From Paludibacterium sp. B53371 (GTDB lineage Bacteria > Pseudomonadota > Gammaproteobacteria > Burkholderiales > Chromobacteriaceae), in NCBI RefSeq assembly GCF_018802765.1, contig NZ_CP069163.1, positions 1,674,001-1,738,000 of the forward strand: a stretch of 64,000 bases of DNA, in the 5' to 3' direction. A program made the translations under genes and the position numbers. The number at the start of each line of letters is the position of its first letter. Position 1 is the first letter of the stretch. Positions 1 through 64,000 of this stretch are shown piece after piece. A model generated the notes under the pieces. That model did not search any database. It saw only the letters and a program-made list of their open reading frames with translations, and had not been told where the DNA came from.

Positions 1-102
1 GAAGCGACGCTCGACCAGCGGATGACTGTCGGCCAGCGCCTGTGAGGTGGCAGAAGCCGCCAGGACGGCGAGCAGGATCAGTTTGAGTTGTTTCAAAGTC
101 AT
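1..102 (-). CDS. N-terminal fragment of an exported protein
   Basis: Only the first 34 codons are present; the rest lies beyond the left edge. The visible start is a typical Sec signal peptide: MTLKQL with a lysine, then a hydrophobic stretch rich in Leu/Ala, and a likely signal peptidase I site after SQALA, followed by DSHPLVERRF. A GGAATTCC stretch a few bases before the ATG is a modest ribosome binding site. It lies downstream of the RND efflux operon on the same strand, separated by about 90 bases containing a stem-loop, so it is probably a separate unit. Function cannot be assigned from the fragment; a periplasmic or outer-membrane location is inferred. Confidence 0.55.
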   Translation of the reverse strand, partial: MTLKQLKLILLAVLAASATSQALADSHPLVERRF

Positions 103-142
103 AAAGGAATTCCAGCGTTGGTTTCAGTAACAGGAAAACAGC

Positions 143-168
143 ACTCCCGCCGCTGAAGCAGCGGGAGT
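143..168 (-). terminator. Stem-loop after the RND pump gene
   Basis: ACTCCCGC (143-150) pairs with GCGGGAGT (161-168) as a perfect 8-bp stem. Read on the minus strand it is followed shortly by TTTT. It lies 22 bases past the RND pump stop codon and is the likely end of the efflux operon transcript, although the T-tract is short. Confidence 0.5.
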
Positions 169-189
169 CCTTGCCGAGGTCGGGGAGGG

Positions 190-3100
190 TCAGACGGCCT
201 TGCTGCCGGTGCGGCGTTCGCGCCAGGAGACGATCACCACATACAGCACCGGCACGAAGGCAACGGCCAGCACGGTCGAAGCCAGCATGCCGCTGAAAAC
301 GGTCAGGCCGATGGAGACGCGTGCGGCGGCACCCGCGCCACTGGACAGGATCAGCGGCACGACGCCGAGAATGAAGGCAAACGAGGTCATCAAAATCGGG
401 CGGAAGCGGCGGCGCGAACCTTCCAGTGCCGCATGCACCAGATCATGGCCCTCATGCCGCATCTCCTGCGCCACCTCCACGATCAGAATGGCATTCTTGG
501 CCGATAGGGCGATCAGCAACACCAGACCAATCTGAACGTAGATGTTATTGGCCAGCCCTACCGCCCACAGCACAGTGACCGTGCCGACCAGTGACATCGG
601 TACGGCCAGAATCACCGGCACCGGCAGCCACCAGCTTTCGTACTGGCCCGCCAGCACCAGATAGACCAGCAGAATAGCCAGACCGAAGACCAGTACCACC
701 GAGCTGCCCACCAGCTTCTCCTGGTAGGACAGGGCGGTCCACTCATAGCTGACGCCCTGTGGCAGGACTTCGGCCGCCACTTCTTCCATGGCCGTCAGTG
801 CCTGACCCGAGCTGTAGCCGTTGGCGGCCGCGCCGTTGATGGTTGCCGTCGGGTACATCTGGTACTGCGAAATCAGTGCCGGGCCGCTGACCTGTTTCAC
901 CGACAGGAAGGCGCCGAGCGGTACCATATTGCCACTGCTGTTGCGTACGGTGAGCGCCGAGATCTGCTCGCTGCGCATGCGGAAGTCCTGATCAGCCTGC
1001 ACATAAATGGTGTAGTTCTGGCCAAATTTGGAGAACTGACCAACATAGGACGAACCCAGATAGCTTTGCAGCACGTCATACACATCGTTGACCGCCACGC
1101 CAAGCATTTCGGCCCGGGCTCGGTTAATGGTCAGCGACAGCTGCGGCACCTGGGTGCGCAGCGGCGTGAAGGCCTGCTGGATTTCCGGACGCTGCTTGGC
1201 GGCAGCGATCAGTCGATCGGCAGCATCCGACAGCTTGTTCAGGTCGCCGCTGCCGTCGGTCAGCTCCAGTTGCATCTGGAAGCCTCCGGACATGCCCAGC
1301 CCGGGAATGGGCGGCGGCACCATGACCAGCGGACGGATGTCCGGCAGGGCATGCAAACGTTCGTTCAGTGTGAGGTAAATGTTCTTCAGACTCTGTTGCT
1401 TGTCCTTGCCGCGCTCAGCCCAGTCGGTCAGGGTCAGATAGACCAGACCGGCATTGGCCAGTGAGGCGTTGCCGTCCAGCGGCGACACGCCACCGATGGT
1501 GATGGCGTGCTTGACGCCCGGAATGGCGCGCGCGATCTCTGACACCTGGCTCAGGGCCTTGTCGGTGCGCTGTATCGAGGCGGCATCCGGCAACTGCACC
1601 GCCACCAGCATATAGCCCTGATCTTCGGTCGGGATAAAGCCGGTCGGCAGCTTGGCCAGCCCGACGATGGCCACCACGATCAGCCCCAGCGCCACCAGGG
1701 TACTGGTCTTGCGCGCGCCGACCAGCCGCTCGATCAGACGGGCGTATTTGACCTCCAGCGGGTTATAGACGCGGTCAAAGGCGCGGAAGAAAGCATTCTT
1801 TGGCTTGCTGTGGTCATGCACGCGCACATACTTGGCCGACTGGGTCGGTTTGAGCGTAATGGCGTTAATGCCGCTGATCAGGGCGGTGGCCGCGATGACC
1901 AGGGCGAACTGGCGATACATCTGACCGGTAATGCCGGGAATGAAGGCCGCCGGCAGGAAGACCGACATCAGCACCAGCGTAATGCCGATGATCGGCCCCA
2001 TCAGTTCCTTCATGGCGGTGATGGCAGCGTCATGAGGCGTTTTGCCGGCCTCGACATGCTTGGCCACGCCTTCCACCACCACGATGGCATCGTCCACCAC
2101 AATCCCGATACAAAGCACCAGGGCGAACAGCGTCAGCAGATTGATGGAAAAGCCCATGGCGGCCATGGCGGCGAAAGCGCCGATGATGGTGATCGGCACG
2201 GTCGTGGCCGGTACCAGGGTGGCGCGCCAGTCCTGCAGGAAAATGATGATCACCAGCAAGACCAGAATGCCGGCCTCGTAGAGGGTCTTGTACACCTCGT
2301 CGATCGAAGCCTTGACGAACACCGTGGTGTCAAACGGCACATCGTACTGAATGCCGGGCGGGAAGCTCTTGCTCAGGCGGGTCATTTCATTTTTCACCGC
2401 TTCGGCGGTGGCCAGTGCATTGGCATCCGGCAACTGATAGATGGCAACGCCCCCCGCCGGCTTGCCGTCCAGCGTGAACGACTGGCCATAGCTCTGGCTG
2501 CCCAGTTCGATGCGCGCCACGTCACGCAGTCGCGTGACAGCACCGCTGCTGTCCGTCTTGAGGATGATGTCGCCGAAGTCGGCGGCGGAATTCGGCGCCC
2601 CCGCCAGGTTGACGGTCAATTGCTGCGCCTGGCCGGGTCTGGCCGGCGGTGCGCCGATCTGGCCGACACTGATAGGCTGGCTTTGCTTGTTGACCTGGGC
2701 AATGACATTAGCCGGCACCAGGCCGCGCTGTTTCATCTGTTGCGGGTCCAGCCAGATCCGCATGCTGTACTGGCCGACACCGAAAACGGTGACATCGGCC
2801 ACGCCCGGCAGACGGCTCAGGCGGTCCTTGAGTTGCAGGCTGGCAAAGTTGCTGAGGAACAAGCCGTCCATTTCCGGCTTGTCGGAGGACAGGGTGATGA
2901 TCTGCAGGATGCTGGTGGATTTCTTCTTGGTCACCACCCCCTGTTGCTGCACGGCATTCGGCAGCAGCGGCACGGCGGCATTGACCCGGTTCTGTACCGC
3001 CACCTGGGCCTGGTCGGCGTCAGTCCCGACGGCAAAACTCACCGTCAGGGTGTAGCGCCCGTCGTTGGAGGAGGTCGACTGCATGTAAATCATGCCTTCA

Positions 3101-3318
3101 ACGCCATTGACCTGCTGTTCAATGGTGCGCGCCACCAGTTGCTGTACGGTCAGGGCGCTGGCCCCGGGGTAGGTGGTCGTCACCGAGATGGTCGGCGGGG
3201 TCAGCTGCGGGTATTGCGATACCGACAGGCCAAACACCGACACCGCACCGATCAGCACGGTGATCCAGGCGATCACGTTGGCCAGAATCGGTCGTTCAAT
3301 AAAAAACTTGGCAATCAT
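190..3318 (-). CDS. RND multidrug efflux pump, inner-membrane transporter (HAE1 family, MexF/OqxB-like)
   Basis: Proton-driven exporter of the hydrophobe/amphiphile efflux family, expected to sit as a trimer in the inner membrane and to connect to the adaptor and outer-membrane factor encoded just upstream. The 1042 residues match the usual length near 1050. The N-terminus MIAKFFIERPILANVIAW is characteristic. Transmembrane segment 4 carries the proton-relay pair in VVDDAIVVVE near residue 405, and segment 10 carries the partner lysine in ALSAKNAILIVE. Two large periplasmic loops follow TM1 and TM7. The gene starts 26 bases after the adaptor stop codon and is the third gene of the operon. Substrate cannot be read from sequence; organic solvents, phenicols or quinolones would be typical of MexF-like pumps. 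Confidence 0.92.
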   Translation of the reverse strand: MIAKFFIERPILANVIAWITVLIGAVSVFGLSVSQYPQLTPPTISVTTTYPGASALTVQQLVARTIEQQVNGVEGMIYMQSTSSNDGRYTLTVSFAVGTDADQAQVAVQNRVNAAVPLLPNAVQQQGVVTKKKSTSILQIITLSSDKPEMDGLFLSNFASLQLKDRLSRLPGVADVTVFGVGQYSMRIWLDPQQMKQRGLVPANVIAQVNKQSQPISVGQIGAPPARPGQAQQLTVNLAGAPNSAADFGDIILKTDSSGAVTRLRDVARIELGSQSYGQSFTLDGKPAGGVAIYQLPDANALATAEAVKNEMTRLSKSFPPGIQYDVPFDTTVFVKASIDEVYKTLYEAGILVLLVIIIFLQDWRATLVPATTVPITIIGAFAAMAAMGFSINLLTLFALVLCIGIVVDDAIVVVEGVAKHVEAGKTPHDAAITAMKELMGPIIGITLVLMSVFLPAAFIPGITGQMYRQFALVIAATALISGINAITLKPTQSAKYVRVHDHSKPKNAFFRAFDRVYNPLEVKYARLIERLVGARKTSTLVALGLIVVAIVGLAKLPTGFIPTEDQGYMLVAVQLPDAASIQRTDKALSQVSEIARAIPGVKHAITIGGVSPLDGNASLANAGLVYLTLTDWAERGKDKQQSLKNIYLTLNERLHALPDIRPLVMVPPPIPGLGMSGGFQMQLELTDGSGDLNKLSDAADRLIAAAKQRPEIQQAFTPLRTQVPQLSLTINRARAEMLGVAVNDVYDVLQSYLGSSYVGQFSKFGQNYTIYVQADQDFRMRSEQISALTVRNSSGNMVPLGAFLSVKQVSGPALISQYQMYPTATINGAAANGYSSGQALTAMEEVAAEVLPQGVSYEWTALSYQEKLVGSSVVLVFGLAILLVYLVLAGQYESWWLPVPVILAVPMSLVGTVTVLWAVGLANNIYVQIGLVLLIALSAKNAILIVEVAQEMRHEGHDLVHAALEGSRRRFRPILMTSFAFILGVVPLILSSGAGAAARVSIGLTVFSGMLASTVLAVAFVPVLYVVIVSWRERRTGSKAV

Positions 3319-3344
3319 CAGATTGTGCTTTCTCGTTGCCGCAT

Positions 3345-4448
3345 TTACTGGGCGGGTTTGCCGGAATCAGCCTGCGCAGCCACCTTCTGGCCGACGCCCA
3401 CATTGCTCAGGCCCTGGGTGATAACACGGTCAGATGCCGAAATACCGTCGGTGATTTCACGCAACTGGTCGAAGTCTGCACCGGTTTTGACGTTGCGCCG
3501 TACGACCTTCGAGTCGGCATCCACCACATAGACGTAGTTGCCCAACTGGTCATTCAGGACCACGGATGACGGGACCAGCAGCGCCTGATGGGGCTTGCTG
3601 ATGCCAATGAATACCTTGCTGTACAGGCCCGGAATCAGGTGCAAATCCTTGTTGTCGAATTTGGCGCGCAGCTGCAGGCTGCCGGTGGCGGCGGCCAGCG
3701 TATTGTCGATGAAATCCAGTTCGCCGGTTTCGGATGGCGTGGCCTCGCCCTGGAGGGCCGCGCCGACCTTGATCTTGCCGACGCCGGCTTTGGCGGTTCC
3801 TTCCTTGTCAACGCCCGCCTTGCGCAGGCGCAGCAGATCACGTTCATTGACCGAGAAGTTGACATAGGCGGGCCGCAGGCGCGTCAGGGTGGCCAGCACG
3901 GTCCCCCCGGCCCCGGCGCCGACATAGTTGCCGACATCCACGGTCCGTTTGCCGATCACCCCATCAAAGGGGGCGCGTACGGCGGTGTAATCAAGATTGA
4001 TCTGTGCCAGACGCAAATTGGCTTCGGCCTGTTGCAGGTTTGACAGTGCCGATTCGACGCTGGATTGCGCCGTGGCGTTTTCCTTCATCAGCACCTGCTG
4101 GCGCTGGTACTCAGATCGCGCCTGATCCAGCTTGGCCTGGTTGAGCTTGACTTGCTGCTGATAGGGATCCGGTTCGATGACAAACAGCAGTTGCCCCTGT
4201 TTGACCTGGGCCCCTTCGGCAAACGGTGCGGATTGCAGATAGCCGCTGACGCGCGCCACCAGATTGACGGATTCGGAAGGTGCCACGGTGCCATCCAGCT
4301 GGATGGTGTCGGTCACTTCACGCTGAATCGGTTGCTGAAACACCACCTGCGGCAGCGGCGGTTCGGCGACCGGTTTCTTGTCGCTGCACGCCAGGCAGAG
4401 CAGGGCGGTGAAGGTCATCAGAAAGACAGAACGAGGGCTCGTATTCAT
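3345..4448 (-). CDS. RND efflux periplasmic adaptor (membrane fusion lipoprotein)
   Basis: Links the inner-membrane RND pump to the outer-membrane channel. The 367-residue product starts with a lipoprotein signal ending in the lipobox LCLAC, so the mature protein should be anchored by an acylated Cys. It then shows the adaptor layout: a biotinyl-lipoyl-like half (VARVSGYLQS near residue 70), an alpha-helical hairpin rich in Gln/Ala (LNQAKLDQARSEYQRQQ), the second lipoyl half (YTAVRAPFDGVIGKR), and a beta-barrel/membrane-proximal region to the C-terminus. Its ATG overlaps the stop of the outer-membrane factor gene by 4 bases, so translation is probably coupled. Confidence 0.9.
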   Translation of the reverse strand: MNTSPRSVFLMTFTALLCLACSDKKPVAEPPLPQVVFQQPIQREVTDTIQLDGTVAPSESVNLVARVSGYLQSAPFAEGAQVKQGQLLFVIEPDPYQQQVKLNQAKLDQARSEYQRQQVLMKENATAQSSVESALSNLQQAEANLRLAQINLDYTAVRAPFDGVIGKRTVDVGNYVGAGAGGTVLATLTRLRPAYVNFSVNERDLLRLRKAGVDKEGTAKAGVGKIKVGAALQGEATPSETGELDFIDNTLAAATGSLQLRAKFDNKDLHLIPGLYSKVFIGISKPHQALLVPSSVVLNDQLGNYVYVVDADSKVVRRNVKTGADFDQLREITDGISASDRVITQGLSNVGVGQKVAAQADSGKPAQ

Positions 4449-6004
4449 TGTGCGGGTCTCTGGCTATTCGGAAGATCAAGCGCGTCACCCCAGTTGGTGC
4501 GCGCCCGCATGGTTTTGGTGATGTTGTCCGGCAGGGATGCCGTCAGCTTGCCGTCCCAGCCGCCGCCCAGTGCGCGGTAAACCGCGACAAAGGACTGCAG
4601 CAGATTGCCTTGTGCCTGGGCCAGGCCGTCCTCGACCTGTAGCTGGGCCTGATAGGCGGTGGTCACGGTGGTGAAGTCCGATTCGCCGGATTTGTAGCGT
4701 TCGAGTGCCAGTACGGTGCTGCGTCGGGCGGCTTCAGCCGCGGCATTCAGGCGCTGGCGCGATTCGCGGTTGCCGGCGATGGCAGACAGCGCGTCTTCCA
4801 CCTCCTGCTGGGCACCGAGCACCTGGTTCTGATAATTCAGGATCGCCTGTTCGAAGGCAGCATCCTGTACCCGCACCTGATTGACCAGCTGGCCATGATT
4901 GAAAATCGGCATCAACAGGCCGGCCGTGGCGCTGCTGACCGGGTTATGCCATTTGAACAGGTCATCCAGATGATTGCTGCCGCTGTCCGAGGACTGAAAA
5001 CCGAAGCTGCCGCCGAGGGAGAAGCTCGGGAACAGGGCGGCCTTGGCCTGACCGATGCGCGCCGACTGGGCGATTGCTGCATACTCGGCCTGCAGCACAT
5101 CCGGCCGCCGCTGCAGCAAGTCGCGCGGAATCCCCGAGGGGACGCCGGTCGGCACACTGGGCATGGGGGCTGCGGCAGCAAACTGTCGCTGATAGTAGTC
5201 CGGGGTCTGGCCAACCAGCACGCTCAGCGCGTGTTGCGCTTGCTGCAGGGCGGCACGCAGTGTCGGCAAATTGGCGCCGGTTTGCTCGTACAGGACCTGA
5301 GCCTGGCGCAGATCCTGCTCGCTGGAGGCGCCGGCACGGAAGCGGGCATTGGCAATGCGCAGGTTTTCCGCTTGTTGCTTCAGGTTGTCCTGCGCGACCT
5401 GCAGGCGTTGCTCCAGCGTGCGCAAATTGAAGTAGGTGGTGGCGATATTGGCTTCCAGCGCTACCATGGCCGCCTGGTAGGCGGCGACGGTCGACAGCCA
5501 GCTGGCTTCATTGCCCTCAACTTCGCGACGGGCAGCGCCCCACAGGTCTGGTTCCCAGGAGGCTTGCAGGCTGAGTTGCTGCGTGGTGCCGCCGCCGGTT
5601 TTGCCCTGTAGCTGGTTGGCCAGGTCCGGCTTGCTGTAGCTGCGGCTGAATGACAGTTGAACAACCGGCCATTCGGCACCTTGCGAGATGCCCAGTTGCG
5701 CTCGCGCCTGGGCGATACGAACGGCCGCACTTTGCAGGGTTGGACTGTTGTCGCGACCGAGTTGCAGCAGCTGGCTTAGTCTGGGGTCGGCAAACTGCTG
5801 CCACCAGACGGCAAGCTGGGCTTCATCGGCTTGATCGGTCGGGCTTTGCCAACTGGATTGCACCGAGACGTCCGGGCGCTGATAGTCCGGGCCGACGGCG
5901 CAGGCCGACAGTGTCAGACAGATCAGGGCGGACAGACAGCGCTTGGCGAAAGGTGCAGGGAGTCGCTCGAACCGGGCGGCGACATTGTTATATATCGTTG
6001 TCAT
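4445..6004 (-). CDS. RND efflux outer-membrane factor, NodT/OprM family lipoprotein
   Basis: Trimeric outer-membrane channel of the tripartite exporter. The 519 residues contain a basic N-terminus and lipobox LTLSAC followed by AVGPDYQRP, the classic NodT/OprM start. Two homologous TolC-like halves follow, with long Gln/Ala-rich helices and the family motif RRPDVLQAEY near residue 320. It is the first gene of the operon, the reverse of the commoner adaptor-pump-channel order. The start codon is about 20 bases from the palindrome proposed as the TetR operator, so repression of the whole operon from this point is the simplest model. Confidence 0.9.
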   Translation of the reverse strand: MTTIYNNVAARFERLPAPFAKRCLSALICLTLSACAVGPDYQRPDVSVQSSWQSPTDQADEAQLAVWWQQFADPRLSQLLQLGRDNSPTLQSAAVRIAQARAQLGISQGAEWPVVQLSFSRSYSKPDLANQLQGKTGGGTTQQLSLQASWEPDLWGAARREVEGNEASWLSTVAAYQAAMVALEANIATTYFNLRTLEQRLQVAQDNLKQQAENLRIANARFRAGASSEQDLRQAQVLYEQTGANLPTLRAALQQAQHALSVLVGQTPDYYQRQFAAAAPMPSVPTGVPSGIPRDLLQRRPDVLQAEYAAIAQSARIGQAKAALFPSFSLGGSFGFQSSDSGSNHLDDLFKWHNPVSSATAGLLMPIFNHGQLVNQVRVQDAAFEQAILNYQNQVLGAQQEVEDALSAIAGNRESRQRLNAAAEAARRSTVLALERYKSGESDFTTVTTAYQAQLQVEDGLAQAQGNLLQSFVAVYRALGGGWDGKLTASLPDNITKTMRARTNWGDALDLPNSQRPAQ

Positions 6005-6024
6005 AACGGCCCTTGATGTTTCTT

Positions 6025-6036
6025 GTCTATATAGAC
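6025..6036. promoter_or_regulatory. Palindromic candidate operator for the TetR-type repressor
   Basis: GTCTATATAGAC is a perfect 12-bp palindrome in the 133-base gap between the divergent efflux operon and the TetR-family gene. Its position, close to the efflux start codon and inside the likely overlapping promoters, fits the autoregulated repressor arrangement common for TetR/RND loci. Binding is inference. Confidence 0.55.
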
Positions 6037-6137
6037 CATCCAGGTCAAAGATGCTTCGAGCATATGGTGTTTTTATTGCGTTTCATTATTATGAATTCCA
6101 TTCAGTTTTCATACTCGCATTTACCAAGGCGTTGGAT

Positions 6138-6782
6138 ATGTCGGAAAACAAAGATCAACCCATTGATTTAATGACAAAAAAACCGAAGCAGGCGCGTGCC
6201 AGGCTGACGGTGAAGCTGATTTTCGAGTCCACAGCTCAGATTATTTTGCGCGAAGGTGTCGACAAACTGACCACCAACCGCATCGCCGAAGTAGCGGGTT
6301 TTAGTGTCGGGACTTTGTATCAGTACTTCCGCAACAAGGAGGCCATTCTGCTGGCCATGGCCAGGCATGAGACCGAGCACATGATTGGTGAAATCGATGC
6401 CTTGTTCGACGAATATGCCGGTGCCGCGACGACGGGATTAGCCGGTGCCCTGGTCGGATTTCTGATGCAGACCTTTTATCATCGGCGCGCCATCCGCCGA
6501 CAGATTGCCTGTGCCATTTTCCAGCGACAGGTATTGCTCAACCTGTATCCGGTTATCGCCGCCGTCGAGAGCCATGTGGCGCAATGCCTGCTCGATCGGC
6601 AGGCTCCAGACATGCGTCTGCTGAGCGAAGCCGAAGCCTATGTGGCATCCCGCAGTTTGATCGGCACGCTACGTGCCGGTGTATTGGAACATTCTGAATG
6701 GGCGGACCATCCCGCCTTTCAACAGGCGCTGGAGCGGCAACTGCTGGCCATGTTGCTGCCCACAGACGGGGGAGGGGGCTGA
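6138..6782 (+). CDS. TetR/AcrR-family repressor of the divergent efflux operon
   Basis: A 214-residue one-component regulator. The N-terminal helix-turn-helix is plain: TTNRIAEVAGFSVGTLYQYF near residues 45-65, preceded by the usual LTVKLIFESTAQIILREGVD helix. The C-terminal ligand-binding domain is all-helical and divergent, as expected. The ATG at 6138 is preferred because AAGGCG lies about 7 bases upstream; an in-frame ATG at 6171 is also possible, and the longer upstream reading frame has no such support. Transcribed away from the RND operon, so it probably represses it and is relieved by a pump substrate. The stop codon is 2 bases from the stop of the convergent small membrane protein gene. 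Confidence 0.88.
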   Translation: MSENKDQPIDLMTKKPKQARARLTVKLIFESTAQIILREGVDKLTTNRIAEVAGFSVGTLYQYFRNKEAILLAMARHETEHMIGEIDALFDEYAGAATTGLAGALVGFLMQTFYHRRAIRRQIACAIFQRQVLLNLYPVIAAVESHVAQCLLDRQAPDMRLLSEAEAYVASRSLIGTLRAGVLEHSEWADHPAFQQALERQLLAMLLPTDGGGG

Positions 6783-6784
6783 CG

Positions 6785-7177
6785 TCAGTAAAACAGCCAC
6801 TTGAGGATAAATGGCAGAATAATGACGAATAGCAGAACACTGTTTTCGAAGAAAAATCTTTTCAGCCGATGATCGGGGGCGCCGAGTGCAGATCTTACGT
6901 CCCCGACGGATTTGCATGGCGATGCCCCGCAGGCCATCAGCGTGATGGCGCCGACGGCCATGGATAAAGCAAACCATGGCATGCCGGATTGATAGGCGGC
7001 CATCGCGACAAGCAGCATCAATATATAGAAATAGATGAATTTTATTCGGTGCGATTTCCTGCACGCATGGCGATACCCGTTATTTTGCTGCATAAAGCGC
7101 TCTCGAAATGATTTCCCGGCAATCAGATGATTGCCGGGAAATGCCGAATGATATGACTGCAGGTCATTATTTTGCAT
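6785..7177 (-). CDS. Small membrane protein, candidate bacteriocin immunity protein
   Basis: Not recognisable by family. Starting at the ATG at 7177 the product is 130 residues; an internal ATG at 7093, preceded by GAGAG at good spacing, gives 102. A basic N-terminal region (YRHACRKSHRIK) is followed by hydrophobic segments: FIYFYILMLLVAMAA, then WFALSMAVGAITLMACGA, a polar loop KSVGDVRSALGAPDHRLKR, and a C-terminal segment NSVLLFVIILPFILKWLFY. Three membrane passes in about 100 residues is the usual architecture of class II bacteriocin immunity proteins. It lies 20 bases downstream of a double-glycine-leader peptide on the same strand, and local G+C is visibly lower than in the flanks. The immunity role is inference from context only. 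Confidence 0.5.
   Translation of the reverse strand: MQNNDLQSYHSAFPGNHLIAGKSFRERFMQQNNGYRHACRKSHRIKFIYFYILMLLVAMAAYQSGMPWFALSMAVGAITLMACGASPCKSVGDVRSALGAPDHRLKRFFFENSVLLFVIILPFILKWLFY
7111..7142. other. Perfect 13-bp hairpin at the peptide/membrane-protein junction
   Basis: ATTTCCCGGCAAT (7111-7123) and its exact reverse complement (7130-7142) flank a 6-base loop. No T-tract follows on either strand, so it is not a standard intrinsic terminator. On the minus strand it falls between the bacteriocin-like gene and the second start codon of the membrane protein, inside the N-terminal codons if the longer start is used. It could be a processing, stability or translational control element. Confidence 0.7.
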
Positions 7178-7197
7178 CAGCCCTGTGCTATTGCGGG

Positions 7198-7464
7198 TTA
7201 CAGACTGCCGGCAATCGCGCCGGTTGCCGCCGCAATTCTGGGAGCATAGTAGGCGGCACGAGCGCCCACCGGACCGGCAATGGCACCCTGAACAGCGCCC
7301 CCTGCGGTATATACGCCGAGTTGTGCCCAACTGAACTGCCCGCTGGTTACCACCGATCCGAGATAGCCCGCTGCGCCAGAGACGCCGCCCACCACGGCGC
7401 CAGACGGACCCCAGGCACCATTGACTAACATGATTTCAGAATTGCTCATGTCGCGCATTGCCAT
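7198..7464 (-). CDS. Double-glycine-leader bacteriocin/microcin-like precursor peptide
   Basis: An 86- or 88-residue precursor. The ribosome binding site AAGGAG is followed by ATG at 7464 (3-base spacing) and again by ATG at 7458 (9-base spacing); the second fits the leader better. The leader MRDMSNSEIMLVNGA matches the class II double-glycine rule: hydrophobic at -12, Ser at -11, Glu at -8, Ile at -7, Val at -4, Gly at -2, Ala at -1. Cleavage there would give a 71-residue product starting WGPSG, rich in Gly and Ala, with repeated GxxxG motifs (GAVVG, GAVQG, GAIAG) and few charges, typical of pore-forming class II peptides. No peptidase-containing ABC exporter is visible in this window, so export would need a partner encoded elsewhere. 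A possible immunity gene follows 20 bases downstream. Confidence 0.65.
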   Translation of the reverse strand: MAMRDMSNSEIMLVNGAWGPSGAVVGGVSGAAGYLGSVVTSGQFSWAQLGVYTAGGAVQGAIAGPVGARAAYYAPRIAAATGAIAGSL

Positions 7465-8017
7465 TTACTCCTTGTGTGATTTGGTTTAAGTCCGACTGGC
7501 TTTTTATTAAGCTGCCGTTGCAAGCAAAATCTAAAATCTGCGCGGATTTTTTGTCAAAGTGGTTAGGGGCCGGAAATAAGCAAAGGGCCACGACGATTTA
7601 AGCCATTTCTGGCGCGGTGGTTGGCGCGGTTGTTGGCGGTGGAAAGACTGTAGCGGCGCGGCCATCATGCAAGGAGGCACCCGGATGGCCGGCCAGTCCC
7701 GACAGACGCAAAGGGTATTTCACCGCGAGTGGGCAGCCGTGTCTGGCACGCGATGCCAGAATGACTGACCGGACGGGGCATTCAGTCCTGCATCAGGCTC
7801 GGAACGCAGAGAACCTGAGGCGGATCTCAACCAGCATGTCATGGTTCGTATAATACATATTATGTCAAATACGGTTGATCCTGTCTGGCGCAAGGTCGGG
7901 CCTTTGCCAGTTCGCCCCAATGCGCGATGAGATCATCTCCTGGCCACCCCCCGGGCAATGACTGGACTGGCCGCCTGGTCTGACGTAGCATGCCGCTTCT
8001 CACTCACAGGAGTTGTC
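7465..8017. other. Intergenic region with an AT-rich inverted repeat and promoter-like site
   Basis: About 550 bases without a convincing gene. ATAATA-CA-TATTAT (7850-7863) is an inverted repeat that includes a TATAAT hexamer at 7849-7854, a possible -10 element and operator for the ArfA-like gene 160 bases downstream; no good -35 is visible. From 7602 an open frame lacking a start codon reads AISGAVVGAVVGGGKTVA, a Gly/Val-rich stretch resembling a piece of a bacteriocin-like peptide, but it continues into unconvincing sequence. Confidence 0.4.
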
Positions 8018-8179
8018 ATGCGACAGAAAACGGCAAGAATCAATCCGGTCGCCAAGTTCGCCCGGGAGCTGCAACGCTGCAAGCCCTTCACCGATCGCAA
8101 GAAGCGACAGAAACAAGGTTACAGCAAGCACAAGAAAGTGGAGGTTTTTATGCCTCCACTTTTATTTTGCGTAATTTGA
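8018..8179 (+). CDS. arfA: ArfA-like alternative ribosome-rescue factor (small basic protein)
   Basis: A 53-codon frame with a strong ribosome binding site (AGGAG, 5-base gap, ATG at 8018). The product is very basic: INPVAKFARELQRCKPFT, then DRKKRQKQGYSKHKK. This resembles the F-x-x-R...K-x-G-S/Y-x-R-K-x-K-H core of ArfA/DUF7230-type proteins that recruit a release factor to ribosomes stalled on mRNAs without a stop codon. A transcription terminator begins within the codons right after KHKK and ends before the stop codon, so most transcripts would lack a stop. That is how known proteobacterial arfA genes are built: the product is made from non-stop mRNA, tagged by tmRNA when tmRNA works, and stable when it does not. 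Sequence similarity is weak because the protein is short; the embedded terminator is the stronger argument. Confidence 0.65.
   Translation: MRQKTARINPVAKFARELQRCKPFTDRKKRQKQGYSKHKKVEVFMPPLLFCVI
8135..8168 (+). terminator. Intrinsic terminator inside the ArfA-like coding region
   Basis: AAAGTGGAGG (8135-8144) pairs with CCTCCACTTT (8153-8162) as a perfect 10-bp stem over an 8-base loop, followed by TTTATTTT (8161-8168). The stop codon of the ArfA-like frame is at 8177-8179, so transcription should end about 10 bases before it and leave a non-stop message. Confidence 0.85.
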
Positions 8180-8221
8180 AAACGTACGTTTTCTATCAAC
8201 CCCCGCCGTTATACTTCTCCT

Positions 8222-8797
8222 TCACCAAAATTGTCCGAGTGGCAGATCCAGATCCAGCTCTCCGCTTGCAAACCGCGCCATGGACTGATGAGCCTTGTCC
8301 GAGATGGGGCGCAGCAAGACCGTCTTGCCGCTGCTCAGGCTGTCCAGGGCGCCAGTCTGCCGCCCTCCCCGCAAAATCAGCCCCGGCATTGCTTGCCAGC
8401 CGGCTTGTTCGTAAAAGCGTTTTAGTGGCGGGTCACAGGTAAAAACACAGAAATCGGCGGAAGATCGCCGCAGTGATTGCCAGGCCTGCTGCAGCAGTTG
8501 CTGCCCGATGCCGGATTGTCGGTGTGCCGGGTGGACGCAAACACAACTCAGTCCGCTGGCCAGCCAGCGATGTTGCTGATCGTGAACCGGTTTGCTCAGG
8601 ATGGCGGCATAGGCGATATAGTTCTCGTCCTGACAGCCCAGGATGCACCGTGGAGCCAGTGAGAGATCATGGGCGGGCTGCTCAACAGACGGGATGGCCG
8701 GCTCGGCCGGCCAGACCAGGTCGAGTAATTGATGGATCCGCTGGCGCTGCTGCGGATCGGTGTCGGCATATGCCAGGGTATGCCAGTGCAGGCTCAT
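8222..8797 (-). CDS. GNAT-family N-acetyltransferase
   Basis: A 191-residue acyl-CoA-dependent acetyltransferase. The acetyl-CoA pyrophosphate-binding motif is seen in VCVHPAHRQSGIGQQLL near residues 90-105, followed by the C-terminal GNAT strand pattern CVFTCDPPLKRFYEQAGW. The layout recalls aminoglycoside 2'-acetyltransferase-like GNATs, but the substrate cannot be inferred. AAGGA lies 6 bases upstream of the ATG. It is divergent from the YdeP-like oxidoreductase gene, with about 90 bases between the two starts. Confidence 0.82.
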   Translation of the reverse strand: MSLHWHTLAYADTDPQQRQRIHQLLDLVWPAEPAIPSVEQPAHDLSLAPRCILGCQDENYIAYAAILSKPVHDQQHRWLASGLSCVCVHPAHRQSGIGQQLLQQAWQSLRRSSADFCVFTCDPPLKRFYEQAGWQAMPGLILRGGRQTGALDSLSSGKTVLLRPISDKAHQSMARFASGELDLDLPLGQFW

Positions 8798-8884
8798 GCG
8801 GATTCCTTTTCTTCTGTAGGCAAATGCGTCGTACGGGACTATAGTCGCCAGCTACCCATTGATTCTTTCCAGATGGAGCAAGGC

Positions 8885-11191
8885 GTGAGCGAGCATAACA
8901 AACCGGGCAAGATTCTTCCTTATCCCAAAGCCGCCGGCGGTTGGGATGCCATCCGCTTTTCCGCCCTCAGCCTGCGCCAGGAAAAGGTTGACCTGAGCAA
9001 CCTCAAAGCGTTTTTCAAGCAAAATCAGCCGAGCGGCTTTGATTGCCCGGGTTGCGCCTGGCCGGAGCGCAAGCACACCAATCGGCTGGAGTTCTGTGAG
9101 AACGGCGTCAAGGCGGTGGCAGCGGAAATCACCAGCAAGCTGGTGACGGCCGACTTTTTTGCCCGTCATACGGTCAGCGAGCTGATGCAGCAGTCCGACT
9201 ATGAGCTGGAGCAGCATGGCAGGCTGGCCGAGCCGATGTGCTATGACCCGCAGAGCGACAAATATCTGCCGATCAGCTGGGATCAGGCGTTTGCGTTGAT
9301 TGCCCGCCATTTGCAGGCCTTGCCGAGTCCGGATCAGGCGGCTTTTTATGCCTCTGGCCGGACCAGCAATGAAGCCGCCTTCCTGTTGCAGCTGTTTGCC
9401 CGCCGTTACGGTACCAATAATTTCCCGGATTGTTCGAATATGTGCCATGAGGCCACCAGCCGTGGCTTGCCGGGCACGGTCGGCATCGGCAAGGGGACGG
9501 TGACGCTGGAGGATTTTGAACTGGCCGACACCATCCTGATTTTCGGTCAGAATCCCGGGACCAATCATCCGCGCATGTTGGGCGAACTGCGGGAAGCCGC
9601 CCGGCGCGGGGCCACCCTTGTCTCGATTAATCCGTTGCGCGAACGCGGCCTGGAGCGCTTCACCAGTCCGCAGCACAGCGCGGAAATGCTGGCCGGCGGC
9701 AGTACCCCATTGTGCTCGCTGTTTATTCGTCCCCGCCTGGGCGGCGATTTTGCCTTGATCAAGGCGCTGGCCAAGCGGGTGGTCGAGCTGGATGATGATG
9801 CGCAGCGCCACGGCGCTCCGCGTGTGCTGGATGAGGCCTTCATTGCCGGGCATACCGTCGGCTTCGCCGAGTTTGCCGCTGACTTGCGCGGCGAAGACTG
9901 GGCGGCCCTGGTCGAGGAGTCCGGGGTCTGTCGTGAAGAGATCGAACAACTGAGCGCAATTTTCGTGCGTGGCCAGGCGGTGATCAGCACCTGGGGCATG
10001 GGCCTGACCCAGCACCAGCGCTCCGTGCCGACCATTCAGATGCTGTCCAATCTGATGATGATGCGCGGCATGATCGGCCGACCGGGTGCCGGGCTGTGTC
10101 CTGTGCGGGGTCACTCCAATGTGCAGGGCAATCGTACCGTCGGGATTGAGGAGCGCCCTGCCCCGGCTTTTCTGGACCGGCTGGCCGCTGTGTATGGTTT
10201 TGAGCCGCCGCGTCATCACGGACTGGATGTTGTGGCGACGATTCAGGCCATGCTGGCCGGCGATCTGAAGGTGTTCTTGGCGCTGGGGGGCAATTTTGCC
10301 ATGGCGGCACCAGACACCCCGCGTACTTTTGCTGCCCTGCGCCAGTGCGAGCTGACCGTACAGATCACCACCAAACTCAATCGCAGCCATCTGGTGCATG
10401 GCAAGGCGGCGCTGATTCTGCCGACGCTTGGCCGCAGCGAGATCGATCGGCAGCAAGGGGTGGCGCAGTGCGTGACGGTGGAGGATTCGATGAGCATGGT
10501 GCATGCATCACGCGGCTTCAAAGAGCCGGCGTCGGCGGCGCTGCGCTCCGAAGTGGCCATTCTGTGCGGCGTGGCGCAGGCCACCCTGGGCAAGGCGCCG
10601 CTGGACTGGGCTCGCTTGTGTGGTGACTACAGCCTGATTCGTGACGAAATTGCCAGGGTGTTTGAGGATTTCGCGGATTACAATCAGCGTATCCTGGCGC
10701 CGGGGGGCTTTCATCTCGGCGTCGCCTCGCGGGACCGGGTCTGGCGTACCGAGTCGGGCAAAGCGCAGTTTCAGGTGCATGCGCTGGATCGGGATACGCC
10801 GATTCACCGGGCACGTCGTCAGCATGGCGATCGACTGCTGGTGCTGATGACGACCCGTTCGCATGATCAGTACAACACCACGATCTACGCGCTGGACGAT
10901 CGTTATCGGGGTGTTTATGGCCAGCGCGACGTGGTGTTTGCCAATTCACAGGATATCGAGCGCCTCGGGTTGCGTGACGGGGATCGCGTCGATTTATCCA
11001 CTGTATGGGATGACGGTGTGTCGCGCATGCTGTCCGGCTTTCTGCTGGTGGCTTATGACATTCCGCCCGGCTGTCTTGCGGCCTATTTCCCGGAGGCCAA
11101 TCCGCTGGTCCCCCTGGATAGTGTCGGCATACAAAGCAATACCCCGACCTCCAAGTCGATCCCGGTGCTGATGCAGCGGCACCTGTCCTGA
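8885..11191 (+). CDS. ydeP: YdeP/FdhF-type molybdopterin oxidoreductase
   Basis: A cytoplasmic molybdenum-cofactor enzyme of the YdeP (formate dehydrogenase H-like alpha) family, which in Escherichia coli is linked to acid resistance; its physiological substrate is not established. The likely product is 768 residues. Family landmarks run in order: AAGGWDAIRFSALSL at the N-terminus, GFDCPGCAWPE with the conserved Cys pair, FYASGRTSNEAAFL, NFPDCSNMCHE, NPGTNHPRML, RGHSNVQGNRTVGI, TKLNRSHL and, near the end, TTRSHDQYNTTIY. The GTG at 8885 is chosen because GGAG lies 6 bases upstream; an in-frame ATG at 8873 has no such site, and the protein family begins at this point. Confidence 0.9.
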   Translation: MSEHNKPGKILPYPKAAGGWDAIRFSALSLRQEKVDLSNLKAFFKQNQPSGFDCPGCAWPERKHTNRLEFCENGVKAVAAEITSKLVTADFFARHTVSELMQQSDYELEQHGRLAEPMCYDPQSDKYLPISWDQAFALIARHLQALPSPDQAAFYASGRTSNEAAFLLQLFARRYGTNNFPDCSNMCHEATSRGLPGTVGIGKGTVTLEDFELADTILIFGQNPGTNHPRMLGELREAARRGATLVSINPLRERGLERFTSPQHSAEMLAGGSTPLCSLFIRPRLGGDFALIKALAKRVVELDDDAQRHGAPRVLDEAFIAGHTVGFAEFAADLRGEDWAALVEESGVCREEIEQLSAIFVRGQAVISTWGMGLTQHQRSVPTIQMLSNLMMMRGMIGRPGAGLCPVRGHSNVQGNRTVGIEERPAPAFLDRLAAVYGFEPPRHHGLDVVATIQAMLAGDLKVFLALGGNFAMAAPDTPRTFAALRQCELTVQITTKLNRSHLVHGKAALILPTLGRSEIDRQQGVAQCVTVEDSMSMVHASRGFKEPASAALRSEVAILCGVAQATLGKAPLDWARLCGDYSLIRDEIARVFEDFADYNQRILAPGGFHLGVASRDRVWRTESGKAQFQVHALDRDTPIHRARRQHGDRLLVLMTTRSHDQYNTTIYALDDRYRGVYGQRDVVFANSQDIERLGLRDGDRVDLSTVWDDGVSRMLSGFLLVAYDIPPGCLAAYFPEANPLVPLDSVGIQSNTPTSKSIPVLMQRHLS

Positions 11192-11192
11192 T

Positions 11193-11210
11193 GCCCCCCC
11201 CGGGGGGGGC
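11193..11210. repeat. C8G8 perfect palindrome between convergent genes
   Basis: GCCCCCCCCGGGGGGGGC begins 2 bases after the stop of the YdeP-like gene and ends 10 bases before the stop of the convergent hydrolase gene. It could act as a bidirectional stop for polymerase, but there is no T-tract and no loop. Homopolymer runs of this kind are also prone to length variation and sequencing error. Confidence 0.7.
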
Positions 11211-11219
11211 TTCGTGCTG

Positions 11220-12185
11220 TCAGAATGCGCCGATTTGTGTGCCGAGTGGCAACATGAGGCCGGCGTGATTGACCGTTTGCCGAGGCGGTTGCCCGCTGCC
11301 CGGGCAGGGTGGAACCGGCGATGCTGCCGCCCGCTCGCCGATGAAGCGCCCTGCTTCGCTTGCCACCAGTCCCTTTTGATTGTCGACCGTGATGACATGG
11401 TAGCAATCCTCCAGAATCAGTTTTTCGACATGTGATGAGCCCAGCCGGCGAGCGAGATAGTGCGCATTGCGCGGACTGGCGACGTTGTCTTCGCGGGCGT
11501 GCAGGATCAGGGTGGGTGCGCTGATGTCGCGCAGCCGTCGTTTGGTTGACCGCATCAGGCTGCGCATTTCCCGAATGCTTTCTGCCGGCGTCCGGCTATA
11601 GGCGACACGGGATCGTTCCCCCATTTTTTCGGACATCCGCTTGCGCATGCCCTGATTTTTGATGCCATAGTTGCCCCCTTCCTTGTATGACCAGAAGCGT
11701 CTCAGCGGTGTGTAGAGCACCAGGGGCAGCAAAAAGCTGTACCAGGGGATGGCGGGACCGTCATAGGCCAGTGTGGTGGACATGGCGACCACCGATGCCA
11801 CGCGCGTACTCTGGCGTGCCGCCAGTTGCAGCGACAACAGGGCACCGAGGCACAGGCCGGCGACTGAAACGTGCGCATGGCCGGCACACAATGCCTCGAA
11901 ATGATGCTCGGCGGCCTGGTACCAGTCTTGCCAGCGGGTTTGGGCGAGTTCGGCGACGCTTTGGCCGTGCCCCGGCAAGACCGGAATACGAACGGTGTAA
12001 CCCTGCTGGTGGAGCGATCTGGCGACGTGCATGACTTCGAAAACATTCCCGGCCAGGCCGTGGATCAACAGTACGGCGTGCGGTCCGCCATCGAGCTGAA
12101 TGAAGTGAATGGTTTTGCCCAGTTGCGTACTGTCGACATGTACGCCAGGCGGGGTTTCCGCGATGGCTCGGGTTTGTGGTGACAT
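11220..12185 (-). CDS. Alpha/beta hydrolase with Cys nucleophile (tandem copy 1)
   Basis: A 321-residue carboxylesterase-like alpha/beta hydrolase. The oxyanion motif IHGLAG (from residue 41) and PVLPGHG are present. The nucleophile elbow reads GLCLG, with Cys112 where esterases carry Ser. Asp233 (HAREDNVAS) and His263 (DCYHVIT) complete a Cys-Asp-His triad like that of dienelactone hydrolase. It is paralogous to the next gene on the same strand along its length, including the near-identical block IPWYSFLLPLVLYTPL. The C-terminal 35 residues beyond the catalytic domain are Pro-rich and unlike the neighbour. No signal peptide is seen, so it is probably cytoplasmic. Substrate unknown. Confidence 0.82.
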   Translation of the reverse strand: MSPQTRAIAETPPGVHVDSTQLGKTIHFIQLDGGPHAVLLIHGLAGNVFEVMHVARSLHQQGYTVRIPVLPGHGQSVAELAQTRWQDWYQAAEHHFEALCAGHAHVSVAGLCLGALLSLQLAARQSTRVASVVAMSTTLAYDGPAIPWYSFLLPLVLYTPLRRFWSYKEGGNYGIKNQGMRKRMSEKMGERSRVAYSRTPAESIREMRSLMRSTKRRLRDISAPTLILHAREDNVASPRNAHYLARRLGSSHVEKLILEDCYHVITVDNQKGLVASEAGRFIGERAAASPVPPCPGSGQPPRQTVNHAGLMLPLGTQIGAF

Positions 12186-12196
12186 GATGGCGATCG

Positions 12197-12226
12197 ATGG
12201 CCGCGGGAGACGCCTCCCGTGGCCAT
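12197..12226. other. Stem-loop between the tandem hydrolase genes
   Basis: ATGGCCGCGGGAG (12197-12209) pairs with CTCCCGTGGCCAT (12214-12226) over a 4-base loop, with one G-T pair. It has no T-tract on the minus strand. It separates the two paralogous genes and may protect or process the upstream transcript. Confidence 0.5.
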
Positions 12227-12255
12227 GTTTAGGGTGGGGTGAGCGAGGTGCGGGC

Positions 12256-13203
12256 TCAGGCGGCCATGCCGCAGGCCTGACCTCGTTGCGACAGGCGGTT
12301 GTCCAGTGACAGGGACTGGCGGGCCTGCAGGACGAGCGACTCGCATTTTGCGCGTTCGTCTTGCTGACTGAGGAACCTGGCGGCCTCTTCCGCCACCAGC
12401 GCGCGCTGATTGTCGACGGTGATCAGATGGTAGCAGTCATCCAGGATGACCTTGCGCGTATAGGACGAGCCCAGGTGGCGTTCGAGATAGTCGGCATTGC
12501 GTACGCTGGCGACTTCGTCTTCCTGTGCGTGCAGGATCAGTGCCGGTGCCGTGACCTTGCCCAGTCGCTGCTTGGTGGCGCGGATCATGCGTCGCATTTC
12601 CAGCACGCTGGTGGCCGGAGTCCGGTCGTAAAAGGTGGTGGACGTTTTGGCCATGGTGCTGGCTACCCGCTTGCGAATGGTCGGATTCTTGACGCCATAA
12701 TTGCCGCCCTCTTTGTACGACCAGACGTGCTTGAGCGGCGTGTAGAGCACCAGGGGCAGCAAAAAGCTGTACCAGGGCATCGAGTAGCCGTCATAAGCCA
12801 GCGTGGTCGACATGGCGATCACCGAGGTGACGCGCTCGCGCTTCTGGGAAGCCAGATACAACGCCAGGACCGAACCCATGCACAGACCGGAAACCGACAC
12901 CCGGGCGTAGTTCTCGGCCAGTGCCTCGAAATGGTTCTCCGCGGTCTGGTACCACGCTTGCCAGGTGGTGTTGGCCAGATCTCGCACTGAGGTCTGATGG
13001 CCGGGCAGGATCGGGATACGAACGGTGTAGCCGCGCCGGTTCAGCTGTTTGGCGACGTACATCACCTCGGTGGCCGAGCCCGACAGGCCGTGCAGCATGA
13101 GAATGGCATGACGCCCGCCTTCAAGATGAATGAAGTCTTCGGAATGCAATGTCTGGCAACCGGTGGATGAAGCGGCATCTGTGCTGTGCATGGCGCGGCT
13201 CAT
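12256..13203 (-). CDS. Alpha/beta hydrolase with Cys nucleophile (tandem copy 2)
   Basis: A paralogue of the adjacent gene. With the ATG at 13203 the protein has 315 residues and an N-terminus of about the same length as its partner; a GTG at 13251 would add 16 residues, and neither start has a good ribosome binding site. Motifs: MLHGLSG, PILPGHQ, nucleophile elbow GLCMG with Cys108 instead of Ser, Asp229 (HAQEDEVAS) and His259 (DCYHLIT). Both copies therefore keep Cys, so the substitution predates the duplication. The C-terminal tails differ. Possible activities include hydrolysis of small esters or lactones; none can be assigned. Confidence 0.8.
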   Translation of the reverse strand: MSRAMHSTDAASSTGCQTLHSEDFIHLEGGRHAILMLHGLSGSATEVMYVAKQLNRRGYTVRIPILPGHQTSVRDLANTTWQAWYQTAENHFEALAENYARVSVSGLCMGSVLALYLASQKRERVTSVIAMSTTLAYDGYSMPWYSFLLPLVLYTPLKHVWSYKEGGNYGVKNPTIRKRVASTMAKTSTTFYDRTPATSVLEMRRMIRATKQRLGKVTAPALILHAQEDEVASVRNADYLERHLGSSYTRKVILDDCYHLITVDNQRALVAEEAARFLSQQDERAKCESLVLQARQSLSLDNRLSQRGQACGMAA

Positions 13204-13468
13204 TGACGAGATGATTGATGTTGAGATGGAGTTTATGTGGGAAAATTTCACACGTCAATAGTCGGGTCAGAATTGGGTAAGAAAATGACCATGCATTTTA
13301 CTGCGCAATAATGACAACGACATTGCAGTACAGCTTCAGACATGAGAAGAAAAGGCGTGGAGAAGGCCGCCAGCCCTTGTTCTTGCTCAAGGAGCACCTC
13401 AAACACTCTGCAGGAATCATCGTGCCAACGTAAAATGATCACTTTGTCTCAAAAATGATGAGTTGATC

Positions 13469-14716
13469 ATGCTGCTGCGACGCCTGCGCCCTCTGTTCTT
13501 GCCCCTGCTGCTGACTGCCTGTGCGGCGACACAGCCGCCCGCGCCGGTTTCCCCGGCCTCGTCACCGCTGCCGGAAACGGCCTCTGCGCCAGTGGTCTCG
13601 CCCCCCTTGCCCACCCCCGTTGTACCGGCGCCGCCCGCCGCCGTGCCGGCCAAGCCGGTGCCGGCGCCCAATTACAACAATCCCCAGGCCGGGCGTGCCC
13701 TGCTCGACCGATTGCTGCCGCGCGGCATCCCAGCCAGACAGGCCTGGTCGGAGAATATTTTTGCAGCCTTCACGCAGCTGAAAATTCCGTACGCGCCTCA
13801 GTATTTCTGTGCAGTGCTGGCCGTCGCCGAGCAAGAGTCCGGTTTCAGTCCGGATCCGGAGGTGCCCAATCTGTCGGCGATTGTCTGGAAGCAAATCGAC
13901 GAGCATCGCAAGAAGTACATGATTCCGCAGCTCGTTATTGATGCCGCCATGCTCAAGACCTCACCGGATGGTCGCAGCTACAAGGAGCGGGTGAACGCAT
14001 TGCGCACCAAGCGGCAGATGAATCAGCTATACGAGGATATGGTGCGGGAAATGCCTTATGGCCAGGACTTGCTGCTGGCCAAGAATCCGATCCGTGACGG
14101 TGGGCCGATGCAGGTCAGCGTGGCGTTTGCTCAGACCCAGATCAAGGCATGGCCCTATCCCTACAGTTACGCCAATCTGCGTGATGAAGTGTTCAGCCTG
14201 CGTGGCAGTGTGTATTTCGGCACGGCGATTCTGTTGCAGTACGCTGCGCCGTACGACCGGATGATTTACCGTTTTGCTGATTACAATGCCGGTCGTTACA
14301 GCAGCCGCAATGCCGCCTTTCAGGCTGCGGTGGCGCGCCTGTCCGGGCAGAAACTGGCTCTGGATGGCGATTTGATGCTCTACAGCAACAAGATGAACCG
14401 GGTATTCTCCGGCCAGGCCAGTGCCACGCAAAAAGTGCTTTCCGGCATGGCCGATCGTCTGCAGATGAGTGTTGCCGACGTGGTACGCGACCTGAAACAG
14501 GAGAAATTGTCCAGTTTCGAGCAGACCACGCTTTATCAGCGGGTCTTTGCCGCGGCAGATCGTCAGGCCGGCCGCAAGGTCGCGCGCGAGATCATTCCGC
14601 AAATCGTGCTGATCAGCCCGAAATTTACCCGTCAGCTGAGTACAGAATGGTTTGCTACGCGCGTCAACGGACGCTATGAGCGCTGCATGGCACGAGGTGG
14701 ATTCAAGGCAGACTAG
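13469..14716 (+). CDS. DUF1615-family lipoprotein, putative lytic transglycosylase-like
   Basis: A 415-residue exported lipoprotein: signal sequence LRPLFLPLLLTAC with the lipobox Cys, then a low-complexity Pro/Ala/Val linker of about 50 residues, then a globular domain. That domain starts ALLDRLLPRGI and contains VLAVAEQESGFSPDPEVPN, the kind of catalytic-Glu motif seen in lytic transglycosylase folds, plus YRFADYNAGRYSSRNAAFQ, also typical of that fold. It probably acts on peptidoglycan in the periplasm; the activity is inference. The ATG at 13469 is used; a TTG two codons earlier is in frame. The start codon lies inside the right arm of an inverted repeat ATGATCA...TGATCAT (13435-13470). 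Confidence 0.75.
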   Translation: MLLRRLRPLFLPLLLTACAATQPPAPVSPASSPLPETASAPVVSPPLPTPVVPAPPAAVPAKPVPAPNYNNPQAGRALLDRLLPRGIPARQAWSENIFAAFTQLKIPYAPQYFCAVLAVAEQESGFSPDPEVPNLSAIVWKQIDEHRKKYMIPQLVIDAAMLKTSPDGRSYKERVNALRTKRQMNQLYEDMVREMPYGQDLLLAKNPIRDGGPMQVSVAFAQTQIKAWPYPYSYANLRDEVFSLRGSVYFGTAILLQYAAPYDRMIYRFADYNAGRYSSRNAAFQAAVARLSGQKLALDGDLMLYSNKMNRVFSGQASATQKVLSGMADRLQMSVADVVRDLKQEKLSSFEQTTLYQRVFAAADRQAGRKVAREIIPQIVLISPKFTRQLSTEWFATRVNGRYERCMARGGFKAD

Positions 14717-14773
14717 GAACCAAGTACGGCGCGCATTGCCTGATGGTGTTCCGATGCTGCTCCCCTGAATGCC

Positions 14774-16048
14774 ATGTCCCTGACGATTCGCCTGATGGTT
14801 CTGCTGTTTCCCGCGCTGGCCGCTGCCGCCAGCGACTATCAAATCTCACTCGAGCCCGCTCACCCGGAGCGGGCGCATGCCGTATTGACGCTGGGAGCGG
14901 ATCAGTCAGCCGCCGGCTGGTTGTCGCTGCGAGGTCAGCGCTGGGGTCTGACGCCACAGATTGCCCAGGTGCGCTGTGGCGCGCGTCCCCTGCGTCGGCA
15001 GGGAGACCGCTGGCGCAAGCCTGCAGGCTGCCGGACGATCCGGTGGGAGGTGCATTTTGCGCGTGCTCAGGCTGGCGAGCTGGATCCTTCACGCCAGCAG
15101 AGTCTGTATTTTCCGGGCGAGGCTCGCTGGCTGTTTTCCGAAAGTGTCAGTCTGTTGCGGCCCGAGCGCGACCCGGATGCCGGTCTGCGCATTGCGGGTG
15201 TGCCGGCAGCGCAGGTGTTTGGCGGCGGGCAGGTGCAGGGTGATCGCTGGCCCTTGCCGGAGACCGGGCAAGCCCCGGCCTTTTTTGCCCTGGGCAGCTG
15301 GCCGGTGCTCTCCTCCTCTTCGTCGCTGACGGTGCTGGCCGACCAGCCGGCCCGCTTCGCCGCGCTGGGCCTGACGTCGTTACAGCAGCAGGCCTTGTCC
15401 TATCAGCAGTCCTTGCTGCAACTTCCCGTGACTGAGCCGTTGCTGCTGGTCTGGCTGCAGATGGCCGTGTCACAGGGGCGTGTGGCCGGCGCCGCCGGCA
15501 AGGCCAGCCTGCTGGCCGGTTATCTGGTTCCTGAGGGAGAGATGCTGGTGCGACGTCAGGCACAAAGTCTGATGACCGTCGCGCACGAGCAGTTTCATTT
15601 GCTGGCAGCGCAAAAGGGACTGGCGGCGCATCCGGCCTGGTATGACGAGAGTCTGGCGCAGTATTACGCCTTGAAAACCCTGCAACACAGTGCCCTGCCC
15701 ACTGCATTGACGACAGCGCTGAGTGCGCGCTTCGTGGATGAAAACCGACCCGTTGAGCGGGGGTTGTTGCAATGGCAGCAGGCGTATCAGGCAGGCGACC
15801 CGGCCGCCTATCCCTGGTTTTATACCCAGGGGGCGACTTTCTGGAGCGCTCTGGACCGGCTGCTGATGCAGGCCTCTGCCGGAAAACATGGTCTGGACCA
15901 GGATTTGCCGTCCTTGTTGCAGGTACCGACGGATGATGACGCGCCATTGCCGCCGGATCTGCTGCGGCAATGGCGCGCCCTGCTCGGGGCGCGTCTCGAT
16001 GCGCAGTTGCAGCGCTATCTGTCAACGACGGTTCAGCGTACCGGGTAG
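14774..16048 (+). CDS. Secreted gluzincin-type metallopeptidase-like protein
   Basis: A 424-residue exported protein of unknown specific role. A short signal peptide ends LFPALAAAA. The central part contains AHEQFHLLAAQKG near residue 275, an HExxH zinc motif, followed 18 residues later by WYDESLAQYY, which supplies the third ligand Glu in the usual gluzincin (M1/M61) spacing. The N-terminal half is beta-rich and resembles the domain preceding the catalytic part in M61-type proteins. It starts 57 bases after the DUF1615 gene on the same strand and may be cotranscribed. Its 3' end overlaps the convergent SDR gene by 16 bases. Confidence 0.65.
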   Translation: MSLTIRLMVLLFPALAAAASDYQISLEPAHPERAHAVLTLGADQSAAGWLSLRGQRWGLTPQIAQVRCGARPLRRQGDRWRKPAGCRTIRWEVHFARAQAGELDPSRQQSLYFPGEARWLFSESVSLLRPERDPDAGLRIAGVPAAQVFGGGQVQGDRWPLPETGQAPAFFALGSWPVLSSSSSLTVLADQPARFAALGLTSLQQQALSYQQSLLQLPVTEPLLLVWLQMAVSQGRVAGAAGKASLLAGYLVPEGEMLVRRQAQSLMTVAHEQFHLLAAQKGLAAHPAWYDESLAQYYALKTLQHSALPTALTTALSARFVDENRPVERGLLQWQQAYQAGDPAAYPWFYTQGATFWSALDRLLMQASAGKHGLDQDLPSLLQVPTDDDAPLPPDLLRQWRALLGARLDAQLQRYLSTTVQRTG

Positions 16049-16632
16049 ATCTGCCCGGTCTGGGCGCCTTCGACGCTTTTGCTGTAGGCCTGCGCCACCC
16101 TGGCAGCGGGTACCGGGACAAAGCCGCGGAAGAACGGACCGTAGCTGTCCATGGACTCCTCCAGAACCGTCGGGCTGATGGCATTGATGCGCAGACCGCG
16201 CGGCAGCTCGATGGCGGCCGCACGAACAAAGGACTCCACGGCGCCGTTGACCAGGGAGGCCACCGAACCGGCTACGATCGGGTCAATCGACAGAATGCCG
16301 CTGATCAGGGTGATCGAGCCGCCATCATTGAGCCAGTGCTGCCCCTGCAGTACCAGGTTGACCTGCCCCATCAGCTTGTCGTCCAGGCCCTGCTTTGTCG
16401 TGGCGGCATCCAGCTCGCCCAGTGGCGCAAAGGGGACCCCGCCCGCCGCAGAGACAATCGCATCCACTTTGCCAACCTGGCGAAACAGCGCTGCCAATGC
16501 CTGCGGGTCGCGAAAATCGACCTGCAGATCACCATGCTGCCGGCCAATGGCAATCACCTCGTGACGTTGCGAAAGCTCGGCACTCACCGCTTTGCCGATC
16601 GTGCCGTTTGCACCAAAAACCAGTACCTTCAT
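16033..16632 (-). CDS. Atypical short-chain dehydrogenase/reductase
   Basis: A 199-residue Rossmann-fold protein. The nucleotide-binding motif GANGTIGKAV follows MKVLVF, and IVSAAGGVPFAPLG corresponds to the NAG region. The classical active site is not seen: where YxxxK is expected the sequence reads ASLVNGAVESF, lacking both Tyr and Lys. Similar small SDRs without the catalytic Tyr exist, so this may be a divergent enzyme or a nucleotide-binding protein. The ATG at 16632 is chosen because AGGAG lies 6 bases upstream; an ATG two codons earlier directly abuts that site. It is divergent from a LysR gene that probably controls it. Confidence 0.8.
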   Translation of the reverse strand: MKVLVFGANGTIGKAVSAELSQRHEVIAIGRQHGDLQVDFRDPQALAALFRQVGKVDAIVSAAGGVPFAPLGELDAATTKQGLDDKLMGQVNLVLQGQHWLNDGGSITLISGILSIDPIVAGSVASLVNGAVESFVRAAAIELPRGLRINAISPTVLEESMDSYGPFFRGFVPVPAARVAQAYSKSVEGAQTGQIYPVR

Positions 16633-16728
16633 TTGCATCTCCTGATTGACAATGTGTCGACGTGTTTGCAGTGTACTGGCCACTCTGGCCCGGATAAATC
16701 GCCTGCGAGCGGATATAATGTCATCTAT

Positions 16729-17637
16729 ATGGAAACAATAACCCCAAAATTCGAGTGGTCCATGACCTTTCTGGCCGTGGCGCAGTATGGCGGTTTCAGC
16801 GCGGCGGCTGCGCGTCTGGGACAGTCCAAGGCCTATGTCAGCAAGCAGGTCAGCCTGCTTGAGCAGGCGCTGGGGGTGTTGCTGTTGCATCGCACGACCC
16901 GCCGCGTGACGCTGACGCAGGCGGGGCAGCGCTATCTGTCCTATTGTCAGCAGCTGCGAGATACCTTTGACGAGGCTCAGCGTGCCGTTGGTGACCTGCA
17001 GAGTGATCTGTCAGGGCTGGTGCGGCTCAGCGTGCCCACCAGTCTGGGCGTGGTATTCGTGGCGGAACTGATGCGGCAATTCAGCCAACAATACCCCCGG
17101 CTGGAAATCGAGCTGGATCTGAGTCAGCAAGCGCGTGATTTGCTGGGTGACGGGTTTGATCTGGCCATCCGGGTGGGACCGGTGGTGGATGAGCGTCTGG
17201 TGGCGCATTCGCTCGGGCTGCTGGAAGAGTGGGTGGTGATTGCCCCGTCACGGCTGGCACAGTGCGGTTTGCCGCAGACGCCGAATGATCTGCTGGACGC
17301 CCCTTGTGTGCTGAATAGCCATTACCGTGCCGCCGGCGAGTGGTTGTTCAGTCATCGCTCGCAGTCCTACCGGATCCAGATGCATAGCCGCTATAGCGTC
17401 AACAGCTATATGGCTTTGCGCCAACTGGCCCTGTCGGGAGCCGGCTATGTCAAATTGCCGGATTATCTGGTGCGTGAGGAGGTGGCCGCCGGGGCGCTCG
17501 TCAGGGTGCTGGCAGATTATGCCTTGCCCCGAGCCCCCATTTATCTGGTACATCCGCCGCTGCGGCCGATGCCAGCCAGGGTGCGGGTGCTGATCGACTA
17601 TCTGCGCCAATGGTTTGCGCAGCAGACCGGGAAATAA
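16729..17637 (+). CDS. LysR-family transcriptional regulator
   Basis: A 302-residue regulator with an N-terminal winged helix-turn-helix (FLAVAQYGGFSAAAARLGQS then AYVSKQVSLLEQALGV) and a periplasmic-binding-protein-like effector domain (GLVRLSVPTSLGVVFVAELM onward). The general layout is that of AaeR/DsdC-type LTTRs. It is transcribed away from the SDR gene across a 96-base gap, the classical arrangement in which a LysR protein activates its divergent neighbour. The effector is unknown. The transcript ends at a strong terminator. Confidence 0.88.
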   Translation: METITPKFEWSMTFLAVAQYGGFSAAAARLGQSKAYVSKQVSLLEQALGVLLLHRTTRRVTLTQAGQRYLSYCQQLRDTFDEAQRAVGDLQSDLSGLVRLSVPTSLGVVFVAELMRQFSQQYPRLEIELDLSQQARDLLGDGFDLAIRVGPVVDERLVAHSLGLLEEWVVIAPSRLAQCGLPQTPNDLLDAPCVLNSHYRAAGEWLFSHRSQSYRIQMHSRYSVNSYMALRQLALSGAGYVKLPDYLVREEVAAGALVRVLADYALPRAPIYLVHPPLRPMPARVRVLIDYLRQWFAQQTGK

Positions 17638-17672
17638 AAAAAGCGGCCCCACCGGAGCCGCTCTTGTTCTTT
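17635..17672. terminator. Bidirectional intrinsic terminator between lysR-type gene and typA
   Basis: AGCGGC (17642-17647) pairs with GCCGCT (17657-17662), with an A-tract (17635-17641) on one side and the T-rich CTTGTTCTTT on the other. It lies between two convergent genes and can serve both. Confidence 0.75.
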
Positions 17673-17679
17673 CTCGCCA

Positions 17680-19503
17680 TCAGCCGTTGCTGTTGTCGCT
17701 CTTGTAGGCCTTGCGACGTTCGTGTTCCTGCAGGTAGCGCTTGCGCAGACGGATGTTTTGCGGGGTGATTTCCACCAGTTCGTCATCGTCGATGAATTCA
17801 ACGGCCGATTCCAGCGTCAGCTTGATCGGCGTGGTCAGACGAACGGCTTCGTCGGTGCCGGAGGCGCGCACGTTGGTCAGCTTCTTGCCCTTGAGGGGGT
17901 TGACGACCAGGTCGTTGTCACGCGAGTGGATGCCGATGATCATGCCTTCATAGAGCTTGTCGCCCGGGCTGACGAACATGCGGCCGCGGTCTTCCAGGTT
18001 CCACAGGGCGTAGGCCACGGCATCGCCGGTATCCTGCGAGATCAGTACGCCGTTATGACGGCCGGGCATGTCCGGCTTGACCGGTGCGTAGTCATCAAAG
18101 ACGTGCGACATCAGGCCGGTGCCACGGGTCATGGTGAGGAAGTCGCCCTGGAAACCGATCAGGCCGCGGGCCGGAATGTGGTACTCCAGTCGGGTGCGGC
18201 CCTTGCCGTCAGACTCCATGTTCTGCAGTTCGCCACGGCGACGGCCCAGTTCTTCCATCACGCTGCCCTGGTGCGAATCTTCCAGGTCGATGGTCAGGTT
18301 TTCGTACGGCTCACACTTTTCGCCGTTGATGTCCTTGAAGACCACGCGCGGCTTGCCGACGGCCATTTCAAAGCCTTCGCGACGCATGTTTTCCAGCAGG
18401 ATGGTCAGGTGCAGTTCACCACGGCCGGAAACGCGGAATACATCGGCGTCTTCGGTGTCCTCGACACGCAGTGCCACGTTGGTCAGCAGCTCCTTGGTCA
18501 GACGATCGCGGATCTGGCGGCTGGTGACGAACTTGCCTTCGGTACCGGCCAGCGGCGAGGTGTTGACCATCAGGTCCATGGTCAGGGTCGGTTCATCGAC
18601 CGTCAGCATCGGCAGGCCGATGGGATTGTCGCGGTCGGCAATGGTCACGCCGATACCGATATCTTCCAGACCGGAGATGATGACGATGTCACCGGCGCCG
18701 GCTTCGTCGACCGGTACGCGTTCCAGACCCTTGAAGCCCAGCACCTGGTTGATGCGGCCCTGGCCCACCTGGGTTTCGTGGTTCATGACGGCAACCACCT
18801 GGCCCGGACGGATCTTGCCGTTAAGCACGCGACCCACACCCAGGCGACCGGTGTAGGTGGAATAGTCCAGCGCGGAAATCTGCAGTTGCAACGGGGCATT
18901 GATGTCGCCGGACGGCAGCGGCACGTTCTTCAGCACAACATCGAACAGCGGGCGCATGTCCGGCGATTCGTTGGCCAAATCCAGGGTGGCAAAGCCGTTC
19001 AGGGCCGAGGCGTACACGACCGGGAAATCCAGTTGCTCATCGGTGGCGCCGAGCTTGTCGAACAGGTCGAACGTCTGGTCGACTACCCAGTCCGGACGGG
19101 CGCCGGGGCGGTCTACCTTGTTGACGACCACGATCGGGCGCAGGCCCAGGGCCAGCGCTTTCTTGGTGACGAAACGGGTCTGCGGCATCGGGCCTTCGAC
19201 GGCGTCGACCAGCAGCAGCACGCCATCCACCATGCCCAGTACGCGTTCGACTTCGCCGCCGAAGTCAGCGTGTCCGGGGGTGTCGACGATATTGATGTGA
19301 ACACCTTCGTACTCGATGGAGGTGTTCTTTGCCAGAATGGTAATGCCCCGTTCTTTTTCGAGATCGTTGCTGTCCATGACGCGTTCGGCGACATGCTGGT
19401 TTTCGCGGAAGGTGCCGGCCTGGTGAAGAAGCTTGTCGACCAGGGTGGTTTTACCATGGTCAACGTGCGCGATAATTGCGATGTTGCGAATCTGACGGAT
19501 CAT
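17680..19503 (-). CDS. typA: Translational GTPase BipA/TypA
   Basis: A 607-residue ribosome-associated GTPase of the EF-G family, needed for 50S assembly and for growth at low temperature or under stress. The G1 motif HVDHGKTTL is at residues 14-22, switch II shows [14 protein letters not shown], and [13 protein letters not shown] is the NKxD element. After the EF-G-like domains II, III and V comes the BipA-specific C-terminal domain, with [18 protein letters not shown]. Length and order match the family closely. It is a single-gene unit: terminators or divergent genes lie on either side. Confidence 0.96.
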
Positions 19504-19630
19504 TGAACTCTGCCGAAAATAATAAGAGCGGGGAAAACGTAATATTTTAGCACATGGAATGTTGCAACCGCACTATGACTTCCATGTGAAATGCGGATAA
19601 ACTGCGCGCGATCTATATCAGGAGTTGACG

Positions 19631-20422
19631 ATGTACGACTGGAATGCTCTCTGGCACTGCCATCAAGGCTACCGCACCGGCTACGACAGCCCGCAGCAAG
19701 ACATCAATCAACTGGCCGCCGAATTGGGCGCCCAGCTGGTCAAACCGGCCAGCCACCCCGGCGATGTGGCCGTTTATGATCAGGGCGAGCAGTTTTTGCT
19801 GGTCGGACATGAGCAGGGGCTGCAATTGCTGCACCTGGCGAAACATGCACTGTTCGACATTCAGGTCCGTTTCGTGCCCGACCTGGCACCCGCCCCCTGC
19901 GTCGAGGTCTATGTGCGCAACCAGGCAACCGGCGAGGAAGACAGCTGGCGCACCGAGGTGCGCCGCGAAGCTGACGGCCAGATCTGGCTCGGCAAGCGCC
20001 TGCTGTCCGAAGGCAGCATGCCGGCCATGCCATTTGATGCGCTGTCGTTTACCGACAACGCCCGATTCCGCGACCTGCTCTACAACGCATGGCAGCAGGC
20101 TTTGCCGCGCCTGCAGCAAGAGATTGGCAACTGGCGCCCGCAGGCCGATCTGGAAGCGCGTCAGCTGGCACGCTACCGCGCCCTGCTGCAGGTCGAACAG
20201 GCGCGCATGAAGCATCGCTTCGACCAGCAGGCCTGCGACCGTTTGCGTCTGGCTCTGGCCGGCCATCACTTCGATCAGCCACAAGACTGTCGGGGGCTGT
20301 GGCTCATCGTCGAGCATTACTGGGTCAGTCAGGCGGCGGAACAGGATTGGCGCCCGCTGCTGGACACGCTGCGATCGCTGGATTTTGCCGCGGAAATTGC
20401 CCTGATCGAGTGGCTGCAATAA
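19631..20422 (+). CDS. Conserved-looking protein of unknown function
   Basis: A 263-residue soluble protein without signal peptide or membrane segment. A good ribosome binding site (GGAG, 6-base gap) sets the ATG at 19631. The N-terminus MYDWNALWHCHQGYRTGYDS is Trp/His/Tyr-rich. The first half is predicted beta-rich (FLLVGHEQGLQLLHLAKHAL) and the second half helical, with many Gln/Leu/Arg (WQQALPRLQQEIGNW, then an ARYRALLQVEQARMKHRFD-like helix). No motif known to me fits. It is divergent from typA and convergent with the quinone oxidoreductase gene. Codon use is like the neighbours, so it is a genuine gene, but no function is offered. Confidence 0.75.
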   Translation: MYDWNALWHCHQGYRTGYDSPQQDINQLAAELGAQLVKPASHPGDVAVYDQGEQFLLVGHEQGLQLLHLAKHALFDIQVRFVPDLAPAPCVEVYVRNQATGEEDSWRTEVRREADGQIWLGKRLLSEGSMPAMPFDALSFTDNARFRDLLYNAWQQALPRLQQEIGNWRPQADLEARQLARYRALLQVEQARMKHRFDQQACDRLRLALAGHHFDQPQDCRGLWLIVEHYWVSQAAEQDWRPLLDTLRSLDFAAEIALIEWLQ

Positions 20423-20450
20423 AAAACGGGCGACTGTCAGCCAGCCGCCC
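20419..20450 (-). terminator. Intrinsic terminator downstream of the quinone oxidoreductase gene
   Basis: Read on the minus strand, GGGCGGCTG and CAGTCGCCC form a 9-bp stem (one G-T pair; 20442-20450 with 20428-20436) over a 5-base loop, followed by GTTTTTT. It lies about 95 bases past the end of the minus-strand gene and directly after the convergent plus-strand gene. Confidence 0.75.
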
Positions 20451-20544
20451 CATCTCATCCGAACCAGGTCATTCAGAGGGTCTCGACGACCCTCTGCATG
20501 GGAATGTACCGCAAAGCGAATACAATGTCATCAGTTGTTGCAGG

Positions 20545-21522
20545 TCATTCTACGTGAAGCATTATTTTGCCGAGGTTGCGATTACTTTCCATGTGTAAAT
20601 GGGCTTCTGCCACCTCGGAAAGCGGATAAACCGCATCAACCGTCATTTGCACCCGGCCGGCAGCCTGGGCCGGCAGGACATGTTGTGCCAGCGCCGATGC
20701 CAGGCGCGCCTTGACGGCAAGGGGTTGCGGCCGGAGCGTCGAACCCCGCAGGCTCAGACGTTTAACCAGCACCTGAGCCAGATTCAGCGAGGCCTGAGCC
20801 CCTCCCATGACCCCGATAAAAATCAGCCGGCCGTCAGGGTTCATGCAGGCGATGTTTTCTGCCAGGTAGGAGCCGCCCACCGGATCCAGAACCAGATCGG
20901 CGCCCCCCCATTGCCTGACCATCGGCGCAAAGTGTTCCAGATCACGCCAGTTGTAAACATGCTCGGCCCCGAGACGGCTGCAGAAGGCCATTTTGTCTGC
21001 CGATCCGGCGCTTGCCAGCACAGAGGCGCCCAGCATGCGCGCCAGTTGGATGGCTGCGGCGCCGACACCACTGGCGCCGGCATGAATCAAGGCGCGCTCA
21101 CCCTCTGCCAGATGGCCGATTTCGACCAGGTTGAACCAGGCGGTCATCCAGGCCTCCGGCAAACTGGCTGCCTCCACCCAACTCAGCCGCTCCGGCTTGG
21201 CAATGGCCAGCGCGCTGTCGAGTACCGCATATTCGGCATAACCGCCGCCGGGCACCAGCCCAAAGACCGCATCCCCCACCTTGAATGCCGAGGGACCACG
21301 CACCTCGACCACCTCGCCGGCAACCTCCAGCCCCATGATCGCCGAAGCGCCGGGCGGCGCCGGATAATGCCCTTCGCGCTGGACGATGTCGGCCCGGTTG
21401 ACCCCGGCGGCATGCACGCGGATCAACAGCTGGCCTTCTTGCGGAATGGGGCGTTCAATGGTGGATAGCGTCAGTGTGCCCACGCCGCCAGGGGCGGACT
21501 GGACGATGGCTTTCATAGACAT
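20545..21522 (-). CDS. NAD(P)H-quinone oxidoreductase, PIG3/QOR type
   Basis: A 325-residue zinc-independent medium-chain dehydrogenase/reductase. The N-terminal GroES-like part carries VHAAGVNRADIVQREGHYP and the quinone-oxidoreductase hallmark AIMGLEVAGEVVEV. The Rossmann part has HAGASGVGAAAIQLAR near residue 145. No catalytic or structural zinc Cys cluster is seen, as expected for this class. It probably reduces quinones or electrophilic enones with NADPH in the cytoplasm. ATG at 21522 has GGGAA four bases upstream; an ATG two codons later is possible. It is divergent from ccoI across 71 bases. Confidence 0.88.
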   Translation of the reverse strand: MSMKAIVQSAPGGVGTLTLSTIERPIPQEGQLLIRVHAAGVNRADIVQREGHYPAPPGASAIMGLEVAGEVVEVRGPSAFKVGDAVFGLVPGGGYAEYAVLDSALAIAKPERLSWVEAASLPEAWMTAWFNLVEIGHLAEGERALIHAGASGVGAAAIQLARMLGASVLASAGSADKMAFCSRLGAEHVYNWRDLEHFAPMVRQWGGADLVLDPVGGSYLAENIACMNPDGRLIFIGVMGGAQASLNLAQVLVKRLSLRGSTLRPQPLAVKARLASALAQHVLPAQAAGRVQMTVDAVYPLSEVAEAHLHMESNRNLGKIMLHVE

Positions 21523-21593
21523 GAGATTCCCGAAGAGTGACTGGCGATGCGCAGACCTGCTTTACATCGCATATTCCATTACAATAGCACGCT

Positions 21594-24023
21594 ATGACAG
21601 AGCAATGTTTCCACTGCGGCCTGCCCGTGCCGCCCGACAGCCATTTCCGCATCCATCAAGGTAAGCAAGAACGGCCGGCCTGTTGTGCCGGCTGCCAGGC
21701 CGTGGCGCAAACCATTATCGATGCCGGGCTGGATGAGTATTATCGCCATCGTGAAGCCAGTGGTCAGCCAGCCGAAGCCCTGCCGGCCGAGTTGCTGCAG
21801 CAGATTGCCCTCTACGATCAGACTGATCTGCAGCGCGCTTTCGTCCGCGATGAAGGCAACGACGTTCACGAGGCGGCGCTGATGCTGGAGGGCGTGACCT
21901 GTGCCGCCTGTGTCTGGCTGATCGAGCAGCAATTGCTGCGCCTGGACGGCGTGATGTCGGTTGACATCAATTACACCAGTCACCGGGCCCGGGTACGCTG
22001 GGACCGTGGCCGTCTGCCATTGTCCCGCCTGCTTGAAGCCATCGGTCGCATCGGATACCGGGCCCATCCCTACGACAGCGCCCGCCAGGAAGCCCTGATG
22101 CAGAAGGAGCGCAAACAGGCGATCAACCGGCTGTGGGTGGCCGGTCTGTCGATGATGCAGGTCATGATGTACGCCGTGCCGATCTATGTCGCCCAGAGCA
22201 ACGAGATCGAACCCCGCTTTCTGTGGATTTTGCACTGGGCCAGCTTCCTGCTGACCCTGCCTGTGATGCTCTACTCCGCCCTGCCGTTCTATCGCGGCGC
22301 CTGGCGCGACCTCCAGGCGCGCCGGGTCGGCATGGACACGCCGGTCACCATTGGCATTCTGACGGCATTCGGCGCCAGTACCTGGGCCCTGATCGAACAT
22401 ATTGCCCAGGGGGTCTATTTCGACTCGGTATCCATGTTCGTCTTCCTGCTGCTGGGCGGGCGTTATCTGGAAGGCATGGCGCGCCGCAAGGCCGGCGAGG
22501 CGCTGGAAAGTCTGGTCAAGCTGATCCCCGCCTTTGCCCACCAACTGATCGACTGGCCGGGCTCGCGCCAGACGGTGGAGGTGGCGGTCAGCATGCTCAA
22601 CCCCGGCGCCCGTCTGCTGGTCCGGCCGGGCGAGACCATTCCGGTGGATGGCTGCGTTCTGGAGGGTCACAGCAGCAGCAATGAGTCGCTGCTGACCGGT
22701 GAGAGCCGTCCGATCGACAAGGCGCCGGGCAGTCCGGTGATTGCCGGCAGCGTCAACCTGACCAGCCCGCTGGTTGTCGAGGTAGCCGAGGCCGGACAAA
22801 ACACCCGTCTGGCAGCCATTACGCGCCTGCTGGATCAGGCGCTGGCACAGAAACCGCGCATGGCAGTGCTGGCCGACCGCTTTGCCAGTCTGTTTGTCGC
22901 CCTGCTGTTATTGACGGCGTTGGGCAGCTTTATCGCCTGGGAGTTCATCGATCCCTCGCGGTCATTGTGGATCATGGTGGCGGTGCTGGTCATTTCCTGC
23001 CCTTGCGCCCTGTCCCTGGCCACGCCGACGGCACTGACGGCGGCCGGCGGGCGTCTGGCGCGTACAGGTGTGCTGGTGACACAGGGGCATGCGCTGGAGA
23101 CACTGGTCAGCACCACCGACGTGGTATTCGACAAGACCGGCACCCTGACCGACGGCAAGATGCGCCTGCTGGCCTGGCAGTCTTTGTCACCGTCGTTCGA
23201 CGAGCTCACCGTGCTGTCCCTGGCCCGTCAGATGGAGTCCGGCAGTGAGCACCCGCTGGCCCGGGCCATTCTGGCCGATGCGCCGGACTGTCCGGCGGCC
23301 CAGGCGCTGCAAAACCACCCCGGGCGGGGGGTCGAAGGCCAGATTGCAGGCCGCACCTGGCGGCTGGGCAACGCCGCCTTTGTCGCCGAGTTGTCCGGTC
23401 AGCACCTGCAGGAAGATGACTGGCAGGCGGGCAACAGCCTGATCTGGCTGGGCAACAGCGAGCAGGTCGTGGCTCGACTGGCCATTGGCGACCAGCCGCG
23501 CGAAGAAGCCGCGGCCAGCATCGCCTCGCTGCGGCAGCGAGGCCTGCGGGTTCATCTGCTTAGTGGCGATGGCGAGGCCACGGTGGCAAGACTGGCAGAC
23601 AAGCTGGCGATTGACGCCTGGCGCGCCACGGCGACGCCGCGGGACAAGCTGGACTATGTCAGTGACCTGCAGGCCCAGGGGCGGCATGTGCTGATGGTGG
23701 GCGATGGCATCAATGATGCGCCGGTGCTGGCCCGTGCCGATGTGTCGATTGCCATGGGCGGCGGAACGGATGTCGCCCGCGCCAGTGGCGACATGGTCCT
23801 GATTGATGACAGCCTGTCGCTGATTCCGGAGGCGCTGGACATTGCCGCCAGAACGCGGCGCATTATCAGTCAGAATCTGTGGTGGGCGGCGGGTTATAAT
23901 CTGATCGCCCTGCCCCTGGCCGTCAGCGGGCATGTCACGCCCTGGCTGGCCAGTCTCGGCATGGCAAGCAGCTCGCTGCTGGTGGTATCCAACGCCCTGC
24001 GTCTGATCAAAAGGAAGACCTGA
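21594..24023 (+). CDS. ccoI: CcoI/FixI-type copper P-type ATPase for cbb3 oxidase assembly
   Basis: P1B-type ATPase that exports copper for maturation of cbb3 cytochrome oxidase. The 809 residues show an N-terminal Cys-rich segment typical of CcoI (Cys5, Cys8, and a CCAGC cluster near residues 30-34), then a heavy-metal-binding domain with CAAC at 103-106. The core has the TGES actuator motif (LLTGESRPIDKAPG), the membrane CPC motif in VISCPCALSLATPTAL, the phosphorylated Asp513 in DKTGTLTDG, and VGDGINDAPVLARA in the hinge. The gene is followed by ccoS with a 1-base overlap (TGATG), confirming the cbb3 link. The structural ccoNOQP genes are outside this window. Confidence 0.93.
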   Translation: MTEQCFHCGLPVPPDSHFRIHQGKQERPACCAGCQAVAQTIIDAGLDEYYRHREASGQPAEALPAELLQQIALYDQTDLQRAFVRDEGNDVHEAALMLEGVTCAACVWLIEQQLLRLDGVMSVDINYTSHRARVRWDRGRLPLSRLLEAIGRIGYRAHPYDSARQEALMQKERKQAINRLWVAGLSMMQVMMYAVPIYVAQSNEIEPRFLWILHWASFLLTLPVMLYSALPFYRGAWRDLQARRVGMDTPVTIGILTAFGASTWALIEHIAQGVYFDSVSMFVFLLLGGRYLEGMARRKAGEALESLVKLIPAFAHQLIDWPGSRQTVEVAVSMLNPGARLLVRPGETIPVDGCVLEGHSSSNESLLTGESRPIDKAPGSPVIAGSVNLTSPLVVEVAEAGQNTRLAAITRLLDQALAQKPRMAVLADRFASLFVALLLLTALGSFIAWEFIDPSRSLWIMVAVLVISCPCALSLATPTALTAAGGRLARTGVLVTQGHALETLVSTTDVVFDKTGTLTDGKMRLLAWQSLSPSFDELTVLSLARQMESGSEHPLARAILADAPDCPAAQALQNHPGRGVEGQIAGRTWRLGNAAFVAELSGQHLQEDDWQAGNSLIWLGNSEQVVARLAIGDQPREEAAASIASLRQRGLRVHLLSGDGEATVARLADKLAIDAWRATATPRDKLDYVSDLQAQGRHVLMVGDGINDAPVLARADVSIAMGGGTDVARASGDMVLIDDSLSLIPEALDIAARTRRIISQNLWWAAGYNLIALPLAVSGHVTPWLASLGMASSSLLVVSNALRLIKRKT

Positions 24024-24193
24024 TGGAAAGTCTGTATCTGCTGATTCCGCTGAGTATCGTCCTGACCTTCGTCATCGGCGTGGTGTTCTGGTGGGCGACG
24101 CGCAGCGGACAGTTTGACGATATGGAAGGCCCGGCGCACCGCATCCTGATGGATGATGACCGCACCGAGGCCAGCAAGGACGAAGATCATTAA
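24023..24193 (+). CDS. ccoS: CcoS, cbb3-type cytochrome oxidase maturation protein
   Basis: A 56-residue single-pass membrane protein. MESLYLLIPLSIVLTFVIGV is the membrane anchor, followed by the family signature WWATRSGQFDDMEGPAHRIL and an acidic tail rich in Asp/Glu. CcoS is required for cofactor insertion into the cbb3 oxidase catalytic subunit. Its ATG overlaps the ccoI stop codon by 1 base, implying translational coupling. Confidence 0.93.
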   Translation: MESLYLLIPLSIVLTFVIGVVFWWATRSGQFDDMEGPAHRILMDDDRTEASKDEDH

Positions 24194-24224
24194 TCCCGCG
24201 ACCCCCTCCCAGGAGCCCGCTCAC

Positions 24225-25523
24225 GTGACATCCGGTTTCAGTTTCTTTGCCACCCGACGCTTTTTGCCCCTGTTCGGCACGCAGTTCATGGGGGCATTCA
24301 ATGACAATTTGCTGCGCACCGCGGTGGTGGTGCTGATCAGCTACTACGGACTGTCGACGGCGGGCCTGCCGGCAGAGCAACTGGTCAATCTGGCCGCCGG
24401 GGTGTTCATCCTGCCGTTTTTCCTGTTTTCCGCCACCGCCGGCAAGCTGGCCGAGAGCTTCGACAAAGCCGCCATTGCCCGCGTCGTCAAACTGGCCGAG
24501 ATCGGCATCATGCTGCTGACCGGGGCCGGTTTGTTCCTGCACTCTGCCGGTCTGCTGATGACCGCCCTGTTTCTGATGGGGACGCATTCGACATTTTTTG
24601 GCCCGCTGAAGTATTCGGTGCTGCCGCAATATCTGCAAGGGCACGAGCTGGTGGCCGGCAATGGCCTGATCGAGATGGGCACCTTCCTGGCCATTCTGTT
24701 TGGCCAGATCATTGGCAGCCTGATGATGCACCACGGACCGCTGGTGGCCTCTTCGGTCATTCTGGCCACAGCGCTGTGCGGCTACGCCTTCAGCCGGGCC
24801 ATGCCTTCGGCGCCGCCGACCGCGCAACATCTCAAACTGTCGTTCAATGTGCTGGCTGACAGCACGCACCTGGTCGGACAAGCCTGGCAAATGCGCGAGG
24901 TGCGCTCGGCGATTCTGGGCATTTCCTGGTTCTGGCTCATGGGCGCGGTCTATACCACCCAGCTGCCGACCTTTACCCGCCTGCACCTCGGCGGCAATGC
25001 CGACGTCTACACCCTGATGCTGGCGATTTTTTCCCTTGGCATCGGCGCCGGCTCGCTGCTGTGCGCCAAACTGTCGCACGGCAAGCTGCAGCTGGGGCTG
25101 GTGCTGGTGGGCAGTCTCGGCATGTCGGTGGCTGGATGTGACCTGGCACTCAATGCCCTGCCACGTTATCAGGGCGCCTTGCTGGATATTGCCGGCTTTC
25201 TGCAGCAAGCCGGGCATTGGCGCCACATGATCGACCTGGCCCTTCTGGGCTTTTTTGGCGGCTTCTTTACCGTACCGCTGTACACCTGGCTGCAGACGGC
25301 CAGCCCCGAGGCTTTTCGTTCACAAGCCATTGCCGCCAACAACATCATCAACGGGTTTTACATGGTGGCGGCGGCATTGGCCAGTGCGCTGATCCTGGGC
25401 TGGCTGCACAGTATCGCTCTGCTGTTCCTGCTGGTTTCGCTGGCCAACTTGCTGGCCATCGGCTTGCTGGTGCGTGGCGCACCGGTGATCTGGCGGACTC
25501 GCCTGGCCTGGCTGGGGCGTTGA
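24225..25523 (+). CDS. MFS transporter, LplT-like (putative lysophospholipid transporter)
   Basis: A 432-residue polytopic inner-membrane protein. The N-terminal region FLPLFGTQFMGAFNDNLLRT is the hallmark of the LplT/lysophospholipid-transporter branch, and THSTFFGPLKYSVLPQYL is the second family motif. Roughly eleven or twelve hydrophobic segments follow. In enterobacteria LplT flips lysophospholipids inward for re-acylation by a linked acyltransferase; no acyltransferase gene is adjacent here, so substrate is inferred from family only. The GTG at 24225 is chosen because AGGAG lies 9 bases upstream; an earlier ATG at 24153 lies within ccoS and lacks a binding site. It is the last gene of the ccoI-ccoS unit. 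Confidence 0.85.
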   Translation: MTSGFSFFATRRFLPLFGTQFMGAFNDNLLRTAVVVLISYYGLSTAGLPAEQLVNLAAGVFILPFFLFSATAGKLAESFDKAAIARVVKLAEIGIMLLTGAGLFLHSAGLLMTALFLMGTHSTFFGPLKYSVLPQYLQGHELVAGNGLIEMGTFLAILFGQIIGSLMMHHGPLVASSVILATALCGYAFSRAMPSAPPTAQHLKLSFNVLADSTHLVGQAWQMREVRSAILGISWFWLMGAVYTTQLPTFTRLHLGGNADVYTLMLAIFSLGIGAGSLLCAKLSHGKLQLGLVLVGSLGMSVAGCDLALNALPRYQGALLDIAGFLQQAGHWRHMIDLALLGFFGGFFTVPLYTWLQTASPEAFRSQAIAANNIINGFYMVAAALASALILGWLHSIALLFLLVSLANLLAIGLLVRGAPVIWRTRLAWLGR

Positions 25524-25574
25524 GGGCCTGTTTGAGAATCGTCTTATATGTCTGACAGGCAATGTATCCGATGA

Positions 25575-25601
25575 TGACGACTCAGAGCGTTTTAGTCGTC
25601 A
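25575..25601. other. Intergenic stem-loop before the transporter terminator
   Basis: TGACGACT (25575-25582) and AGTCGTCA (25594-25601) form an 8-bp stem over an 11-base loop, about 50 bases after the transporter stop and just ahead of the terminator. Function unknown; possibly a 3' stabilising structure. Confidence 0.45.
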
Positions 25602-25610
25602 GTTCATTCC

Positions 25611-25637
25611 AGCCGCCCATCGGGGCGGCTTTTTTTA
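25611..25637 (+). terminator. Intrinsic terminator of the ccoI-ccoS-transporter unit
   Basis: AGCCGCCC (25611-25618) pairs with GGGCGGCT (25623-25630) over a 4-base loop and is followed by a run of seven T. It ends a few bases before the stop codon of the convergent dusC gene. Confidence 0.9.
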
Positions 25638-25639
25638 TC

Positions 25640-26596
25640 CTAACTGCCGGCCGCTTGCTGCAATACCTCGGCCAGTTCACGCCCCTCACGCAGGGGGCGC
25701 AACTGCTCAAACAGCCCTTCTGCTTCGGGGAAGCCGCGCTTGAGCTGCCCCAGCCACTGTTTGAGCCGCGCAGCCGGATAGGTCGAGCCCTCGCCGCGTT
25801 CTCGGCATTGCTGCAGGAAGTCCTGCAGCCAGGGCAAAAACGCCTGCCAGCTCATCGGCACGACAGACTCGCCGCGAGCCTGCGCGGCGATCTGCAGGGC
25901 CAGATCCGGGCGAGCGATCAGGCCGCGACCGATCATGACGCGATCACAGCCACTGACGCGACGGATGGCGTTGTAATCCTCCACGCTCCAGACTTCGCCA
26001 TTGGCCACCACCTCAATGCTGACCGCTTCGCGAATGCGGGCGATCCAGTCCCAGTGCGCAGGCGGACGATAGCCCTCGACCTTGGTGCGGGCATGAACAG
26101 TCAGCCGGCTGGCGCCGCCCGCCTGCAGGGCCAGGGCACAGTCCAGTGCCCGAGACTTGTCGGCAAACCCCAGGCGCATTTTGGCGCTGAGCGGGATGAC
26201 CGGCGGCAGTGCGGCGCGGACGGCACACACAATGTCATGGAGCAGCGCCGGTTCATCCAGCAACACGGCGCCACCACGATGCCGATTGACGCTTTTGGCC
26301 GGGCAGCCGAAGTTCAGGTCGATTGCCGGGGCGCCGAGCTCGGCGGCACGGGCCGCATTCTCGGCCAGGCAGGCCGGGTCGCTCCCCAGTAGCTGAACGT
26401 GTACCGGCGTACCGGCCCGGGTGCGTGCCTGGCGTGCCAGTTCCGGGGCCAGGCGCAACCAGGTGCGTTCGGGCAGCAAGGCACTGGTGACGCGGACAAA
26501 TTCGGTCACGCACAGGTCGATGCCGCCGATGCGGGTCAGCACATCGCGCATGACCTCGTCCACCAGCCCTTCCATCGGCGCCAAAACCACTTCCAT
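25640..26596 (-). CDS. dusC: tRNA-dihydrouridine(16) synthase DusC
   Basis: FMN-dependent enzyme that reduces uridine 16 in the tRNA D-loop. The 318 residues match DusC length. Landmarks: [20 protein letters not shown] at the start, HVQLLGSDP, the catalytic-Cys block [15 protein letters not shown] near residue 100, [20 protein letters not shown], and [13 protein letters not shown] near the C-terminus. The [12 protein letters not shown] variant and the ...KVEGYRPPA insert favour DusC over DusA/DusB. The ATG at 26596 fits the family start and has GGAAG upstream; an ATG two codons earlier is also possible. Confidence 0.88.
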
Positions 26597-26744
26597 GACC
26601 ATCACTTCCCACGCATTGACAGGACGTGGATTGTACCTGCATCCCTCGTATTGGCAGAAACAAATATCTGATTCCCATTGCGGGGTGCATTCCGTCATCC
26701 ATCTGGGCTATATACAAAGCAGCCACCATTCAGGGGAGAGGCAA

Positions 26745-27779
26745 TTGGGCTTTACCTTGCCATCCAATCTTTTCACCTCACACCGGTTGATCGAAGAGGC
26801 GGAGTTCACCTACCGCCTGAATGATCGCTACCGTGCCGCGCTATTGGCAGGCAGTGACGCGCCGTTGCCGACCAATCTGCCCGAGGAAAAGATCTCCCCC
26901 ATTCAGGCGACCGCCATGCTGGCGCGCTACCTCACCGGGCTGCAAGGTCATTTCATCCGCCTGGATGACTCCCCCCGGCTGACCGCCAGTCTGGCAGGCT
27001 ATATCAGCCGCATGGCCGCCAACTCACCGGATGGCTGTGTGGCGGCCATTCTGCTGAGTCCCTACACCCACTACACGGCGCACCACGCCATCAATTGCGC
27101 CATGCTCGCCAGCCGGATGGCGGACAATCTTTCCTTGCCGGAGGAAGAAAAAACGGCGCTGATCAGCGCGACCCTGACCATGAATCTCGGGTCAGCGGAA
27201 GTCCAGAATCAGCTGGCCAGCCAGGATGGCCCGCCAAGTACCATGCAGCGGCAAATCCTGGATATTCATCCCCTGATCAGCTCGGCCATGCTGCGCGAAG
27301 CCGGCATCAGCGACATGCTCTGGCACAGCACGGTCATCATGCATCATGAACGCAAGGATGGCCGCGGTTATGCTTTTGGTGCTGACGAGGAAGAGATTCC
27401 GCCGCTGGCGCATTTGCTGCACCTGATCGACGTGGTGACCGCCAAGATGATGCCGCGGGCCTATCGTGGCAGCATTGCGCCCAAAGCGGCACTGGCCAGC
27501 CTTTACAGTGGCAGCATGGATGCGTTTGAACCCACCTATATTGCGCAGCTGGTCAAGATTCTCGGTATCTACCCTCCGGGCAGTTTTGTCGAGCTGGAAA
27601 ATGGCGATCGCGCCCTGGTGGTCAAGAGCGGGCGTAGCGCGGCCACGCCGCTGGCGGTGCCGATCAAGTCCCCCAATGAGTCGATCGATACTTCATTACC
27701 GGGTTATCATGTGAAATCCAGCGTGAGCATGCGAATTGACGCACGCCACCTGCCCCTGTTCACCCAGTACTGGAGTTGA
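26745..27779 (+). CDS. HD-GYP-like domain protein with degenerate metal site
   Basis: A 344-residue cytoplasmic protein. The HD-GYP layout is visible: YTHYTAHHAINCAMLASRMA corresponds to the first helix, and HHERKDGRGYAFG to the HHExxDGxGYP block. However, where active enzymes carry the HDIGK dyad the sequence reads ATLTMNLGSAEV, and GYP is replaced by GYA. Cyclic-di-GMP hydrolysis is therefore doubtful; a binding or scaffolding role is more likely. A C-terminal beta region (FVELENGDRALVVKSGR) resembles the domain that often follows HD-GYP. The TTG at 26745 is chosen because GGGGAGAG precedes it at good spacing; no better ATG is in frame. Confidence 0.75.
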   Translation: MGFTLPSNLFTSHRLIEEAEFTYRLNDRYRAALLAGSDAPLPTNLPEEKISPIQATAMLARYLTGLQGHFIRLDDSPRLTASLAGYISRMAANSPDGCVAAILLSPYTHYTAHHAINCAMLASRMADNLSLPEEEKTALISATLTMNLGSAEVQNQLASQDGPPSTMQRQILDIHPLISSAMLREAGISDMLWHSTVIMHHERKDGRGYAFGADEEEIPPLAHLLHLIDVVTAKMMPRAYRGSIAPKAALASLYSGSMDAFEPTYIAQLVKILGIYPPGSFVELENGDRALVVKSGRSAATPLAVPIKSPNESIDTSLPGYHVKSSVSMRIDARHLPLFTQYWS

Positions 27780-27785
27780 GACGGT

Positions 27786-28001
27786 ATGCATCCGGTTCCC
27801 GGCATTTATCGGCATTACAAGGGTCAGTTGTACGAGGTCATTGGCATTGCCTGTCATTCTGAAACCGAAGAGGCGCTGGTCATGTACCGTGCCCTGTACG
27901 GCGACTACGGCCTGTGGGCGCGCCCGCTGGCCATGTTCAATGAACGCGTGGATGTCCCCGAGGGGCAGCTGCCGCGCTTTGCCCTCATCCGGGCCTTCTG
28001 A
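27786..28001 (+). CDS. DUF1653-family protein
   Basis: A 71-residue protein. [20 protein letters not shown], then the [20 protein letters not shown]-type strand pattern and a [12 protein letters not shown] stretch form the DUF1653 beta-rich fold, usually a stand-alone small domain of unknown function. It sits 6 bases after the HD-GYP-like gene and 9 bases before msrA, so the three are probably one operon. Confidence 0.85.
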
Positions 28002-28010
28002 GGAGATTTC

Positions 28011-28541
28011 ATGGAAGAGGCGCTGCTGGCGGGTGGGTGTTTCTGGTGCCTGGAGGCGATATTTGCCAGCATCAACGGTGTACGTCAGGTGACCAGCGGC
28101 TATTGCGGCGGGACCTTGCCCAACCCGGATTATCGCGCGGTGTGTCGTGGCGACAGTGGCCATGCGGAGGCCGTGCGCATCGAATTTGATCCCGCCGTCG
28201 TGTCTTATGCCACGCTGCTGCAGGTGTTTTTCAGTATTCACGACCCGACAACCCTGAATCGCCAGGGGCATGACATCGGTACGCAGTACCGCTCGGCCAT
28301 CTTCTATCTGTCTGATGCACAACGGGAAACCGCCGAGCAGATCATTCGCGCCCTCAACGATGAGCGAATTTACGATTCGCCTGTCGTGACCGAGCTCTCC
28401 CCCGCCGGAACATTTTATTCGGCAGAAGATCATCATCAGCGATATTATTGGCAAAATCGCCAGGCGCCCTACTGTCAGGTCGTCATTGCACCAAAAATTG
28501 CAGCGTTTCGCCGCCAACACCCGTCACTGTTCGATGACTGA
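28011..28541 (+). CDS. msrA: Peptide methionine sulfoxide reductase MsrA
   Basis: Reduces the S-epimer of methionine sulfoxide in proteins and free Met. The 176-residue product has the catalytic motif GGCFWCLEA with Cys10 as nucleophile; the usual Gly after FW is Cys here, as in a subset of MsrA proteins. Further hallmarks: VTSGYCGG, GHAEAVRIEFDP, and QGHDIGTQYRSAIFYL. It has only the MsrA domain; no MsrB is fused or adjacent. It lies 9 bases after the DUF1653 gene. Confidence 0.95.
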   Translation: MEEALLAGGCFWCLEAIFASINGVRQVTSGYCGGTLPNPDYRAVCRGDSGHAEAVRIEFDPAVVSYATLLQVFFSIHDPTTLNRQGHDIGTQYRSAIFYLSDAQRETAEQIIRALNDERIYDSPVVTELSPAGTFYSAEDHHQRYYWQNRQAPYCQVVIAPKIAAFRRQHPSLFDD

Positions 28542-28576
28542 GCAAAGGGACGGGCGATCTTGCTGAACCGGACGGG

Positions 28577-29563
28577 ATGCCTGTTGCACTGTTGCTTGGT
28601 ATGAGAAAAATATTTACCCGCAAGTTACTGTTTCTGCTCGGGCTCATCCTGGCCACCCTGCTGGCCGGCACCCTTGGCTATGTGTACATCGAAGGCTGGC
28701 CATGGCTGGACAGCCTGTTCATGACGGTCATTACCCTGTCGACCATCGGGTATGGTGAATCACATCCGCTGGATACGGCCGGGCGTGTGTTTACCATTGC
28801 CCTGATCGTGCTGGGTACCGGCGTACTCGGTTATGGCTTGTCGTCTCTGACCCTGTTGCTGTTTCAGGGTGATCTTCCCCTCTATTTCAAGCGCAAGAAA
28901 ATGGAAAAGGTCATTGCCCGGTTTTCGGGACACGTCATCCTGTGCGGTTTGAGCCGTACGGGCCTGTATACCCTGGAAGAAATGGTTCGCAGCGGCCAGC
29001 AGGTGGTGGTCATCGAGCGCAGTGATGCGACGGCGGCCCAGCTGGAGGCGCGCGGCATTCCCTATATCGTCGGCGACGCCACTCAGGATGCCAATTTGCT
29101 GGCAGCCGGGGTCGGTCAGGCGCATGGCCTGATCACCTGCCTGACCTCCGATGCCGAGAACGCCTTTGTGATTGTGACGGCCAAGAGTCTCAACCCCGGC
29201 ATCGTGACGATTTCCAAGGCGGAAAACGAGAGCACCCGCAAGAAACTGATTTCCATCGGTGCCGACAAGGTGGTGGTGCCCTCGATGCTGGGCGGGCTCA
29301 GTATGGCCAACAGCGTATTGCGGCCGGAGACGCAGCGCTTCTTCGAGACCCTGCACCACCGCTACCCGGATACGTTCAGCGCAGAAATCGTGACGGCCGG
29401 CCCGCAGTGGGACGATCAGCCGTTGCATGATTATATGGCGGCACAGGACAGCCGCCTGCTGGTCGTCGCGCTGGAGCACCCGGGCGAAGAAGTGCAGTTT
29501 GGCCCGAGTCCGGATACCTTGCTCAAGACTGACACGGCCATCATGGTCATCCGCAACCGCTGA
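28577..29563 (+). CDS. Potassium channel with RCK/TrkA-N domain
   Basis: A 328-residue two-helix K+ channel subunit. The first membrane helix (LLFLLGLILATLLAGTLGYV), a pore helix (WLDSLFMTVITL), the K+ selectivity filter TIGYG, and the second helix (FTIALIVLGTGVLGYGLSSL) occupy the first 100 residues. A TrkA-N/RCK NAD-binding domain (HVILCGLSRTGLYTLEEM) and a RCK-C domain (from about residue 250) follow. A tetramer in the inner membrane is expected. The start at 28577 is used; an in-frame ATG at 28601 would give a shorter N-terminus. Its stop is 1 base before the start of the sensor kinase gene. Confidence 0.9.
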   Translation: MPVALLLGMRKIFTRKLLFLLGLILATLLAGTLGYVYIEGWPWLDSLFMTVITLSTIGYGESHPLDTAGRVFTIALIVLGTGVLGYGLSSLTLLLFQGDLPLYFKRKKMEKVIARFSGHVILCGLSRTGLYTLEEMVRSGQQVVVIERSDATAAQLEARGIPYIVGDATQDANLLAAGVGQAHGLITCLTSDAENAFVIVTAKSLNPGIVTISKAENESTRKKLISIGADKVVVPSMLGGLSMANSVLRPETQRFFETLHHRYPDTFSAEIVTAGPQWDDQPLHDYMAAQDSRLLVVALEHPGEEVQFGPSPDTLLKTDTAIMVIRNR

Positions 29564-29564
29564 T

Positions 29565-31856
29565 ATGCCAAAACGAGATCCCCAGCTGGCTTTTCATGGC
29601 GGCTTCTGGCAGGTGCAGCGCAATCTGCTGGCCGAAGCCCCGCGCAAGGCCTGGCTGGCCTTCGCCCTGACCTGGCTGCTGCTGTTTGTCCTGATTGGCT
29701 GCAGCATGGTGGCCGTCGACCTGCAGCGACAGAAACAGCACTTTGAGCGCGTGTCCTATTACATGACACGCGGCCTTGAGTCACGACTGAAAAGCTGCGA
29801 GCTGGTGCTGTACGGCTTTGAGGACCTGATCAACACGGATCCCGATATTCACGAAAGTGAATTGCGCCATTACGCCCAAATGGCCGCCCGTCGCTATGGA
29901 TTCATTTACACGCTGGGCTTTCAGCAACGGATCGAACACTATCGCCGAGCCGAGTTTGAGCATCAGCAGCGCCTGGTGTTTGGCCCGGATTTTGCCATCC
30001 GCGATTACCGGCATGGTGCCGGACCGGCCTGGCGCAAAGCCTCCGGCTGGCGAGTCGCGCCACGGCGTGAGTCCTACATTCCGCTCATCATGACCGAGCC
30101 GCCGCTGGGACAGGCGGCGCGGCCGGCCATGGGGCTGGATCTGATGGCCGATTCGGTGGTGGGGCCGACGGTGGAGCGCGCCTTGCGCAGCGCCGAAATC
30201 GAGGTGACGCCGATGTTGCGTCTGGGGCCCAGCCAGTCGGCCATTGCGTATATCCATGCCTTGTATTCGCCCTCGCCGCCTTCCAGCAGTCCGATCATGC
30301 GGCCGGAAGAAAGCATCGGCATCATCACCCTGCTGGTGCATACGGACTCCCTGATCAATCTGCGTGACGAGCAACAGGAACTGCTGGATGTGACGTTGTC
30401 ACGCCAGGAGGGGGCCGCCAGCCAGTACGACAGTGCCGTATTTCGCAGTCAGGCGAAGGAGGCAGCCACCCGCTTGGACCGCCTGCTGCCGGTACTGGAG
30501 CACCGCGAGCAGGTTTCCACCCCCTACTTCCCTTACGAGCTGAAAGTCTCGATGCAGTTGCGGCTGCGCATGATTCCGGGCATCAGCTTGCTGCTGGCCG
30601 CGCTGGCCGCAGCACTGCCGGGTTATCTGGTCTTGCTGATCGTGGCCATCCGGCACCATGCGCGCAAAGACCGGGAATATGCCGATGACAGTCTGTATCG
30701 CACCCGTGAGCATGCCAGTGTCACCCTGCAGGCCATCAGCGACGCGGTGATTACCATTGATAATCAGCGCATGGTGCAGTACCTCAATCCAGCTGCACTG
30801 CGCCACCTGGATACGACGGAAAAATACGCCATCGGCCGGCCACTGACCGAAGTGTTCAAATTGCGCTATGAGTTTGCCCGCCGGGCCGTGGCCGACCCGT
30901 TCATGGCCTGCCTGGACACGCAGCAGATGCGTGAACTGGAGGAGAATAGTTACCTCCTGCGCCCGAATGGCGAGAAATTATTGATTGAAGGCGTCGTTTC
31001 ACCGCTGTTCGACCGTGCCGGCGGGCTGATCGGCGCTGTGGTGACTTTCCGTGACACGGCACCGCTGCGCCGGCGCATGCTGGAGGCACTGGAAAATAGC
31101 GAAACCCGCCTGAAACAACACGAATACGAGCTGGCGCGCGTCACCCGCATTACCTCCATGGGGGAGATGGCCTCCGGGATTGCACACGAGATCAATCAAC
31201 CCTTGTCGGCCATCATGAGCTACTGCCAGGCCAGTCTGAGCCTGCTGGAGGAAGATGAACCGGATCTGGCGCTCATCGTTCAGGCCATTCAATCTGCAGT
31301 TAATCAGGCAGATCGCGCCGGCAAGATCGTGCGCCGGCTGCGTGAGTTCGTCTCCAAGAAATCGCGTCAGCACACCCCGGTGGACGTCAATCACGCCATC
31401 AACAATGTGCTGACCCTGGCGGATTACGATCTGCGCCAGGCCGGCATTACCGTGGACTACCATCCGGGCAACCGGCTGCCACTGGTTTATGCCGACACCA
31501 TTCAGCTGGAACAAGTGGTGCTGAATCTGGTGCGCAATGCGCTGGATGCCATGCAGGGACAGGCACAGCCCGGCTGCCTGTTTGTCGAAACCAGCTACAG
31601 TGCCAAACGTGTCTGCATCAAGGTGGGCGACAACGGCCCCGGCATCAGCGAAGATAAGATCGACAGCGTCTTTGCGCCATTCTTCAGCACCAAGAGCACG
31701 GGCATGGGGCTGGGCCTGACCATCTGCCAGACGATTATCGAAAGCTTTGGCGGGCAGATCAGCGCGCATAATCGCACTACCGGCGGCGCCGAATTTACTG
31801 TCGAGCTGCCGCCGCTGGATAGCAGTACCGTCCCTTACACCGATACGAGAGCATGA
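29565..31856 (+). CDS. CHASE/PAS sensor histidine kinase
   Basis: A 763-residue membrane-bound kinase. Order: membrane helix near residues 25-45 (AFALTWLLLFVLIGCSMVAV), a periplasmic CHASE domain (GLESRLKSCELVLYGFEDL to about residue 300), a second helix near 345-365, a PAS domain (TLQAISDAVITIDNQRMVQY), a HisKA helix with His541 in GIAHEINQPLSAIMSYCQ, and an HATPase domain with VVLNLVRNALDAM, VGDNGPGI and GMGLGLTI. The FixL-like dimerisation helix and the FixJ-type partner immediately downstream (1 base gap) form one two-component pair. The ligand sensed by the CHASE domain is unknown. Confidence 0.9.
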   Translation: MPKRDPQLAFHGGFWQVQRNLLAEAPRKAWLAFALTWLLLFVLIGCSMVAVDLQRQKQHFERVSYYMTRGLESRLKSCELVLYGFEDLINTDPDIHESELRHYAQMAARRYGFIYTLGFQQRIEHYRRAEFEHQQRLVFGPDFAIRDYRHGAGPAWRKASGWRVAPRRESYIPLIMTEPPLGQAARPAMGLDLMADSVVGPTVERALRSAEIEVTPMLRLGPSQSAIAYIHALYSPSPPSSSPIMRPEESIGIITLLVHTDSLINLRDEQQELLDVTLSRQEGAASQYDSAVFRSQAKEAATRLDRLLPVLEHREQVSTPYFPYELKVSMQLRLRMIPGISLLLAALAAALPGYLVLLIVAIRHHARKDREYADDSLYRTREHASVTLQAISDAVITIDNQRMVQYLNPAALRHLDTTEKYAIGRPLTEVFKLRYEFARRAVADPFMACLDTQQMRELEENSYLLRPNGEKLLIEGVVSPLFDRAGGLIGAVVTFRDTAPLRRRMLEALENSETRLKQHEYELARVTRITSMGEMASGIAHEINQPLSAIMSYCQASLSLLEEDEPDLALIVQAIQSAVNQADRAGKIVRRLREFVSKKSRQHTPVDVNHAINNVLTLADYDLRQAGITVDYHPGNRLPLVYADTIQLEQVVLNLVRNALDAMQGQAQPGCLFVETSYSAKRVCIKVGDNGPGISEDKIDSVFAPFFSTKSTGMGLGLTICQTIIESFGGQISAHNRTTGGAEFTVELPPLDSSTVPYTDTRA

Positions 31857-31857
31857 A

Positions 31858-32514
31858 ATGCACACCATGACGCCTACCGTCTATATCGTGGACGACGACC
31901 CGGCCGTCCTTGATGCCCTGGCCTTGCTGATTACCGCCCAGGGCATGCGCACCCTGACCTTCGGCAGTGCCCAGGCCTTTCTCGATCATTGCGCGCCGGG
32001 CGAAATCGGCTGCGCCATCCTCGATATTCGCATGCCTCACATTACCGGCCTGGCGCTGCAGGACATGATGGCGGAGCGCAACCTTCACATTCCTCTGGTT
32101 TTTATTACCGGGCACGGTGATGTCGAGCAATGTCGACGCGCCTTCAAGAATGGCGCCATTGATTTTCTGACCAAGCCGGTGGATCAGATGCGCCTGGTCG
32201 ACAGTTTGCGCCGCGCGATTCGCCTGAGCATTCGTCAGCACAGCCAGGAGGTGGAAACGCAGGAAGTGCTGGCTCGCCTGTCGCGCATCAGTGGTCGCGA
32301 ACGTGAGGTGCTGGAGGGGGTGGCGGCCGGGTTGTCCAGCAAGGAAATCGCCCGCGAGCTAGACCTGTCGCCGCGCACGGTCGAAGTGCACCGCGCCAAT
32401 CTGTTCAGCAAGCTGGATGTCACCTCGCTGGCAGATCTGATTCGCTTCTACCTGAAAGCGCTCGAGGCCACCGGCATGAAGCATGATGCAGACGACATGA
32501 GCAACAACCGGTAA
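31858..32514 (+). CDS. FixJ/NarL-type response regulator
   Basis: A 218-residue partner of the upstream kinase. The receiver domain has the acidic pocket VDDDP (residues 11-15), phospho-acceptor Asp56 in AILDIRMPHITG, and Lys in FLTKPVD. The output domain is a LuxR-type helix-turn-helix: LSRISGREREVLEGVAAGLS followed by KEIARELDLSPRTVEVHRAN. The ATG at 31858 directly follows the kinase stop. Target genes cannot be read from the sequence. The nadK start is 9 bases downstream, suggesting readthrough. Confidence 0.92.
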   Translation: MHTMTPTVYIVDDDPAVLDALALLITAQGMRTLTFGSAQAFLDHCAPGEIGCAILDIRMPHITGLALQDMMAERNLHIPLVFITGHGDVEQCRRAFKNGAIDFLTKPVDQMRLVDSLRRAIRLSIRQHSQEVETQEVLARLSRISGREREVLEGVAAGLSSKEIARELDLSPRTVEVHRANLFSKLDVTSLADLIRFYLKALEATGMKHDADDMSNNR

Positions 32515-32523
32515 ACTACCCGA

Positions 32524-33399
32524 ATGCAAAGTCTGTTCAAACATATCGGCCTGGTTGCCCGCCACAGCAAACCCAACATTGTCGCCTCGTTGCGCCAGTT
32601 GGCCGATCATCTGGTCCAGCAAGGGTTCCAGGTCCATATCGACAGCGAAAGCGCGACCGACCTGGAGGCCGGCCCGCACCCGCTGATCGACCGGATGGAC
32701 ATGGGCAAAGCGGTGGATCTGGCCATTGTGCTCGGCGGGGATGGCACCATGCTGTCGGTGGCGCGCCTGCTGGCGCCCTATCGCGTGCCGATGGTGGGCA
32801 TCAACCAGGGGCGGCTTGGCTTCATGACCGATATTCCGCTGCACGAGATGCTCGACTCGGTCGATGCCATCCTGCGCGGCGAGTTCATCCCGGAAGATCG
32901 CATTCTGTTGCAGACTTCGGTGCTGCGCGAAGATGCCGAAGTGGCCAATGCCCTGGCCTTCAATGATGTGGTGTTCAACCGCGGCGCGGTAGGCACCATG
33001 ATCGAATTTGAAGTCTTTATCGACAATCAGTTTGTCTACAGCCTGCGTTCGGATGGTCTGATCGTTTCCACACCAACCGGCTCGACCGCCTATGCCCTGG
33101 CATCCGGCGGCCCGATCCTGCAACCGACACTCCAGGCCATCGCCCTGGTGCCGATTTGTCCGCAGTCGCTCAATAACCGACCGATTGCCGTCAATGACTC
33201 GTGCGAAGTCGAGTTCATGCTGACGCGCGGACTCGATGCCCGGGTGCATTTCGATGGCCAGTCCAACTGCGACCTGATGGAAATGGATCGCGTCCTGATT
33301 CGCCGCTACCGCAACCCGCTGCGCATCCTGCACCCGCTGGGTTACAACTACTACGACATGCTGCGCCACAAGCTGCATTGGGGCGAACGACTACTCTGA
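32524..33399 (+). CDS. nadK: NAD kinase
   Basis: Phosphorylates NAD to NADP using ATP. The 291 residues carry the diagnostic ILGGDGTMLSVARLL motif near residue 72, the GINQGRLGFMTD loop, and TPTGSTAYALASGGPIL. The length is typical of bacterial NadK. It lies between the response regulator and recN; the nadK-recN order is common in betaproteobacteria. Confidence 0.96.
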   Translation: MQSLFKHIGLVARHSKPNIVASLRQLADHLVQQGFQVHIDSESATDLEAGPHPLIDRMDMGKAVDLAIVLGGDGTMLSVARLLAPYRVPMVGINQGRLGFMTDIPLHEMLDSVDAILRGEFIPEDRILLQTSVLREDAEVANALAFNDVVFNRGAVGTMIEFEVFIDNQFVYSLRSDGLIVSTPTGSTAYALASGGPILQPTLQAIALVPICPQSLNNRPIAVNDSCEVEFMLTRGLDARVHFDGQSNCDLMEMDRVLIRRYRNPLRILHPLGYNYYDMLRHKLHWGERLL

Positions 33400-33417
33400 C
33401 ACCGGATGCCGACTGCC

Positions 33418-35100
33418 ATGCTGTTATCGCTTAGCATCAAAGACTTTGTCATCGTTGACGAGCTGGCGCTTGATTTCGCCAGTGGCTTCACCGTCCTGAC
33501 CGGCGAGACCGGCGCGGGGAAATCCATCATTCTTGACGCCCTCGGCCTGGCGCTGGGGGATCGCTCGGAAGGCGCCCAGGTCGTGCGCGAAGGCTGTGAC
33601 CGTGCGGATATCAGCGCCCGGTTCGCCATCGGGCAACGACCGGAGCTGGTGCAGTGGCTCAGCGACAATGAGCTGAGCGGCGATGACGGCGAGCTGCTGC
33701 TGCGCCGCATTGTCGACAAAAATGGCCGCTCCAAGAGCCTGATTAACGGTCAGCAGGCCACGCTGGCGCAGCTCAAGCTGCTGGGCGATGCCCTGCTGGA
33801 TATCCATGGCCAGCATGCCCATCAGTCGCTGGCGCGCGGCGAGACCCAGCGCACGCTGCTGGATGCTTATGCCAAGGCCGACACACTGGCGCGCGAGGTT
33901 GAGTCTGCCTGGCAGGAGTGGCAACAAGCGCGTCGCGCCCGGTTGTCCGCCGAGAAAAATGCCCAGCAGACCCAAAGCGAACGCGAACGTCTCGACTGGC
34001 AAATCGGCGAAGTCGCCTCGCTGGATACCCGACCAGAAGAATGGGAAACGCTCAACCAGCAACACGACCGTCTGGCCAACGCCAGCGAGCTGCTGCAAAG
34101 CAGCCAGCTGGCCATCGATGCCCTGTCGGAGATGGACGGCAATTGCCTGTCAGTGCTGGCCGGCGTGCAAAATCGCCTTGGCAAGCTGGCGCACCTGGAT
34201 ACGCGCCTGGCTGAGGTGCTGTCTCTGCTGGAGTCGGTCGATGCCGAACTGCATGAAGCGGTGCATGGCCTGCGTGACTACGCCGGACGCATCGATGAGG
34301 ATCCGCAGCAGCTGGAAAACATGACGCGTCGCCTGGACGCCCTGATGAGCATGGCACGCAAATATCGCTGCCAGCCGCAAGAGCTGCCGGAACGGCTGGC
34401 ACAGTGGCAGCGGCAACTGAGCGAACTGGATGCCGCCGCCGACCTGGAAGCCCTGAGCGCAGCGGAACATGAGGCCGAGCTGGCGTATCGCGCACTGGCC
34501 GACAAGTTGACCCTGGCGCGCCGGAAGGCGGCGGGCCAGCTGGGACGCCGTGTGGCCGATGAAATGCAGACACTGGCCATGAGTGGCGCCCGCTTCGAGA
34601 TTGCCCTGCTGCCCCTGGAAACGCCGGGCGCGCATGGGCAGGAAGACGTCGAATATCAGGTGGCCACCAACGCCGGCACACGTCTGCAGCCGCTGGGCAA
34701 GATCGCTTCGGGCGGCGAATTGTCGCGCATCAGTCTGGCGCTGCAGGTGGCCATCAGTCAGGTGGCGCGTGTGCCGACGCTGATCTTCGACGAAGTGGAC
34801 GTCGGCATCGGCGGCCGGGTGGCCGAAGTGGTCGGGCGCAAGCTCAAGGCACTCGGGCAGCACTATCAGGTACTCAGTGTCACCCACCTACCGCAAGTCG
34901 CCTCCTGCGGCGACCAGCACTGGCAAGTCAGCAAGGAGACCCGCAAGGGCCAGACCCTGTCGCGCATTCGCGTGCTGGACGAGACCGAGCGTGTGCAGGA
35001 GATCGCCCGCATGCTGGGTGGTGTGGCCATTACCGAGGCCACGCGACAGCATGCTGCGGAAATGCTGGCGCTGAACGCCGGACGGGAGACGGTCGCCTAG
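33418..35100 (+). CDS. recN: DNA repair protein RecN
   Basis: SMC-like ATPase that handles double-strand break repair. The 560-residue product begins MLLSLSIKDFVIVDELALDF, the family start; an ATG four codons earlier (33406) is also in frame. Walker A GETGAGKS lies near residue 35. A long central coiled coil runs from about residue 150 to 370, with Glu/Gln/Arg heptads. The ABC signature KIASGGELSRISLALQ and Walker B LIFDEVDVGIGGR are near the C-terminus, followed by VLSVTHLPQVAS. It is the last gene of the nadK unit, ahead of the serine tRNA. Confidence 0.94.
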   Translation: MLLSLSIKDFVIVDELALDFASGFTVLTGETGAGKSIILDALGLALGDRSEGAQVVREGCDRADISARFAIGQRPELVQWLSDNELSGDDGELLLRRIVDKNGRSKSLINGQQATLAQLKLLGDALLDIHGQHAHQSLARGETQRTLLDAYAKADTLAREVESAWQEWQQARRARLSAEKNAQQTQSERERLDWQIGEVASLDTRPEEWETLNQQHDRLANASELLQSSQLAIDALSEMDGNCLSVLAGVQNRLGKLAHLDTRLAEVLSLLESVDAELHEAVHGLRDYAGRIDEDPQQLENMTRRLDALMSMARKYRCQPQELPERLAQWQRQLSELDAAADLEALSAAEHEAELAYRALADKLTLARRKAAGQLGRRVADEMQTLAMSGARFEIALLPLETPGAHGQEDVEYQVATNAGTRLQPLGKIASGGELSRISLALQVAISQVARVPTLIFDEVDVGIGGRVAEVVGRKLKALGQHYQVLSVTHLPQVASCGDQHWQVSKETRKGQTLSRIRVLDETERVQEIARMLGGVAITEATRQHAAEMLALNAGRETVA

Positions 35101-35178
35101 ACGGGCCCTGGCGGCCGGTTTTTTGCCGCCCTCCCCCTAGTCAAATGACCATTGAGCCGGTAATATGACGACCTCTTC

Positions 35179-35268
35179 GGAAGCGTGGCAGAGTGGTTTA
35201 ATGCACCGGTCTTGAAAACCGACGAGGGTTCACGCCCTCCGTGAGTTCGAATCTCACCGCTTCCGCCA
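35179..35268 (+). tRNA. tRNA-Ser (anticodon UGA)
   Basis: A 90-base class II tRNA. Acceptor stem GGAAGCG (35179-35185) pairs with CGCTTCC (35258-35264), followed by the discriminator G and encoded CCA (35266-35268). The anticodon loop CTTGAAA contains TGA at 35213-35215. A long variable arm (GAGGGTTCACGCCCTC) and the T-arm TTCGAATC confirm the serine type. It reads UCA and related codons. Confidence 0.97.
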
Positions 35269-35283
35269 AATTCAAACAAAAAG

Positions 35284-35308
35284 GCCCTGAATATTCAGGG
35301 CTTTTTTG
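35284..35308 (+). terminator. Intrinsic terminator after tRNA-Ser
   Basis: The palindrome GCCCTGAATATTCAGGGC (35284-35301) is followed by a T-run. It lies 16 bases after the CCA end of the tRNA. Confidence 0.92.
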
Positions 35309-35531
35309 TTTTCACTTTCGGTTCTCTCCCGCCACGCCAGTTTGGCCATTAATACAGCATAGACCCGGTTTCGTGATGGGTTGCGAGGGTGATAGCCATG
35401 CGGGCCACGGCCTTTCTCGCGCAGGCCGGCAATGACCATGTCAATCACATTAGGTATAATCTTGATAACGGAATAAAATCCTCGCATTCATCACGGCGCA
35501 ATCCGCGCCTTTCCCGGGAAGCCCGATTTGC

Positions 35532-36275
35532 ATGTATTTCCTCATTGAAGACGGACAGGTGATTTTTGACGCCAGGGAAGACTGTCTGATCTTCGCGGAT
35601 GGGCGCCAGCACCGACTGTCGCACCCGGAGGGGCTATTGTTGCGCTGTCTGTTGACGGCCCAGCATGACAAGCGTCAGATCATAGAGACGGTCTGGCCTG
35701 GCTCGGTCGTGACAGACAGCAGCTACCACAAGCTGATCCATGATTTGCGCAAGCAGTTTTCCCAGCAGGGGCTGGCGCCAGAGAATATCAAGACCATTCC
35801 GCGGCGCGGCTGCCGCTACCTGGGGACGCAGGCCGAATACCCGACATTGCCGGCAGCCCTGGCAGCCAGGCGTGGCCAGAGCCCGGCTCAGGCATTGCCG
35901 CCTGAATCTGCACGGCAGGAAGCCTTGGCACCGGCTCCGCCACGGCCTGCACCCCCCTCCGCAGTCCGGCGTGCGCAACGCTGGCAGCAGGGACGGGTCG
36001 CCAGGGGGCTCAGTGTATTTCTGCTGGCCGCCCTGTTGGGCTATGCCGCCAGTGCCACGCTGGATGAGCGCCTGGCTATCGGACGAATGGGCGATGCGCC
36101 GAGGGTGCAACTCGGCGCTCGCTCGCCCTCTCTGCCCGCCAGTGCGCCGGCGGGTCAATTTCTGTATTTCAGTGCCAGCAAAAGCTCGGAAAGTTATCTC
36201 GCATGCAAGCAAAGCGATTCACAAGCCTTACCGCAAGACTGCCACGGCACGGTCTGGTTATCGCCGGGGCATTGA
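35532..36275 (+). CDS. ToxR/CadC-like membrane-anchored winged-helix regulator
   Basis: A 247-residue one-component regulator. The cytoplasmic N-terminus carries an OmpR-type winged helix: LSHPEGLLLRCLLTAQHDKR, IIETVWPGSVVTDSSYHKLI and the wing IPRRGCRYLG near residues 85-95. A Pro/Ala-rich linker (120-150) leads to one membrane helix (GLSVFLLAALLGYAASATL near 160-180) and a 65-residue periplasmic tail with two Cys. A TATAAT hexamer at 35455-35460 could be its -10. The gene downstream overlaps by 73 bases and encodes a one-pass periplasmic protein, as in ToxR/ToxS and TcpP/TcpH pairs. Confidence 0.8.
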   Translation: MYFLIEDGQVIFDAREDCLIFADGRQHRLSHPEGLLLRCLLTAQHDKRQIIETVWPGSVVTDSSYHKLIHDLRKQFSQQGLAPENIKTIPRRGCRYLGTQAEYPTLPAALAARRGQSPAQALPPESARQEALAPAPPRPAPPSAVRRAQRWQQGRVARGLSVFLLAALLGYAASATLDERLAIGRMGDAPRVQLGARSPSLPASAPAGQFLYFSASKSSESYLACKQSDSQALPQDCHGTVWLSPGH

Positions 36276-36724
36276 TTGCACTGGCGGGGCTGTACGCCGG
36301 CAGTGTGTGCTACTTCCTGCAGCGGGACCGTGCCATCGAGTGCGAGGCCCCCATTGATCGCCTGCTGGTGACCCAGGGTGGAGAGTCACTGGCCTTTTCC
36401 GGCAAACTGCGGCTCGATCTGCCGGACAGCACGATGATGTTGTCCCTGACCAGGGAGGGTCAGGGGAAATTGATTCGCAGCCTGCAGGTTCAGCCTGAGT
36501 ATGACTGGCTGGGGAGGATGGATGCCTTGCTGATCCGCAGTCTGCACTACGGCTACACCGACCTGCCCTGGCTGTCGGCGGACAAAAGGCTGCATTTGCT
36601 GGCCGCCGGTGACCGGCTGCGATTTGCCGCAGTGCCGGTCGGCCAGCACCTGTGGTTACTGCAGGTAAACGATGTCAGGCTTTTTTGCCTCAAGCCGGGC
36701 ACGGACGCTGACAGACATAACTAG
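36203..36724 (+). CDS. ToxS-like single-pass periplasmic partner of the ToxR-like regulator
   Basis: A 173-residue protein: basic N-terminus (MQAKRFTSLTARLPRHG), one membrane helix (LVIAGALIALAGLYAGSVCY), and a periplasmic domain of about 130 residues rich in beta strands (SLAFSGKLRLDLPDSTMMLS, HLWLLQVNDVRLFCLKPG). Size, topology and position match ToxS/TcpH-type effectors, which stabilise the membrane regulator; no sequence identity to them can be claimed from reading. It overlaps the regulator gene by 73 bases in another frame. GGAAAG 9 bases before the ATG supports the start. The stop codon lies inside the proposed operator of the next gene. Confidence 0.6.
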   Translation: MQAKRFTSLTARLPRHGLVIAGALIALAGLYAGSVCYFLQRDRAIECEAPIDRLLVTQGGESLAFSGKLRLDLPDSTMMLSLTREGQGKLIRSLQVQPEYDWLGRMDALLIRSLHYGYTDLPWLSADKRLHLLAAGDRLRFAAVPVGQHLWLLQVNDVRLFCLKPGTDADRHN

Positions 36725-36736
36725 ACGACCGGTCTA
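36722..36736. promoter_or_regulatory. Candidate operator of the NemR-like repressor
   Basis: TAGAC-GACCG-GTCTA is an inverted repeat of five bases with a 5-base spacer, 20 bases upstream of the TetR-family start codon. TAGAC/GTCTA half-sites occur in NemR/AcuR-type operators. Autoregulation is likely. Confidence 0.6.
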
Positions 36737-36756
36737 ATTAGCGCTATCATATTGTT

Positions 36757-37347
36757 ATGACTACTGAATCCCCCAGCGTGCGTCAGCACATCATCGACAC
36801 CGCCAAGCCCATTATTCTCGGCAAGGGTTATGCGGCTGTCGGTCTGAGCGAGATCCTGGCTGCGGCCGAGGTGCCCAAGGGCTCGTTTTATCACTATTTC
36901 AAGTCGAAGGATGCGTTTGGCGAAGCCATGCTGACGCATTATTTCGAGGATTATCTGGCGCGGCTGGATGCGCTGCTGGCCGCGGACGGCTCGCCGGCAG
37001 CTCAGCGTCTGATGCGTTACTGGCAAGGCTGGTGCGATCGTCATGCCTGTGACGGCCCGGAAAGCAAGTGCCTGGTGGTCAAGCTGGGTGGCGAGGTGTC
37101 CGACCTGTCCGAAGCGATGCGCGAAACCCTGAACCGCGGCACCGATGAGGTGATCCGCCGCCTGGGCGCCTGCATCGAGGAAGGACGAGCGGACGGCTCG
37201 ATGGCCGGGATTGGTGACGCGCACGCGGCGGCCGAATCGCTCTACCAGATGTGGCTGGGCGCCATGCTGCTGTCGAAAATCCGCCGCGACGGCAGCCCGC
37301 TGCAGGTGGCCCTCAAGGCCACCCGCCAGTTGCTACAGCTGGACTGA
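36757..37347 (+). CDS. TetR-family regulator, NemR/AcuR-like
   Basis: A 196-residue repressor. The helix-turn-helix is in AAVGLSEILAAAEVPKGSFY and HYFKSKDAFGEAML. The C-terminal domain has the NemR/AcuR signature: RHACDGPESKCLVVKLGGEV, including Cys residues near 101 and 108 that in NemR react with electrophiles. It probably senses quinones, N-ethylmaleimide-like or chlorine stress. No nem-type reductase gene is adjacent downstream; the next gene is convergent and begins its stop 1 base away. Its target is therefore likely itself or a distant operon. Confidence 0.78.
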   Translation: MTTESPSVRQHIIDTAKPIILGKGYAAVGLSEILAAAEVPKGSFYHYFKSKDAFGEAMLTHYFEDYLARLDALLAADGSPAAQRLMRYWQGWCDRHACDGPESKCLVVKLGGEVSDLSEAMRETLNRGTDEVIRRLGACIEEGRADGSMAGIGDAHAAAESLYQMWLGAMLLSKIRRDGSPLQVALKATRQLLQLD

Positions 37348-37348
37348 G

Positions 37349-37702
37349 TTAACCCGCCCGGACCCCGCTGGGAACGGCAAACTCCGGCTGCGCCAGTGCC
37401 GACGGGATAATCCCGTCGGCGTAGCCGATATCAAACAGCATTCCCTCCGAGACGACACCCGAAATCTTCTTTGGCGCCAGATTGACGACAAACAACGCCT
37501 GTTTGCCAACCAGCCCCGCCAGGTCGCTGCGCTCCTGCTTGATGCCGCACAGGATGGAGCGTTCGAAATCGCCAAAATCGACCATCAACTGCACCACCTT
37601 GTCGGAACGCGGGACATCATTGACCTGGCGGATGGTGCCGCAACGAATATCGATCTTGTCCAGATCCTCAAAACTGATCACCGGCTTGACGGGGGCGCTC
37701 AT
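37349..37702 (-). CDS. csaA: CsaA-like tRNA-binding domain protein
   Basis: A 117-residue protein made of one EMAP/tRNA-binding OB-fold: FEDLDKIDIRCGTIRQVNDV, SDKVVQLMVDFG, SILCGIKQERSDLAGLVGKQ and VVNLAPKKISGVVSEGML. Proteins of this size are CsaA, with chaperone-like and tRNA-binding activities in Bacillus; the role in proteobacteria is not established. The ATG at 37702 has AGGAG 6 bases upstream, so the longer frame is rejected. Confidence 0.85.
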   Translation of the reverse strand: MSAPVKPVISFEDLDKIDIRCGTIRQVNDVPRSDKVVQLMVDFGDFERSILCGIKQERSDLAGLVGKQALFVVNLAPKKISGVVSEGMLFDIGYADGIIPSALAQPEFAVPSGVRAG

Positions 37703-37818
37703 GGCAAACTCCTGCTGAAAAAGCTTCATTAGACCCGCTTTGCGCAGGCGCGGCAATCACGGCGCTTACGCCTCTACCCATTTGGGATATACTTTCGCTT
37801 TCCACTGCGAGTGACGTC

Positions 37819-38610
37819 ATGACCGAATCGATGATCGACTTTTCTTGCCAGGACGGCATTGCCCGTCTCACCCTGCATCGCCCTGCCGCATTCAATGCAC
37901 TCAATACCGAGGGCATTGTCCGCCTGGCAGAGATTGCCAGTCAGCTGGCACAGGACCCTCACTTGCGGGTGGTGGTGATTCGCGGTGCCGGCGACAAGGC
38001 GTTCTGTGCCGGAGGTGATGTCACGACCTTTGTCGAGCAGAGCGAACAGGTTGGGCGTTTGCTGCAGGAGATGACCGACCCGCTGCACCAGGCGGTGGCG
38101 CGGCTGATGCAACTGGATGCCCCGGTGATTGCGGCGGTGAATGGCGTGGCGGCGGGTGTCGGGCTGAGCCTGGTGGCTGCTGCCGATCTGGCGATCGCCG
38201 TCGACTCGGCGCGCTTCAATACGGCCTACACCCAGATTGGTTACACGCCGGATGGTGGCTCCAGCTGGCTGCTGCCGCGCCTGATTGGCCAGCGGCGGAC
38301 CATGGAACTGTACCTGACCGGTCGGACCTTATCGGCCGCCGAGGCGCTGGAGTGGGGGCTGATCAACCGGGTCGTGGCGAACGGGCAACTGGATGAAACC
38401 ATCGAACAGCTGGTGACACAGCTGGCGAATGGCCCGACTGGCAGCTTTGGCGGTGTCAAGCGCCTGATGCTGTCTTCCAGCACCAACGCGCTGGAGGCAC
38501 AGCTGGCCCAGGAAGCACGCACCATCATTGCACAAAGCCAGACCGACGAAGGGCGCGAAGGCGTGCGTGCCTTTGTCGAGAAACGCCCTGCCCGTTTCCC
38601 GCGCCGATAA
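37819..38610 (+). CDS. Enoyl-CoA hydratase/isomerase
   Basis: A 263-residue crotonase-superfamily protein. The oxyanion-hole segments IRGAGDKAFCAGGDV and VNGVAAGVGLSLVAAADLAI are clear. The catalytic-Glu region of classic hydratases appears as TAYTQIGYTPDGGSSWLLPR; the position after YTQIG carries Asp-Gly-Gly rather than the standard Glu pair, so isomerase or another crotonase reaction is possible. Likely role is fatty-acid or aromatic acyl-CoA catabolism. No other beta-oxidation gene is adjacent. Confidence 0.85.
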   Translation: MTESMIDFSCQDGIARLTLHRPAAFNALNTEGIVRLAEIASQLAQDPHLRVVVIRGAGDKAFCAGGDVTTFVEQSEQVGRLLQEMTDPLHQAVARLMQLDAPVIAAVNGVAAGVGLSLVAAADLAIAVDSARFNTAYTQIGYTPDGGSSWLLPRLIGQRRTMELYLTGRTLSAAEALEWGLINRVVANGQLDETIEQLVTQLANGPTGSFGGVKRLMLSSSTNALEAQLAQEARTIIAQSQTDEGREGVRAFVEKRPARFPRR

Positions 38611-38630
38611 AACCATCTCGCAGCAAGCGG

Positions 38631-38669
38631 AAAGCGACGCCGGCATGAGTGCCGTCGTCGCTTTTCATT
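38631..38669 (+). terminator. Intrinsic terminator after the enoyl-CoA hydratase gene
   Basis: A 15-bp stem with one mismatch: AAAGCGACGCCGGCA (38631-38645) and TGCCGTCGTCGCTTT (38650-38664), loop TGAG, then TTCATTT. Confidence 0.85.
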
Positions 38670-38736
38670 TGGCATCTAGGCAAGGTCGGCAGCAGCGACT
38701 AGACTGAACGCCAATCCGCATGACGAGATCCATCCG

Positions 38737-39090
38737 ATGAAAATCCTGCTGTCCCTGCTGCTGGCGCTGAGCGCCGGCGTCGCTGGTGCCCGCGCCCTGG
38801 TGCCGGACATTGCCATTACCGAAACCCAGACCGTCCATTACCAGTGCGACGGCAACAAGACCCTGAAGGTACGCTATCTCAACGGCCATAACGGGCAGAG
38901 CTTTGCCTTGTTGCCCGTGGCCGGCAAGCCACTGCTGTTTGTGCAGACCCTGGCCGCATCAGGCGTGAAATATCAGGCAGATCACTATGTCTGGTGGAGC
39001 AAGGGCGTACAGGGCAATCTCTTTGACGATATGCGCGGGCCGAATGCGGCCCCGATACTGGCCAACTGCCACACGGGCGAGCTGCACTGA
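38737..39090 (+). CDS. MliC/PliC-type lysozyme inhibitor-like periplasmic protein
   Basis: A 117-residue exported protein. Signal peptide MKILLSLLLALSAGVAGARA has no lipobox, so the mature protein should be soluble in the periplasm. The mature part shows the MliC domain pattern: VHYQCDGNKTLKVRYLNG, FALLPVAGKPLLF, the loop ASGVKYQADHYVWWSKGVQG, and a C-terminal Cys (ILANCHTGELH) that can pair with the first Cys. Such proteins inhibit c-type lysozyme. It is preceded by a terminator and followed by a convergent gene, so it is monocistronic. Confidence 0.78.
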   Translation: MKILLSLLLALSAGVAGARALVPDIAITETQTVHYQCDGNKTLKVRYLNGHNGQSFALLPVAGKPLLFVQTLAASGVKYQADHYVWWSKGVQGNLFDDMRGPNAAPILANCHTGELH

Positions 39091-39103
39091 GCCGGCGACG
39101 GCC

Positions 39104-39877
39104 TTACCAGAACTGTTCCAGCGCCAGCTGTGCCGGCGCACTGAGACGGGACAGCGCCAGACCGCGCGACTGCAGAATCTGACGCATTTCCAGCGTCATC
39201 TGCGGATTGCCGCAAACCATCACGCGCGACCGCCCGGGGTCGATATCGAGCCCGGCAGCCGCTTCCAGTCCGCCATGGCGCAGCAGATCGGTCATGCGCT
39301 GCGACAACATCCCGGGCACCTGCTCTCTTGTCACGATAGGCAGCCATGACAGCCGGGCCACTGGCCCGTCCACCACGGGCGGAGGCTGATTCAGCCAGGC
39401 TTCGATTTGGGTGCGGTAGGCCAGCTCGGCAGCCTCCCGCACACTGTAGACCAGAAGGATGCGTTCGAATCGCTGCCAGATCTCTGCCTCGGCCAGCATG
39501 GAAAGGAACGGCGCCACACCGGTACCGGTTGCCAGCAACCACAAATCGCGACCATCGACAAAGCGATCCAGTGTCAGGTAACCAAACGCCGCGCGGCCGA
39601 CCTGAAGGGTGTCGCCAGCCTGCAGTCTGGCCAGGCGCGAGGTAAACGCCCCGTCGGGCACCTGAATGGAGAAGAATTCCAGAAAGTCATCGTGCGGGGC
39701 CGACACCATGGTGTAAGCGCGGGCGATGAGTTCCTCGCCACTTTGCAAACCAAGGCGGGCAAATTGTCCGGCACGGAAGCGAAAGCCCGGCGCACGGGTC
39801 AGGCGGAAGCTGAACAGCTTGGGTGTCCAGCGCCGGATCTCGGTCAGGGTTTCGACGGTCATGCTGGCGTCTGTCAT
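39104..39877 (-). CDS. fpr: Ferredoxin/flavodoxin-NADP reductase
   Basis: A 257-residue FAD enzyme exchanging electrons between NADPH and ferredoxin or flavodoxin. FAD binding: LIARAYTMVSAP (R-x-Y-T-x-x-S) and DGAFTSRLARLQAGD. NADPH binding: LLATGTGVAPFLSMLAEAE and MVCGNPQMTLEM. The C-terminus ALEQFW ends on an aromatic residue, as in Fpr proteins that stack against FAD. The ATG at 39877 has GGAGG 5 bases upstream. It lies 25 bases downstream of nothing on its own strand except the adenosyltransferase, whose gene is 3' here; both are transcribed leftward. Confidence 0.9.
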   Translation of the reverse strand: MTDASMTVETLTEIRRWTPKLFSFRLTRAPGFRFRAGQFARLGLQSGEELIARAYTMVSAPHDDFLEFFSIQVPDGAFTSRLARLQAGDTLQVGRAAFGYLTLDRFVDGRDLWLLATGTGVAPFLSMLAEAEIWQRFERILLVYSVREAAELAYRTQIEAWLNQPPPVVDGPVARLSWLPIVTREQVPGMLSQRMTDLLRHGGLEAAAGLDIDPGRSRVMVCGNPQMTLEMRQILQSRGLALSRLSAPAQLALEQFW

Positions 39878-39902
39878 CCTGCCTCCTTCCGGCGCAAGGG
39901 CC

Positions 39903-40454
39903 TCAGTCGCTGCGGCGCGGACGCCAGAGAATGTCCGGCTGTTCGGCCAGACGGTTGAGGTGACGGGCCAGCACAAACAACAGGTCGGACAGCCGGTTGA
40001 GATATTGCCGGGCCGGCACGGAGACGTCCGACTCTTGCGACAGGCTCACCAGGGTACGCTCGGCCCGGCGGCAGACGGCGCGCGCCTGATGCGCCAGGGC
40101 GGCGGCACGGCAGCCGCCCGGCAGGATGAACTCCTTGAGCATCGGCAAGGCACGGTTCATGTCCTCCACCCAGGTTTCCAGTGCCAGCACCCGCTTCTCG
40201 GCCAGGGCGGAAAATCCGGGCACGGCGATCTCGGAGCCCAGATCAAACAGATCGTGCTGGATTTCTGTCAGCCAGCCCGCCTCATCGGCAGGCAACGGCT
40301 CGGTCATCAGCACGCCAATCAGGCAGTTGAGCTCATCCACCTCGCCCAGCGCATGAATGCGCAGGGCATCTTTGGCGACGCGACTGCCATCCCCCAGGCC
40401 CGTAGTGCCCCCGTCTCCGGTTCGGGTCACGATGCGTGACAGGCGGTGCCCCAT
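39903..40454 (-). CDS. Cob(I)alamin adenosyltransferase, PduO/MMAB type
   Basis: Transfers the adenosyl group of ATP to cob(I)alamin. The 183 residues start with RIVTRTGDGGTTGLGDGSRV, the PduO-type ATP-binding loop, then KDALRIHALGEVDELNCLIG. The C-terminal helix VPARQYLNRLSDLLFVLARH holds the conserved Arg and Asp that bind ATP and position the corrin. Its start codon overlaps the stop of the acidic repeat protein gene by 1 base, so the two are coupled, and it lies 25 bases upstream of the fpr start; the trio can be one transcript. Confidence 0.92.
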   Translation of the reverse strand: MGHRLSRIVTRTGDGGTTGLGDGSRVAKDALRIHALGEVDELNCLIGVLMTEPLPADEAGWLTEIQHDLFDLGSEIAVPGFSALAEKRVLALETWVEDMNRALPMLKEFILPGGCRAAALAHQARAVCRRAERTLVSLSQESDVSVPARQYLNRLSDLLFVLARHLNRLAEQPDILWRPRRSD

Positions 40455-42550
40455 CAGTAGCGCTCCCCGCGATCTTCGCGCCCCATCTCGGCGATGGCTT
40501 GTCGCAGACTCTCGCGCAAGGTTTCACTGAACAGCATCTCGTAATCCTCTTTCAATTGATGCATGACGCCGGACAGCATCTGCTTGGCCTGGTGGTCGAG
40601 CGCATCCTGCAGCCACAAGGACAGTTCAACCTTCATGCGCGGCATGATCTTGTCGTAAAGCGAGTCGATCAGCATGGCTTCGTCCACCAGGGTCACATAG
40701 GACTTGCGCACCGGCGGCAGGTTGAATGGCTGCGGCGTGGGCGACGAGGCCAGCCCGGCCACATTGATGATTTCGACCGGACGACCGGTGTCGGCCAGTT
40801 GCGGAACATAGTCAGTGGCCGCAACGCGCGGAGCGGGCTCTGCTTCTGGCTCGGCCACAGCCGGCTGCCAGCTTTGCATGGCCTCTTCTCGTGCCTGGGC
40901 CATGGCCTGGCGCAGGCGCTCCTGCGCCAGCGTCCGCTCCGCGGCACGAATTTTGTCCTGCAGACTGAGTTCGCTCTCCGCTTCCGTGGTTTCAGGCTCT
41001 GCAGAAGGTCCCTTGCCGCCACCCAGTACGCCATGCGGCAGACTGTCCAGCGGGATGGAACGGAAGGCAGCCGGCTCGCCGGTCGCACTGTCGATGGCAG
41101 TCGCATCTTGCGTCAGTTCGTCTTGAGCCTCGCTCAATGCCTCCTGAACCGCTTCGGCCTGTTCAGCCTCTGCCGCCATATCCATCGGCAAGGCGGCAGC
41201 GACCAGCGCATCCACCGCCTGATCCTCGGCCGCCGGACCGGGGGTGTCTTCAGCCAGGGGTTCATCAGCGCCGGACTGCTCGTCGGGCGACAGCAGGGCC
41301 GGTTCTGCCCCGGTCTCGCCCTCTTCAACCCGCTGCGGTGCCATCACGTCTTCCGTGACGGACTCGGTGACCTCGTCAGCGCCCGCGATGTCCGGCGAAG
41401 GCGTGTCGACGACGTCGGCAACGACTTCAGGTTCAGGCATGGCGTCCGCAGACGCCACCTCCGGCATGTCGGCTGCGGGCAAATCGAGCGCCGGTGCCGC
41501 AACGGTTGCCTCTGCCATGACCGCCTCGGCAACGGGCTCCGTCACATTGTCCTCGCCCGTCGCGACCGGGTCGGAAGCCGGTAACACATCGTCGATGGAC
41601 AGTTCGGGAATCGCGTCCACATCCGATTCCGCTGGTGCGGCCTGCGTCGCCTCGACGGCCAGCACATCGTCCAGCGACAGGTCTGGAATCGCTGCGGCAT
41701 CGACTGGCGCTGCGGCCTCGTTCTGCTCCCCGGTCAGCGCGGCCTCCAGTGTCAGCTCAGGAATGGCCGATGCGTCCGGCGCCGGGGGCTCGCGCAGGAC
41801 GGGCTCCTCGGCCAGAACGTCGTCCAGCGTGAGTTCGGGGATGTCGTCGACTTCCGGGACGGGTGCCGGATCCGACCCCTCGGCCAGCGCCGCTTCGAGC
41901 GTCAGTTCGGGGATGTCCGCTGCTGCGGTCTGTGGTGCGGCGGACGGGGCTTCCAGCACTTCGTCCAGCGTCAATTCGGGGATGGCGCCGTCGTCCTCCG
42001 CCATTTCAGTCTGATCGAACATGGCGTCGACCAGCGTCGGCGCACCGACGGTTGGCGACGTGCCCAGCGCGTCGCTGGAGGAGGGTTCTGGCAGGACATC
42101 GTCCAGTGTAAGTTCGGGAATTTGTACACCCAGATCGTCGGCGGGCTGAACGGCTGCGGGCTGACCGGGCTCATCGAACTGGGCGCGCGCCATCAGGGCA
42201 TCCAGTCCGCTGTCTGCCGGCGCTGCGGCCTGCAGAGGCTCCAGTTCGAACTCGAACTCGTGGTCGGTCTGCTTTGTCGCGTCCGGCGCCGCCTCTTCGC
42301 CCAGGTCGAGCGAAGGCAGGTCCTGCAGATTGATCGGGGCATCTCCCGGCTGGGCTGCGCGGTCTTCTTCCAGCAGCTCGGGCGGGAACTCCAGCGGCAT
42401 TTCGGGGGTGGACAGCGAACTGGACATCTGGTCCAGTTCGCTCGAGAAATCGAAGTCAGGTATGTCGACCTGACCATCATCGACCTCGGTCAGGATCGGC
42501 AAGTCGATCCCGGCAAGGTTATTCGGATCCGGCTTCTTGGGCTCTGTCAT
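40454..42550 (-). CDS. Large acidic disordered protein with IPELTLDDVL repeats and helical C-terminus
   Basis: A 698-residue protein of unknown function. Residues 1-570 are strongly acidic and rich in Pro, Ala, Glu and Asp, with no predicted globular fold. Seven copies of a short motif, consensus IPELTLDDVL, occur between residues 144 and 323. A helical segment near 510-540 (AERTLAQERLRQAMAQAREE) precedes a Pro-rich stretch, then a conserved-looking C-terminal domain of about 90 residues (SYVTLVDEAMLIDSLYDKIM, LSLWLQDALDHQAKQML). No signal peptide or membrane helix is seen. The plan (acidic PED-rich disordered region plus small helical C-terminal domain) recalls polar scaffolds such as PopZ, but the similarity is of layout only. 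Three bases separate it from holC, and its stop overlaps the adenosyltransferase start, so it is in an operon with pepA-holC. Confidence 0.75.
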   Translation of the reverse strand: MTEPKKPDPNNLAGIDLPILTEVDDGQVDIPDFDFSSELDQMSSSLSTPEMPLEFPPELLEEDRAAQPGDAPINLQDLPSLDLGEEAAPDATKQTDHEFEFELEPLQAAAPADSGLDALMARAQFDEPGQPAAVQPADDLGVQIPELTLDDVLPEPSSSDALGTSPTVGAPTLVDAMFDQTEMAEDDGAIPELTLDEVLEAPSAAPQTAAADIPELTLEAALAEGSDPAPVPEVDDIPELTLDDVLAEEPVLREPPAPDASAIPELTLEAALTGEQNEAAAPVDAAAIPDLSLDDVLAVEATQAAPAESDVDAIPELSIDDVLPASDPVATGEDNVTEPVAEAVMAEATVAAPALDLPAADMPEVASADAMPEPEVVADVVDTPSPDIAGADEVTESVTEDVMAPQRVEEGETGAEPALLSPDEQSGADEPLAEDTPGPAAEDQAVDALVAAALPMDMAAEAEQAEAVQEALSEAQDELTQDATAIDSATGEPAAFRSIPLDSLPHGVLGGGKGPSAEPETTEAESELSLQDKIRAAERTLAQERLRQAMAQAREEAMQSWQPAVAEPEAEPAPRVAATDYVPQLADTGRPVEIINVAGLASSPTPQPFNLPPVRKSYVTLVDEAMLIDSLYDKIMPRMKVELSLWLQDALDHQAKQMLSGVMHQLKEDYEMLFSETLRESLRQAIAEMGREDRGERY
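41582..42121 (-). repeat. Seven IPELTLDDVL-type motif repeats in the acidic protein
   Basis: Motif copies at residues 144-153, 190-199, 213-222, 237-246, 263-272, 288-297 and 314-323, spaced 23 to 46 residues. Variants: two end LEAAL, one reads IPDLSLDDVL and one IPELSIDDVL. The conserved hydrophobic/acidic pattern suggests a repeated docking peptide or a weak sticker in a condensate-forming chain. Confidence 0.8.
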
Positions 42551-42552
42551 GC

Positions 42553-42978
42553 TTATCGGGCGCTCATGTCGTGATGTTCGATGGTAAACCCGTGCTCGCG
42601 GTAAAACTTGAACCGTTGTCGCGCTCTGGCCAGCGAGTCTTCGTCGTTGCCGACGATTTCCAGAATGCGGGCAAAGCGTGTCGGCGCTTCGGGCAGCCCA
42701 TCGGACAGGTTGAGCAATACGGCAGGGTGATGCTCGCCCATGGGCGCCCCTGCAGTCAACCAGATCGGCGTGACGCCGGCCTCGGCCGCATCATGACGGC
42801 AATGAGGCACGAACGCCACGTCGTCGAAACTCCACAGGCGGGTGCTGAAGGCGCCGAGCATGTCGTCATCCTCCAGCCGGACCAGCAGCCGTTCCCCCCT
42901 GTTGTACACCGTCTGGGTCAAACGGCAAGCAAATTGTGCCGGCTCGCTGACCCGGGTGTAAAAATCAATCCGCGTCAT
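42553..42978 (-). CDS. holC: DNA polymerase III chi subunit
   Basis: A 141-residue clamp-loader accessory subunit that binds SSB. MTRIDFYTRVSEPAQFACRL at the start, YNRGERLLVRLEDDDMLGAF and LWSFDDVAFVPHC, the ...VTPIWLTAGAP stretch, and LLNLSDGLPEAP near the C-terminus match HolC. The ATG at 42978 overlaps the 3' end of pepA by 14 bases, the usual pepA-holC arrangement. The upstream extension of this reading frame is out-of-frame pepA sequence and is rejected. Confidence 0.92.
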   Translation of the reverse strand: MTRIDFYTRVSEPAQFACRLTQTVYNRGERLLVRLEDDDMLGAFSTRLWSFDDVAFVPHCRHDAAEAGVTPIWLTAGAPMGEHHPAVLLNLSDGLPEAPTRFARILEIVGNDEDSLARARQRFKFYREHGFTIEHHDMSAR

Positions 42979-44530
42979 CTTCAACCGTTTCGGTGACTTC
43001 ACGACGCGGACGTCCACGGCGAACGACATTGCCCAGGGCGATATCGGCACGATCCTGCAGGAATTGCACCAGCAGGGGAACCGGACGACCGGTGGCGCCC
43101 TTGTCCTTGCCGCTGCGCGAGGCGGTACCGGCGATATCCAGGTGCGCCCAGTCATAACTCTTGGCAAAGCGCGACAGGAAGCAGGCGGCAGTGATGCTGC
43201 CACCCGGTCGGCCACCGATATTGGCCATGTCGGCAAACGGGCTCTTGAGCATTTCCTGGTATTCATCCCACAGCGGCATGTGCCATGCACGGTCGCCCAC
43301 TTCTTCGCCTGCCGCGCACAGTTCGCGCGCCAGCGCATCCTGATTGCTGTACAGGCCGGTGGCGATATAGCCCAGCGCCACCACGCAGGCACCGGTCAGG
43401 GTGGCAACATCGACGACGCATGCCGGGTTGAAGCGTTCGACATAGGTCAGGGCATCGCAGAGAATCAGCCGGCCTTCGGCGTCGGTATTCAGGATTTCGA
43501 TGGTCTGACCGGACATCGAGGTCACGATGTCACCCGGCTTGACGGCATCGCCCGACGGCATGTTTTCGCAAGTCGGTACCACCGTGATCAGATTGATCGG
43601 CAGTTTCATGTCGACAGCCGCCTTGAAGGCCCCCAGGACCGAAGCGGCACCGCACATGTCGAACTTCATCTCGTCCATGGCCTCGCCGGGCTTGAGCGAG
43701 ATGCCGCCGGAATCGAAGGTGATGCCCTTGCCCACCAGGACAACCGGCGCATCATTGCGATCCTTGGCTCCCCAGTGCTTGAGCACGATCAGGCGAGGAT
43801 CCTGCACGCTGCCCTTGGCCACGGACAGGAAGGAGCCCATGCCCAGCGCCTCGATGGCGTCACGATCCAGAATCTCGGCTTCGGCGCCGACGGCCTGGGC
43901 CATGTTGCGGGCCTCTTCAGCCAGATAGCTGGGCGTGCAGACATTGCCCGGCAGGTTGCCGAGGTCCTTGGCCAGCGTCATGCCGGCGCCAATGGCCAGA
44001 CCGCGCGCCAGACCTTTTTCGCCATCGGCGAGGTCGCTGCGGCGCGGTACGGCGAGGGTGAGTTTGCGCGGACCGCGCAGCGGATCGTCAACCTTGCTCT
44101 TGAAGCGGTCGAAGCGATAGAGCGTATCCAGCGTCACGACGGTGGCCTGCTCGACCATCCATTCGACGTCATGTTTCTTGACCGGCAGCTCGGTCAGATA
44201 GCTGACCGCCTCGTTGGCGGACGTCTGCGCCAGGGCACGAATGGATGCGCGGATGGCCTCGCGGTATTCCTTGGCGCGGAATTCACGCTCCTTGCCCAGG
44301 CCAACGAGCATGACCCGGTCGCACAGGGCATGTGGCACAGAGTGCAGCACCAGGGTACTGCCCAGCTTGCCCTCCATGTCGCCGCGACGGATGACGTCGC
44401 TGACAAAGCCATTGGAAATGCGGTCGAGCAGGTCGGCCGCCAGCGTCAACTTGCGAGATTCGTAAACACCGACGATCACGCAGGCCACGCGCTGTTTTTC
44501 CGGGCTTCCGCTTTTTATGTTAAATTCCAT
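42965..44530 (-). CDS. pepA: Leucyl aminopeptidase PepA
   Basis: Cytosolic M17 metallo-aminopeptidase, hexameric, two metal ions per subunit. The 521 residues show VLVGKGITFDSGGISLKPG, MDEMKFDMCGAASVLGA and the signature NTDAEGRLILCDALTYVE near residue 345. The length is a little above the usual 500, with a Lys/Arg/Glu-rich C-terminal tail (GRPRREVTETVEDDAD). In E. coli PepA also binds DNA (XerC/D, carAB), which may hold here. It is divergent from lptF across about 180 bases. Confidence 0.95.
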   Translation of the reverse strand: MEFNIKSGSPEKQRVACVIVGVYESRKLTLAADLLDRISNGFVSDVIRRGDMEGKLGSTLVLHSVPHALCDRVMLVGLGKEREFRAKEYREAIRASIRALAQTSANEAVSYLTELPVKKHDVEWMVEQATVVTLDTLYRFDRFKSKVDDPLRGPRKLTLAVPRRSDLADGEKGLARGLAIGAGMTLAKDLGNLPGNVCTPSYLAEEARNMAQAVGAEAEILDRDAIEALGMGSFLSVAKGSVQDPRLIVLKHWGAKDRNDAPVVLVGKGITFDSGGISLKPGEAMDEMKFDMCGAASVLGAFKAAVDMKLPINLITVVPTCENMPSGDAVKPGDIVTSMSGQTIEILNTDAEGRLILCDALTYVERFNPACVVDVATLTGACVVALGYIATGLYSNQDALARELCAAGEEVGDRAWHMPLWDEYQEMLKSPFADMANIGGRPGGSITAACFLSRFAKSYDWAHLDIAGTASRSGKDKGATGRPVPLLVQFLQDRADIALGNVVRRGRPRREVTETVEDDAD

Positions 44531-44709
44531 TGTGTACTCCCGTTGTTATCGCGTGTCAGCCACTCTGCGCGGCCGCGTCGATAACGTCGGCCATCTCGAG
44601 TGAAGGCGGGTATTTCGGTTTCCCGATATGCCCAAAAAATGCATATCAGTATTTTCGATTTGAATTATCACTACGCAAGTCACAAAAAGTCAAAAAAGGC
44701 ACAACATCC

Positions 44710-45819
44710 ATGGTTTTTTTCAAAAGCCTGACTCGCGAACTGACTTTGAACGCAGTCGGGGTTTTTGTCGTCCTGTTGGCGATTCTGGTTTCCACGCAGG
44801 CAATCAATCTGCTCGGCCGCGCAGCCGAAGGGCAGATCGCCAACGACGCAGTGGCCGCCCTGATTGGCTTCTGGGCCATCGGGCTGTTTCCGGTGCCGCT
44901 GATTTTAACGGTCTTCATCAGCACGCTGGTCGTCCTGACCCGGCTGTGGCGCGACCAGGAAATGCAGGTATGGCTGGCCGCGGGCCTGTCGCAAAAAAGT
45001 CTGCTGGGTCCGGTGCTGCGCTTTGCCGTACCCCTGTCGGCCATGGTGGCCATTGTGGCGCTCGGAATCGCCCCCTGGGCGGATCAGCGCAGCCAGGTGT
45101 ATGCCGATCAGCTGAAACAGCGCGAAGATATCTCGGCAATCTCCCCGGGGGTATTCAAAGAATCTTCCGACGCAAACCGCGTTTATTTCATTGAGAGCTA
45201 TGGCGGCGAAAACGGTAACGCAAAAAACATATTTTTCCAGGACCTGACGGACGGAAAAATATCCACCATTTTTGCCAAGAGCGGGCATTTGACCACCGAT
45301 GACACGCGCCAGCGTCTGGTCACGCTGGAAGATGGCATTCGTTATGTCGGCACCCCGGGCCGGGCCGACTTCGATGTCACCTCTTTCAGCCGCTATTCGG
45401 TCGCCATCGGCAAGGATCACGATCTGGTCACGGCGCCGCGCTCGCGGCAATCGCTGCCGACGGCCTTGCTGTTGTCACAGTACGACGACCCGGCAGCGCG
45501 CGCCGAGCTCGCCTGGCGTCTGTCCCTGCCGTTCAGCTGCCTGATCCTGGCCATTCTTGCCATTCCGCTGGCTTACACCAATCCGCGTTCCGGCGGTCAG
45601 GCATTCAACCTGATTGCCGCCCTGCTTTGTTATTTTGCCTATCAGAACGGCCTGACCGTGGTGCGCAACAGCATCCTGCACGACACCCTGCCGATCTGGA
45701 GCATCGCCTTTGTCCATCTCGGCTTCCTGTTGCTGGGGCTGTTCGGTCTGTATTACCGCGACCGGCCCGTTCAATCGGTTTACAAGACCATGAAATCCCT
45801 GTTCGGAATGAAAGCCTGA
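44710..45819 (+). CDS. lptF: LPS export permease LptF
   Basis: Inner-membrane component of the LptB2FG exporter that extracts lipopolysaccharide. The 369 residues have the YjgP/YjgQ layout: three N-terminal membrane helices (LTLNAVGVFVVLLAILVSTQ first), a large periplasmic beta-jellyroll (VYFIESYGGENGNAKNIFF), and three C-terminal helices (LPFSCLILAILAIPLAY). The ATG at 44710 follows AAAAGG at a 10-base gap and matches the family start MVFFKSL. It is 3 bases before lptG. Confidence 0.94.
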   Translation: MVFFKSLTRELTLNAVGVFVVLLAILVSTQAINLLGRAAEGQIANDAVAALIGFWAIGLFPVPLILTVFISTLVVLTRLWRDQEMQVWLAAGLSQKSLLGPVLRFAVPLSAMVAIVALGIAPWADQRSQVYADQLKQREDISAISPGVFKESSDANRVYFIESYGGENGNAKNIFFQDLTDGKISTIFAKSGHLTTDDTRQRLVTLEDGIRYVGTPGRADFDVTSFSRYSVAIGKDHDLVTAPRSRQSLPTALLLSQYDDPAARAELAWRLSLPFSCLILAILAIPLAYTNPRSGGQAFNLIAALLCYFAYQNGLTVVRNSILHDTLPIWSIAFVHLGFLLLGLFGLYYRDRPVQSVYKTMKSLFGMKA

Positions 45820-45822
45820 CCG

Positions 45823-46899
45823 ATGCGACTGATTTCCCGCTACATCCTGTCGCAGCTGATCAGCTCGACGATCTACACCCTGACGGCCCTGCTGGCGCTG
45901 TACGCCTTCTTCGACATCATCCAGGAGATGCCGCGTGTCGGCCAGAACAGTTATGGCATGCAGACCATGCTGACCTATGTGGCCTTGCTGGTTCCGGGAC
46001 ATGCCTATGAGCTGCTGCCGCTGGCGGTCCTGATCGGCGTGCTGGTCGGCATGACCCAGCTGGTGACCCACAGCGAATACACGGTCATTCGCACCAGTGG
46101 CATCACGCTGCTGCAGATCGGCCGACTGCTGTTCGGCTTTGGTCTGGCCTGCGCCATCCTGACCCTGTTTCTCGGCGAGCTGGGTGCCCCGCTGGCACAG
46201 CAGAAGGCCGAACAGCTCAAACTCTCGGCCACGCGCTCACTGGTAGCGCAGGAGTTTCACTCCGGCCTCTGGGTCAAGGACAACACCAATTTCATCAACA
46301 TCCGCGAAATGCTGCCGGATCAGACCCTGCTGGGCATTCACGTCTACACCTACAACGGCAACTACCGGCTGGAGAGCACCAGCGAGGCGGAGCGCGGCGT
46401 CTATGATGCAGCCAGCAAGTCCTGGCGACTGAGCAATATCAAGATCACCCGCTTTGCCGCGGACCACATCAGCACCGAGCATCTCGACCACACGGCATGG
46501 CAATCGGTCATCGAGCCGGGCATCCTCAACGTGCTGCTGGTGGTCCCCGAGCAGATGTCGGCCAGCAACCTGCTGACCTACATCCGCCATTTGCGTGACA
46601 ACAACCAGAAAACCCAGCGTTACGAGATCGCCATGTGGGGCAAGCTGTTCTATCCGCTGGCCTGCGTATCGATGGCGCTGGTGGCCCTGGCGTTCACCCC
46701 CAAGCAGCGCCGGCACGGCCAGCTCGGTCTGCGCCTGTTTGCCGGTATCTGCATCGGGGTTGCCTTCCACTTCACCAACCGTCTGTTTGGCTATCTCGGC
46801 CTGCTGCACGACTGGAATCCGGCGCTTTCCGCCACCCTGCCCACCTTGTTGTTCCTGATGGCAGGTCTGACGATGATTTACCGACAGGAAACCCGCTGA
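45823..46899 (+). CDS. lptG: LPS export permease LptG
   Basis: Partner of LptF in the LptB2FG complex. The 358 residues begin MRLISRYILSQLISSTIYTL, then helices VPGHAYELLPLAVLIGVLVG and LGELGAPLAQQ, a periplasmic domain, and C-terminal helices ending LFLMAGLTMIYRQ. It starts 3 bases after lptF and ends 1 base before glnD. Confidence 0.94.
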   Translation: MRLISRYILSQLISSTIYTLTALLALYAFFDIIQEMPRVGQNSYGMQTMLTYVALLVPGHAYELLPLAVLIGVLVGMTQLVTHSEYTVIRTSGITLLQIGRLLFGFGLACAILTLFLGELGAPLAQQKAEQLKLSATRSLVAQEFHSGLWVKDNTNFINIREMLPDQTLLGIHVYTYNGNYRLESTSEAERGVYDAASKSWRLSNIKITRFAADHISTEHLDHTAWQSVIEPGILNVLLVVPEQMSASNLLTYIRHLRDNNQKTQRYEIAMWGKLFYPLACVSMALVALAFTPKQRRHGQLGLRLFAGICIGVAFHFTNRLFGYLGLLHDWNPALSATLPTLLFLMAGLTMIYRQETR

Positions 46900-46900
46900 C

Positions 46901-49468
46901 ATGAGTGATGACCTGGCCCTGGCGCGCCAATGGCGCAATGACCTGAAAGCGCGCCGCCAGGTACTGGCGGACGAGTACTGCCAACACCATGATCCGCAGA
47001 TCTATCTGTCGCGCCATGCCGACGAGGTCGACGCGGCCATCCGCCAACTCTGGCACAGTCTCTCGCTGGGTGAAGAGGCCGCCCTGATCGCCGTCGGGGG
47101 TTATGGCCGGGGCCAGCTCTTCCCCTGTTCCGATATCGATGTCCTGATCCTGCTGCCGGACGATGCCCGGCCTGAACTGACCGAGACGGTCACCAGGCTG
47201 ATCGGTCTGATGTGGGACATCGGCCTGGAGGTGGGGCACAGTGTTCGCACCCATGCCGAATGCCTGCGCGAATCTGCCGCCGACATCACCATCGAAACCA
47301 ATCTGCTGGAGCAACGCCTGATCGCCGGTAACCGGCAGGCTTTCGACGCACTGAGCCTGGCACTGGAAAACCAGCGCGACCCGCTGGCCTTCTACGAAGG
47401 CAAGACACTGGAGCAACAGCAGCGCCACAATCGTTTCTTTGGCGTCACCAACAATCTGGAGCCCAACCTCAAGGAAAGTCCTGGCGGGCTGCGCGACCTG
47501 CAAACGCTGATCTGGATCAGCAAGGCCACCGGACTGGGCAGCCACTGGGATGATCTGGTGAAGCGCGGCATTCTCACGCCGGCAGAGGCCCGGCTGATCA
47601 AGCATGGCGAACGACAGCTGGAGCGCTTGCGCATTTTCCTGCACCTGCTGGCGCGTCGTCGCGAAGACCGGCTGATCTTTGACCTGCAGCAACAGCTCGG
47701 GCTGGCGCTCGGCCTGCCCGACAGCAGCATCCTGCGCGCCAGCGAGCAAGTCATGCAGCTCTACTACCGGGCAGCGCGTACCGTCTCGCAGCTCAACGGC
47801 ATCCTGCTGCCCAATCTGCGTGGCCGCATCTATTCCCAGGTTCCTCGCATCACCGAGGTGCTGAATGAGCACTTCTACTCGGTGAACGGCATGCTGGGCA
47901 TCCGCCATCCGGAAGTCTTCACCCGCGACCCGTCGGCCATCCTGCAGGCCTTCCTGATGCTGCAGCAGCACCCCGAGCTCACCGGCTTTGCCCCGCGCAT
48001 GCTGCGGGCCCTGTGGCACGCACGTTCCAAGATCAACGAACGCTTCCGCCAGGATCCGGTCAACCGGCAACTATTCCTGCAGATTCTCAGCACACCGGGC
48101 CTGACGCGCAGCCTGCGCCGCATGAACCTGTACGGCGTGCTCGGCAAATACCTGCCGGCATTTGGCAAGATCGTCGGCCAGATGCAGCATGATCTGTTTC
48201 ACGTCTATACCGTCGATGAACACATCCTGATGGTGGTGCGCAACCTGCGCCGCTTTGCCATCAGCGCCTTCAATCACGAATACCCCTTCCTGTCCCGGCT
48301 GATCAACGACTTTGAACGCCCGCATGTGCTGTATATTGCCGGCCTGTTTCACGACATCGCCAAGGGCCGGGGCGGCGATCACTCGCAACTGGGCATGGCC
48401 GATGCGCGCGACTTCTGCGACAAGCACGGACTGAGCGCCGAGGACACCGAGCTGGTGGCATGGCTCACCGGCCAACATTTGACCATGTCGCACATTGCGC
48501 AGAAGCAGGACATCTACGATCCGGAGACGGTGCAGCGCTTCGCCGAACTGGTAGAAACACCGCGACGCCTGTGTGCCCTCTATCTGCTGACGGTGGCCGA
48601 CATTCGCGGCACCAGCCCCAAAGTGTGGAATGCCTGGAAGGCCAAGCTGCTGGAAGACCTGTATCTGGCCACCCTGCGGCATCTGACCCGTGGCGGGGCC
48701 GTCGACATGCATTCCGAGCTGGAGGCGCGCAAGCAGCAGGCCCGCGCCCTGCTGCGACTGTATGCCGTGCCGGATGGAGCCGAAGAAAAGTTGTGGTCAC
48801 AGCTGGACATCGTTTACTTCCTGCGACACGAGGCGCGCGAAATCGCCTGGCATGCACGGGTCTTGAACCGCTTTACCGACAGCGGCGAACCCATCGTCCG
48901 TGCCCGGTTGTCCGATGACAAGGAAGGCATTCAGGTGCTGGTCTATACCCCTGACCAGTCGGCGCTTTTTGCCCGCATCTGCGCTTTCTTTGGACGCACG
49001 CATTACAGCATTGCCGACGCCAAGGTTTACACCACCGCACATGGCTATGCACTCGATACGTTCCACGTCTTCATCCCCGAGCATCATGAGGACGACTATC
49101 GGGACATGATCAACTTCATCGAATTCGAGCTGGCGGGCAGCCTGCGGCGCCAGGATCCGTTGACCCTGCCGGGGGACGGCCGGATCAGCCGGATGCTGAA
49201 GCACTTCCCGATTACCCCGCAGGTGCTGATTCGCCCGGATGACAAGGCCAATTACTTCGTGCTGTCGATCGTTGCCGGAGATCGTCCCGGCCTGCTGGCA
49301 CGCATTGCCGCCGTCCTGACTGATCATGATCTCGCCGTTCACTCTGCTAAAATCATGACACTTGGCAGTCGTGCCGAGGACTCCTTCCTGATCACCGGCC
49401 CGGGACTTAACGACGACAAGACGGTCGTGGCCCTGGAGAGTGAACTGTTCAACGCCCTGAGGATATGA
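46901..49468 (+). CDS. glnD: Bifunctional [protein-PII] uridylyltransferase/uridylyl-removing enzyme GlnD
   Basis: Primary nitrogen sensor that uridylylates PII at low glutamine and reverses this at high glutamine. The 855 residues contain the nucleotidyltransferase motif VGGYGRGQLFPCSDIDVLIL near residue 66, the ESPGGLRDLQTLIW block, the HD domain YIAGLFHDIAKGRGGDHSQL near 480, and two C-terminal ACT domains (VLVYTPDQSALFARICAFFG and LSIVAGDRPGLLARIAAVLT). It follows lptG closely, a neighbouring order not seen in enterobacteria. Confidence 0.96.
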   Translation: MSDDLALARQWRNDLKARRQVLADEYCQHHDPQIYLSRHADEVDAAIRQLWHSLSLGEEAALIAVGGYGRGQLFPCSDIDVLILLPDDARPELTETVTRLIGLMWDIGLEVGHSVRTHAECLRESAADITIETNLLEQRLIAGNRQAFDALSLALENQRDPLAFYEGKTLEQQQRHNRFFGVTNNLEPNLKESPGGLRDLQTLIWISKATGLGSHWDDLVKRGILTPAEARLIKHGERQLERLRIFLHLLARRREDRLIFDLQQQLGLALGLPDSSILRASEQVMQLYYRAARTVSQLNGILLPNLRGRIYSQVPRITEVLNEHFYSVNGMLGIRHPEVFTRDPSAILQAFLMLQQHPELTGFAPRMLRALWHARSKINERFRQDPVNRQLFLQILSTPGLTRSLRRMNLYGVLGKYLPAFGKIVGQMQHDLFHVYTVDEHILMVVRNLRRFAISAFNHEYPFLSRLINDFERPHVLYIAGLFHDIAKGRGGDHSQLGMADARDFCDKHGLSAEDTELVAWLTGQHLTMSHIAQKQDIYDPETVQRFAELVETPRRLCALYLLTVADIRGTSPKVWNAWKAKLLEDLYLATLRHLTRGGAVDMHSELEARKQQARALLRLYAVPDGAEEKLWSQLDIVYFLRHEAREIAWHARVLNRFTDSGEPIVRARLSDDKEGIQVLVYTPDQSALFARICAFFGRTHYSIADAKVYTTAHGYALDTFHVFIPEHHEDDYRDMINFIEFELAGSLRRQDPLTLPGDGRISRMLKHFPITPQVLIRPDDKANYFVLSIVAGDRPGLLARIAAVLTDHDLAVHSAKIMTLGSRAEDSFLITGPGLNDDKTVVALESELFNALRI

Positions 49469-50082
49469 CCATGCGCCTGTCCCATTTGTTTTCCGCCCTG
49501 ATGCTGTGCTGCCTGAGTACGGTCACGCTGGCCGAGAGCCAGACCGAAACGCTGGTTTTTATCCGTCACGCCGAAAAGCAACCCGACGATCTTGGGCAGC
49601 TGACCTGCCAGGGTCTCAATCGGGCGCTGGCCCTGCCTACGCGGCTCAAGAGCCTGTTCGGCAAGCCGGACTACCTGTTTGCCCCCGATCCCGCGGTCCT
49701 GAATCACGGCTTCAGTTACGTGCGCCCCCTGGCTACCCTGGAGCCGACGGCCATCCAGCTGGCGATGCCGGTCAACACGCACTTTGGCTACGATGATATC
49801 GACGGCCTGCTCAAGGAGCTGGATCAGCCGCGTTACGCCGGGTCGATGGTGTGGATTGCCTGGGAGCACAACATGATCGAGAAACTGCTGCATACCGTCG
49901 CCAAGCGCTACAAGGCGGACGACCTTGGGATCAGCAAATGGTCGGGCAAGGATTTTGACCGTATTGCGGTCCTGACGCTGACGCGCGACGGCAAGCAGGT
50001 GAAGGTCGCCTACCGGCAGCTACAGCAGGAACTGAACGGCCAGTCGACCCGCTGCCCGCTGCCGGCCGCACAAGGGGGCTGA
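49465..50082 (+). CDS. Exported histidine-phosphatase-like protein
   Basis: A 205-residue protein. The signal peptide ends LSTVTLAES. The phosphohistidine motif LVFIRHAEKQPD is near residue 33, and a second conserved His appears in WIAWEHNMIEKLL. The family covers phosphatases and phosphomutases; a periplasmic substrate is unknown. Its ATG overlaps the glnD stop by 4 bases (ATGA), so it is translationally coupled to it. Confidence 0.8.
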   Translation: MTMRLSHLFSALMLCCLSTVTLAESQTETLVFIRHAEKQPDDLGQLTCQGLNRALALPTRLKSLFGKPDYLFAPDPAVLNHGFSYVRPLATLEPTAIQLAMPVNTHFGYDDIDGLLKELDQPRYAGSMVWIAWEHNMIEKLLHTVAKRYKADDLGISKWSGKDFDRIAVLTLTRDGKQVKVAYRQLQQELNGQSTRCPLPAAQGG

Positions 50083-50083
50083 A

Positions 50084-50392
50084 TCAGTCCCACTCATCGA
50101 ACAGCCGGCCGGTACGGCCGGTCTGTGACTGACAGGCGATCTGCAGGGCACGGTTGATCGCCTCTTTCTTGCTTACCCCCCACCACTCGATCATTTTCTC
50201 CAGCGCGCGCTGGGCGTCACGCGTCAGCTCTACCGTCACGGAGAGCTCCTGCAGGCGATTGCGCCGCAGTTCGCGACTGCGCCGCTTGCGCTCCGCCACG
50301 GTCATGGCGCGCGCACCCAGCGGCTTGCGCCCGGGTTTCTTGCGCACGCCGCCGATCAGATCAAAAGTGTAGTGGTCGCAGGGATCTTTCAT
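50084..50392 (-). CDS. Small basic protein, ribbon-helix-helix-like
   Basis: With the ATG at 50392 the product is 102 residues; an ATG at 50452 would add 20, neither with a strong ribosome binding site. A basic middle (KKPGRKPLGARAMTVAERKR and RSRELRRNRLQ) is followed by LSVTVELTRDAQRALEKMI and VSKKEAINRALQIA, a strand-helix-helix pattern like ribbon-helix-helix DNA-binding proteins. It may be a small transcriptional regulator. It is convergent with the phosphatase gene, 1 base between stops. Family not recognised. Confidence 0.6.
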   Translation of the reverse strand: MKDPCDHYTFDLIGGVRKKPGRKPLGARAMTVAERKRRSRELRRNRLQELSVTVELTRDAQRALEKMIEWWGVSKKEAINRALQIACQSQTGRTGRLFDEWD

Positions 50393-50456
50393 ACACGAAA
50401 TCAGGTCGACGGAAAGGGGCGCAAGCATAGCATAGACCGCGGTTTCCGTCATATGA

Positions 50457-50479
50457 AAACCGGGCTGAAAGCCCGGTTT
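50457..50479 (-). terminator. Intrinsic terminator of the diguanylate cyclase gene
   Basis: AAACCGGGCT (50457-50466) pairs with AGCCCGGTTT (50470-50479) over a 3-base loop; on the minus strand it is followed by TTTTC-like sequence. It lies 7 bases after the cyclase stop. Confidence 0.8.
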
Positions 50480-50485
50480 GACTGA

Positions 50486-52267
50486 CTAGGTTGAACGACC
50501 GCGCCGCCCGCCCTGTTGCAGGGGGTTAGGCAGACTGCGACGCGACTCCTTCACGATATACATATCGTTGTCTGCCTTGCGGATCAGATCCTGTGGCAGC
50601 GTTGCCTCCGCCGGATAGAAACTGACGCCGATGCTGGCCGAAATGAACAGTTCGTCACGGCCAAACAGGATGGGAGTCTCCAGCCGGCGCAGGATCTTCT
50701 TTTTCAGCAGCGCTGCCGCCTCGCGGGTATTCAGTCCCGGGATGATGGCAATGAATTCGTCACCGCCAAAACGCCCGACCGTATCCGATTTGCGCAGCGC
50801 GGAGGCCAGGCGCTTGGCTACCTGCACCAGCACGCGATCCCCCGCCTCATGGCCATAGCGGTCATTAATCTGCTTGAAGTAGTCCAGATCGATGAACAGT
50901 ACGGCAAAATGCCCGTCGTTACGCTGACAGCGCCGGATTTCCTGCCCCAGCCGGTCAAACAGCAGCACGCGATTGATCAGGCCGGTCAGAGAGTCGTGGC
51001 TGGCCTGGAACAAAATGGTTTCCTGCGCCTGCCGGGTATCGGTAATGTCCAGCATCACACCGAACAACTGATGCTGTTGCTGCTGCTCCAGCCGCATGCC
51101 GCGCAGCGAGAGCCAGCGGGTATAGCCATCGGCATTGATCATGCGCAGCTCGAGACCGATCTGAGCGCCCTCCTCCAGACAGGCGTTGATCTGATCGCGC
51201 CAGCTGCCGCGGTCATCGGCAGCAATCAGGGCCTCGAATTCGCCCAGCCCCCACTCCGGCCGCGATGGCAGGCCCAGGAAACTCTGCGCCTCATCGGAGA
51301 GCAGCATGGTCCTCAGCTGCATATCGAGCCGCCAGTGGCCCAGTCGGGCCACTTTTTCGGCCATGGCCAGCAGTTCGACCTGCTCTTCCAGTTCGCCATG
51401 CGATTCGCGCAGACGACCCTCGACATTCATGCGTTCGATCACCCCGCCCACCCAGCGGGCGAGCAGTTTGACGAAAATGCGGTCATTGTGATCAAAACCA
51501 CCCGGGCGCAACACCCGCGAACAGAAGGACACCGTGCCATACATCTGCCCATGCACCCACAGCGGGGCACCGATGTATGACTGATAGCCGAAGTGGGAGA
51601 AGCAGGGATGATCGGCCCAGGGAGAGTCCAGGAAGGGCGACAGCGCCTGCACCTCGTGCGACGCGGCCGTGATGCTGCAGTAGGTCTGCGCCAGCGGCCA
51701 GGTCTGGCCATGCTGCAAGATACCCGGCGCATTGTGCGCCAGCAGATGGAACACGCCGTCCTGAATGTGGCTGACCATACCCAGCTCGAGGCCCAGCGTG
51801 CGGGCGCCTAGCTCCATGGACTCGTCCAGCCAGCGCTGCCGGTCCGATTCGGCCAGCGTCATGATGTCGGCCAGCGCGGTCAGGCGATCCAGCTTGCGGA
51901 TGCGATTGCTCTCGACCTCGATCAGTTCACTGACATCGGTCAGGCGCAACAGACGACCACGCCAGTCAGGCAAGGGACAGGGAATTTCTTCAACCGCCAG
52001 AATGGCACCACTGCGTGTGCCCGGCAGCAGGGAGAACAGGGTGCCGCGAAAAATGGCATTGCTGCGCGAGATCATGGCGTCGACCCGCCTGAGCATGCCG
52101 GACAGCTTCTTGCCGATCAGCTCGGTCTGGGACAGGCCCAGCACCCGCGGGACCATGGCATTGAATTGCTGAATCTGGCCGTCCACAGACAGCGTCAACC
52201 AGGCATCTTTCGAGCGGCCATAATGCAGCGCCCAATCGGCAATGCTGCTGTAGTCGGTTTTTTTCAC
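50486..52267 (-). CDS. PAS-GAF-PAS diguanylate cyclase (GGDEF)
   Basis: A 593-residue soluble cyclase that makes cyclic di-GMP. Order: an N-terminal PAS (SVDGQIQQFNAMVPRVLGLS), a GAF domain (about 130-285, with SYIGAPLWVHGQMYGTVSF), a second PAS with PAC-like ending (LRMINADGYTRWLSLRGMRL, FGVMLDITDTRQAQE), and GGDEF (ASHDSLTGLINRVLLFDRLG; active site RFGGDEFIA near residue 505). An RKSD sequence just before GGDEF fits the allosteric I-site RxxD. No membrane helix and no EAL domain. It is downstream of pgpA on the same strand, with its own start about 80 bases away. Confidence 0.92.
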   Translation of the reverse strand: MKKTDYSSIADWALHYGRSKDAWLTLSVDGQIQQFNAMVPRVLGLSQTELIGKKLSGMLRRVDAMISRSNAIFRGTLFSLLPGTRSGAILAVEEIPCPLPDWRGRLLRLTDVSELIEVESNRIRKLDRLTALADIMTLAESDRQRWLDESMELGARTLGLELGMVSHIQDGVFHLLAHNAPGILQHGQTWPLAQTYCSITAASHEVQALSPFLDSPWADHPCFSHFGYQSYIGAPLWVHGQMYGTVSFCSRVLRPGGFDHNDRIFVKLLARWVGGVIERMNVEGRLRESHGELEEQVELLAMAEKVARLGHWRLDMQLRTMLLSDEAQSFLGLPSRPEWGLGEFEALIAADDRGSWRDQINACLEEGAQIGLELRMINADGYTRWLSLRGMRLEQQQQHQLFGVMLDITDTRQAQETILFQASHDSLTGLINRVLLFDRLGQEIRRCQRNDGHFAVLFIDLDYFKQINDRYGHEAGDRVLVQVAKRLASALRKSDTVGRFGGDEFIAIIPGLNTREAAALLKKKILRRLETPILFGRDELFISASIGVSFYPAEATLPQDLIRKADNDMYIVKESRRSLPNPLQQGGRRGRST

Positions 52268-52350
52268 GCCAGTCTCTTGGTATGCAGCTTACGTTTCAGT
52301 CTCAGTATTAATTCAAATGGGCGTGTTTGTCACTGGTTTTGAAGGCATCG

Positions 52351-52851
52351 CTAGATCAGATGCGTCAGTTGCAGGCCCCACAATATCGCCATGCAAGGCA
52401 CGGCAGCCACAATATCATCCAGCATCACGCCCAGACCACCGTGGACGTGCTCGTCAAACCAGCGAATCGGCCAGGGCTTGAGAATATCGAACAGTCTGAA
52501 CAGGGCGAAGGCCACCAGCCAGGCCAGCCAATGCGCTGGCGTCATGGACAGAATCAGCAGCATGGCCACGACTTCGTCGAAGTTGGCACCGCCATGATCG
52601 TGCACGCCCAGTGCCTGATCCGTTTTTTCACTGACATACACGCCAAGGAAAAACAGTGGCAGGCACAGCAGGGCCAGCCAGAGACCGTCGACACCGGCCA
52701 GCCGAAGCAGCCAGTAGCACGGGAACGCCGCCAGGGTACCAAAGGTGCCCGGCGCCCAGGGCGCCAGACCGCTGCCAAAGCCAAAAGCAATGAAAAAAAT
52801 CGGATGACTGAAAACAAGCTTCAGGTCAGGCTTGATTTTGAAAGTGGTCAT
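52351..52851 (-). CDS. pgpA: Phosphatidylglycerophosphatase A
   Basis: Dephosphorylates phosphatidylglycerophosphate to phosphatidylglycerol in the inner membrane. The 166 residues show FIAFGFGSGLAPWAPGTFGT, then LGVHDHGGANFDEVVAMLL with the conserved acidic residues, and FRLFDILKPWPIRWFDEHV, the PgpA signature. Four hydrophobic segments. The ATG at 52851 has AAGG close by and overlaps the 3' end of thiL by 26 bases. Confidence 0.94.
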   Translation of the reverse strand: MTTFKIKPDLKLVFSHPIFFIAFGFGSGLAPWAPGTFGTLAAFPCYWLLRLAGVDGLWLALLCLPLFFLGVYVSEKTDQALGVHDHGGANFDEVVAMLLILSMTPAHWLAWLVAFALFRLFDILKPWPIRWFDEHVHGGLGVMLDDIVAAVPCMAILWGLQLTHLI

Positions 52852-53788
52852 AACCTTCTCTCTCCAGGACAAGCAATTGGCCGTTGCCATCGATCAGACG
52901 TGCCGGCCCCGCGCCAGCCAGAACACGACCGATGCGACTCACGGCGCCCTTGCCAGCGAGTGCGCTGATCGCTGCACGGGCCGATACCGGCGCCGTGAAA
53001 CACAATTCATAGTCATCGCCGCCTGCGGCCAGCGCCCAAGCCAGCGACTGGCGGCGCTCGAGCAGCCAGGGGTGGCTGGGCAAGGCATCCAGCCAGACTT
53101 CGGCCGTCACTCCCGAGCGCTGCAGAATATGACCAAGGTCGGCCATCAAGCCATCAGACACATCAATGCAGGCATGGGCCAGCGGCAGCAGTGCCTGCCC
53201 GAGCGCCAGCCTGGGGGTCGGACGCTCCAGCTTGAGACGACAGGCGGCCAGCACGTCATCCGGCGGCGCATCGCTGCCCGGCACATGGTGGTGCAAGGCC
53301 AGTGCCGCCATGCCCAGCTCGCCACTGACCCAGATATCATCCCCTTCACGGGCTGCATGGCGACACAGTGCCTGCCCATGCGGCGTTTCACCGAGAATAG
53401 TCACTGACAGTGTCAACGGGCCGCGCGTGGTGTCGCCGCCGATCAGTGCCACATCATGCGCCCGGGCCAGATCCAGCAAGCCGGCGGCAAAACCCGCCAG
53501 CCAGTCCGGCGTCACCTCGGGCAAGGCCAGCGACAGCAGGGCCCAGCGCGGCCGTGCCCCCATCGCCGCCATGTCGGACAGATTGACCGCCAGCGTCTTG
53601 TGCCCCAGTGCAGCGGCATCGACATCCGGAAAGAAATGCCGGCCACTGACCAGGGTGTCGACCGAGATATGCAGATCACACCCCGGACTCGGCCGGATGA
53701 TGGCGGCGTCGTCGCCAATCCCCAGCGTCGTCTGGCTGCCGGTGGCGCTCGGCGCAAAAAAGTGCTGAATCAGTTCGAATTCGTTCAT
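52826..53788 (-). CDS. thiL: Thiamine-monophosphate kinase
   Basis: Phosphorylates thiamine phosphate to the active diphosphate. The 320 residues have the family start NEFELIQHFF, then GIGDDAAIIRPS, the metal site HISVDTLVSGRHFFPDV, NLSDMAAMGARPRWALLSLA, IGGDTTRGPLTLSVTILGE, and CIDVSDGLMADLGHILQRSG. The ATG at 53788 is chosen on family grounds; the longer upstream frame covers the nusB gene. It sits between nusB and pgpA, as in many betaproteobacteria. Confidence 0.94.
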   Translation of the reverse strand: MNEFELIQHFFAPSATGSQTTLGIGDDAAIIRPSPGCDLHISVDTLVSGRHFFPDVDAAALGHKTLAVNLSDMAAMGARPRWALLSLALPEVTPDWLAGFAAGLLDLARAHDVALIGGDTTRGPLTLSVTILGETPHGQALCRHAAREGDDIWVSGELGMAALALHHHVPGSDAPPDDVLAACRLKLERPTPRLALGQALLPLAHACIDVSDGLMADLGHILQRSGVTAEVWLDALPSHPWLLERRQSLAWALAAGGDDYELCFTAPVSARAAISALAGKGAVSRIGRVLAGAGPARLIDGNGQLLVLEREGYDHFQNQA

Positions 53789-53800
53789 GGATCCGGATGT

Positions 53801-53832
53801 GAAAACACCCGCCGACAACTGCGGGCGGGTGT
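53801..53832 (-). terminator. Stem-loop between nusB and thiL
   Basis: ACACCCGCC (53805-53813) pairs with GGCGGGTGT (53824-53832); on the minus strand it is followed by TTTTC. It lies 17 bases after the nusB stop and 16 bases before the thiL start, so it may be a partial terminator or attenuator inside the operon. Confidence 0.6.
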
Positions 53833-53849
53833 GACAGGGCATCAACCGC

Positions 53850-54284
53850 TTATTGCGGCCGGCGGGCGACTTCTTCTTCGCGCACCTGGGCGGCCAGCTT
53901 GTCCAGCACGCCATTGACGAATTTGTGACCGTCGGTACCACCAAACGTCTTGGTGATCTCGATCGCCTCGTTGATGATGACCGGGTACGGCGTCTCCGGG
54001 TGCTGGGTCAGCTCCAGTGCCGCCATCAGCAGAACGGCACGCTCGATCGGGCTGACATCCTCCGCCGAACGTTCGTAGTAACGGGCAACCAGCGCAGACA
54101 GCTGGGCGGCATCCTTCAGCACGCCGAACAGCAACGTACGAAACAACGTTTCGTCGGCCTTGGCAAAATACTCGTTCTCGCGCAGGTGTTTCTCGATGGT
54201 GGTAGCGGTTCGATCCGGATTCAGCGTCCATTCATACAGACCCTGAACCACAAACTCGCGCGCACGACGACGGGCAGTTTTCAT
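53850..54284 (-). CDS. nusB: Transcription antitermination protein NusB
   Basis: Binds boxA RNA with NusE to prevent termination in rRNA operons. The 144 residues match: RRRAREFVVQGLYEWTLN, DVSPIERAVLLMAALELTQH, PETPYPVIINEAIEITKTFG, and GHKFVNGVLDKLAAQVREEE at the C-terminus. It lies 67 bases downstream of ribH on the same strand, the standard order. Confidence 0.96.
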   Translation of the reverse strand: MKTARRRAREFVVQGLYEWTLNPDRTATTIEKHLRENEYFAKADETLFRTLLFGVLKDAAQLSALVARYYERSAEDVSPIERAVLLMAALELTQHPETPYPVIINEAIEITKTFGGTDGHKFVNGVLDKLAAQVREEEVARRPQ

Positions 54285-54351
54285 TGAAGCAATTCCTTGT
54301 AAAGAACGAAGCCGCCCGGCAAGGCACAGGCGGCCTGTCAACACTACCAGC

Positions 54352-54816
54352 TCAGCGCAGCGCCTGCTGCAACCGAACCATTTCCACCGCGACACGTGCT
54401 GCATCGCGGCCTTTTTCCAGCATGCGGACTTCCGCCTGCTCATCGTTTTCGGTGGTCAGTACGGCATTGGCCACCGGGATGCCCGCATCCAGACCGATGC
54501 GGGTCAGGCCGCTGCCCGACTCATTGGAAACCAGCTCGAAATGATAGGTTTCACCACGAATGACCGCGCCCAGGGCAATCAGGGCATCAAAACGGCCGCT
54601 CTTCGCCATGGTTTGCATGGTCAGCGGGATTTCCAGCGCGCCCGGCACCGTGGCCAGGGTGACATCCGCGGCCGCCACCCCGAGACGGGCCAGTTCGTCC
54701 AGGCAGGCATCGCGCAGCCCGTGGCAGACATTCTCGTTGAAGCGGCTCATGACGATACCGAATTTCAGGCCATGGCCATCCAGATTCGGGGCGATACGAT
54801 GGATGCTATCCAGCAT
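54352..54816 (-). CDS. ribH: 6,7-dimethyl-8-ribityllumazine synthase
   Basis: Penultimate step of riboflavin synthesis, condensing the pyrimidine and dihydroxybutanone phosphate. The 154-residue product shows [60 protein letters not shown] and [18 protein letters not shown], all family hallmarks. The ATG at 54816 is used; the frame can be extended to a TTG at 54834. Confidence 0.96.
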
Positions 54817-54854
54817 GTTCAATCTCTTTTGCAATTAGCGCAGAACTGTTTATT

Positions 54855-55970
54855 TTAATCCATTTCCACGCCGCCGTGTTGCGGCTGGCAAAATCCGCTG
54901 ACTTCGAGGCTGAAGCCGGCCATGCTCGGCAGCGTTCGCGGCGAGGACATCAGGCGCATCTTGCCCACCCCGAGCGTCTTGAGGATCTGGGCCCCGATAC
55001 CGAAGGTCTTGTTGTCCCACACCGCCTGTACCGGCTCGCTGGACGGCAGCGCACGGGCCAGCAGATCGTCGCCGTTTTCCGGGCGGTGCAGCAGAATCAC
55101 CACGCCACAGCCCTGCTCTTCGATGTACTCCAGTGCATTGGGCACGGTCCAGGAATGCGGCCCGGAGACCGGGTCCAGCAAGTCCATCACCGACAGCGGC
55201 TCATGCACCCGCACCGGGGTTTCCCGCTCGCAAACCGGGGTACCCTTGACCAGCGCCAGATGCGTGGCACGGGTCAGCACATCACGGAAAACATGCAGAT
55301 CGAAACTACCGAACGGCGTATCCACCGGACGCTGGCCGACGCGCTCCACCACGCTTTCGGTACGGCTGCGGTAATGAATCAGATCGGCAATCGTGCCGAT
55401 GCGGATGCCGTGCTCGTCGGCAAACTTCAGCAACTCCGGCAGGCGGGCCATGGTGCCGTCGTCGTTCATGATTTCACAGATCACCGAGGCAGGCGTCAGA
55501 CCGGCCAGCTGCGCCAGATCACAGCCGGCTTCCGTATGGCCGGCACGCACCAGTACACCGCCCGGCTGGGCCATCAGCGGGAAAATATGCCCCGGCTGAA
55601 CCAGATCCTCCGGCCGGGCCTGAGGCGCGACGGCAGCCAGAATGGTTCTGGCGCGATCGGCAGCGGAAATGCCGGTGGTTACGCCACTGGCCGCCTCGAT
55701 CGAGACCGTGAAATTGGTGCCATGCGAAGTCCCGTTGCGACTCACCATCAGCGGCAGGTTCAACTGATGGCAACGATCCTCGCTCAGGGTCAGGCAAATC
55801 AGGCCGCGACCGAATTTGGCCATGAAGTTGATGGCTTCCGGCGTCACGAACTCAGCCGCCATCACCAGATCACCCTCGTTCTCCCGGTCTTCTGCATCGA
55901 CCAGAATCACCATCTTGCCCGCCTTGATATCGGCCACGATGTCCTGCACCGGAGAAATCGCCATGCTCAC
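54855..55970 (-). CDS. ribBX: 3,4-dihydroxy-2-butanone-4-phosphate synthase with RibA-like domain lacking its Cys ligands (RibBX)
   Basis: The N-terminal 205 residues are a complete Rib[55 protein letters not shown] and [18 protein letters not shown]. The C-terminal part resembles GTP cyclohydrolase II, but the zinc-binding Cys cluster is missing: where active enzymes have a C...CxC pattern, the sequence reads [20 protein letters not shown]. This is the arrangement described in proteobacteria as RibBX, in which the second domain has no cyclohydrolase activity. GTP cyclohydrolase II is therefore expected elsewhere in the genome. The gene sits between ribE and ribH. Confidence 0.88.
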
Positions 55971-55995
55971 TATCCTTTATCGTTGTTCTGTCTGA

Positions 55996-56601
55996 TCACT
56001 GCTTGGCCAGTACCCGCTCGACCGTATCCACGATCGCCTGGGTCTGGGGATCAATCTCGATATTGACCAGATCCCCGACCTCGCGCACGCCCAGAATGGT
56101 GCGCTGCAAGGTTTCAGGAATCAGGTGTACGCAGAAACGGTGTTCCTGCACGGCGCCGATGGTCAGACTGGCCCCATCCACGCCGATATAGCCTTTGGTC
56201 AGCACATACTTCATGGCACCGGCGGGCATGTCGAACCACAGCGTACGGTTGTCCGGGGTGCGAATCACCTCGCTGACACGTGCCTGGCAATAGATATGCC
56301 CCGACATGGCATGACCGCCGATCTCGTCGCCAAAACGCGCAGCGCGCTCGACATTGACGCGATCTCCGGGATGCAAGCCCCCCAGATTGGTCACCCGCAA
56401 GGTTTCCTGCATCAGATCGAAAGCCACCTGATCGCCGTCAATGGCACTGACGGTCAGGCAACAGCCGTTATGCGCCACCGACGCCCCCGGCGTCAGTCCC
56501 GCCAGCATGTCCTGCGGCAGACGGACGACATGACGACGAAAATCCTGTTTTTGTTCCACGGCGACCAGCTCGCCCATGCCCTGCACAATCCCGGTAAACA
56601 T
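55996..56601 (-). CDS. ribE: Riboflavin synthase, alpha chain
   Basis: Catalyses the last step, dismutation of lumazine to riboflavin. The 201 residues form two tandem lumazine-binding barrels: [37 protein letters not shown], and [20 protein letters not shown] in the second. GGAG 5 bases upstream sets the ATG at 56601. It is the first gene of the rib cluster. No FMN riboswitch was found upstream. Confidence 0.95.
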
Positions 56602-56733
56602 ACCCGCTCCTGTCGCAACACCCGCACTCACGGCGGGCGAATAATCTGGTTGGCTATGATACCCAAATCCACTGCTGGCCGCCGGAGCTTATTGCTTCAC
56701 ATAAAGACAAAAGCCCGGCTCAGGCAGCGCAAA

Positions 56734-56779
56734 ACACAATATCTTGATGAAACTCAAATTCAGTCGCTACATTTTGCAA
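56734..56779 (+). promoter_or_regulatory. Two NrdR-box-like sequences upstream of nrdD
   Basis: ACACAATATCTTGATG (56734-56749) fits the NrdR box consensus (acaCwAtATaTwGtgt) well. A second, weaker copy, TCGCTACATTTTGCAA (56764-56779), starts 30 bases later, close to the three-turn spacing of tandem NrdR sites. Both lie 80 to 130 bases upstream of the nrdD start, where the repressor would block transcription. Confidence 0.6.
56744..56757 (+). promoter_or_regulatory. FNR/ANR-like box upstream of nrdD
   Basis: TTGATGAAACTCAA matches the consensus TTGATnnnnATCAA at 9 of 10 positions and overlaps the first NrdR-like box. Anaerobic activation of nrdDG is the expected use; no experimental support here. 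Confidence 0.6.
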
Positions 56780-56861
56780 ATTCTCTTTCCCGCCTGCCGG
56801 AAAATTCCCCTAGAGTACCGCCTGTCAGCAGCCCCCTTCCGTACAGACGAGAGAATTACCC

Positions 56862-59009
56862 ATGCTTCAGGTCAAAAAACGCGATGGCGCGATTGTGCCC
56901 TACGATGCCAGCAAAATTGCCGATGCCTGCCTGCGTGCCGCACAAGCCGCCGGCTATCCGGCACCGCGCGCCCTGGCCGGTCATATTGCCGATGAAATCG
57001 AGCAGGCATGCCGAGCACAGCCACAGGATCTGATCGACATTCCCACCCTGCAGCAAAGCGTCGAAGACGCCCTGATGCACCACTATCCGGATGTGGCCCG
57101 GGTGTACATCGAATACCGCCATGAGCGCGACACCATTCGCGCCCAGGGCTCGGCCCTGCATGCCAAGCTGATGGGGCTGGTGCACAAGACCGATGAAGAG
57201 GCCACCACCGAGAACGCCAACAAGGATGCCAACGTCTTTCCGGTAATGCGTGACCTGATGGCCGGCATCGTTTCGCGCCAGTTCGCCAGCACCTTCCTGC
57301 CCAAGGACATCCTGCAGGCACACCAGCAGGGCGATATTCACTATCACGACCTGGATTACTCGCCCTTCCTGCCATTCACCAACTGCTGCCTGGTGGACCT
57401 GCAGGGCATGCTGAAAAACGGCTTCCGCCTCGGCAACGCCAAGATCGAGAGCCCGAAATCGGTCGGCGTGGCCTGCGCGGTCACGGCGCAGATCATCGCC
57501 CAGGTCGCCAGCCACCAGTATGGTGGCACCACCATTCCGAATATCGACCTGACACTGGCCCCCTACGTCGAGAAAAGTTACGAGAAAAACCTGCTCATTG
57601 CCCGTGAATACGGCATCAGCGAGCCGGAGCGGTATGCCCGCGAGCGCACCGAGAAAGAAACCTACGACGGCATTCAGGCCTGCGAGTATGAAATCAACAC
57701 ACTGTTCAGCTCCAATGGCCAACAACCCTTCGTCACCTTCTCTTTCGGCATGGGTACCAGCTGGCAGGCACGCGCCATTCAGCAAGCCATCCTGCGCGTG
57801 CGCATCCGCGGACTCGGCAAGGAAGGCGTGACACCAGTCTTTCCCAAACTGGTCATGTTCCTCGATGAAGGCATCAACCTGCGTCCGCAAGACCCGAATT
57901 ACGATCTGAAACAACTGGCACTGGAGTGCGCCTCCAAACGCATGTACCCAGACATCATCTCGGCCAGACTCAACCGGCAGATTACCGGCTCCAGCGTGCC
58001 GGTCTCGCCGATGGGCTGCCGCAGCTTCCTGTCGGTCTGGCACGATGCCGAGGGCAAGGAAGTGCTCGATGGCCGCAACAACCTGGGGGTTGTCAGCCTG
58101 AACCTGCCCCGGATCGCCCTGGAGGCCAAAGGAGACCGCAGCCGCTTCACCAGCCTGCTCGACGAGCGTCTCGAGATCTGCCGCCGCGCCCTGATGACAC
58201 GCATTCACCGCCTGGAAGGCGTCAAGGCCAACATCGCGCCCATCCTCTACACCGAAGGGGCGTTTGGTACGCGTCTGGCACCGGACGACGACATCATGAC
58301 GCTGTTCCGCGATGGCCGTGCCTCGATCTCGCTGGGCTATATCGGCCTGCACGAAGTGGGCCGGCTGCTGTTTGGCGTTCATCCGGCGGACAGTACGGCG
58401 GCGCAGGATTTCCTGCATGGCATCGTGCGACACATGAGCCAGGCCACCAAGCAATGGCGCGAAGAGACAGGCATTGGCTTCTCGCTCTACTCCACCCCCA
58501 GCGAGTCGCTGTGCCATCGCTTCTGCAAACTCGACCAGCAGCGCTTTGGCGACCTGCCGGACATTACCGACAAGGGCTATTACACCAATTCCTTCCACCT
58601 CGACGTGCAGCGCAAGGTCAGTCCGTTCGAGAAAATCGCCTTTGAAAGCGGCTATGCCGAGCTGGCCAGCGGCGGACACATCAGCTATGTCGAACTGCCC
58701 AATATGCAGCACAACCTGAAGGCCCTGGAGCGCATCTGGGACCATGCTGTCGAACATGTGCCCTATTTCGGCACCAACACCCCGGTCGACTCCTGCGGTG
58801 CCTGCGGCTTCATGGGCGAAGCCCTGGCAACATCAGAGGGCTTCACCTGCCCGCAGTGCGGCAATCGCGACAGCGCCTCGCTGTCCGTCACCCGCCGTGT
58901 CTGCGGCTATCTGGGCAGCCCCAATGCGCGACCATTCAATGCCGGCAAACAAAAAGAAGTCATGCGGCGCGTCAAGCATCTGGGAAGTGCACAAGCCCAT
59001 GAACTATGA
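56862..59009 (+). CDS. nrdD: Anaerobic ribonucleoside-triphosphate reductase
   Basis: Oxygen-sensitive class III reductase that makes dNTPs without oxygen. The 715 residues start with an ATP-cone allosteric domain (LQVKKRDGAIVPYDASKIAD to about 95). The barrel contains FTNCCLVDLQGML and IGFSLYSTPSESLCHRF. The C-terminal zinc site has CGACGF and CPQCG pairs, and the glycyl radical is Gly682 in RVCGYLGSPNARPFNAGK. Overlapping NrdR-like and FNR-like sites precede it. The nrdG activase gene overlaps its end by 11 bases. Confidence 0.95.
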   Translation: MLQVKKRDGAIVPYDASKIADACLRAAQAAGYPAPRALAGHIADEIEQACRAQPQDLIDIPTLQQSVEDALMHHYPDVARVYIEYRHERDTIRAQGSALHAKLMGLVHKTDEEATTENANKDANVFPVMRDLMAGIVSRQFASTFLPKDILQAHQQGDIHYHDLDYSPFLPFTNCCLVDLQGMLKNGFRLGNAKIESPKSVGVACAVTAQIIAQVASHQYGGTTIPNIDLTLAPYVEKSYEKNLLIAREYGISEPERYARERTEKETYDGIQACEYEINTLFSSNGQQPFVTFSFGMGTSWQARAIQQAILRVRIRGLGKEGVTPVFPKLVMFLDEGINLRPQDPNYDLKQLALECASKRMYPDIISARLNRQITGSSVPVSPMGCRSFLSVWHDAEGKEVLDGRNNLGVVSLNLPRIALEAKGDRSRFTSLLDERLEICRRALMTRIHRLEGVKANIAPILYTEGAFGTRLAPDDDIMTLFRDGRASISLGYIGLHEVGRLLFGVHPADSTAAQDFLHGIVRHMSQATKQWREETGIGFSLYSTPSESLCHRFCKLDQQRFGDLPDITDKGYYTNSFHLDVQRKVSPFEKIAFESGYAELASGGHISYVELPNMQHNLKALERIWDHAVEHVPYFGTNTPVDSCGACGFMGEALATSEGFTCPQCGNRDSASLSVTRRVCGYLGSPNARPFNAGKQKEVMRRVKHLGSAQAHEL

Positions 59010-59472
59010 TCGTTTTTACACTGACGACCTGGTGAACGGCGAAGGCATCCGGCTGACGCTGTTCGTCACCGGCTGCCAGCATGCCTGCCCGGGCTGCTAC
59101 AACCAGAGCACCTGGGATCGCAAGGCCGGCCACCCCTTCACCGCCGAGGTGCGCGACCGTCTGCTGCAGCTGGCGGCGCGCCATGACGGCCTCAGCCTGT
59201 CCGGCGGCGACCCCCTGCACCCGGCCAACCGCGAGGCCATCCAGGATCTGTGCCAGCGCTTCAAGCAACGCTATCCGGACAAGGACATCTGGCTGTGGAC
59301 CGGCTACCGTCATGAAGAAATTGCCGAGCTGCCTTTACTGCAATGGGTCGACGTGCTGATCGACGGACGCTACCTGCAGGCCCAGCCCACCACCCTGCCT
59401 TGGCGCGGTTCCGCCAACCAGCGGCTGATCCGCCTGGCGCACCACCACGCCGTTGCTGCATCGCAAAATTGA
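58999..59472 (+). CDS. nrdG: Anaerobic ribonucleotide reductase activase NrdG
   Basis: Radical-SAM enzyme that installs the glycyl radical on NrdD. The 157-residue product has the Fe-S motif CQHACPGC with Cys26, Cys30 and Cys33, the SAM-binding LSLSGGDPLHPANREAIQDL, and a GlyGly-type loop near IDGRYLQAQ. The ATG at 58999 lies inside the 3' end of nrdD, so the pair is coupled. Confidence 0.94.
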   Translation: MNYDRFYTDDLVNGEGIRLTLFVTGCQHACPGCYNQSTWDRKAGHPFTAEVRDRLLQLAARHDGLSLSGGDPLHPANREAIQDLCQRFKQRYPDKDIWLWTGYRHEEIAELPLLQWVDVLIDGRYLQAQPTTLPWRGSANQRLIRLAHHHAVAASQN

Positions 59473-59838
59473 TTGGTCATACCCTGTTGACACCTTTAAA
59501 TCCCGAAGCGTATATTTCACGCTCCTCAATGATATAGGGGGCTCCGGCCTTGGAAAGCAGTCCTAGTCGATCTTGCATCGACCACATCTAAGCCCGGCAA
59601 GACCACCGCTGTTCATCAGCCACCGTCTTGTCGCAGGCAAGGCGGTGCGCCTTCGTTTTTCGCGCATCCCACACTGAAATGATCGTTCTGCAGCGCCGCT
59701 GGCGAGGCAGACAACCCATCACGGCCCCTGGCACGTCCGCTCACCCTGTCGTGGCGGATCGGCACTGGCCGTGAACGACCATGGCACCGCCATCTGCGGC
59801 GCCATGGCTTTGACATTGGCATTTTACTGGAGCGCATC
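59473..59838 (+). other. Structured 5' leader region of the Nramp-related transporter gene
   Basis: 366 bases with no convincing gene but several stem-loops. GTCGAT...ATCGAC (59566-59582); CACCGtcTTG...CAAggCGGTG (59621-59647), followed by CGTTTTT, which may end the nrdDG transcript; and a strong stem CCATGGCACCGC/GCGGCGCCATGG (59779-59807). A TGGCGG at 59751-59756 can pair instead with CCGCCA at 59787-59792, giving alternative folds. AAGCCCGGCAAGACC near 59590-59605 faintly recalls yybP-ykoY RNAs, but the rest of that motif is not seen. A regulated leader is inferred. Confidence 0.45.
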
Positions 59839-59958
59839 ATGAACTACGGATCCCTTCTGGCGGCAGACATTCGCCGCGACCGGCAAGCCTCGCGTGTCGG
59901 CCTCACCCATTTCTTTCAACAACTGATTCGTCGCCTTGCCGGCCTGGCGAGTCACTGA
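59839..59958 (+). CDS. Small leader ORF 1 upstream of the Nramp-related transporter
   Basis: A 39-codon frame with GGAG 7 bases before the ATG. The peptide starts MNYGSLLAADIRRDRQ, then an amphipathic basic stretch (THFFQQLIRRLAGLASH). It is too short for family recognition. It is the first of three consecutive small frames leading into the transporter gene. Confidence 0.45.
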   Translation: MNYGSLLAADIRRDRQASRVGLTHFFQQLIRRLAGLASH

Positions 59959-59973
59959 ACCCGGGAGCCAGCC

Positions 59974-60045
59974 ATGGAAGAACCCAGTTGTAGTCGATCG
60001 GTCACGCTGACCGGCAACGGACCGCCAGGCAAGTGCAGTATCTGA
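59974..60045 (+). CDS. Small leader ORF 2 (acidic-proline start)
   Basis: A 23-codon frame: GGGAG at good spacing, then MEEPSCSRSVTLTG. An N-terminal Glu-Glu-Pro recalls the acidic/proline starts (EPDP) by which the E. coli MgtL leader peptide destabilises ribosomes at low Mg2+. Its last 13 bases overlap the proposed start of the next frame. Function is inference. Confidence 0.45.
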   Translation: MEEPSCSRSVTLTGNGPPGKCSI

Positions 60046-60248
60046 CCCTGCCCCGCCTGCCCCCCCCCCTTCAGCGTGACCCGATCCCGCGCCACCGGCG
60101 CACAGTTCCCCCCACTGTTTGTCCAGACTTTCAGGACGGCTTGATGTTGCCGCCGCAGTACGCGACGGTCAGCAAACATCAAGACGCCTTGTCCGGTCGA
60201 CATGTCGGGTATCCCCACGCATTCGAATCGAAGAGAAGTAGACAATGA
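60033..60248 (+). CDS. Proline-rich upstream ORF coupled to the transporter start
   Basis: A 71-codon frame from a GTG at 60033, or 34 codons from the ATG at 60144, which has AGGA at good spacing. The longer form contains LPRLPPPLQRDPIPRH and VPPTVCPD, with three consecutive Pro codons encoded by the C10 tract. The stop codon overlaps the transporter ATG (ATGA, 60245-60248), so ribosomes ending here can reinitiate on the transporter. Such proline-rich leaders are known in Mg2+-responsive genes such as mgtCBR. Confidence 0.5.
   Translation: MQYLTLPRLPPPLQRDPIPRHRRTVPPTVCPDFQDGLMLPPQYATVSKHQDALSGRHVGYPHAFESKRSRQ
60060..60069 (+). repeat. C10 homopolymer tract inside the proline-rich uORF
   Basis: Ten consecutive C (60060-60069) encode the Pro-Pro-Pro run. 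Tracts of this length slip during replication, and a length change would put the leader ORF out of frame with its coupling stop codon. Confidence 0.8.
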
Positions 60249-61882
60249 GCGAAAAAAACACACAAAGCGCCGTCCTGGACAGCGCCCACCTCGGTGACAT
60301 CCGCGGCGCATTCGGCACCATCCGGCAGGGCGATCACGCCAAGCGCACCGGCTGGTGGCATCGCCTGCGCACCCTGCTGGCCATTCTCGGTCCGGGCCTG
60401 ATCGTCATGGTCGGCGATAACGATGCCGGCGGCTTCAGCACCTACGCCCAGGCCGGACAGAACTACGGCACCAGCCTGTTGTGGACGCTGGCACTGCTGA
60501 TCCCGGTCCTGTACGTCAATCAGGAAATGGTGCTGCGTCTGGGAGCCGTCACTGGCGTCGGCCACGCCAGACTGATTCTGGAGCGGTTCGGCAAATTCTG
60601 GGGCGCTTTCAGCGCCATTGACCTGTTCCTGCTCAACGCCCTGACCATCGTCACTGAATTCATCGGCATCACGCTGGCCATGCAATTCCTCGGGCTGCCC
60701 AAGGAATGGGGGGTGATCGCCTCGGCGGTGCTGATCATGATGGCGGTCAGTACCGGCGACTTCCGCCGCTTTGAACGTTTCTCCATGGTACTGGTGCTGC
60801 TCAGCCTGTTGCTGGTGCCGCTGTTCTTCATGATTCACCCGCCCATGGGCCAGATCGCCCGCGACCTGTTCGTTCCCGGCCTGCCCGCCGGCGGCAAGCT
60901 GTCGGACGTGATGCTGCTGATCATTGCCATCGTCGGCACCACCATCGCTCCCTGGCAGCTGTTTTTCCAGCAAAGCTACGTCATCGACAAGCGCATCACC
61001 CCGCGTTTCATCAAATATGAGCGTGCCGACCTGTGGCTCGGCATCATCCTGGTCCTCATCGGCGCCATCGCCATTATCAGCTTTACCGCCGGTATCTTTG
61101 CCGGCAAGCCGGAGTTCGGCAACTTCCAGGACACGGGGGCCGTCGCTGCCGGCCTTGCCCACTACCACAGCCCGCTGGCAGGCATCCTGTTCGCCATCGC
61201 CCTGATTGACGCCAGCCTGATCGGGGCCAGTGCCGTGTCACTGTCAACCGCCTACGCCCTGGCAGACGTGATGAGCATGAAACACTCGCTGCACCGCAAA
61301 CCCGGTGATGCCAAGGCCTTCTATGCCGTGTACTTCCTGCTGATTGCCGCGGCGGCCGCCCTGGTACTGATCCCCGGCGTCCCGCTGGGCCTGCTGACCA
61401 ATGCGGTACAGACGCTGGCCGGCGTCCTGCTGCCTTCGGCAACCGTATTCCTGCTGATTCTGTGTAACGACAAGGATGTACTCGGCCCGTGGGTCAACAG
61501 CAACCGGACCAACCTCTTTACCGCCCTGATCGTTGCGGCGCTGGTCATTCTGTCCATCATCCTGACAGCCTCGGTCCTGTGGCCGACGATCAGCGGCGAA
61601 ACCATCACCGAGATTCTGGTTGGCGGCGGGGTCATGGCCCTGCTGGTCGTCGTGGCGTCACAGGTGCTGCGCCTGCGCAAGGAGGCCGAGCATGGCGCCG
61701 GCCGCCTCACGGCAGCCGGCCGGCAAGACTCCGGCAACTGGCGCATGCCGCCGCTGCACAAATTGCCGGCCATGCGCCTGTCCAGAAGCAACAAGCTGTG
61801 GATGGCCGTGCTGCGCGGTTATCTGGTGCTGGCCGTGCTGATGGTGATCTACAAAGTGTTTGAAGTCGCCATGGGTGGCTGA
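60245..61882 (+). CDS. Nramp-related divalent metal transporter, probably Mg2+ type (NRMT-like)
   Basis: A 545-residue polytopic transporter of the Nramp fold. In TM1 the metal-site motif DPGN of Mn2+/Fe2+ Nramps is DAGG here (GPGLIVMVGDNDAGGFSTY, Asp60 kept, Asn replaced by Gly63). In TM6 the conserved Met is Ala235 and the His is Trp237 (IVGTTIAPWQLFFQQSYV). Loss of that Met is known to widen selectivity toward alkaline-earth ions, and Nramp-related Mg2+ transporters share this change. Eleven or more hydrophobic segments are visible, and a 55-residue basic cytoplasmic loop precedes the last one. It follows a leader ORF with ATGA overlap. Mg2+ as substrate is inference. Confidence 0.82.
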   Translation: MSEKNTQSAVLDSAHLGDIRGAFGTIRQGDHAKRTGWWHRLRTLLAILGPGLIVMVGDNDAGGFSTYAQAGQNYGTSLLWTLALLIPVLYVNQEMVLRLGAVTGVGHARLILERFGKFWGAFSAIDLFLLNALTIVTEFIGITLAMQFLGLPKEWGVIASAVLIMMAVSTGDFRRFERFSMVLVLLSLLLVPLFFMIHPPMGQIARDLFVPGLPAGGKLSDVMLLIIAIVGTTIAPWQLFFQQSYVIDKRITPRFIKYERADLWLGIILVLIGAIAIISFTAGIFAGKPEFGNFQDTGAVAAGLAHYHSPLAGILFAIALIDASLIGASAVSLSTAYALADVMSMKHSLHRKPGDAKAFYAVYFLLIAAAAALVLIPGVPLGLLTNAVQTLAGVLLPSATVFLLILCNDKDVLGPWVNSNRTNLFTALIVAALVILSIILTASVLWPTISGETITEILVGGGVMALLVVVASQVLRLRKEAEHGAGRLTAAGRQDSGNWRMPPLHKLPAMRLSRSNKLWMAVLRGYLVLAVLMVIYKVFEVAMGG

Positions 61883-61892
61883 GGTCGCAAAC

Positions 61893-61919
61893 GGCCGGTC
61901 GAGCCGAACTCGACCGGCC
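61893..61919 (+). other. Strong stem-loop after the transporter gene
   Basis: GGCCGGTCGAG (61893-61903) and CTCGACCGGCC (61909-61919) form a perfect 11-bp stem over 5 bases. No T-tract follows; the ribosome binding site of the next gene begins about 10 bases later, so it may cut down rather than stop readthrough. Confidence 0.65.
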
Positions 61920-61941
61920 CTGACAAGGAAAGGAGTGTGTC

Positions 61942-62628
61942 ATGTGGACCAATCAACCGCAGGCACCTTGTGATACGCATTTGCAGGCACGCCTCCGGCA
62001 ACAGCTGGCGCATTGGTTGCAGAGCGGCCGGGGCAGCCACCCGATGGCGCTGGAGCGTGACCGGCTGGTGGCCCGCTTTCTCAAATACCGCATCGAGAGC
62101 CGGCTGATTCCCTTGCGCGATATGCAGGGACGCGCTGCCGGCACCCTGGCCCGCAGCTGGATCGGCACCCCCGATGGCCGCTCGCTGGACGGACAGACGC
62201 TGCGCCTTATCCTGCGTCACGATGCCGCGGCACAACGCGCGCTTCAGGCGCTGTGGCAGCAACTGCATGCCTGCAACTACTTTTTGCTGGCAGAGCGGCA
62301 AGGTCCGCTGCACCTGCCTCTGCAGCCTGGCGAGCAGGCCCTGGAAGCCACCACCACCCTGCAGCAGCTCGGCTTGAGTGCGCGTCATGTGGCGGTGGTG
62401 ATTGAACCGCAATGCGAGCCAGCCGCCAGCTTTCAGCGCCAGGGGCTGCATGTGGGCATCAGTCTGGCGCGTGAAACCTGGGGCAGTGAACTGCCACAGG
62501 ATCTGCATGCCGGTTTTGTGCATCTTCAGCCCCAGCGCTGGGCGGCGCAACAGCTGAACAGCCTGCAGCGCTGGGCACAGCAGCATGCTGCCCGCATCAT
62601 TCGCCACGGGGCACTGCTCTGTGCCTGA
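61942..62628 (+). CDS. Protein of unknown function, possibly a degenerate EAL-like domain
   Basis: A 228-residue soluble protein with a strong ribosome binding site (AAGGAG, 7 bases before the ATG). The pattern FLKYRIESRLIPLRDMQGRA, then TLQQLGLSARHVAVVIEPQ, then QGLHVGISLARETWGSEL and AGFVHLQPQRW resembles, in order, the strands of an EAL fold (substrate-proximal strand, E-x-T-E-like strand, D-D-F-G-like loop), but none of the catalytic acidic residues is kept. If so it would be a non-catalytic c-di-GMP-related or scaffold domain. It is downstream of the transporter and may be cotranscribed. Function otherwise unknown. Confidence 0.6.
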   Translation: MWTNQPQAPCDTHLQARLRQQLAHWLQSGRGSHPMALERDRLVARFLKYRIESRLIPLRDMQGRAAGTLARSWIGTPDGRSLDGQTLRLILRHDAAAQRALQALWQQLHACNYFLLAERQGPLHLPLQPGEQALEATTTLQQLGLSARHVAVVIEPQCEPAASFQRQGLHVGISLARETWGSELPQDLHAGFVHLQPQRWAAQQLNSLQRWAQQHAARIIRHGALLCA

Positions 62629-62664
62629 GTCTGGACGCGTGGTGGCGTTGCGCTGGCAGCGCCA

Positions 62665-62994
62665 TTACTCGCCCGGCACCCTGTCTGCCGACAGACCGTA
62701 TTCGATCGGCGTCAATACATAAAAAACATTGACCTGATGGCTGGCCAGCAAGGCGAACATGGCATCGACCTCCGCCTGAGTCACCGCCATGGTGATTTCC
62801 TGCGGCTGACCGGACAATTCAAAGAAGTGACTGGCCTGGATATGACCACTGCGACCGAAGCCTTCGCTGGCGGTTTGCAGGGTGGCGCCTTTCAGCCCAA
62901 GCTGGCGCGCCTGCTGCAGCAGCCATTGCGCCAGAGGCAAACCGTGCTGCAAGCGGTCTTGTTGGGTATAGAACGTCAGTTGATAGCCACGCAT
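62665..62994 (-). CDS. DUF190-family PII-like protein
   Basis: A 109-residue protein. RGYQLTFYTQQDRLQHGLPL, QQARQLGLKGATLQTASEGF and the HIQASHFFELSGQPQEIT block match DUF190, a PII/GlnB-like fold often found beside fluoride channels or other transporters; no crcB is adjacent here. The ATG at 62994 has GGAGG 7 bases upstream. It follows the AraC-type regulator gene by 46 bases on the same strand. Confidence 0.88.
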   Translation of the reverse strand: MRGYQLTFYTQQDRLQHGLPLAQWLLQQARQLGLKGATLQTASEGFGRSGHIQASHFFELSGQPQEITMAVTQAEVDAMFALLASHQVNVFYVLTPIEYGLSADRVPGE

Positions 62995-63040
62995 GACAAG
63001 CCCTCCGTTTGATCCATCCATTCTAGCCACAGCGGATGCA

Positions 63041-63997
63041 TCATGGGGCGTTCTGTCCCGGCACAGCAGCGAATGCCTGACGCCATTGCTGTGGCGACAC
63101 ACCAAATCGCTGGCGAAAGTGCTGCCGCAGTGAGGCCGCGCCGGCAAAGCCGACCTGCAGGGCCACGGCCTCAACACTGAGGGTGCGCCGCTCAAGCAGG
63201 CGTTGCGCCTGCCCCAGGCGCTCATTCAGCAACCACGCCCCGACCGTGGTACCCGTCAGGCGACGGAAATGACGGGTAAAGGTACGGCGGCTCATCAACA
63301 CCCGCGACGCCAGGCTGTCGAGCGTATGCGGTTCGGCAAGGTGTGCCCGCACCCAGTCGATCAGCCCGCTGAGCCGCATATCCCCTTCGGCACGCGGCAA
63401 GGGCTGTTCGATGAACTGCGCCTGCCCGCCCTGGCGCTGCGGGGATAACACCAGGCGCCGGGCAACGCTATTGGCTCGTTCGGCGCCGATCATTTGCCGC
63501 AGCAGATGCAGGCAGCAATCCAGCCCGGCGGCGGTGCCGGCGGAGGTCACCACCTGACCTTCATCGACATACAACACCCGCTCATCCAGTACCACTTGCG
63601 GAAATCGCCGGGCAAACTCCTCGGCGCAGGCCCAGTGCGTACTGGCGCGCAGACCATCCAGCACGCCGGCATGCGCCAGCACAAAGGCCCCCAGGCACAG
63701 GCCAACCAGTCGTGCACCACGCCCGTGCGCCTGGCGCAGGGCTGCCAGCAGGCTGGCCGAAGGCAGGACCTCAGGGTCCCAGCTGGGCACAATGATCATG
63801 TCGGCCTGCACCAGCACCGACAGGTCATGCTCGACACCCAGCGCCAGACCGACCGAAGTATCAAGCAAGCCCGGGCTCTCGGCGCACACCTGCAGCACCC
63901 AGTCATCCGCCTGGGTGCGCATGTCACCGAACACCACGCAGGGCACAGAAAGGTGGAACGGGCTGATCCCGGGGAAAGCCAGCACGGCAATACGCAT
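63041..63997 (-). CDS. GlxA-type AraC regulator with DJ-1/PfpI domain
   Basis: A 318-residue regulator, complete to 3 bases from the window end. The N-terminal DJ-1/PfpI-like domain (RIAVLAFPGISPFHLSVPCV, GARLVGLCLGAFVLAHAGVL, VVTSAGTAAGLDCCLHLL) is followed by an AraC double helix-turn-helix: DSLASRVLMSRRTFTRHFRR and AVALQVGFAGAASLRQHFRQ. This is the FtrA/GlxA layout. The effector is unknown; the DUF190 gene downstream is the nearest possible target. Upstream promoter sequence lies outside the window. Confidence 0.88.
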   Translation of the reverse strand: MRIAVLAFPGISPFHLSVPCVVFGDMRTQADDWVLQVCAESPGLLDTSVGLALGVEHDLSVLVQADMIIVPSWDPEVLPSASLLAALRQAHGRGARLVGLCLGAFVLAHAGVLDGLRASTHWACAEEFARRFPQVVLDERVLYVDEGQVVTSAGTAAGLDCCLHLLRQMIGAERANSVARRLVLSPQRQGGQAQFIEQPLPRAEGDMRLSGLIDWVRAHLAEPHTLDSLASRVLMSRRTFTRHFRRLTGTTVGAWLLNERLGQAQRLLERRTLSVEAVALQVGFAGAASLRQHFRQRFGVSPQQWRQAFAAVPGQNAP

Positions 63998-64000
63998 CGT

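Follow-up and report, generated by a model that had tools for sequence, protein, structure and literature searches.

A candidate double-glycine bacteriocin and its putative immunity gene, with a predicted exporter elsewhere in the genome

Two small adjoining genes in the 64,000-nucleotide stretch of DNA analyzed here (the window) probably encode an unmodified double-glycine bacteriocin, similar to the class II microcins, and its cognate immunity protein, with the exporter encoded at a remote site. The genes themselves, a family of peptides with a common leader and core, a conserved downstream membrane gene, and an intact exporter were all found by computation. We infer that the precursor would be cleaved and exported by the exporter at 740 kb with the help of an outer channel, that the product would kill by acting on a target in competitors, and that the membrane protein would confer immunity. 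The features of the region are the following (window coordinates).

6138..6782 (+): TetR-family regulator, convergent neighbor and one border of a variable slot; also present in the sister genome G002
6785..7177 (-): candidate immunity protein, 130 aa, three hydrophobic helices; start perhaps at 7093 (102 aa)
7198..7458 (-): bacteriocin-type precursor, 86 aa, from the better-spaced ATG and homologues; 88 aa from ATG 7464
7201..7413 (-): predicted mature peptide, 71 aa, N terminus Trp-Gly-Pro, from the family alignment
7414..7458 (-): double-glycine-type leader MRDMSNSEIMLVNGA, predicted C39 cut after Ala15, from sequence and the family leader matrix
7465..7480 (-): ribosome-binding region ATCACACAAGGAGTAA
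7528..7557 (-): promoter-like TTGACA-18-TAGATT upstream of the peptide, 10/12, consensus match only
8222..8797 (-): GNAT acetyltransferase, the other border of the variable slot

The AGGAG ahead of the peptide frame lies 3 nt from ATG 7464 and 9 nt from ATG 7458, and the second start is therefore likelier. Either way, the frame of 86–88 aa is the small Gly/Ala-rich gene with a strong ribosome site that the original prediction had described. The fit of the leader MRDMSNSEIMLVNGA to the double-glycine rule is also as claimed at every position, with Met at −12, Ser at −11, Glu at −8, Ile at −7, Val at −4, Gly at −2, and Ala at −1. The leader is thus 15 aa long, ends in GA, and has hydrophobic residues in Met −12, Ile −7, and Val −4. 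The predicted core of 71 aa (6.6 kDa, computed pI 9.5) contains 16 Gly, 17 Ala, 2 Arg, and 0 acidic residues; glycine makes up 19.8% of the precursor and 22.5% of the core. The abundance of GxxxG motifs stressed originally is true as a number (five, overlapping) but nothing special, since shuffled sequences average 3.25 (P 0.18). Composition alone yields such numbers, and the motif was dropped as evidence. The coding score of the peptide is +7.7 bits, and AlphaFold models were of low confidence (pLDDT 69 and 64).

By itself, the leader is no more than chance would provide and is weak evidence. A general matrix built from 30 leaders, of which relatives supplied 28 and other parts of the same genome 2, gave it 9.3 bits, which is under all 30 leave-one-out scores (13.9–29.2). 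By this matrix, a set of 40 simulated 64-kb windows contained 37 ATG starts that equaled the window leader, 3 of them with a ribosome site. A rerun with 29 leaders returned 31 equal starts in 60 simulated windows (2 with a site), and a rerun in which G, A, or S was permitted at −1 returned 9 in 60 (1 with a site). Depending on the matrix, chance would supply 0.15–0.9 ATG starts of equal quality in every 64 kb. The leaders of the peptide's own family use Ala or Ser freely at −1, and with a matrix made from that family, the window peptide left out, 3 of 52,529 simulated starts equaled it and 0 had a ribosome site. The deciding evidence for the peptide is this family of homologues, which the original prediction had missed.

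When the window peptide alone was used to search the order (399 genomes), six genomes besides its own gave matches, with E values down to 3.9e-11, followed by 2.0e-8, 2.3e-8, and 4.5e-8. The kept matches begin at residue 2–5 and hence include the leader. Four copies are found in G344 and one each in G289, G214, G337, and G376; a match in G274 was discarded, lying in a frame of 9410 aa. An alignment of the window peptide and homologues (A1, nine rows) has Gly14, Gly20, Ala21, and Gly62 invariant, and the motif [FW]GPxGA opens the core in six of the nine. Within G344's family, 83 genomes were searched with a profile, which matched 22 places in 13 genomes, all of one genus. Altogether, where no family had been recognized before, 26 homologous places with a double-glycine-type leader lie outside the window's own genome, and the closer members also share the core. 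Homologues without the leader pattern would have spoken against the original prediction; by eye, 24 of 25 readable leaders end in G[GAS], the exception being L128 (L139, whose leader region is missing, was left out of the count). Similarity to the window core exceeded that of shuffles with z 9–13 in 8 of 14 members and z 5.4–5.9 in three more. The cores of L144, L152, and L153 gave z <2 against the window peptide, with which they may share the leader only. Sequence homology over leader and core thus places the window peptide in a [FW]GPxGA leader-peptide family, defined here, of which no published description was found in the accessible parts of the open-licence literature.

Open frames arising by chance in an intergenic region of low G+C would suit a leader that alone is not rare and a weak coding signal, but are contradicted by homologues of this significance and by the conserved gene order described below; we consider this reading extremely improbable. 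As a separate observation, six members (L136, L141, L144, L148, L151, and L153) carry a leader close to MQLAELSxxEMKETEGA before very different C-terminal parts, as if a single cassette had been fused to many cores.

Searches beyond the family gave little. Among 120 relatives, 21 genomes, including the peptide's own, had a match with E up to 0.1, the best foreign match reaching only E 0.003, and the next match in the rest of the own genome was at E 2.6. PHROGs gave a single match (E 0.4) and the PDB, searched by peptide sequence, 7 chains (best E 0.31). Nothing convincing was found on plasmids and phages (tblastn), on viral contigs, on genome contigs, or in PADLOC, and plasmid searches with the homologues L125 and L124 had no match. 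A class-wide profile search matched 2 of 369 genomes, the own genome and G769, of which the latter was discarded as a weak match in a 333-aa frame. When the profile was compared with the PDB, homology was not accepted for a phycocyanin chain (E 0.003), where no stretch passes on its own, nor for hemolysin E chains (E 0.21–0.76) and others, 13 chains in all.

The genus of G344 can be tentatively named from a repeated sequence. GCCGTCTGAA, the Neisseria DNA uptake sequence, is present in 84 copies in the 56 kb of G344's four stretches, where about 0.1 would be expected in 14 kb. Of the genus's 22 short loci, 15 have at least one copy (44 copies in 70.8 kb); the window has 0 copies. Because of these counts, the genus is probably Neisseria.

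The second gene of the pair begins 20 nt past the stop codon of the peptide and runs to 6785, two bases short of the 3′ end of the TetR gene, which is convergent with it. A small three-pass membrane gene 20 bases downstream had been proposed, and the 130-aa product indeed has three hydrophobic segments, at residues 45–61, 69–85, and 113–129. Translation may start at M1, which has a weak ribosome site, or at M29. The four loops carry net charges of +5, 0, +2, and 0 in order, from which the positive-inside rule predicts an N-in, C-out orientation with the net positive charge inside. Its position next to the peptide and its size fit a candidate immunity protein, taken as 51–216 aa with membrane helices. 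The coding score of the gene is about 0 to +4 bits, and its synonymous codons are atypical for the window. No convincing homologue of the protein was seen in 120 relatives (best foreign E 0.006), nor anything convincing in genome contigs, viral contigs, or plasmids, and in the 399 genomes of the order only the own genome matched. Sub-cut-off Pfam and NCBIfam matches (E 0.048 and 0.06) were too weak to be believed.

A membrane gene in this position is a regular companion of the family. To count as a downstream partner, a gene had to encode 50–135 aa with at least two membrane helices and start within 150 nt. Such a gene is present at 18 of 26 places outside the window (19/27 including it). Among the controls, it follows 2 of 71 genes taken from the longer stretches and 42 of 1500 randomly chosen positions; with one helix allowed, the counts are 21/27, 11/71, and 166/1500. 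The 16 places at E ≤1e-6, which are 14 of the 22 places of G344's genus together with L127 and L128, have a gene with at least two helices downstream in 13 cases, L128's neighbor being accepted by the script criterion alone. Eight of the 26 homologous places have no two-helix gene downstream. In 15 pairs including the window, the similarity of cores goes with that of partners (Mantel r 0.76, p 0.0001), and the partner proteins fall into groups matching the core groups. The rank correlation of the same pairs is weak, however (Spearman 0.26, p 0.04), and the correlation is therefore driven by close paralogues. The window partner has no sequence similarity to the other partners (best z 1.4), and its helices are laid out as in L127's partner. 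Taken together, the frequency of the partner relative to the control genes and its co-variation with the core support the proposed pairing of a candidate toxin with a candidate immunity protein.

The peptide frame appears by eye to be broken or truncated at 8 of the 22 places of G344's genus, and at six of these eight a two-helix membrane gene is still open. Three comparisons of partners beside broken and intact frames gave pN 0.013–0.040 and pS 0.21–0.23. Much of this divergence may be older than the breakage of the peptide; the low pN supports a role in immunity and does not by itself prove continued selection after peptide loss. Decay of this kind might suggest that the window cassette, too, is a relic whose peptide has ceased to be exported or expressed and which is retained only as immunity, and the weak leader score, the atypical codons of the membrane gene, and the remote exporter could be read in the same way. 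The window peptide, however, has an unbroken frame, a strong ribosome site, and a leader that fits the family matrix, which makes a relic improbable.

The open membrane genes also bear on the main rival explanation, which by analogy with the Nap system of Neisseria gonorrhoeae is self-lysis by a leader peptide. More generally, the exported peptide could act on the producer population as a signal or as an autolysis or biofilm factor, and the membrane protein could be a receptor, holin-like, or an accessory. The gonococcal double-glycine peptides are described as mediating autolysis, and NapH as a predicted three-helix, holin-like membrane protein (PMC11798529). Against this, the downstream protein of the present family varies between subfamilies together with the core, and a membrane gene that is open at six of eight loci with a broken peptide is more in keeping with immunity than with a receptor or helper role. 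A self-acting peptide is thus unlikely, and a bacteriocin with its cognate immunity protein is the preferred reading.

The pair lies in a variable slot bordered by the TetR and GNAT genes. In the sister genome G002, the interval between the orthologous TetR gene (65% identical) and a GNAT gene holds other genes, by eye including an apparent toxin-antitoxin pair, and not the peptide/membrane pair; an orthologous TetR gene at E 1e-30 is found in only one of five other genomes of the genus. The pair is therefore most likely an accessory insertion. In 500-base windows, the G+C content is 0.49–0.58 at 6.0–8.5 kb versus 0.57–0.66 elsewhere in the first 13 kb, which bears out the patch of lower G+C seen originally.

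A further small frame, at 8020–8178 (+), encodes a 52-aa basic peptide (...RKKRQKQGYSKHKK...) that is conserved in G002 (L061 3350–3547 (+)) and had no match in Pfam and NCBIfam scans. Both copies have a strong hairpin within the frame, just past YSKHKK (z −5.9 in the window and −5.1 in L061); the hairpin at 8134–8163 was called terminator-like in the window and not in L061. The frame presumably resembles an arfA/brfA-type ribosome-rescue gene, made from non-stop mRNA. For brfA, a terminator preceding the stop codon is described (PMC8012679).

The exporter had been expected elsewhere in the genome, and a search for C39 domains found two places, at about 740 kb and about 2.416 Mb. The first has a Peptidase_C39 match of 118 bits (Pfam) and an intact triad of Cys24, His97, and Asp113 (counted from L038:9763), with the spacing of 73 and 16 seen between the catalytic residues of CvaB (PMC9746304). 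It is adjoined by an HlyD-type gene (HlyD_3 58.7 bits), and judged by sequence it is a true, intact CvaB/CvaA-type C39 exporter. Of the eight proteins in this domain scan, the one from L144 was an unintended frame and was left out. The second place was rejected as the pump: its catalytic Cys and His are missing by eye, and the domain, which scored 21.4 against a Pfam cut-off of 22 in one scan and 24.7 in another, looks degenerate. This C39-like ABC exporter (L039 9806–11998 (+)) stands beside a very long repetitive frame, and the two resemble an adhesin secretion system.

The 740-kb exporter (at 740,340) and the peptide (at 1,681,201) are 0.94 Mb apart, and the usual proximity of the two is thus not seen. 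A leader-pattern scan of 19 kb around the exporter gave no leader peptide. A 79% identical copy exists in G002, and both copies adjoin, by eye, the same histidine-degradation-type genes. Of 20 stretches surrounding related exporters in relatives, 15 contained leader-type small frames, some doubtful (L102 clearly), and the five stretches without them include four of the closest exporters (57–59% identity). Within the [FW]GPxGA family, a C39 exporter lies beside the peptide at two of eight loci with longer flanks (L125 and L129), and none was found among the genes within 3.5 kb at the other six; the 18 further places were viewed as pieces of about 3 kb. Because six of the eight longer loci show no C39 exporter, peptides without an exporter at hand are common in this family. 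At the L125 locus of G344, several different leader peptides are interleaved with small membrane proteins (3031–12459 (+)), upstream of the HlyD-type gene and the C39 exporter.

The search for other double-glycine leaders in the genome, also proposed originally, produced two at about 3.196 Mb (L041 1369–1569 and 2460–2750 (-)), of the type MKQVxCxQMRxIS...GG. They adjoin genes for larger, apparently inter-related proteins, and similar peptides are present in G002 (L062); their cores differ from the window core. Elsewhere, in G003, a tandem array of three paralogous leader peptides, their cores glycine-zipper-like, was noticed (L063 6116–7048 (-)), with no exporter among the frames at 3.5–9.5 kb.

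A further reading is that the window peptide supplies only one component of a class IIb (two-peptide) bacteriocin, with the second encoded elsewhere, or that several remote peptides, this one among them, use a common exporter. In this direction point the two peptides at 3.196 Mb, the two family places about 1 kb apart in each of G851 and G344, and the homologue L124, which passes the cut-off of the class IIb model TIGR03949. However, both members of the neighboring pairs in G851 and G344 have their own membrane gene downstream, the window holds one family peptide and the rest of the genome none, the 3.196-Mb peptides have different cores, and the window peptide itself has no match to TIGR03949. 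Such an arrangement is accordingly quite unlikely, and a single bacteriocin with its own immunity gene remains the preferred reading.

The two genes would then form a small bacteriocin operon. The C39 ABC exporter encoded at 0.74 Mb, with its HlyD-type partner, may recognize the leader of the 86-aa precursor and would cut the precursor after Gly-Ala to give the 71-aa peptide. This cationic, Gly/Ala-rich, presumably helical peptide would leave the cell with the aid of a putative TolC-type channel and might insert into, or permeabilize, the inner membrane of competing relatives. In the producer, the three-helix protein of 130 aa would sit in the inner membrane and block the cell's own peptide.

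Seen across the family, the data tentatively suggest a broader picture, to which we give slightly less than even chances: an unnamed family of exporter-less bacteriocin/immunity cassettes may move between genomic slots, in Neisseria and in other members of its order, as cargo for resident C39 exporters, with the immunity half swapped together with the core and outliving the toxin half. If this were true, genomes would carry a scattered library of immunity genes. The window organism encodes at least three leader peptides, which may depend on a common exporter, and the pair would be one candidate weapon among them. Screens restricted to the neighborhood of exporters would miss such pairs; the cinful screen, as described, required presence in the assembly (PMC9746304). 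A 2022 review states that no Neisseria bacteriocin had been genetically and biochemically characterized, that the genes of a proposed meningococcal bacteriocin were unidentified, and that two secretion genes had been implicated (PMC9263626); the Nap peptides were published later, in 2025 (PMC11798529). In a genus marked by the Neisseria uptake sequence, the [FW]GPxGA family offers candidates for both peptide and immunity gene that are defined and testable.

Among known systems, the pair is most readily compared with class II microcins, for which the criteria described are a leader of 15–18 aa ending in GG or GA, hydrophobic residues at −4, −7, and −12, and 12–26% glycine (PMC11494933, PMC9746304), with the peptide usually encoded near the exporter (PMC11494933). 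Analogous to microcin V and CvaAB, the window peptide has such a leader with its hydrophobic positions, about 20% glycine, a C39 exporter with an HlyD-type protein, and a small membrane neighbor. It differs in that its exporter is 0.94 Mb away, that the peptide has no match to a curated family, and that its host, inferred from its order, is probably outside Enterobacterales. Indeed, Pfam and NCBIfam, including TIGR03949, TIGR01847, and PF10439, gave no match to the window peptide. TIGR03949 (class IIb, lactobin A/cerein 7B) matched the homologue L124 with 34.4 bits against a cut-off of 21.5, whereas among the seven other homologues scanned only L126 matched, at a sub-cut-off 18.3 bits. TIGR01847 matched the own genome at 3.196 Mb only, and PF10439 one of nine aligned members (E 0.028). 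The pair is thus filed as a candidate of the general class II microcin kind rather than as a member of the curated bacteriocin families.

The gonococcal Nap peptides are likewise described as small and leader-bearing, with a C39 peptidase (PMC11798529), and come from a genus that is probably in the window's order. Their mature forms of 16–36 aa and their described self-lysis set them apart, and the comparison is by description only. An experimental precedent, by analogy, for a pair such as this is McbC/McbI of Moraxella catarrhalis, in which a double-glycine bacteriocin gene is followed by a small immunity gene, with mcbA and mcbB as secretion genes; immunity by McbI is reported from cloning, and the four mcb genes are transcriptionally linked (PMC2761928). 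There, the secretion genes belong to the linked set, unlike in the window. The likeness meant here is one of gene arrangement: a bacteriocin gene followed by a small immunity gene, which in the window is a candidate.
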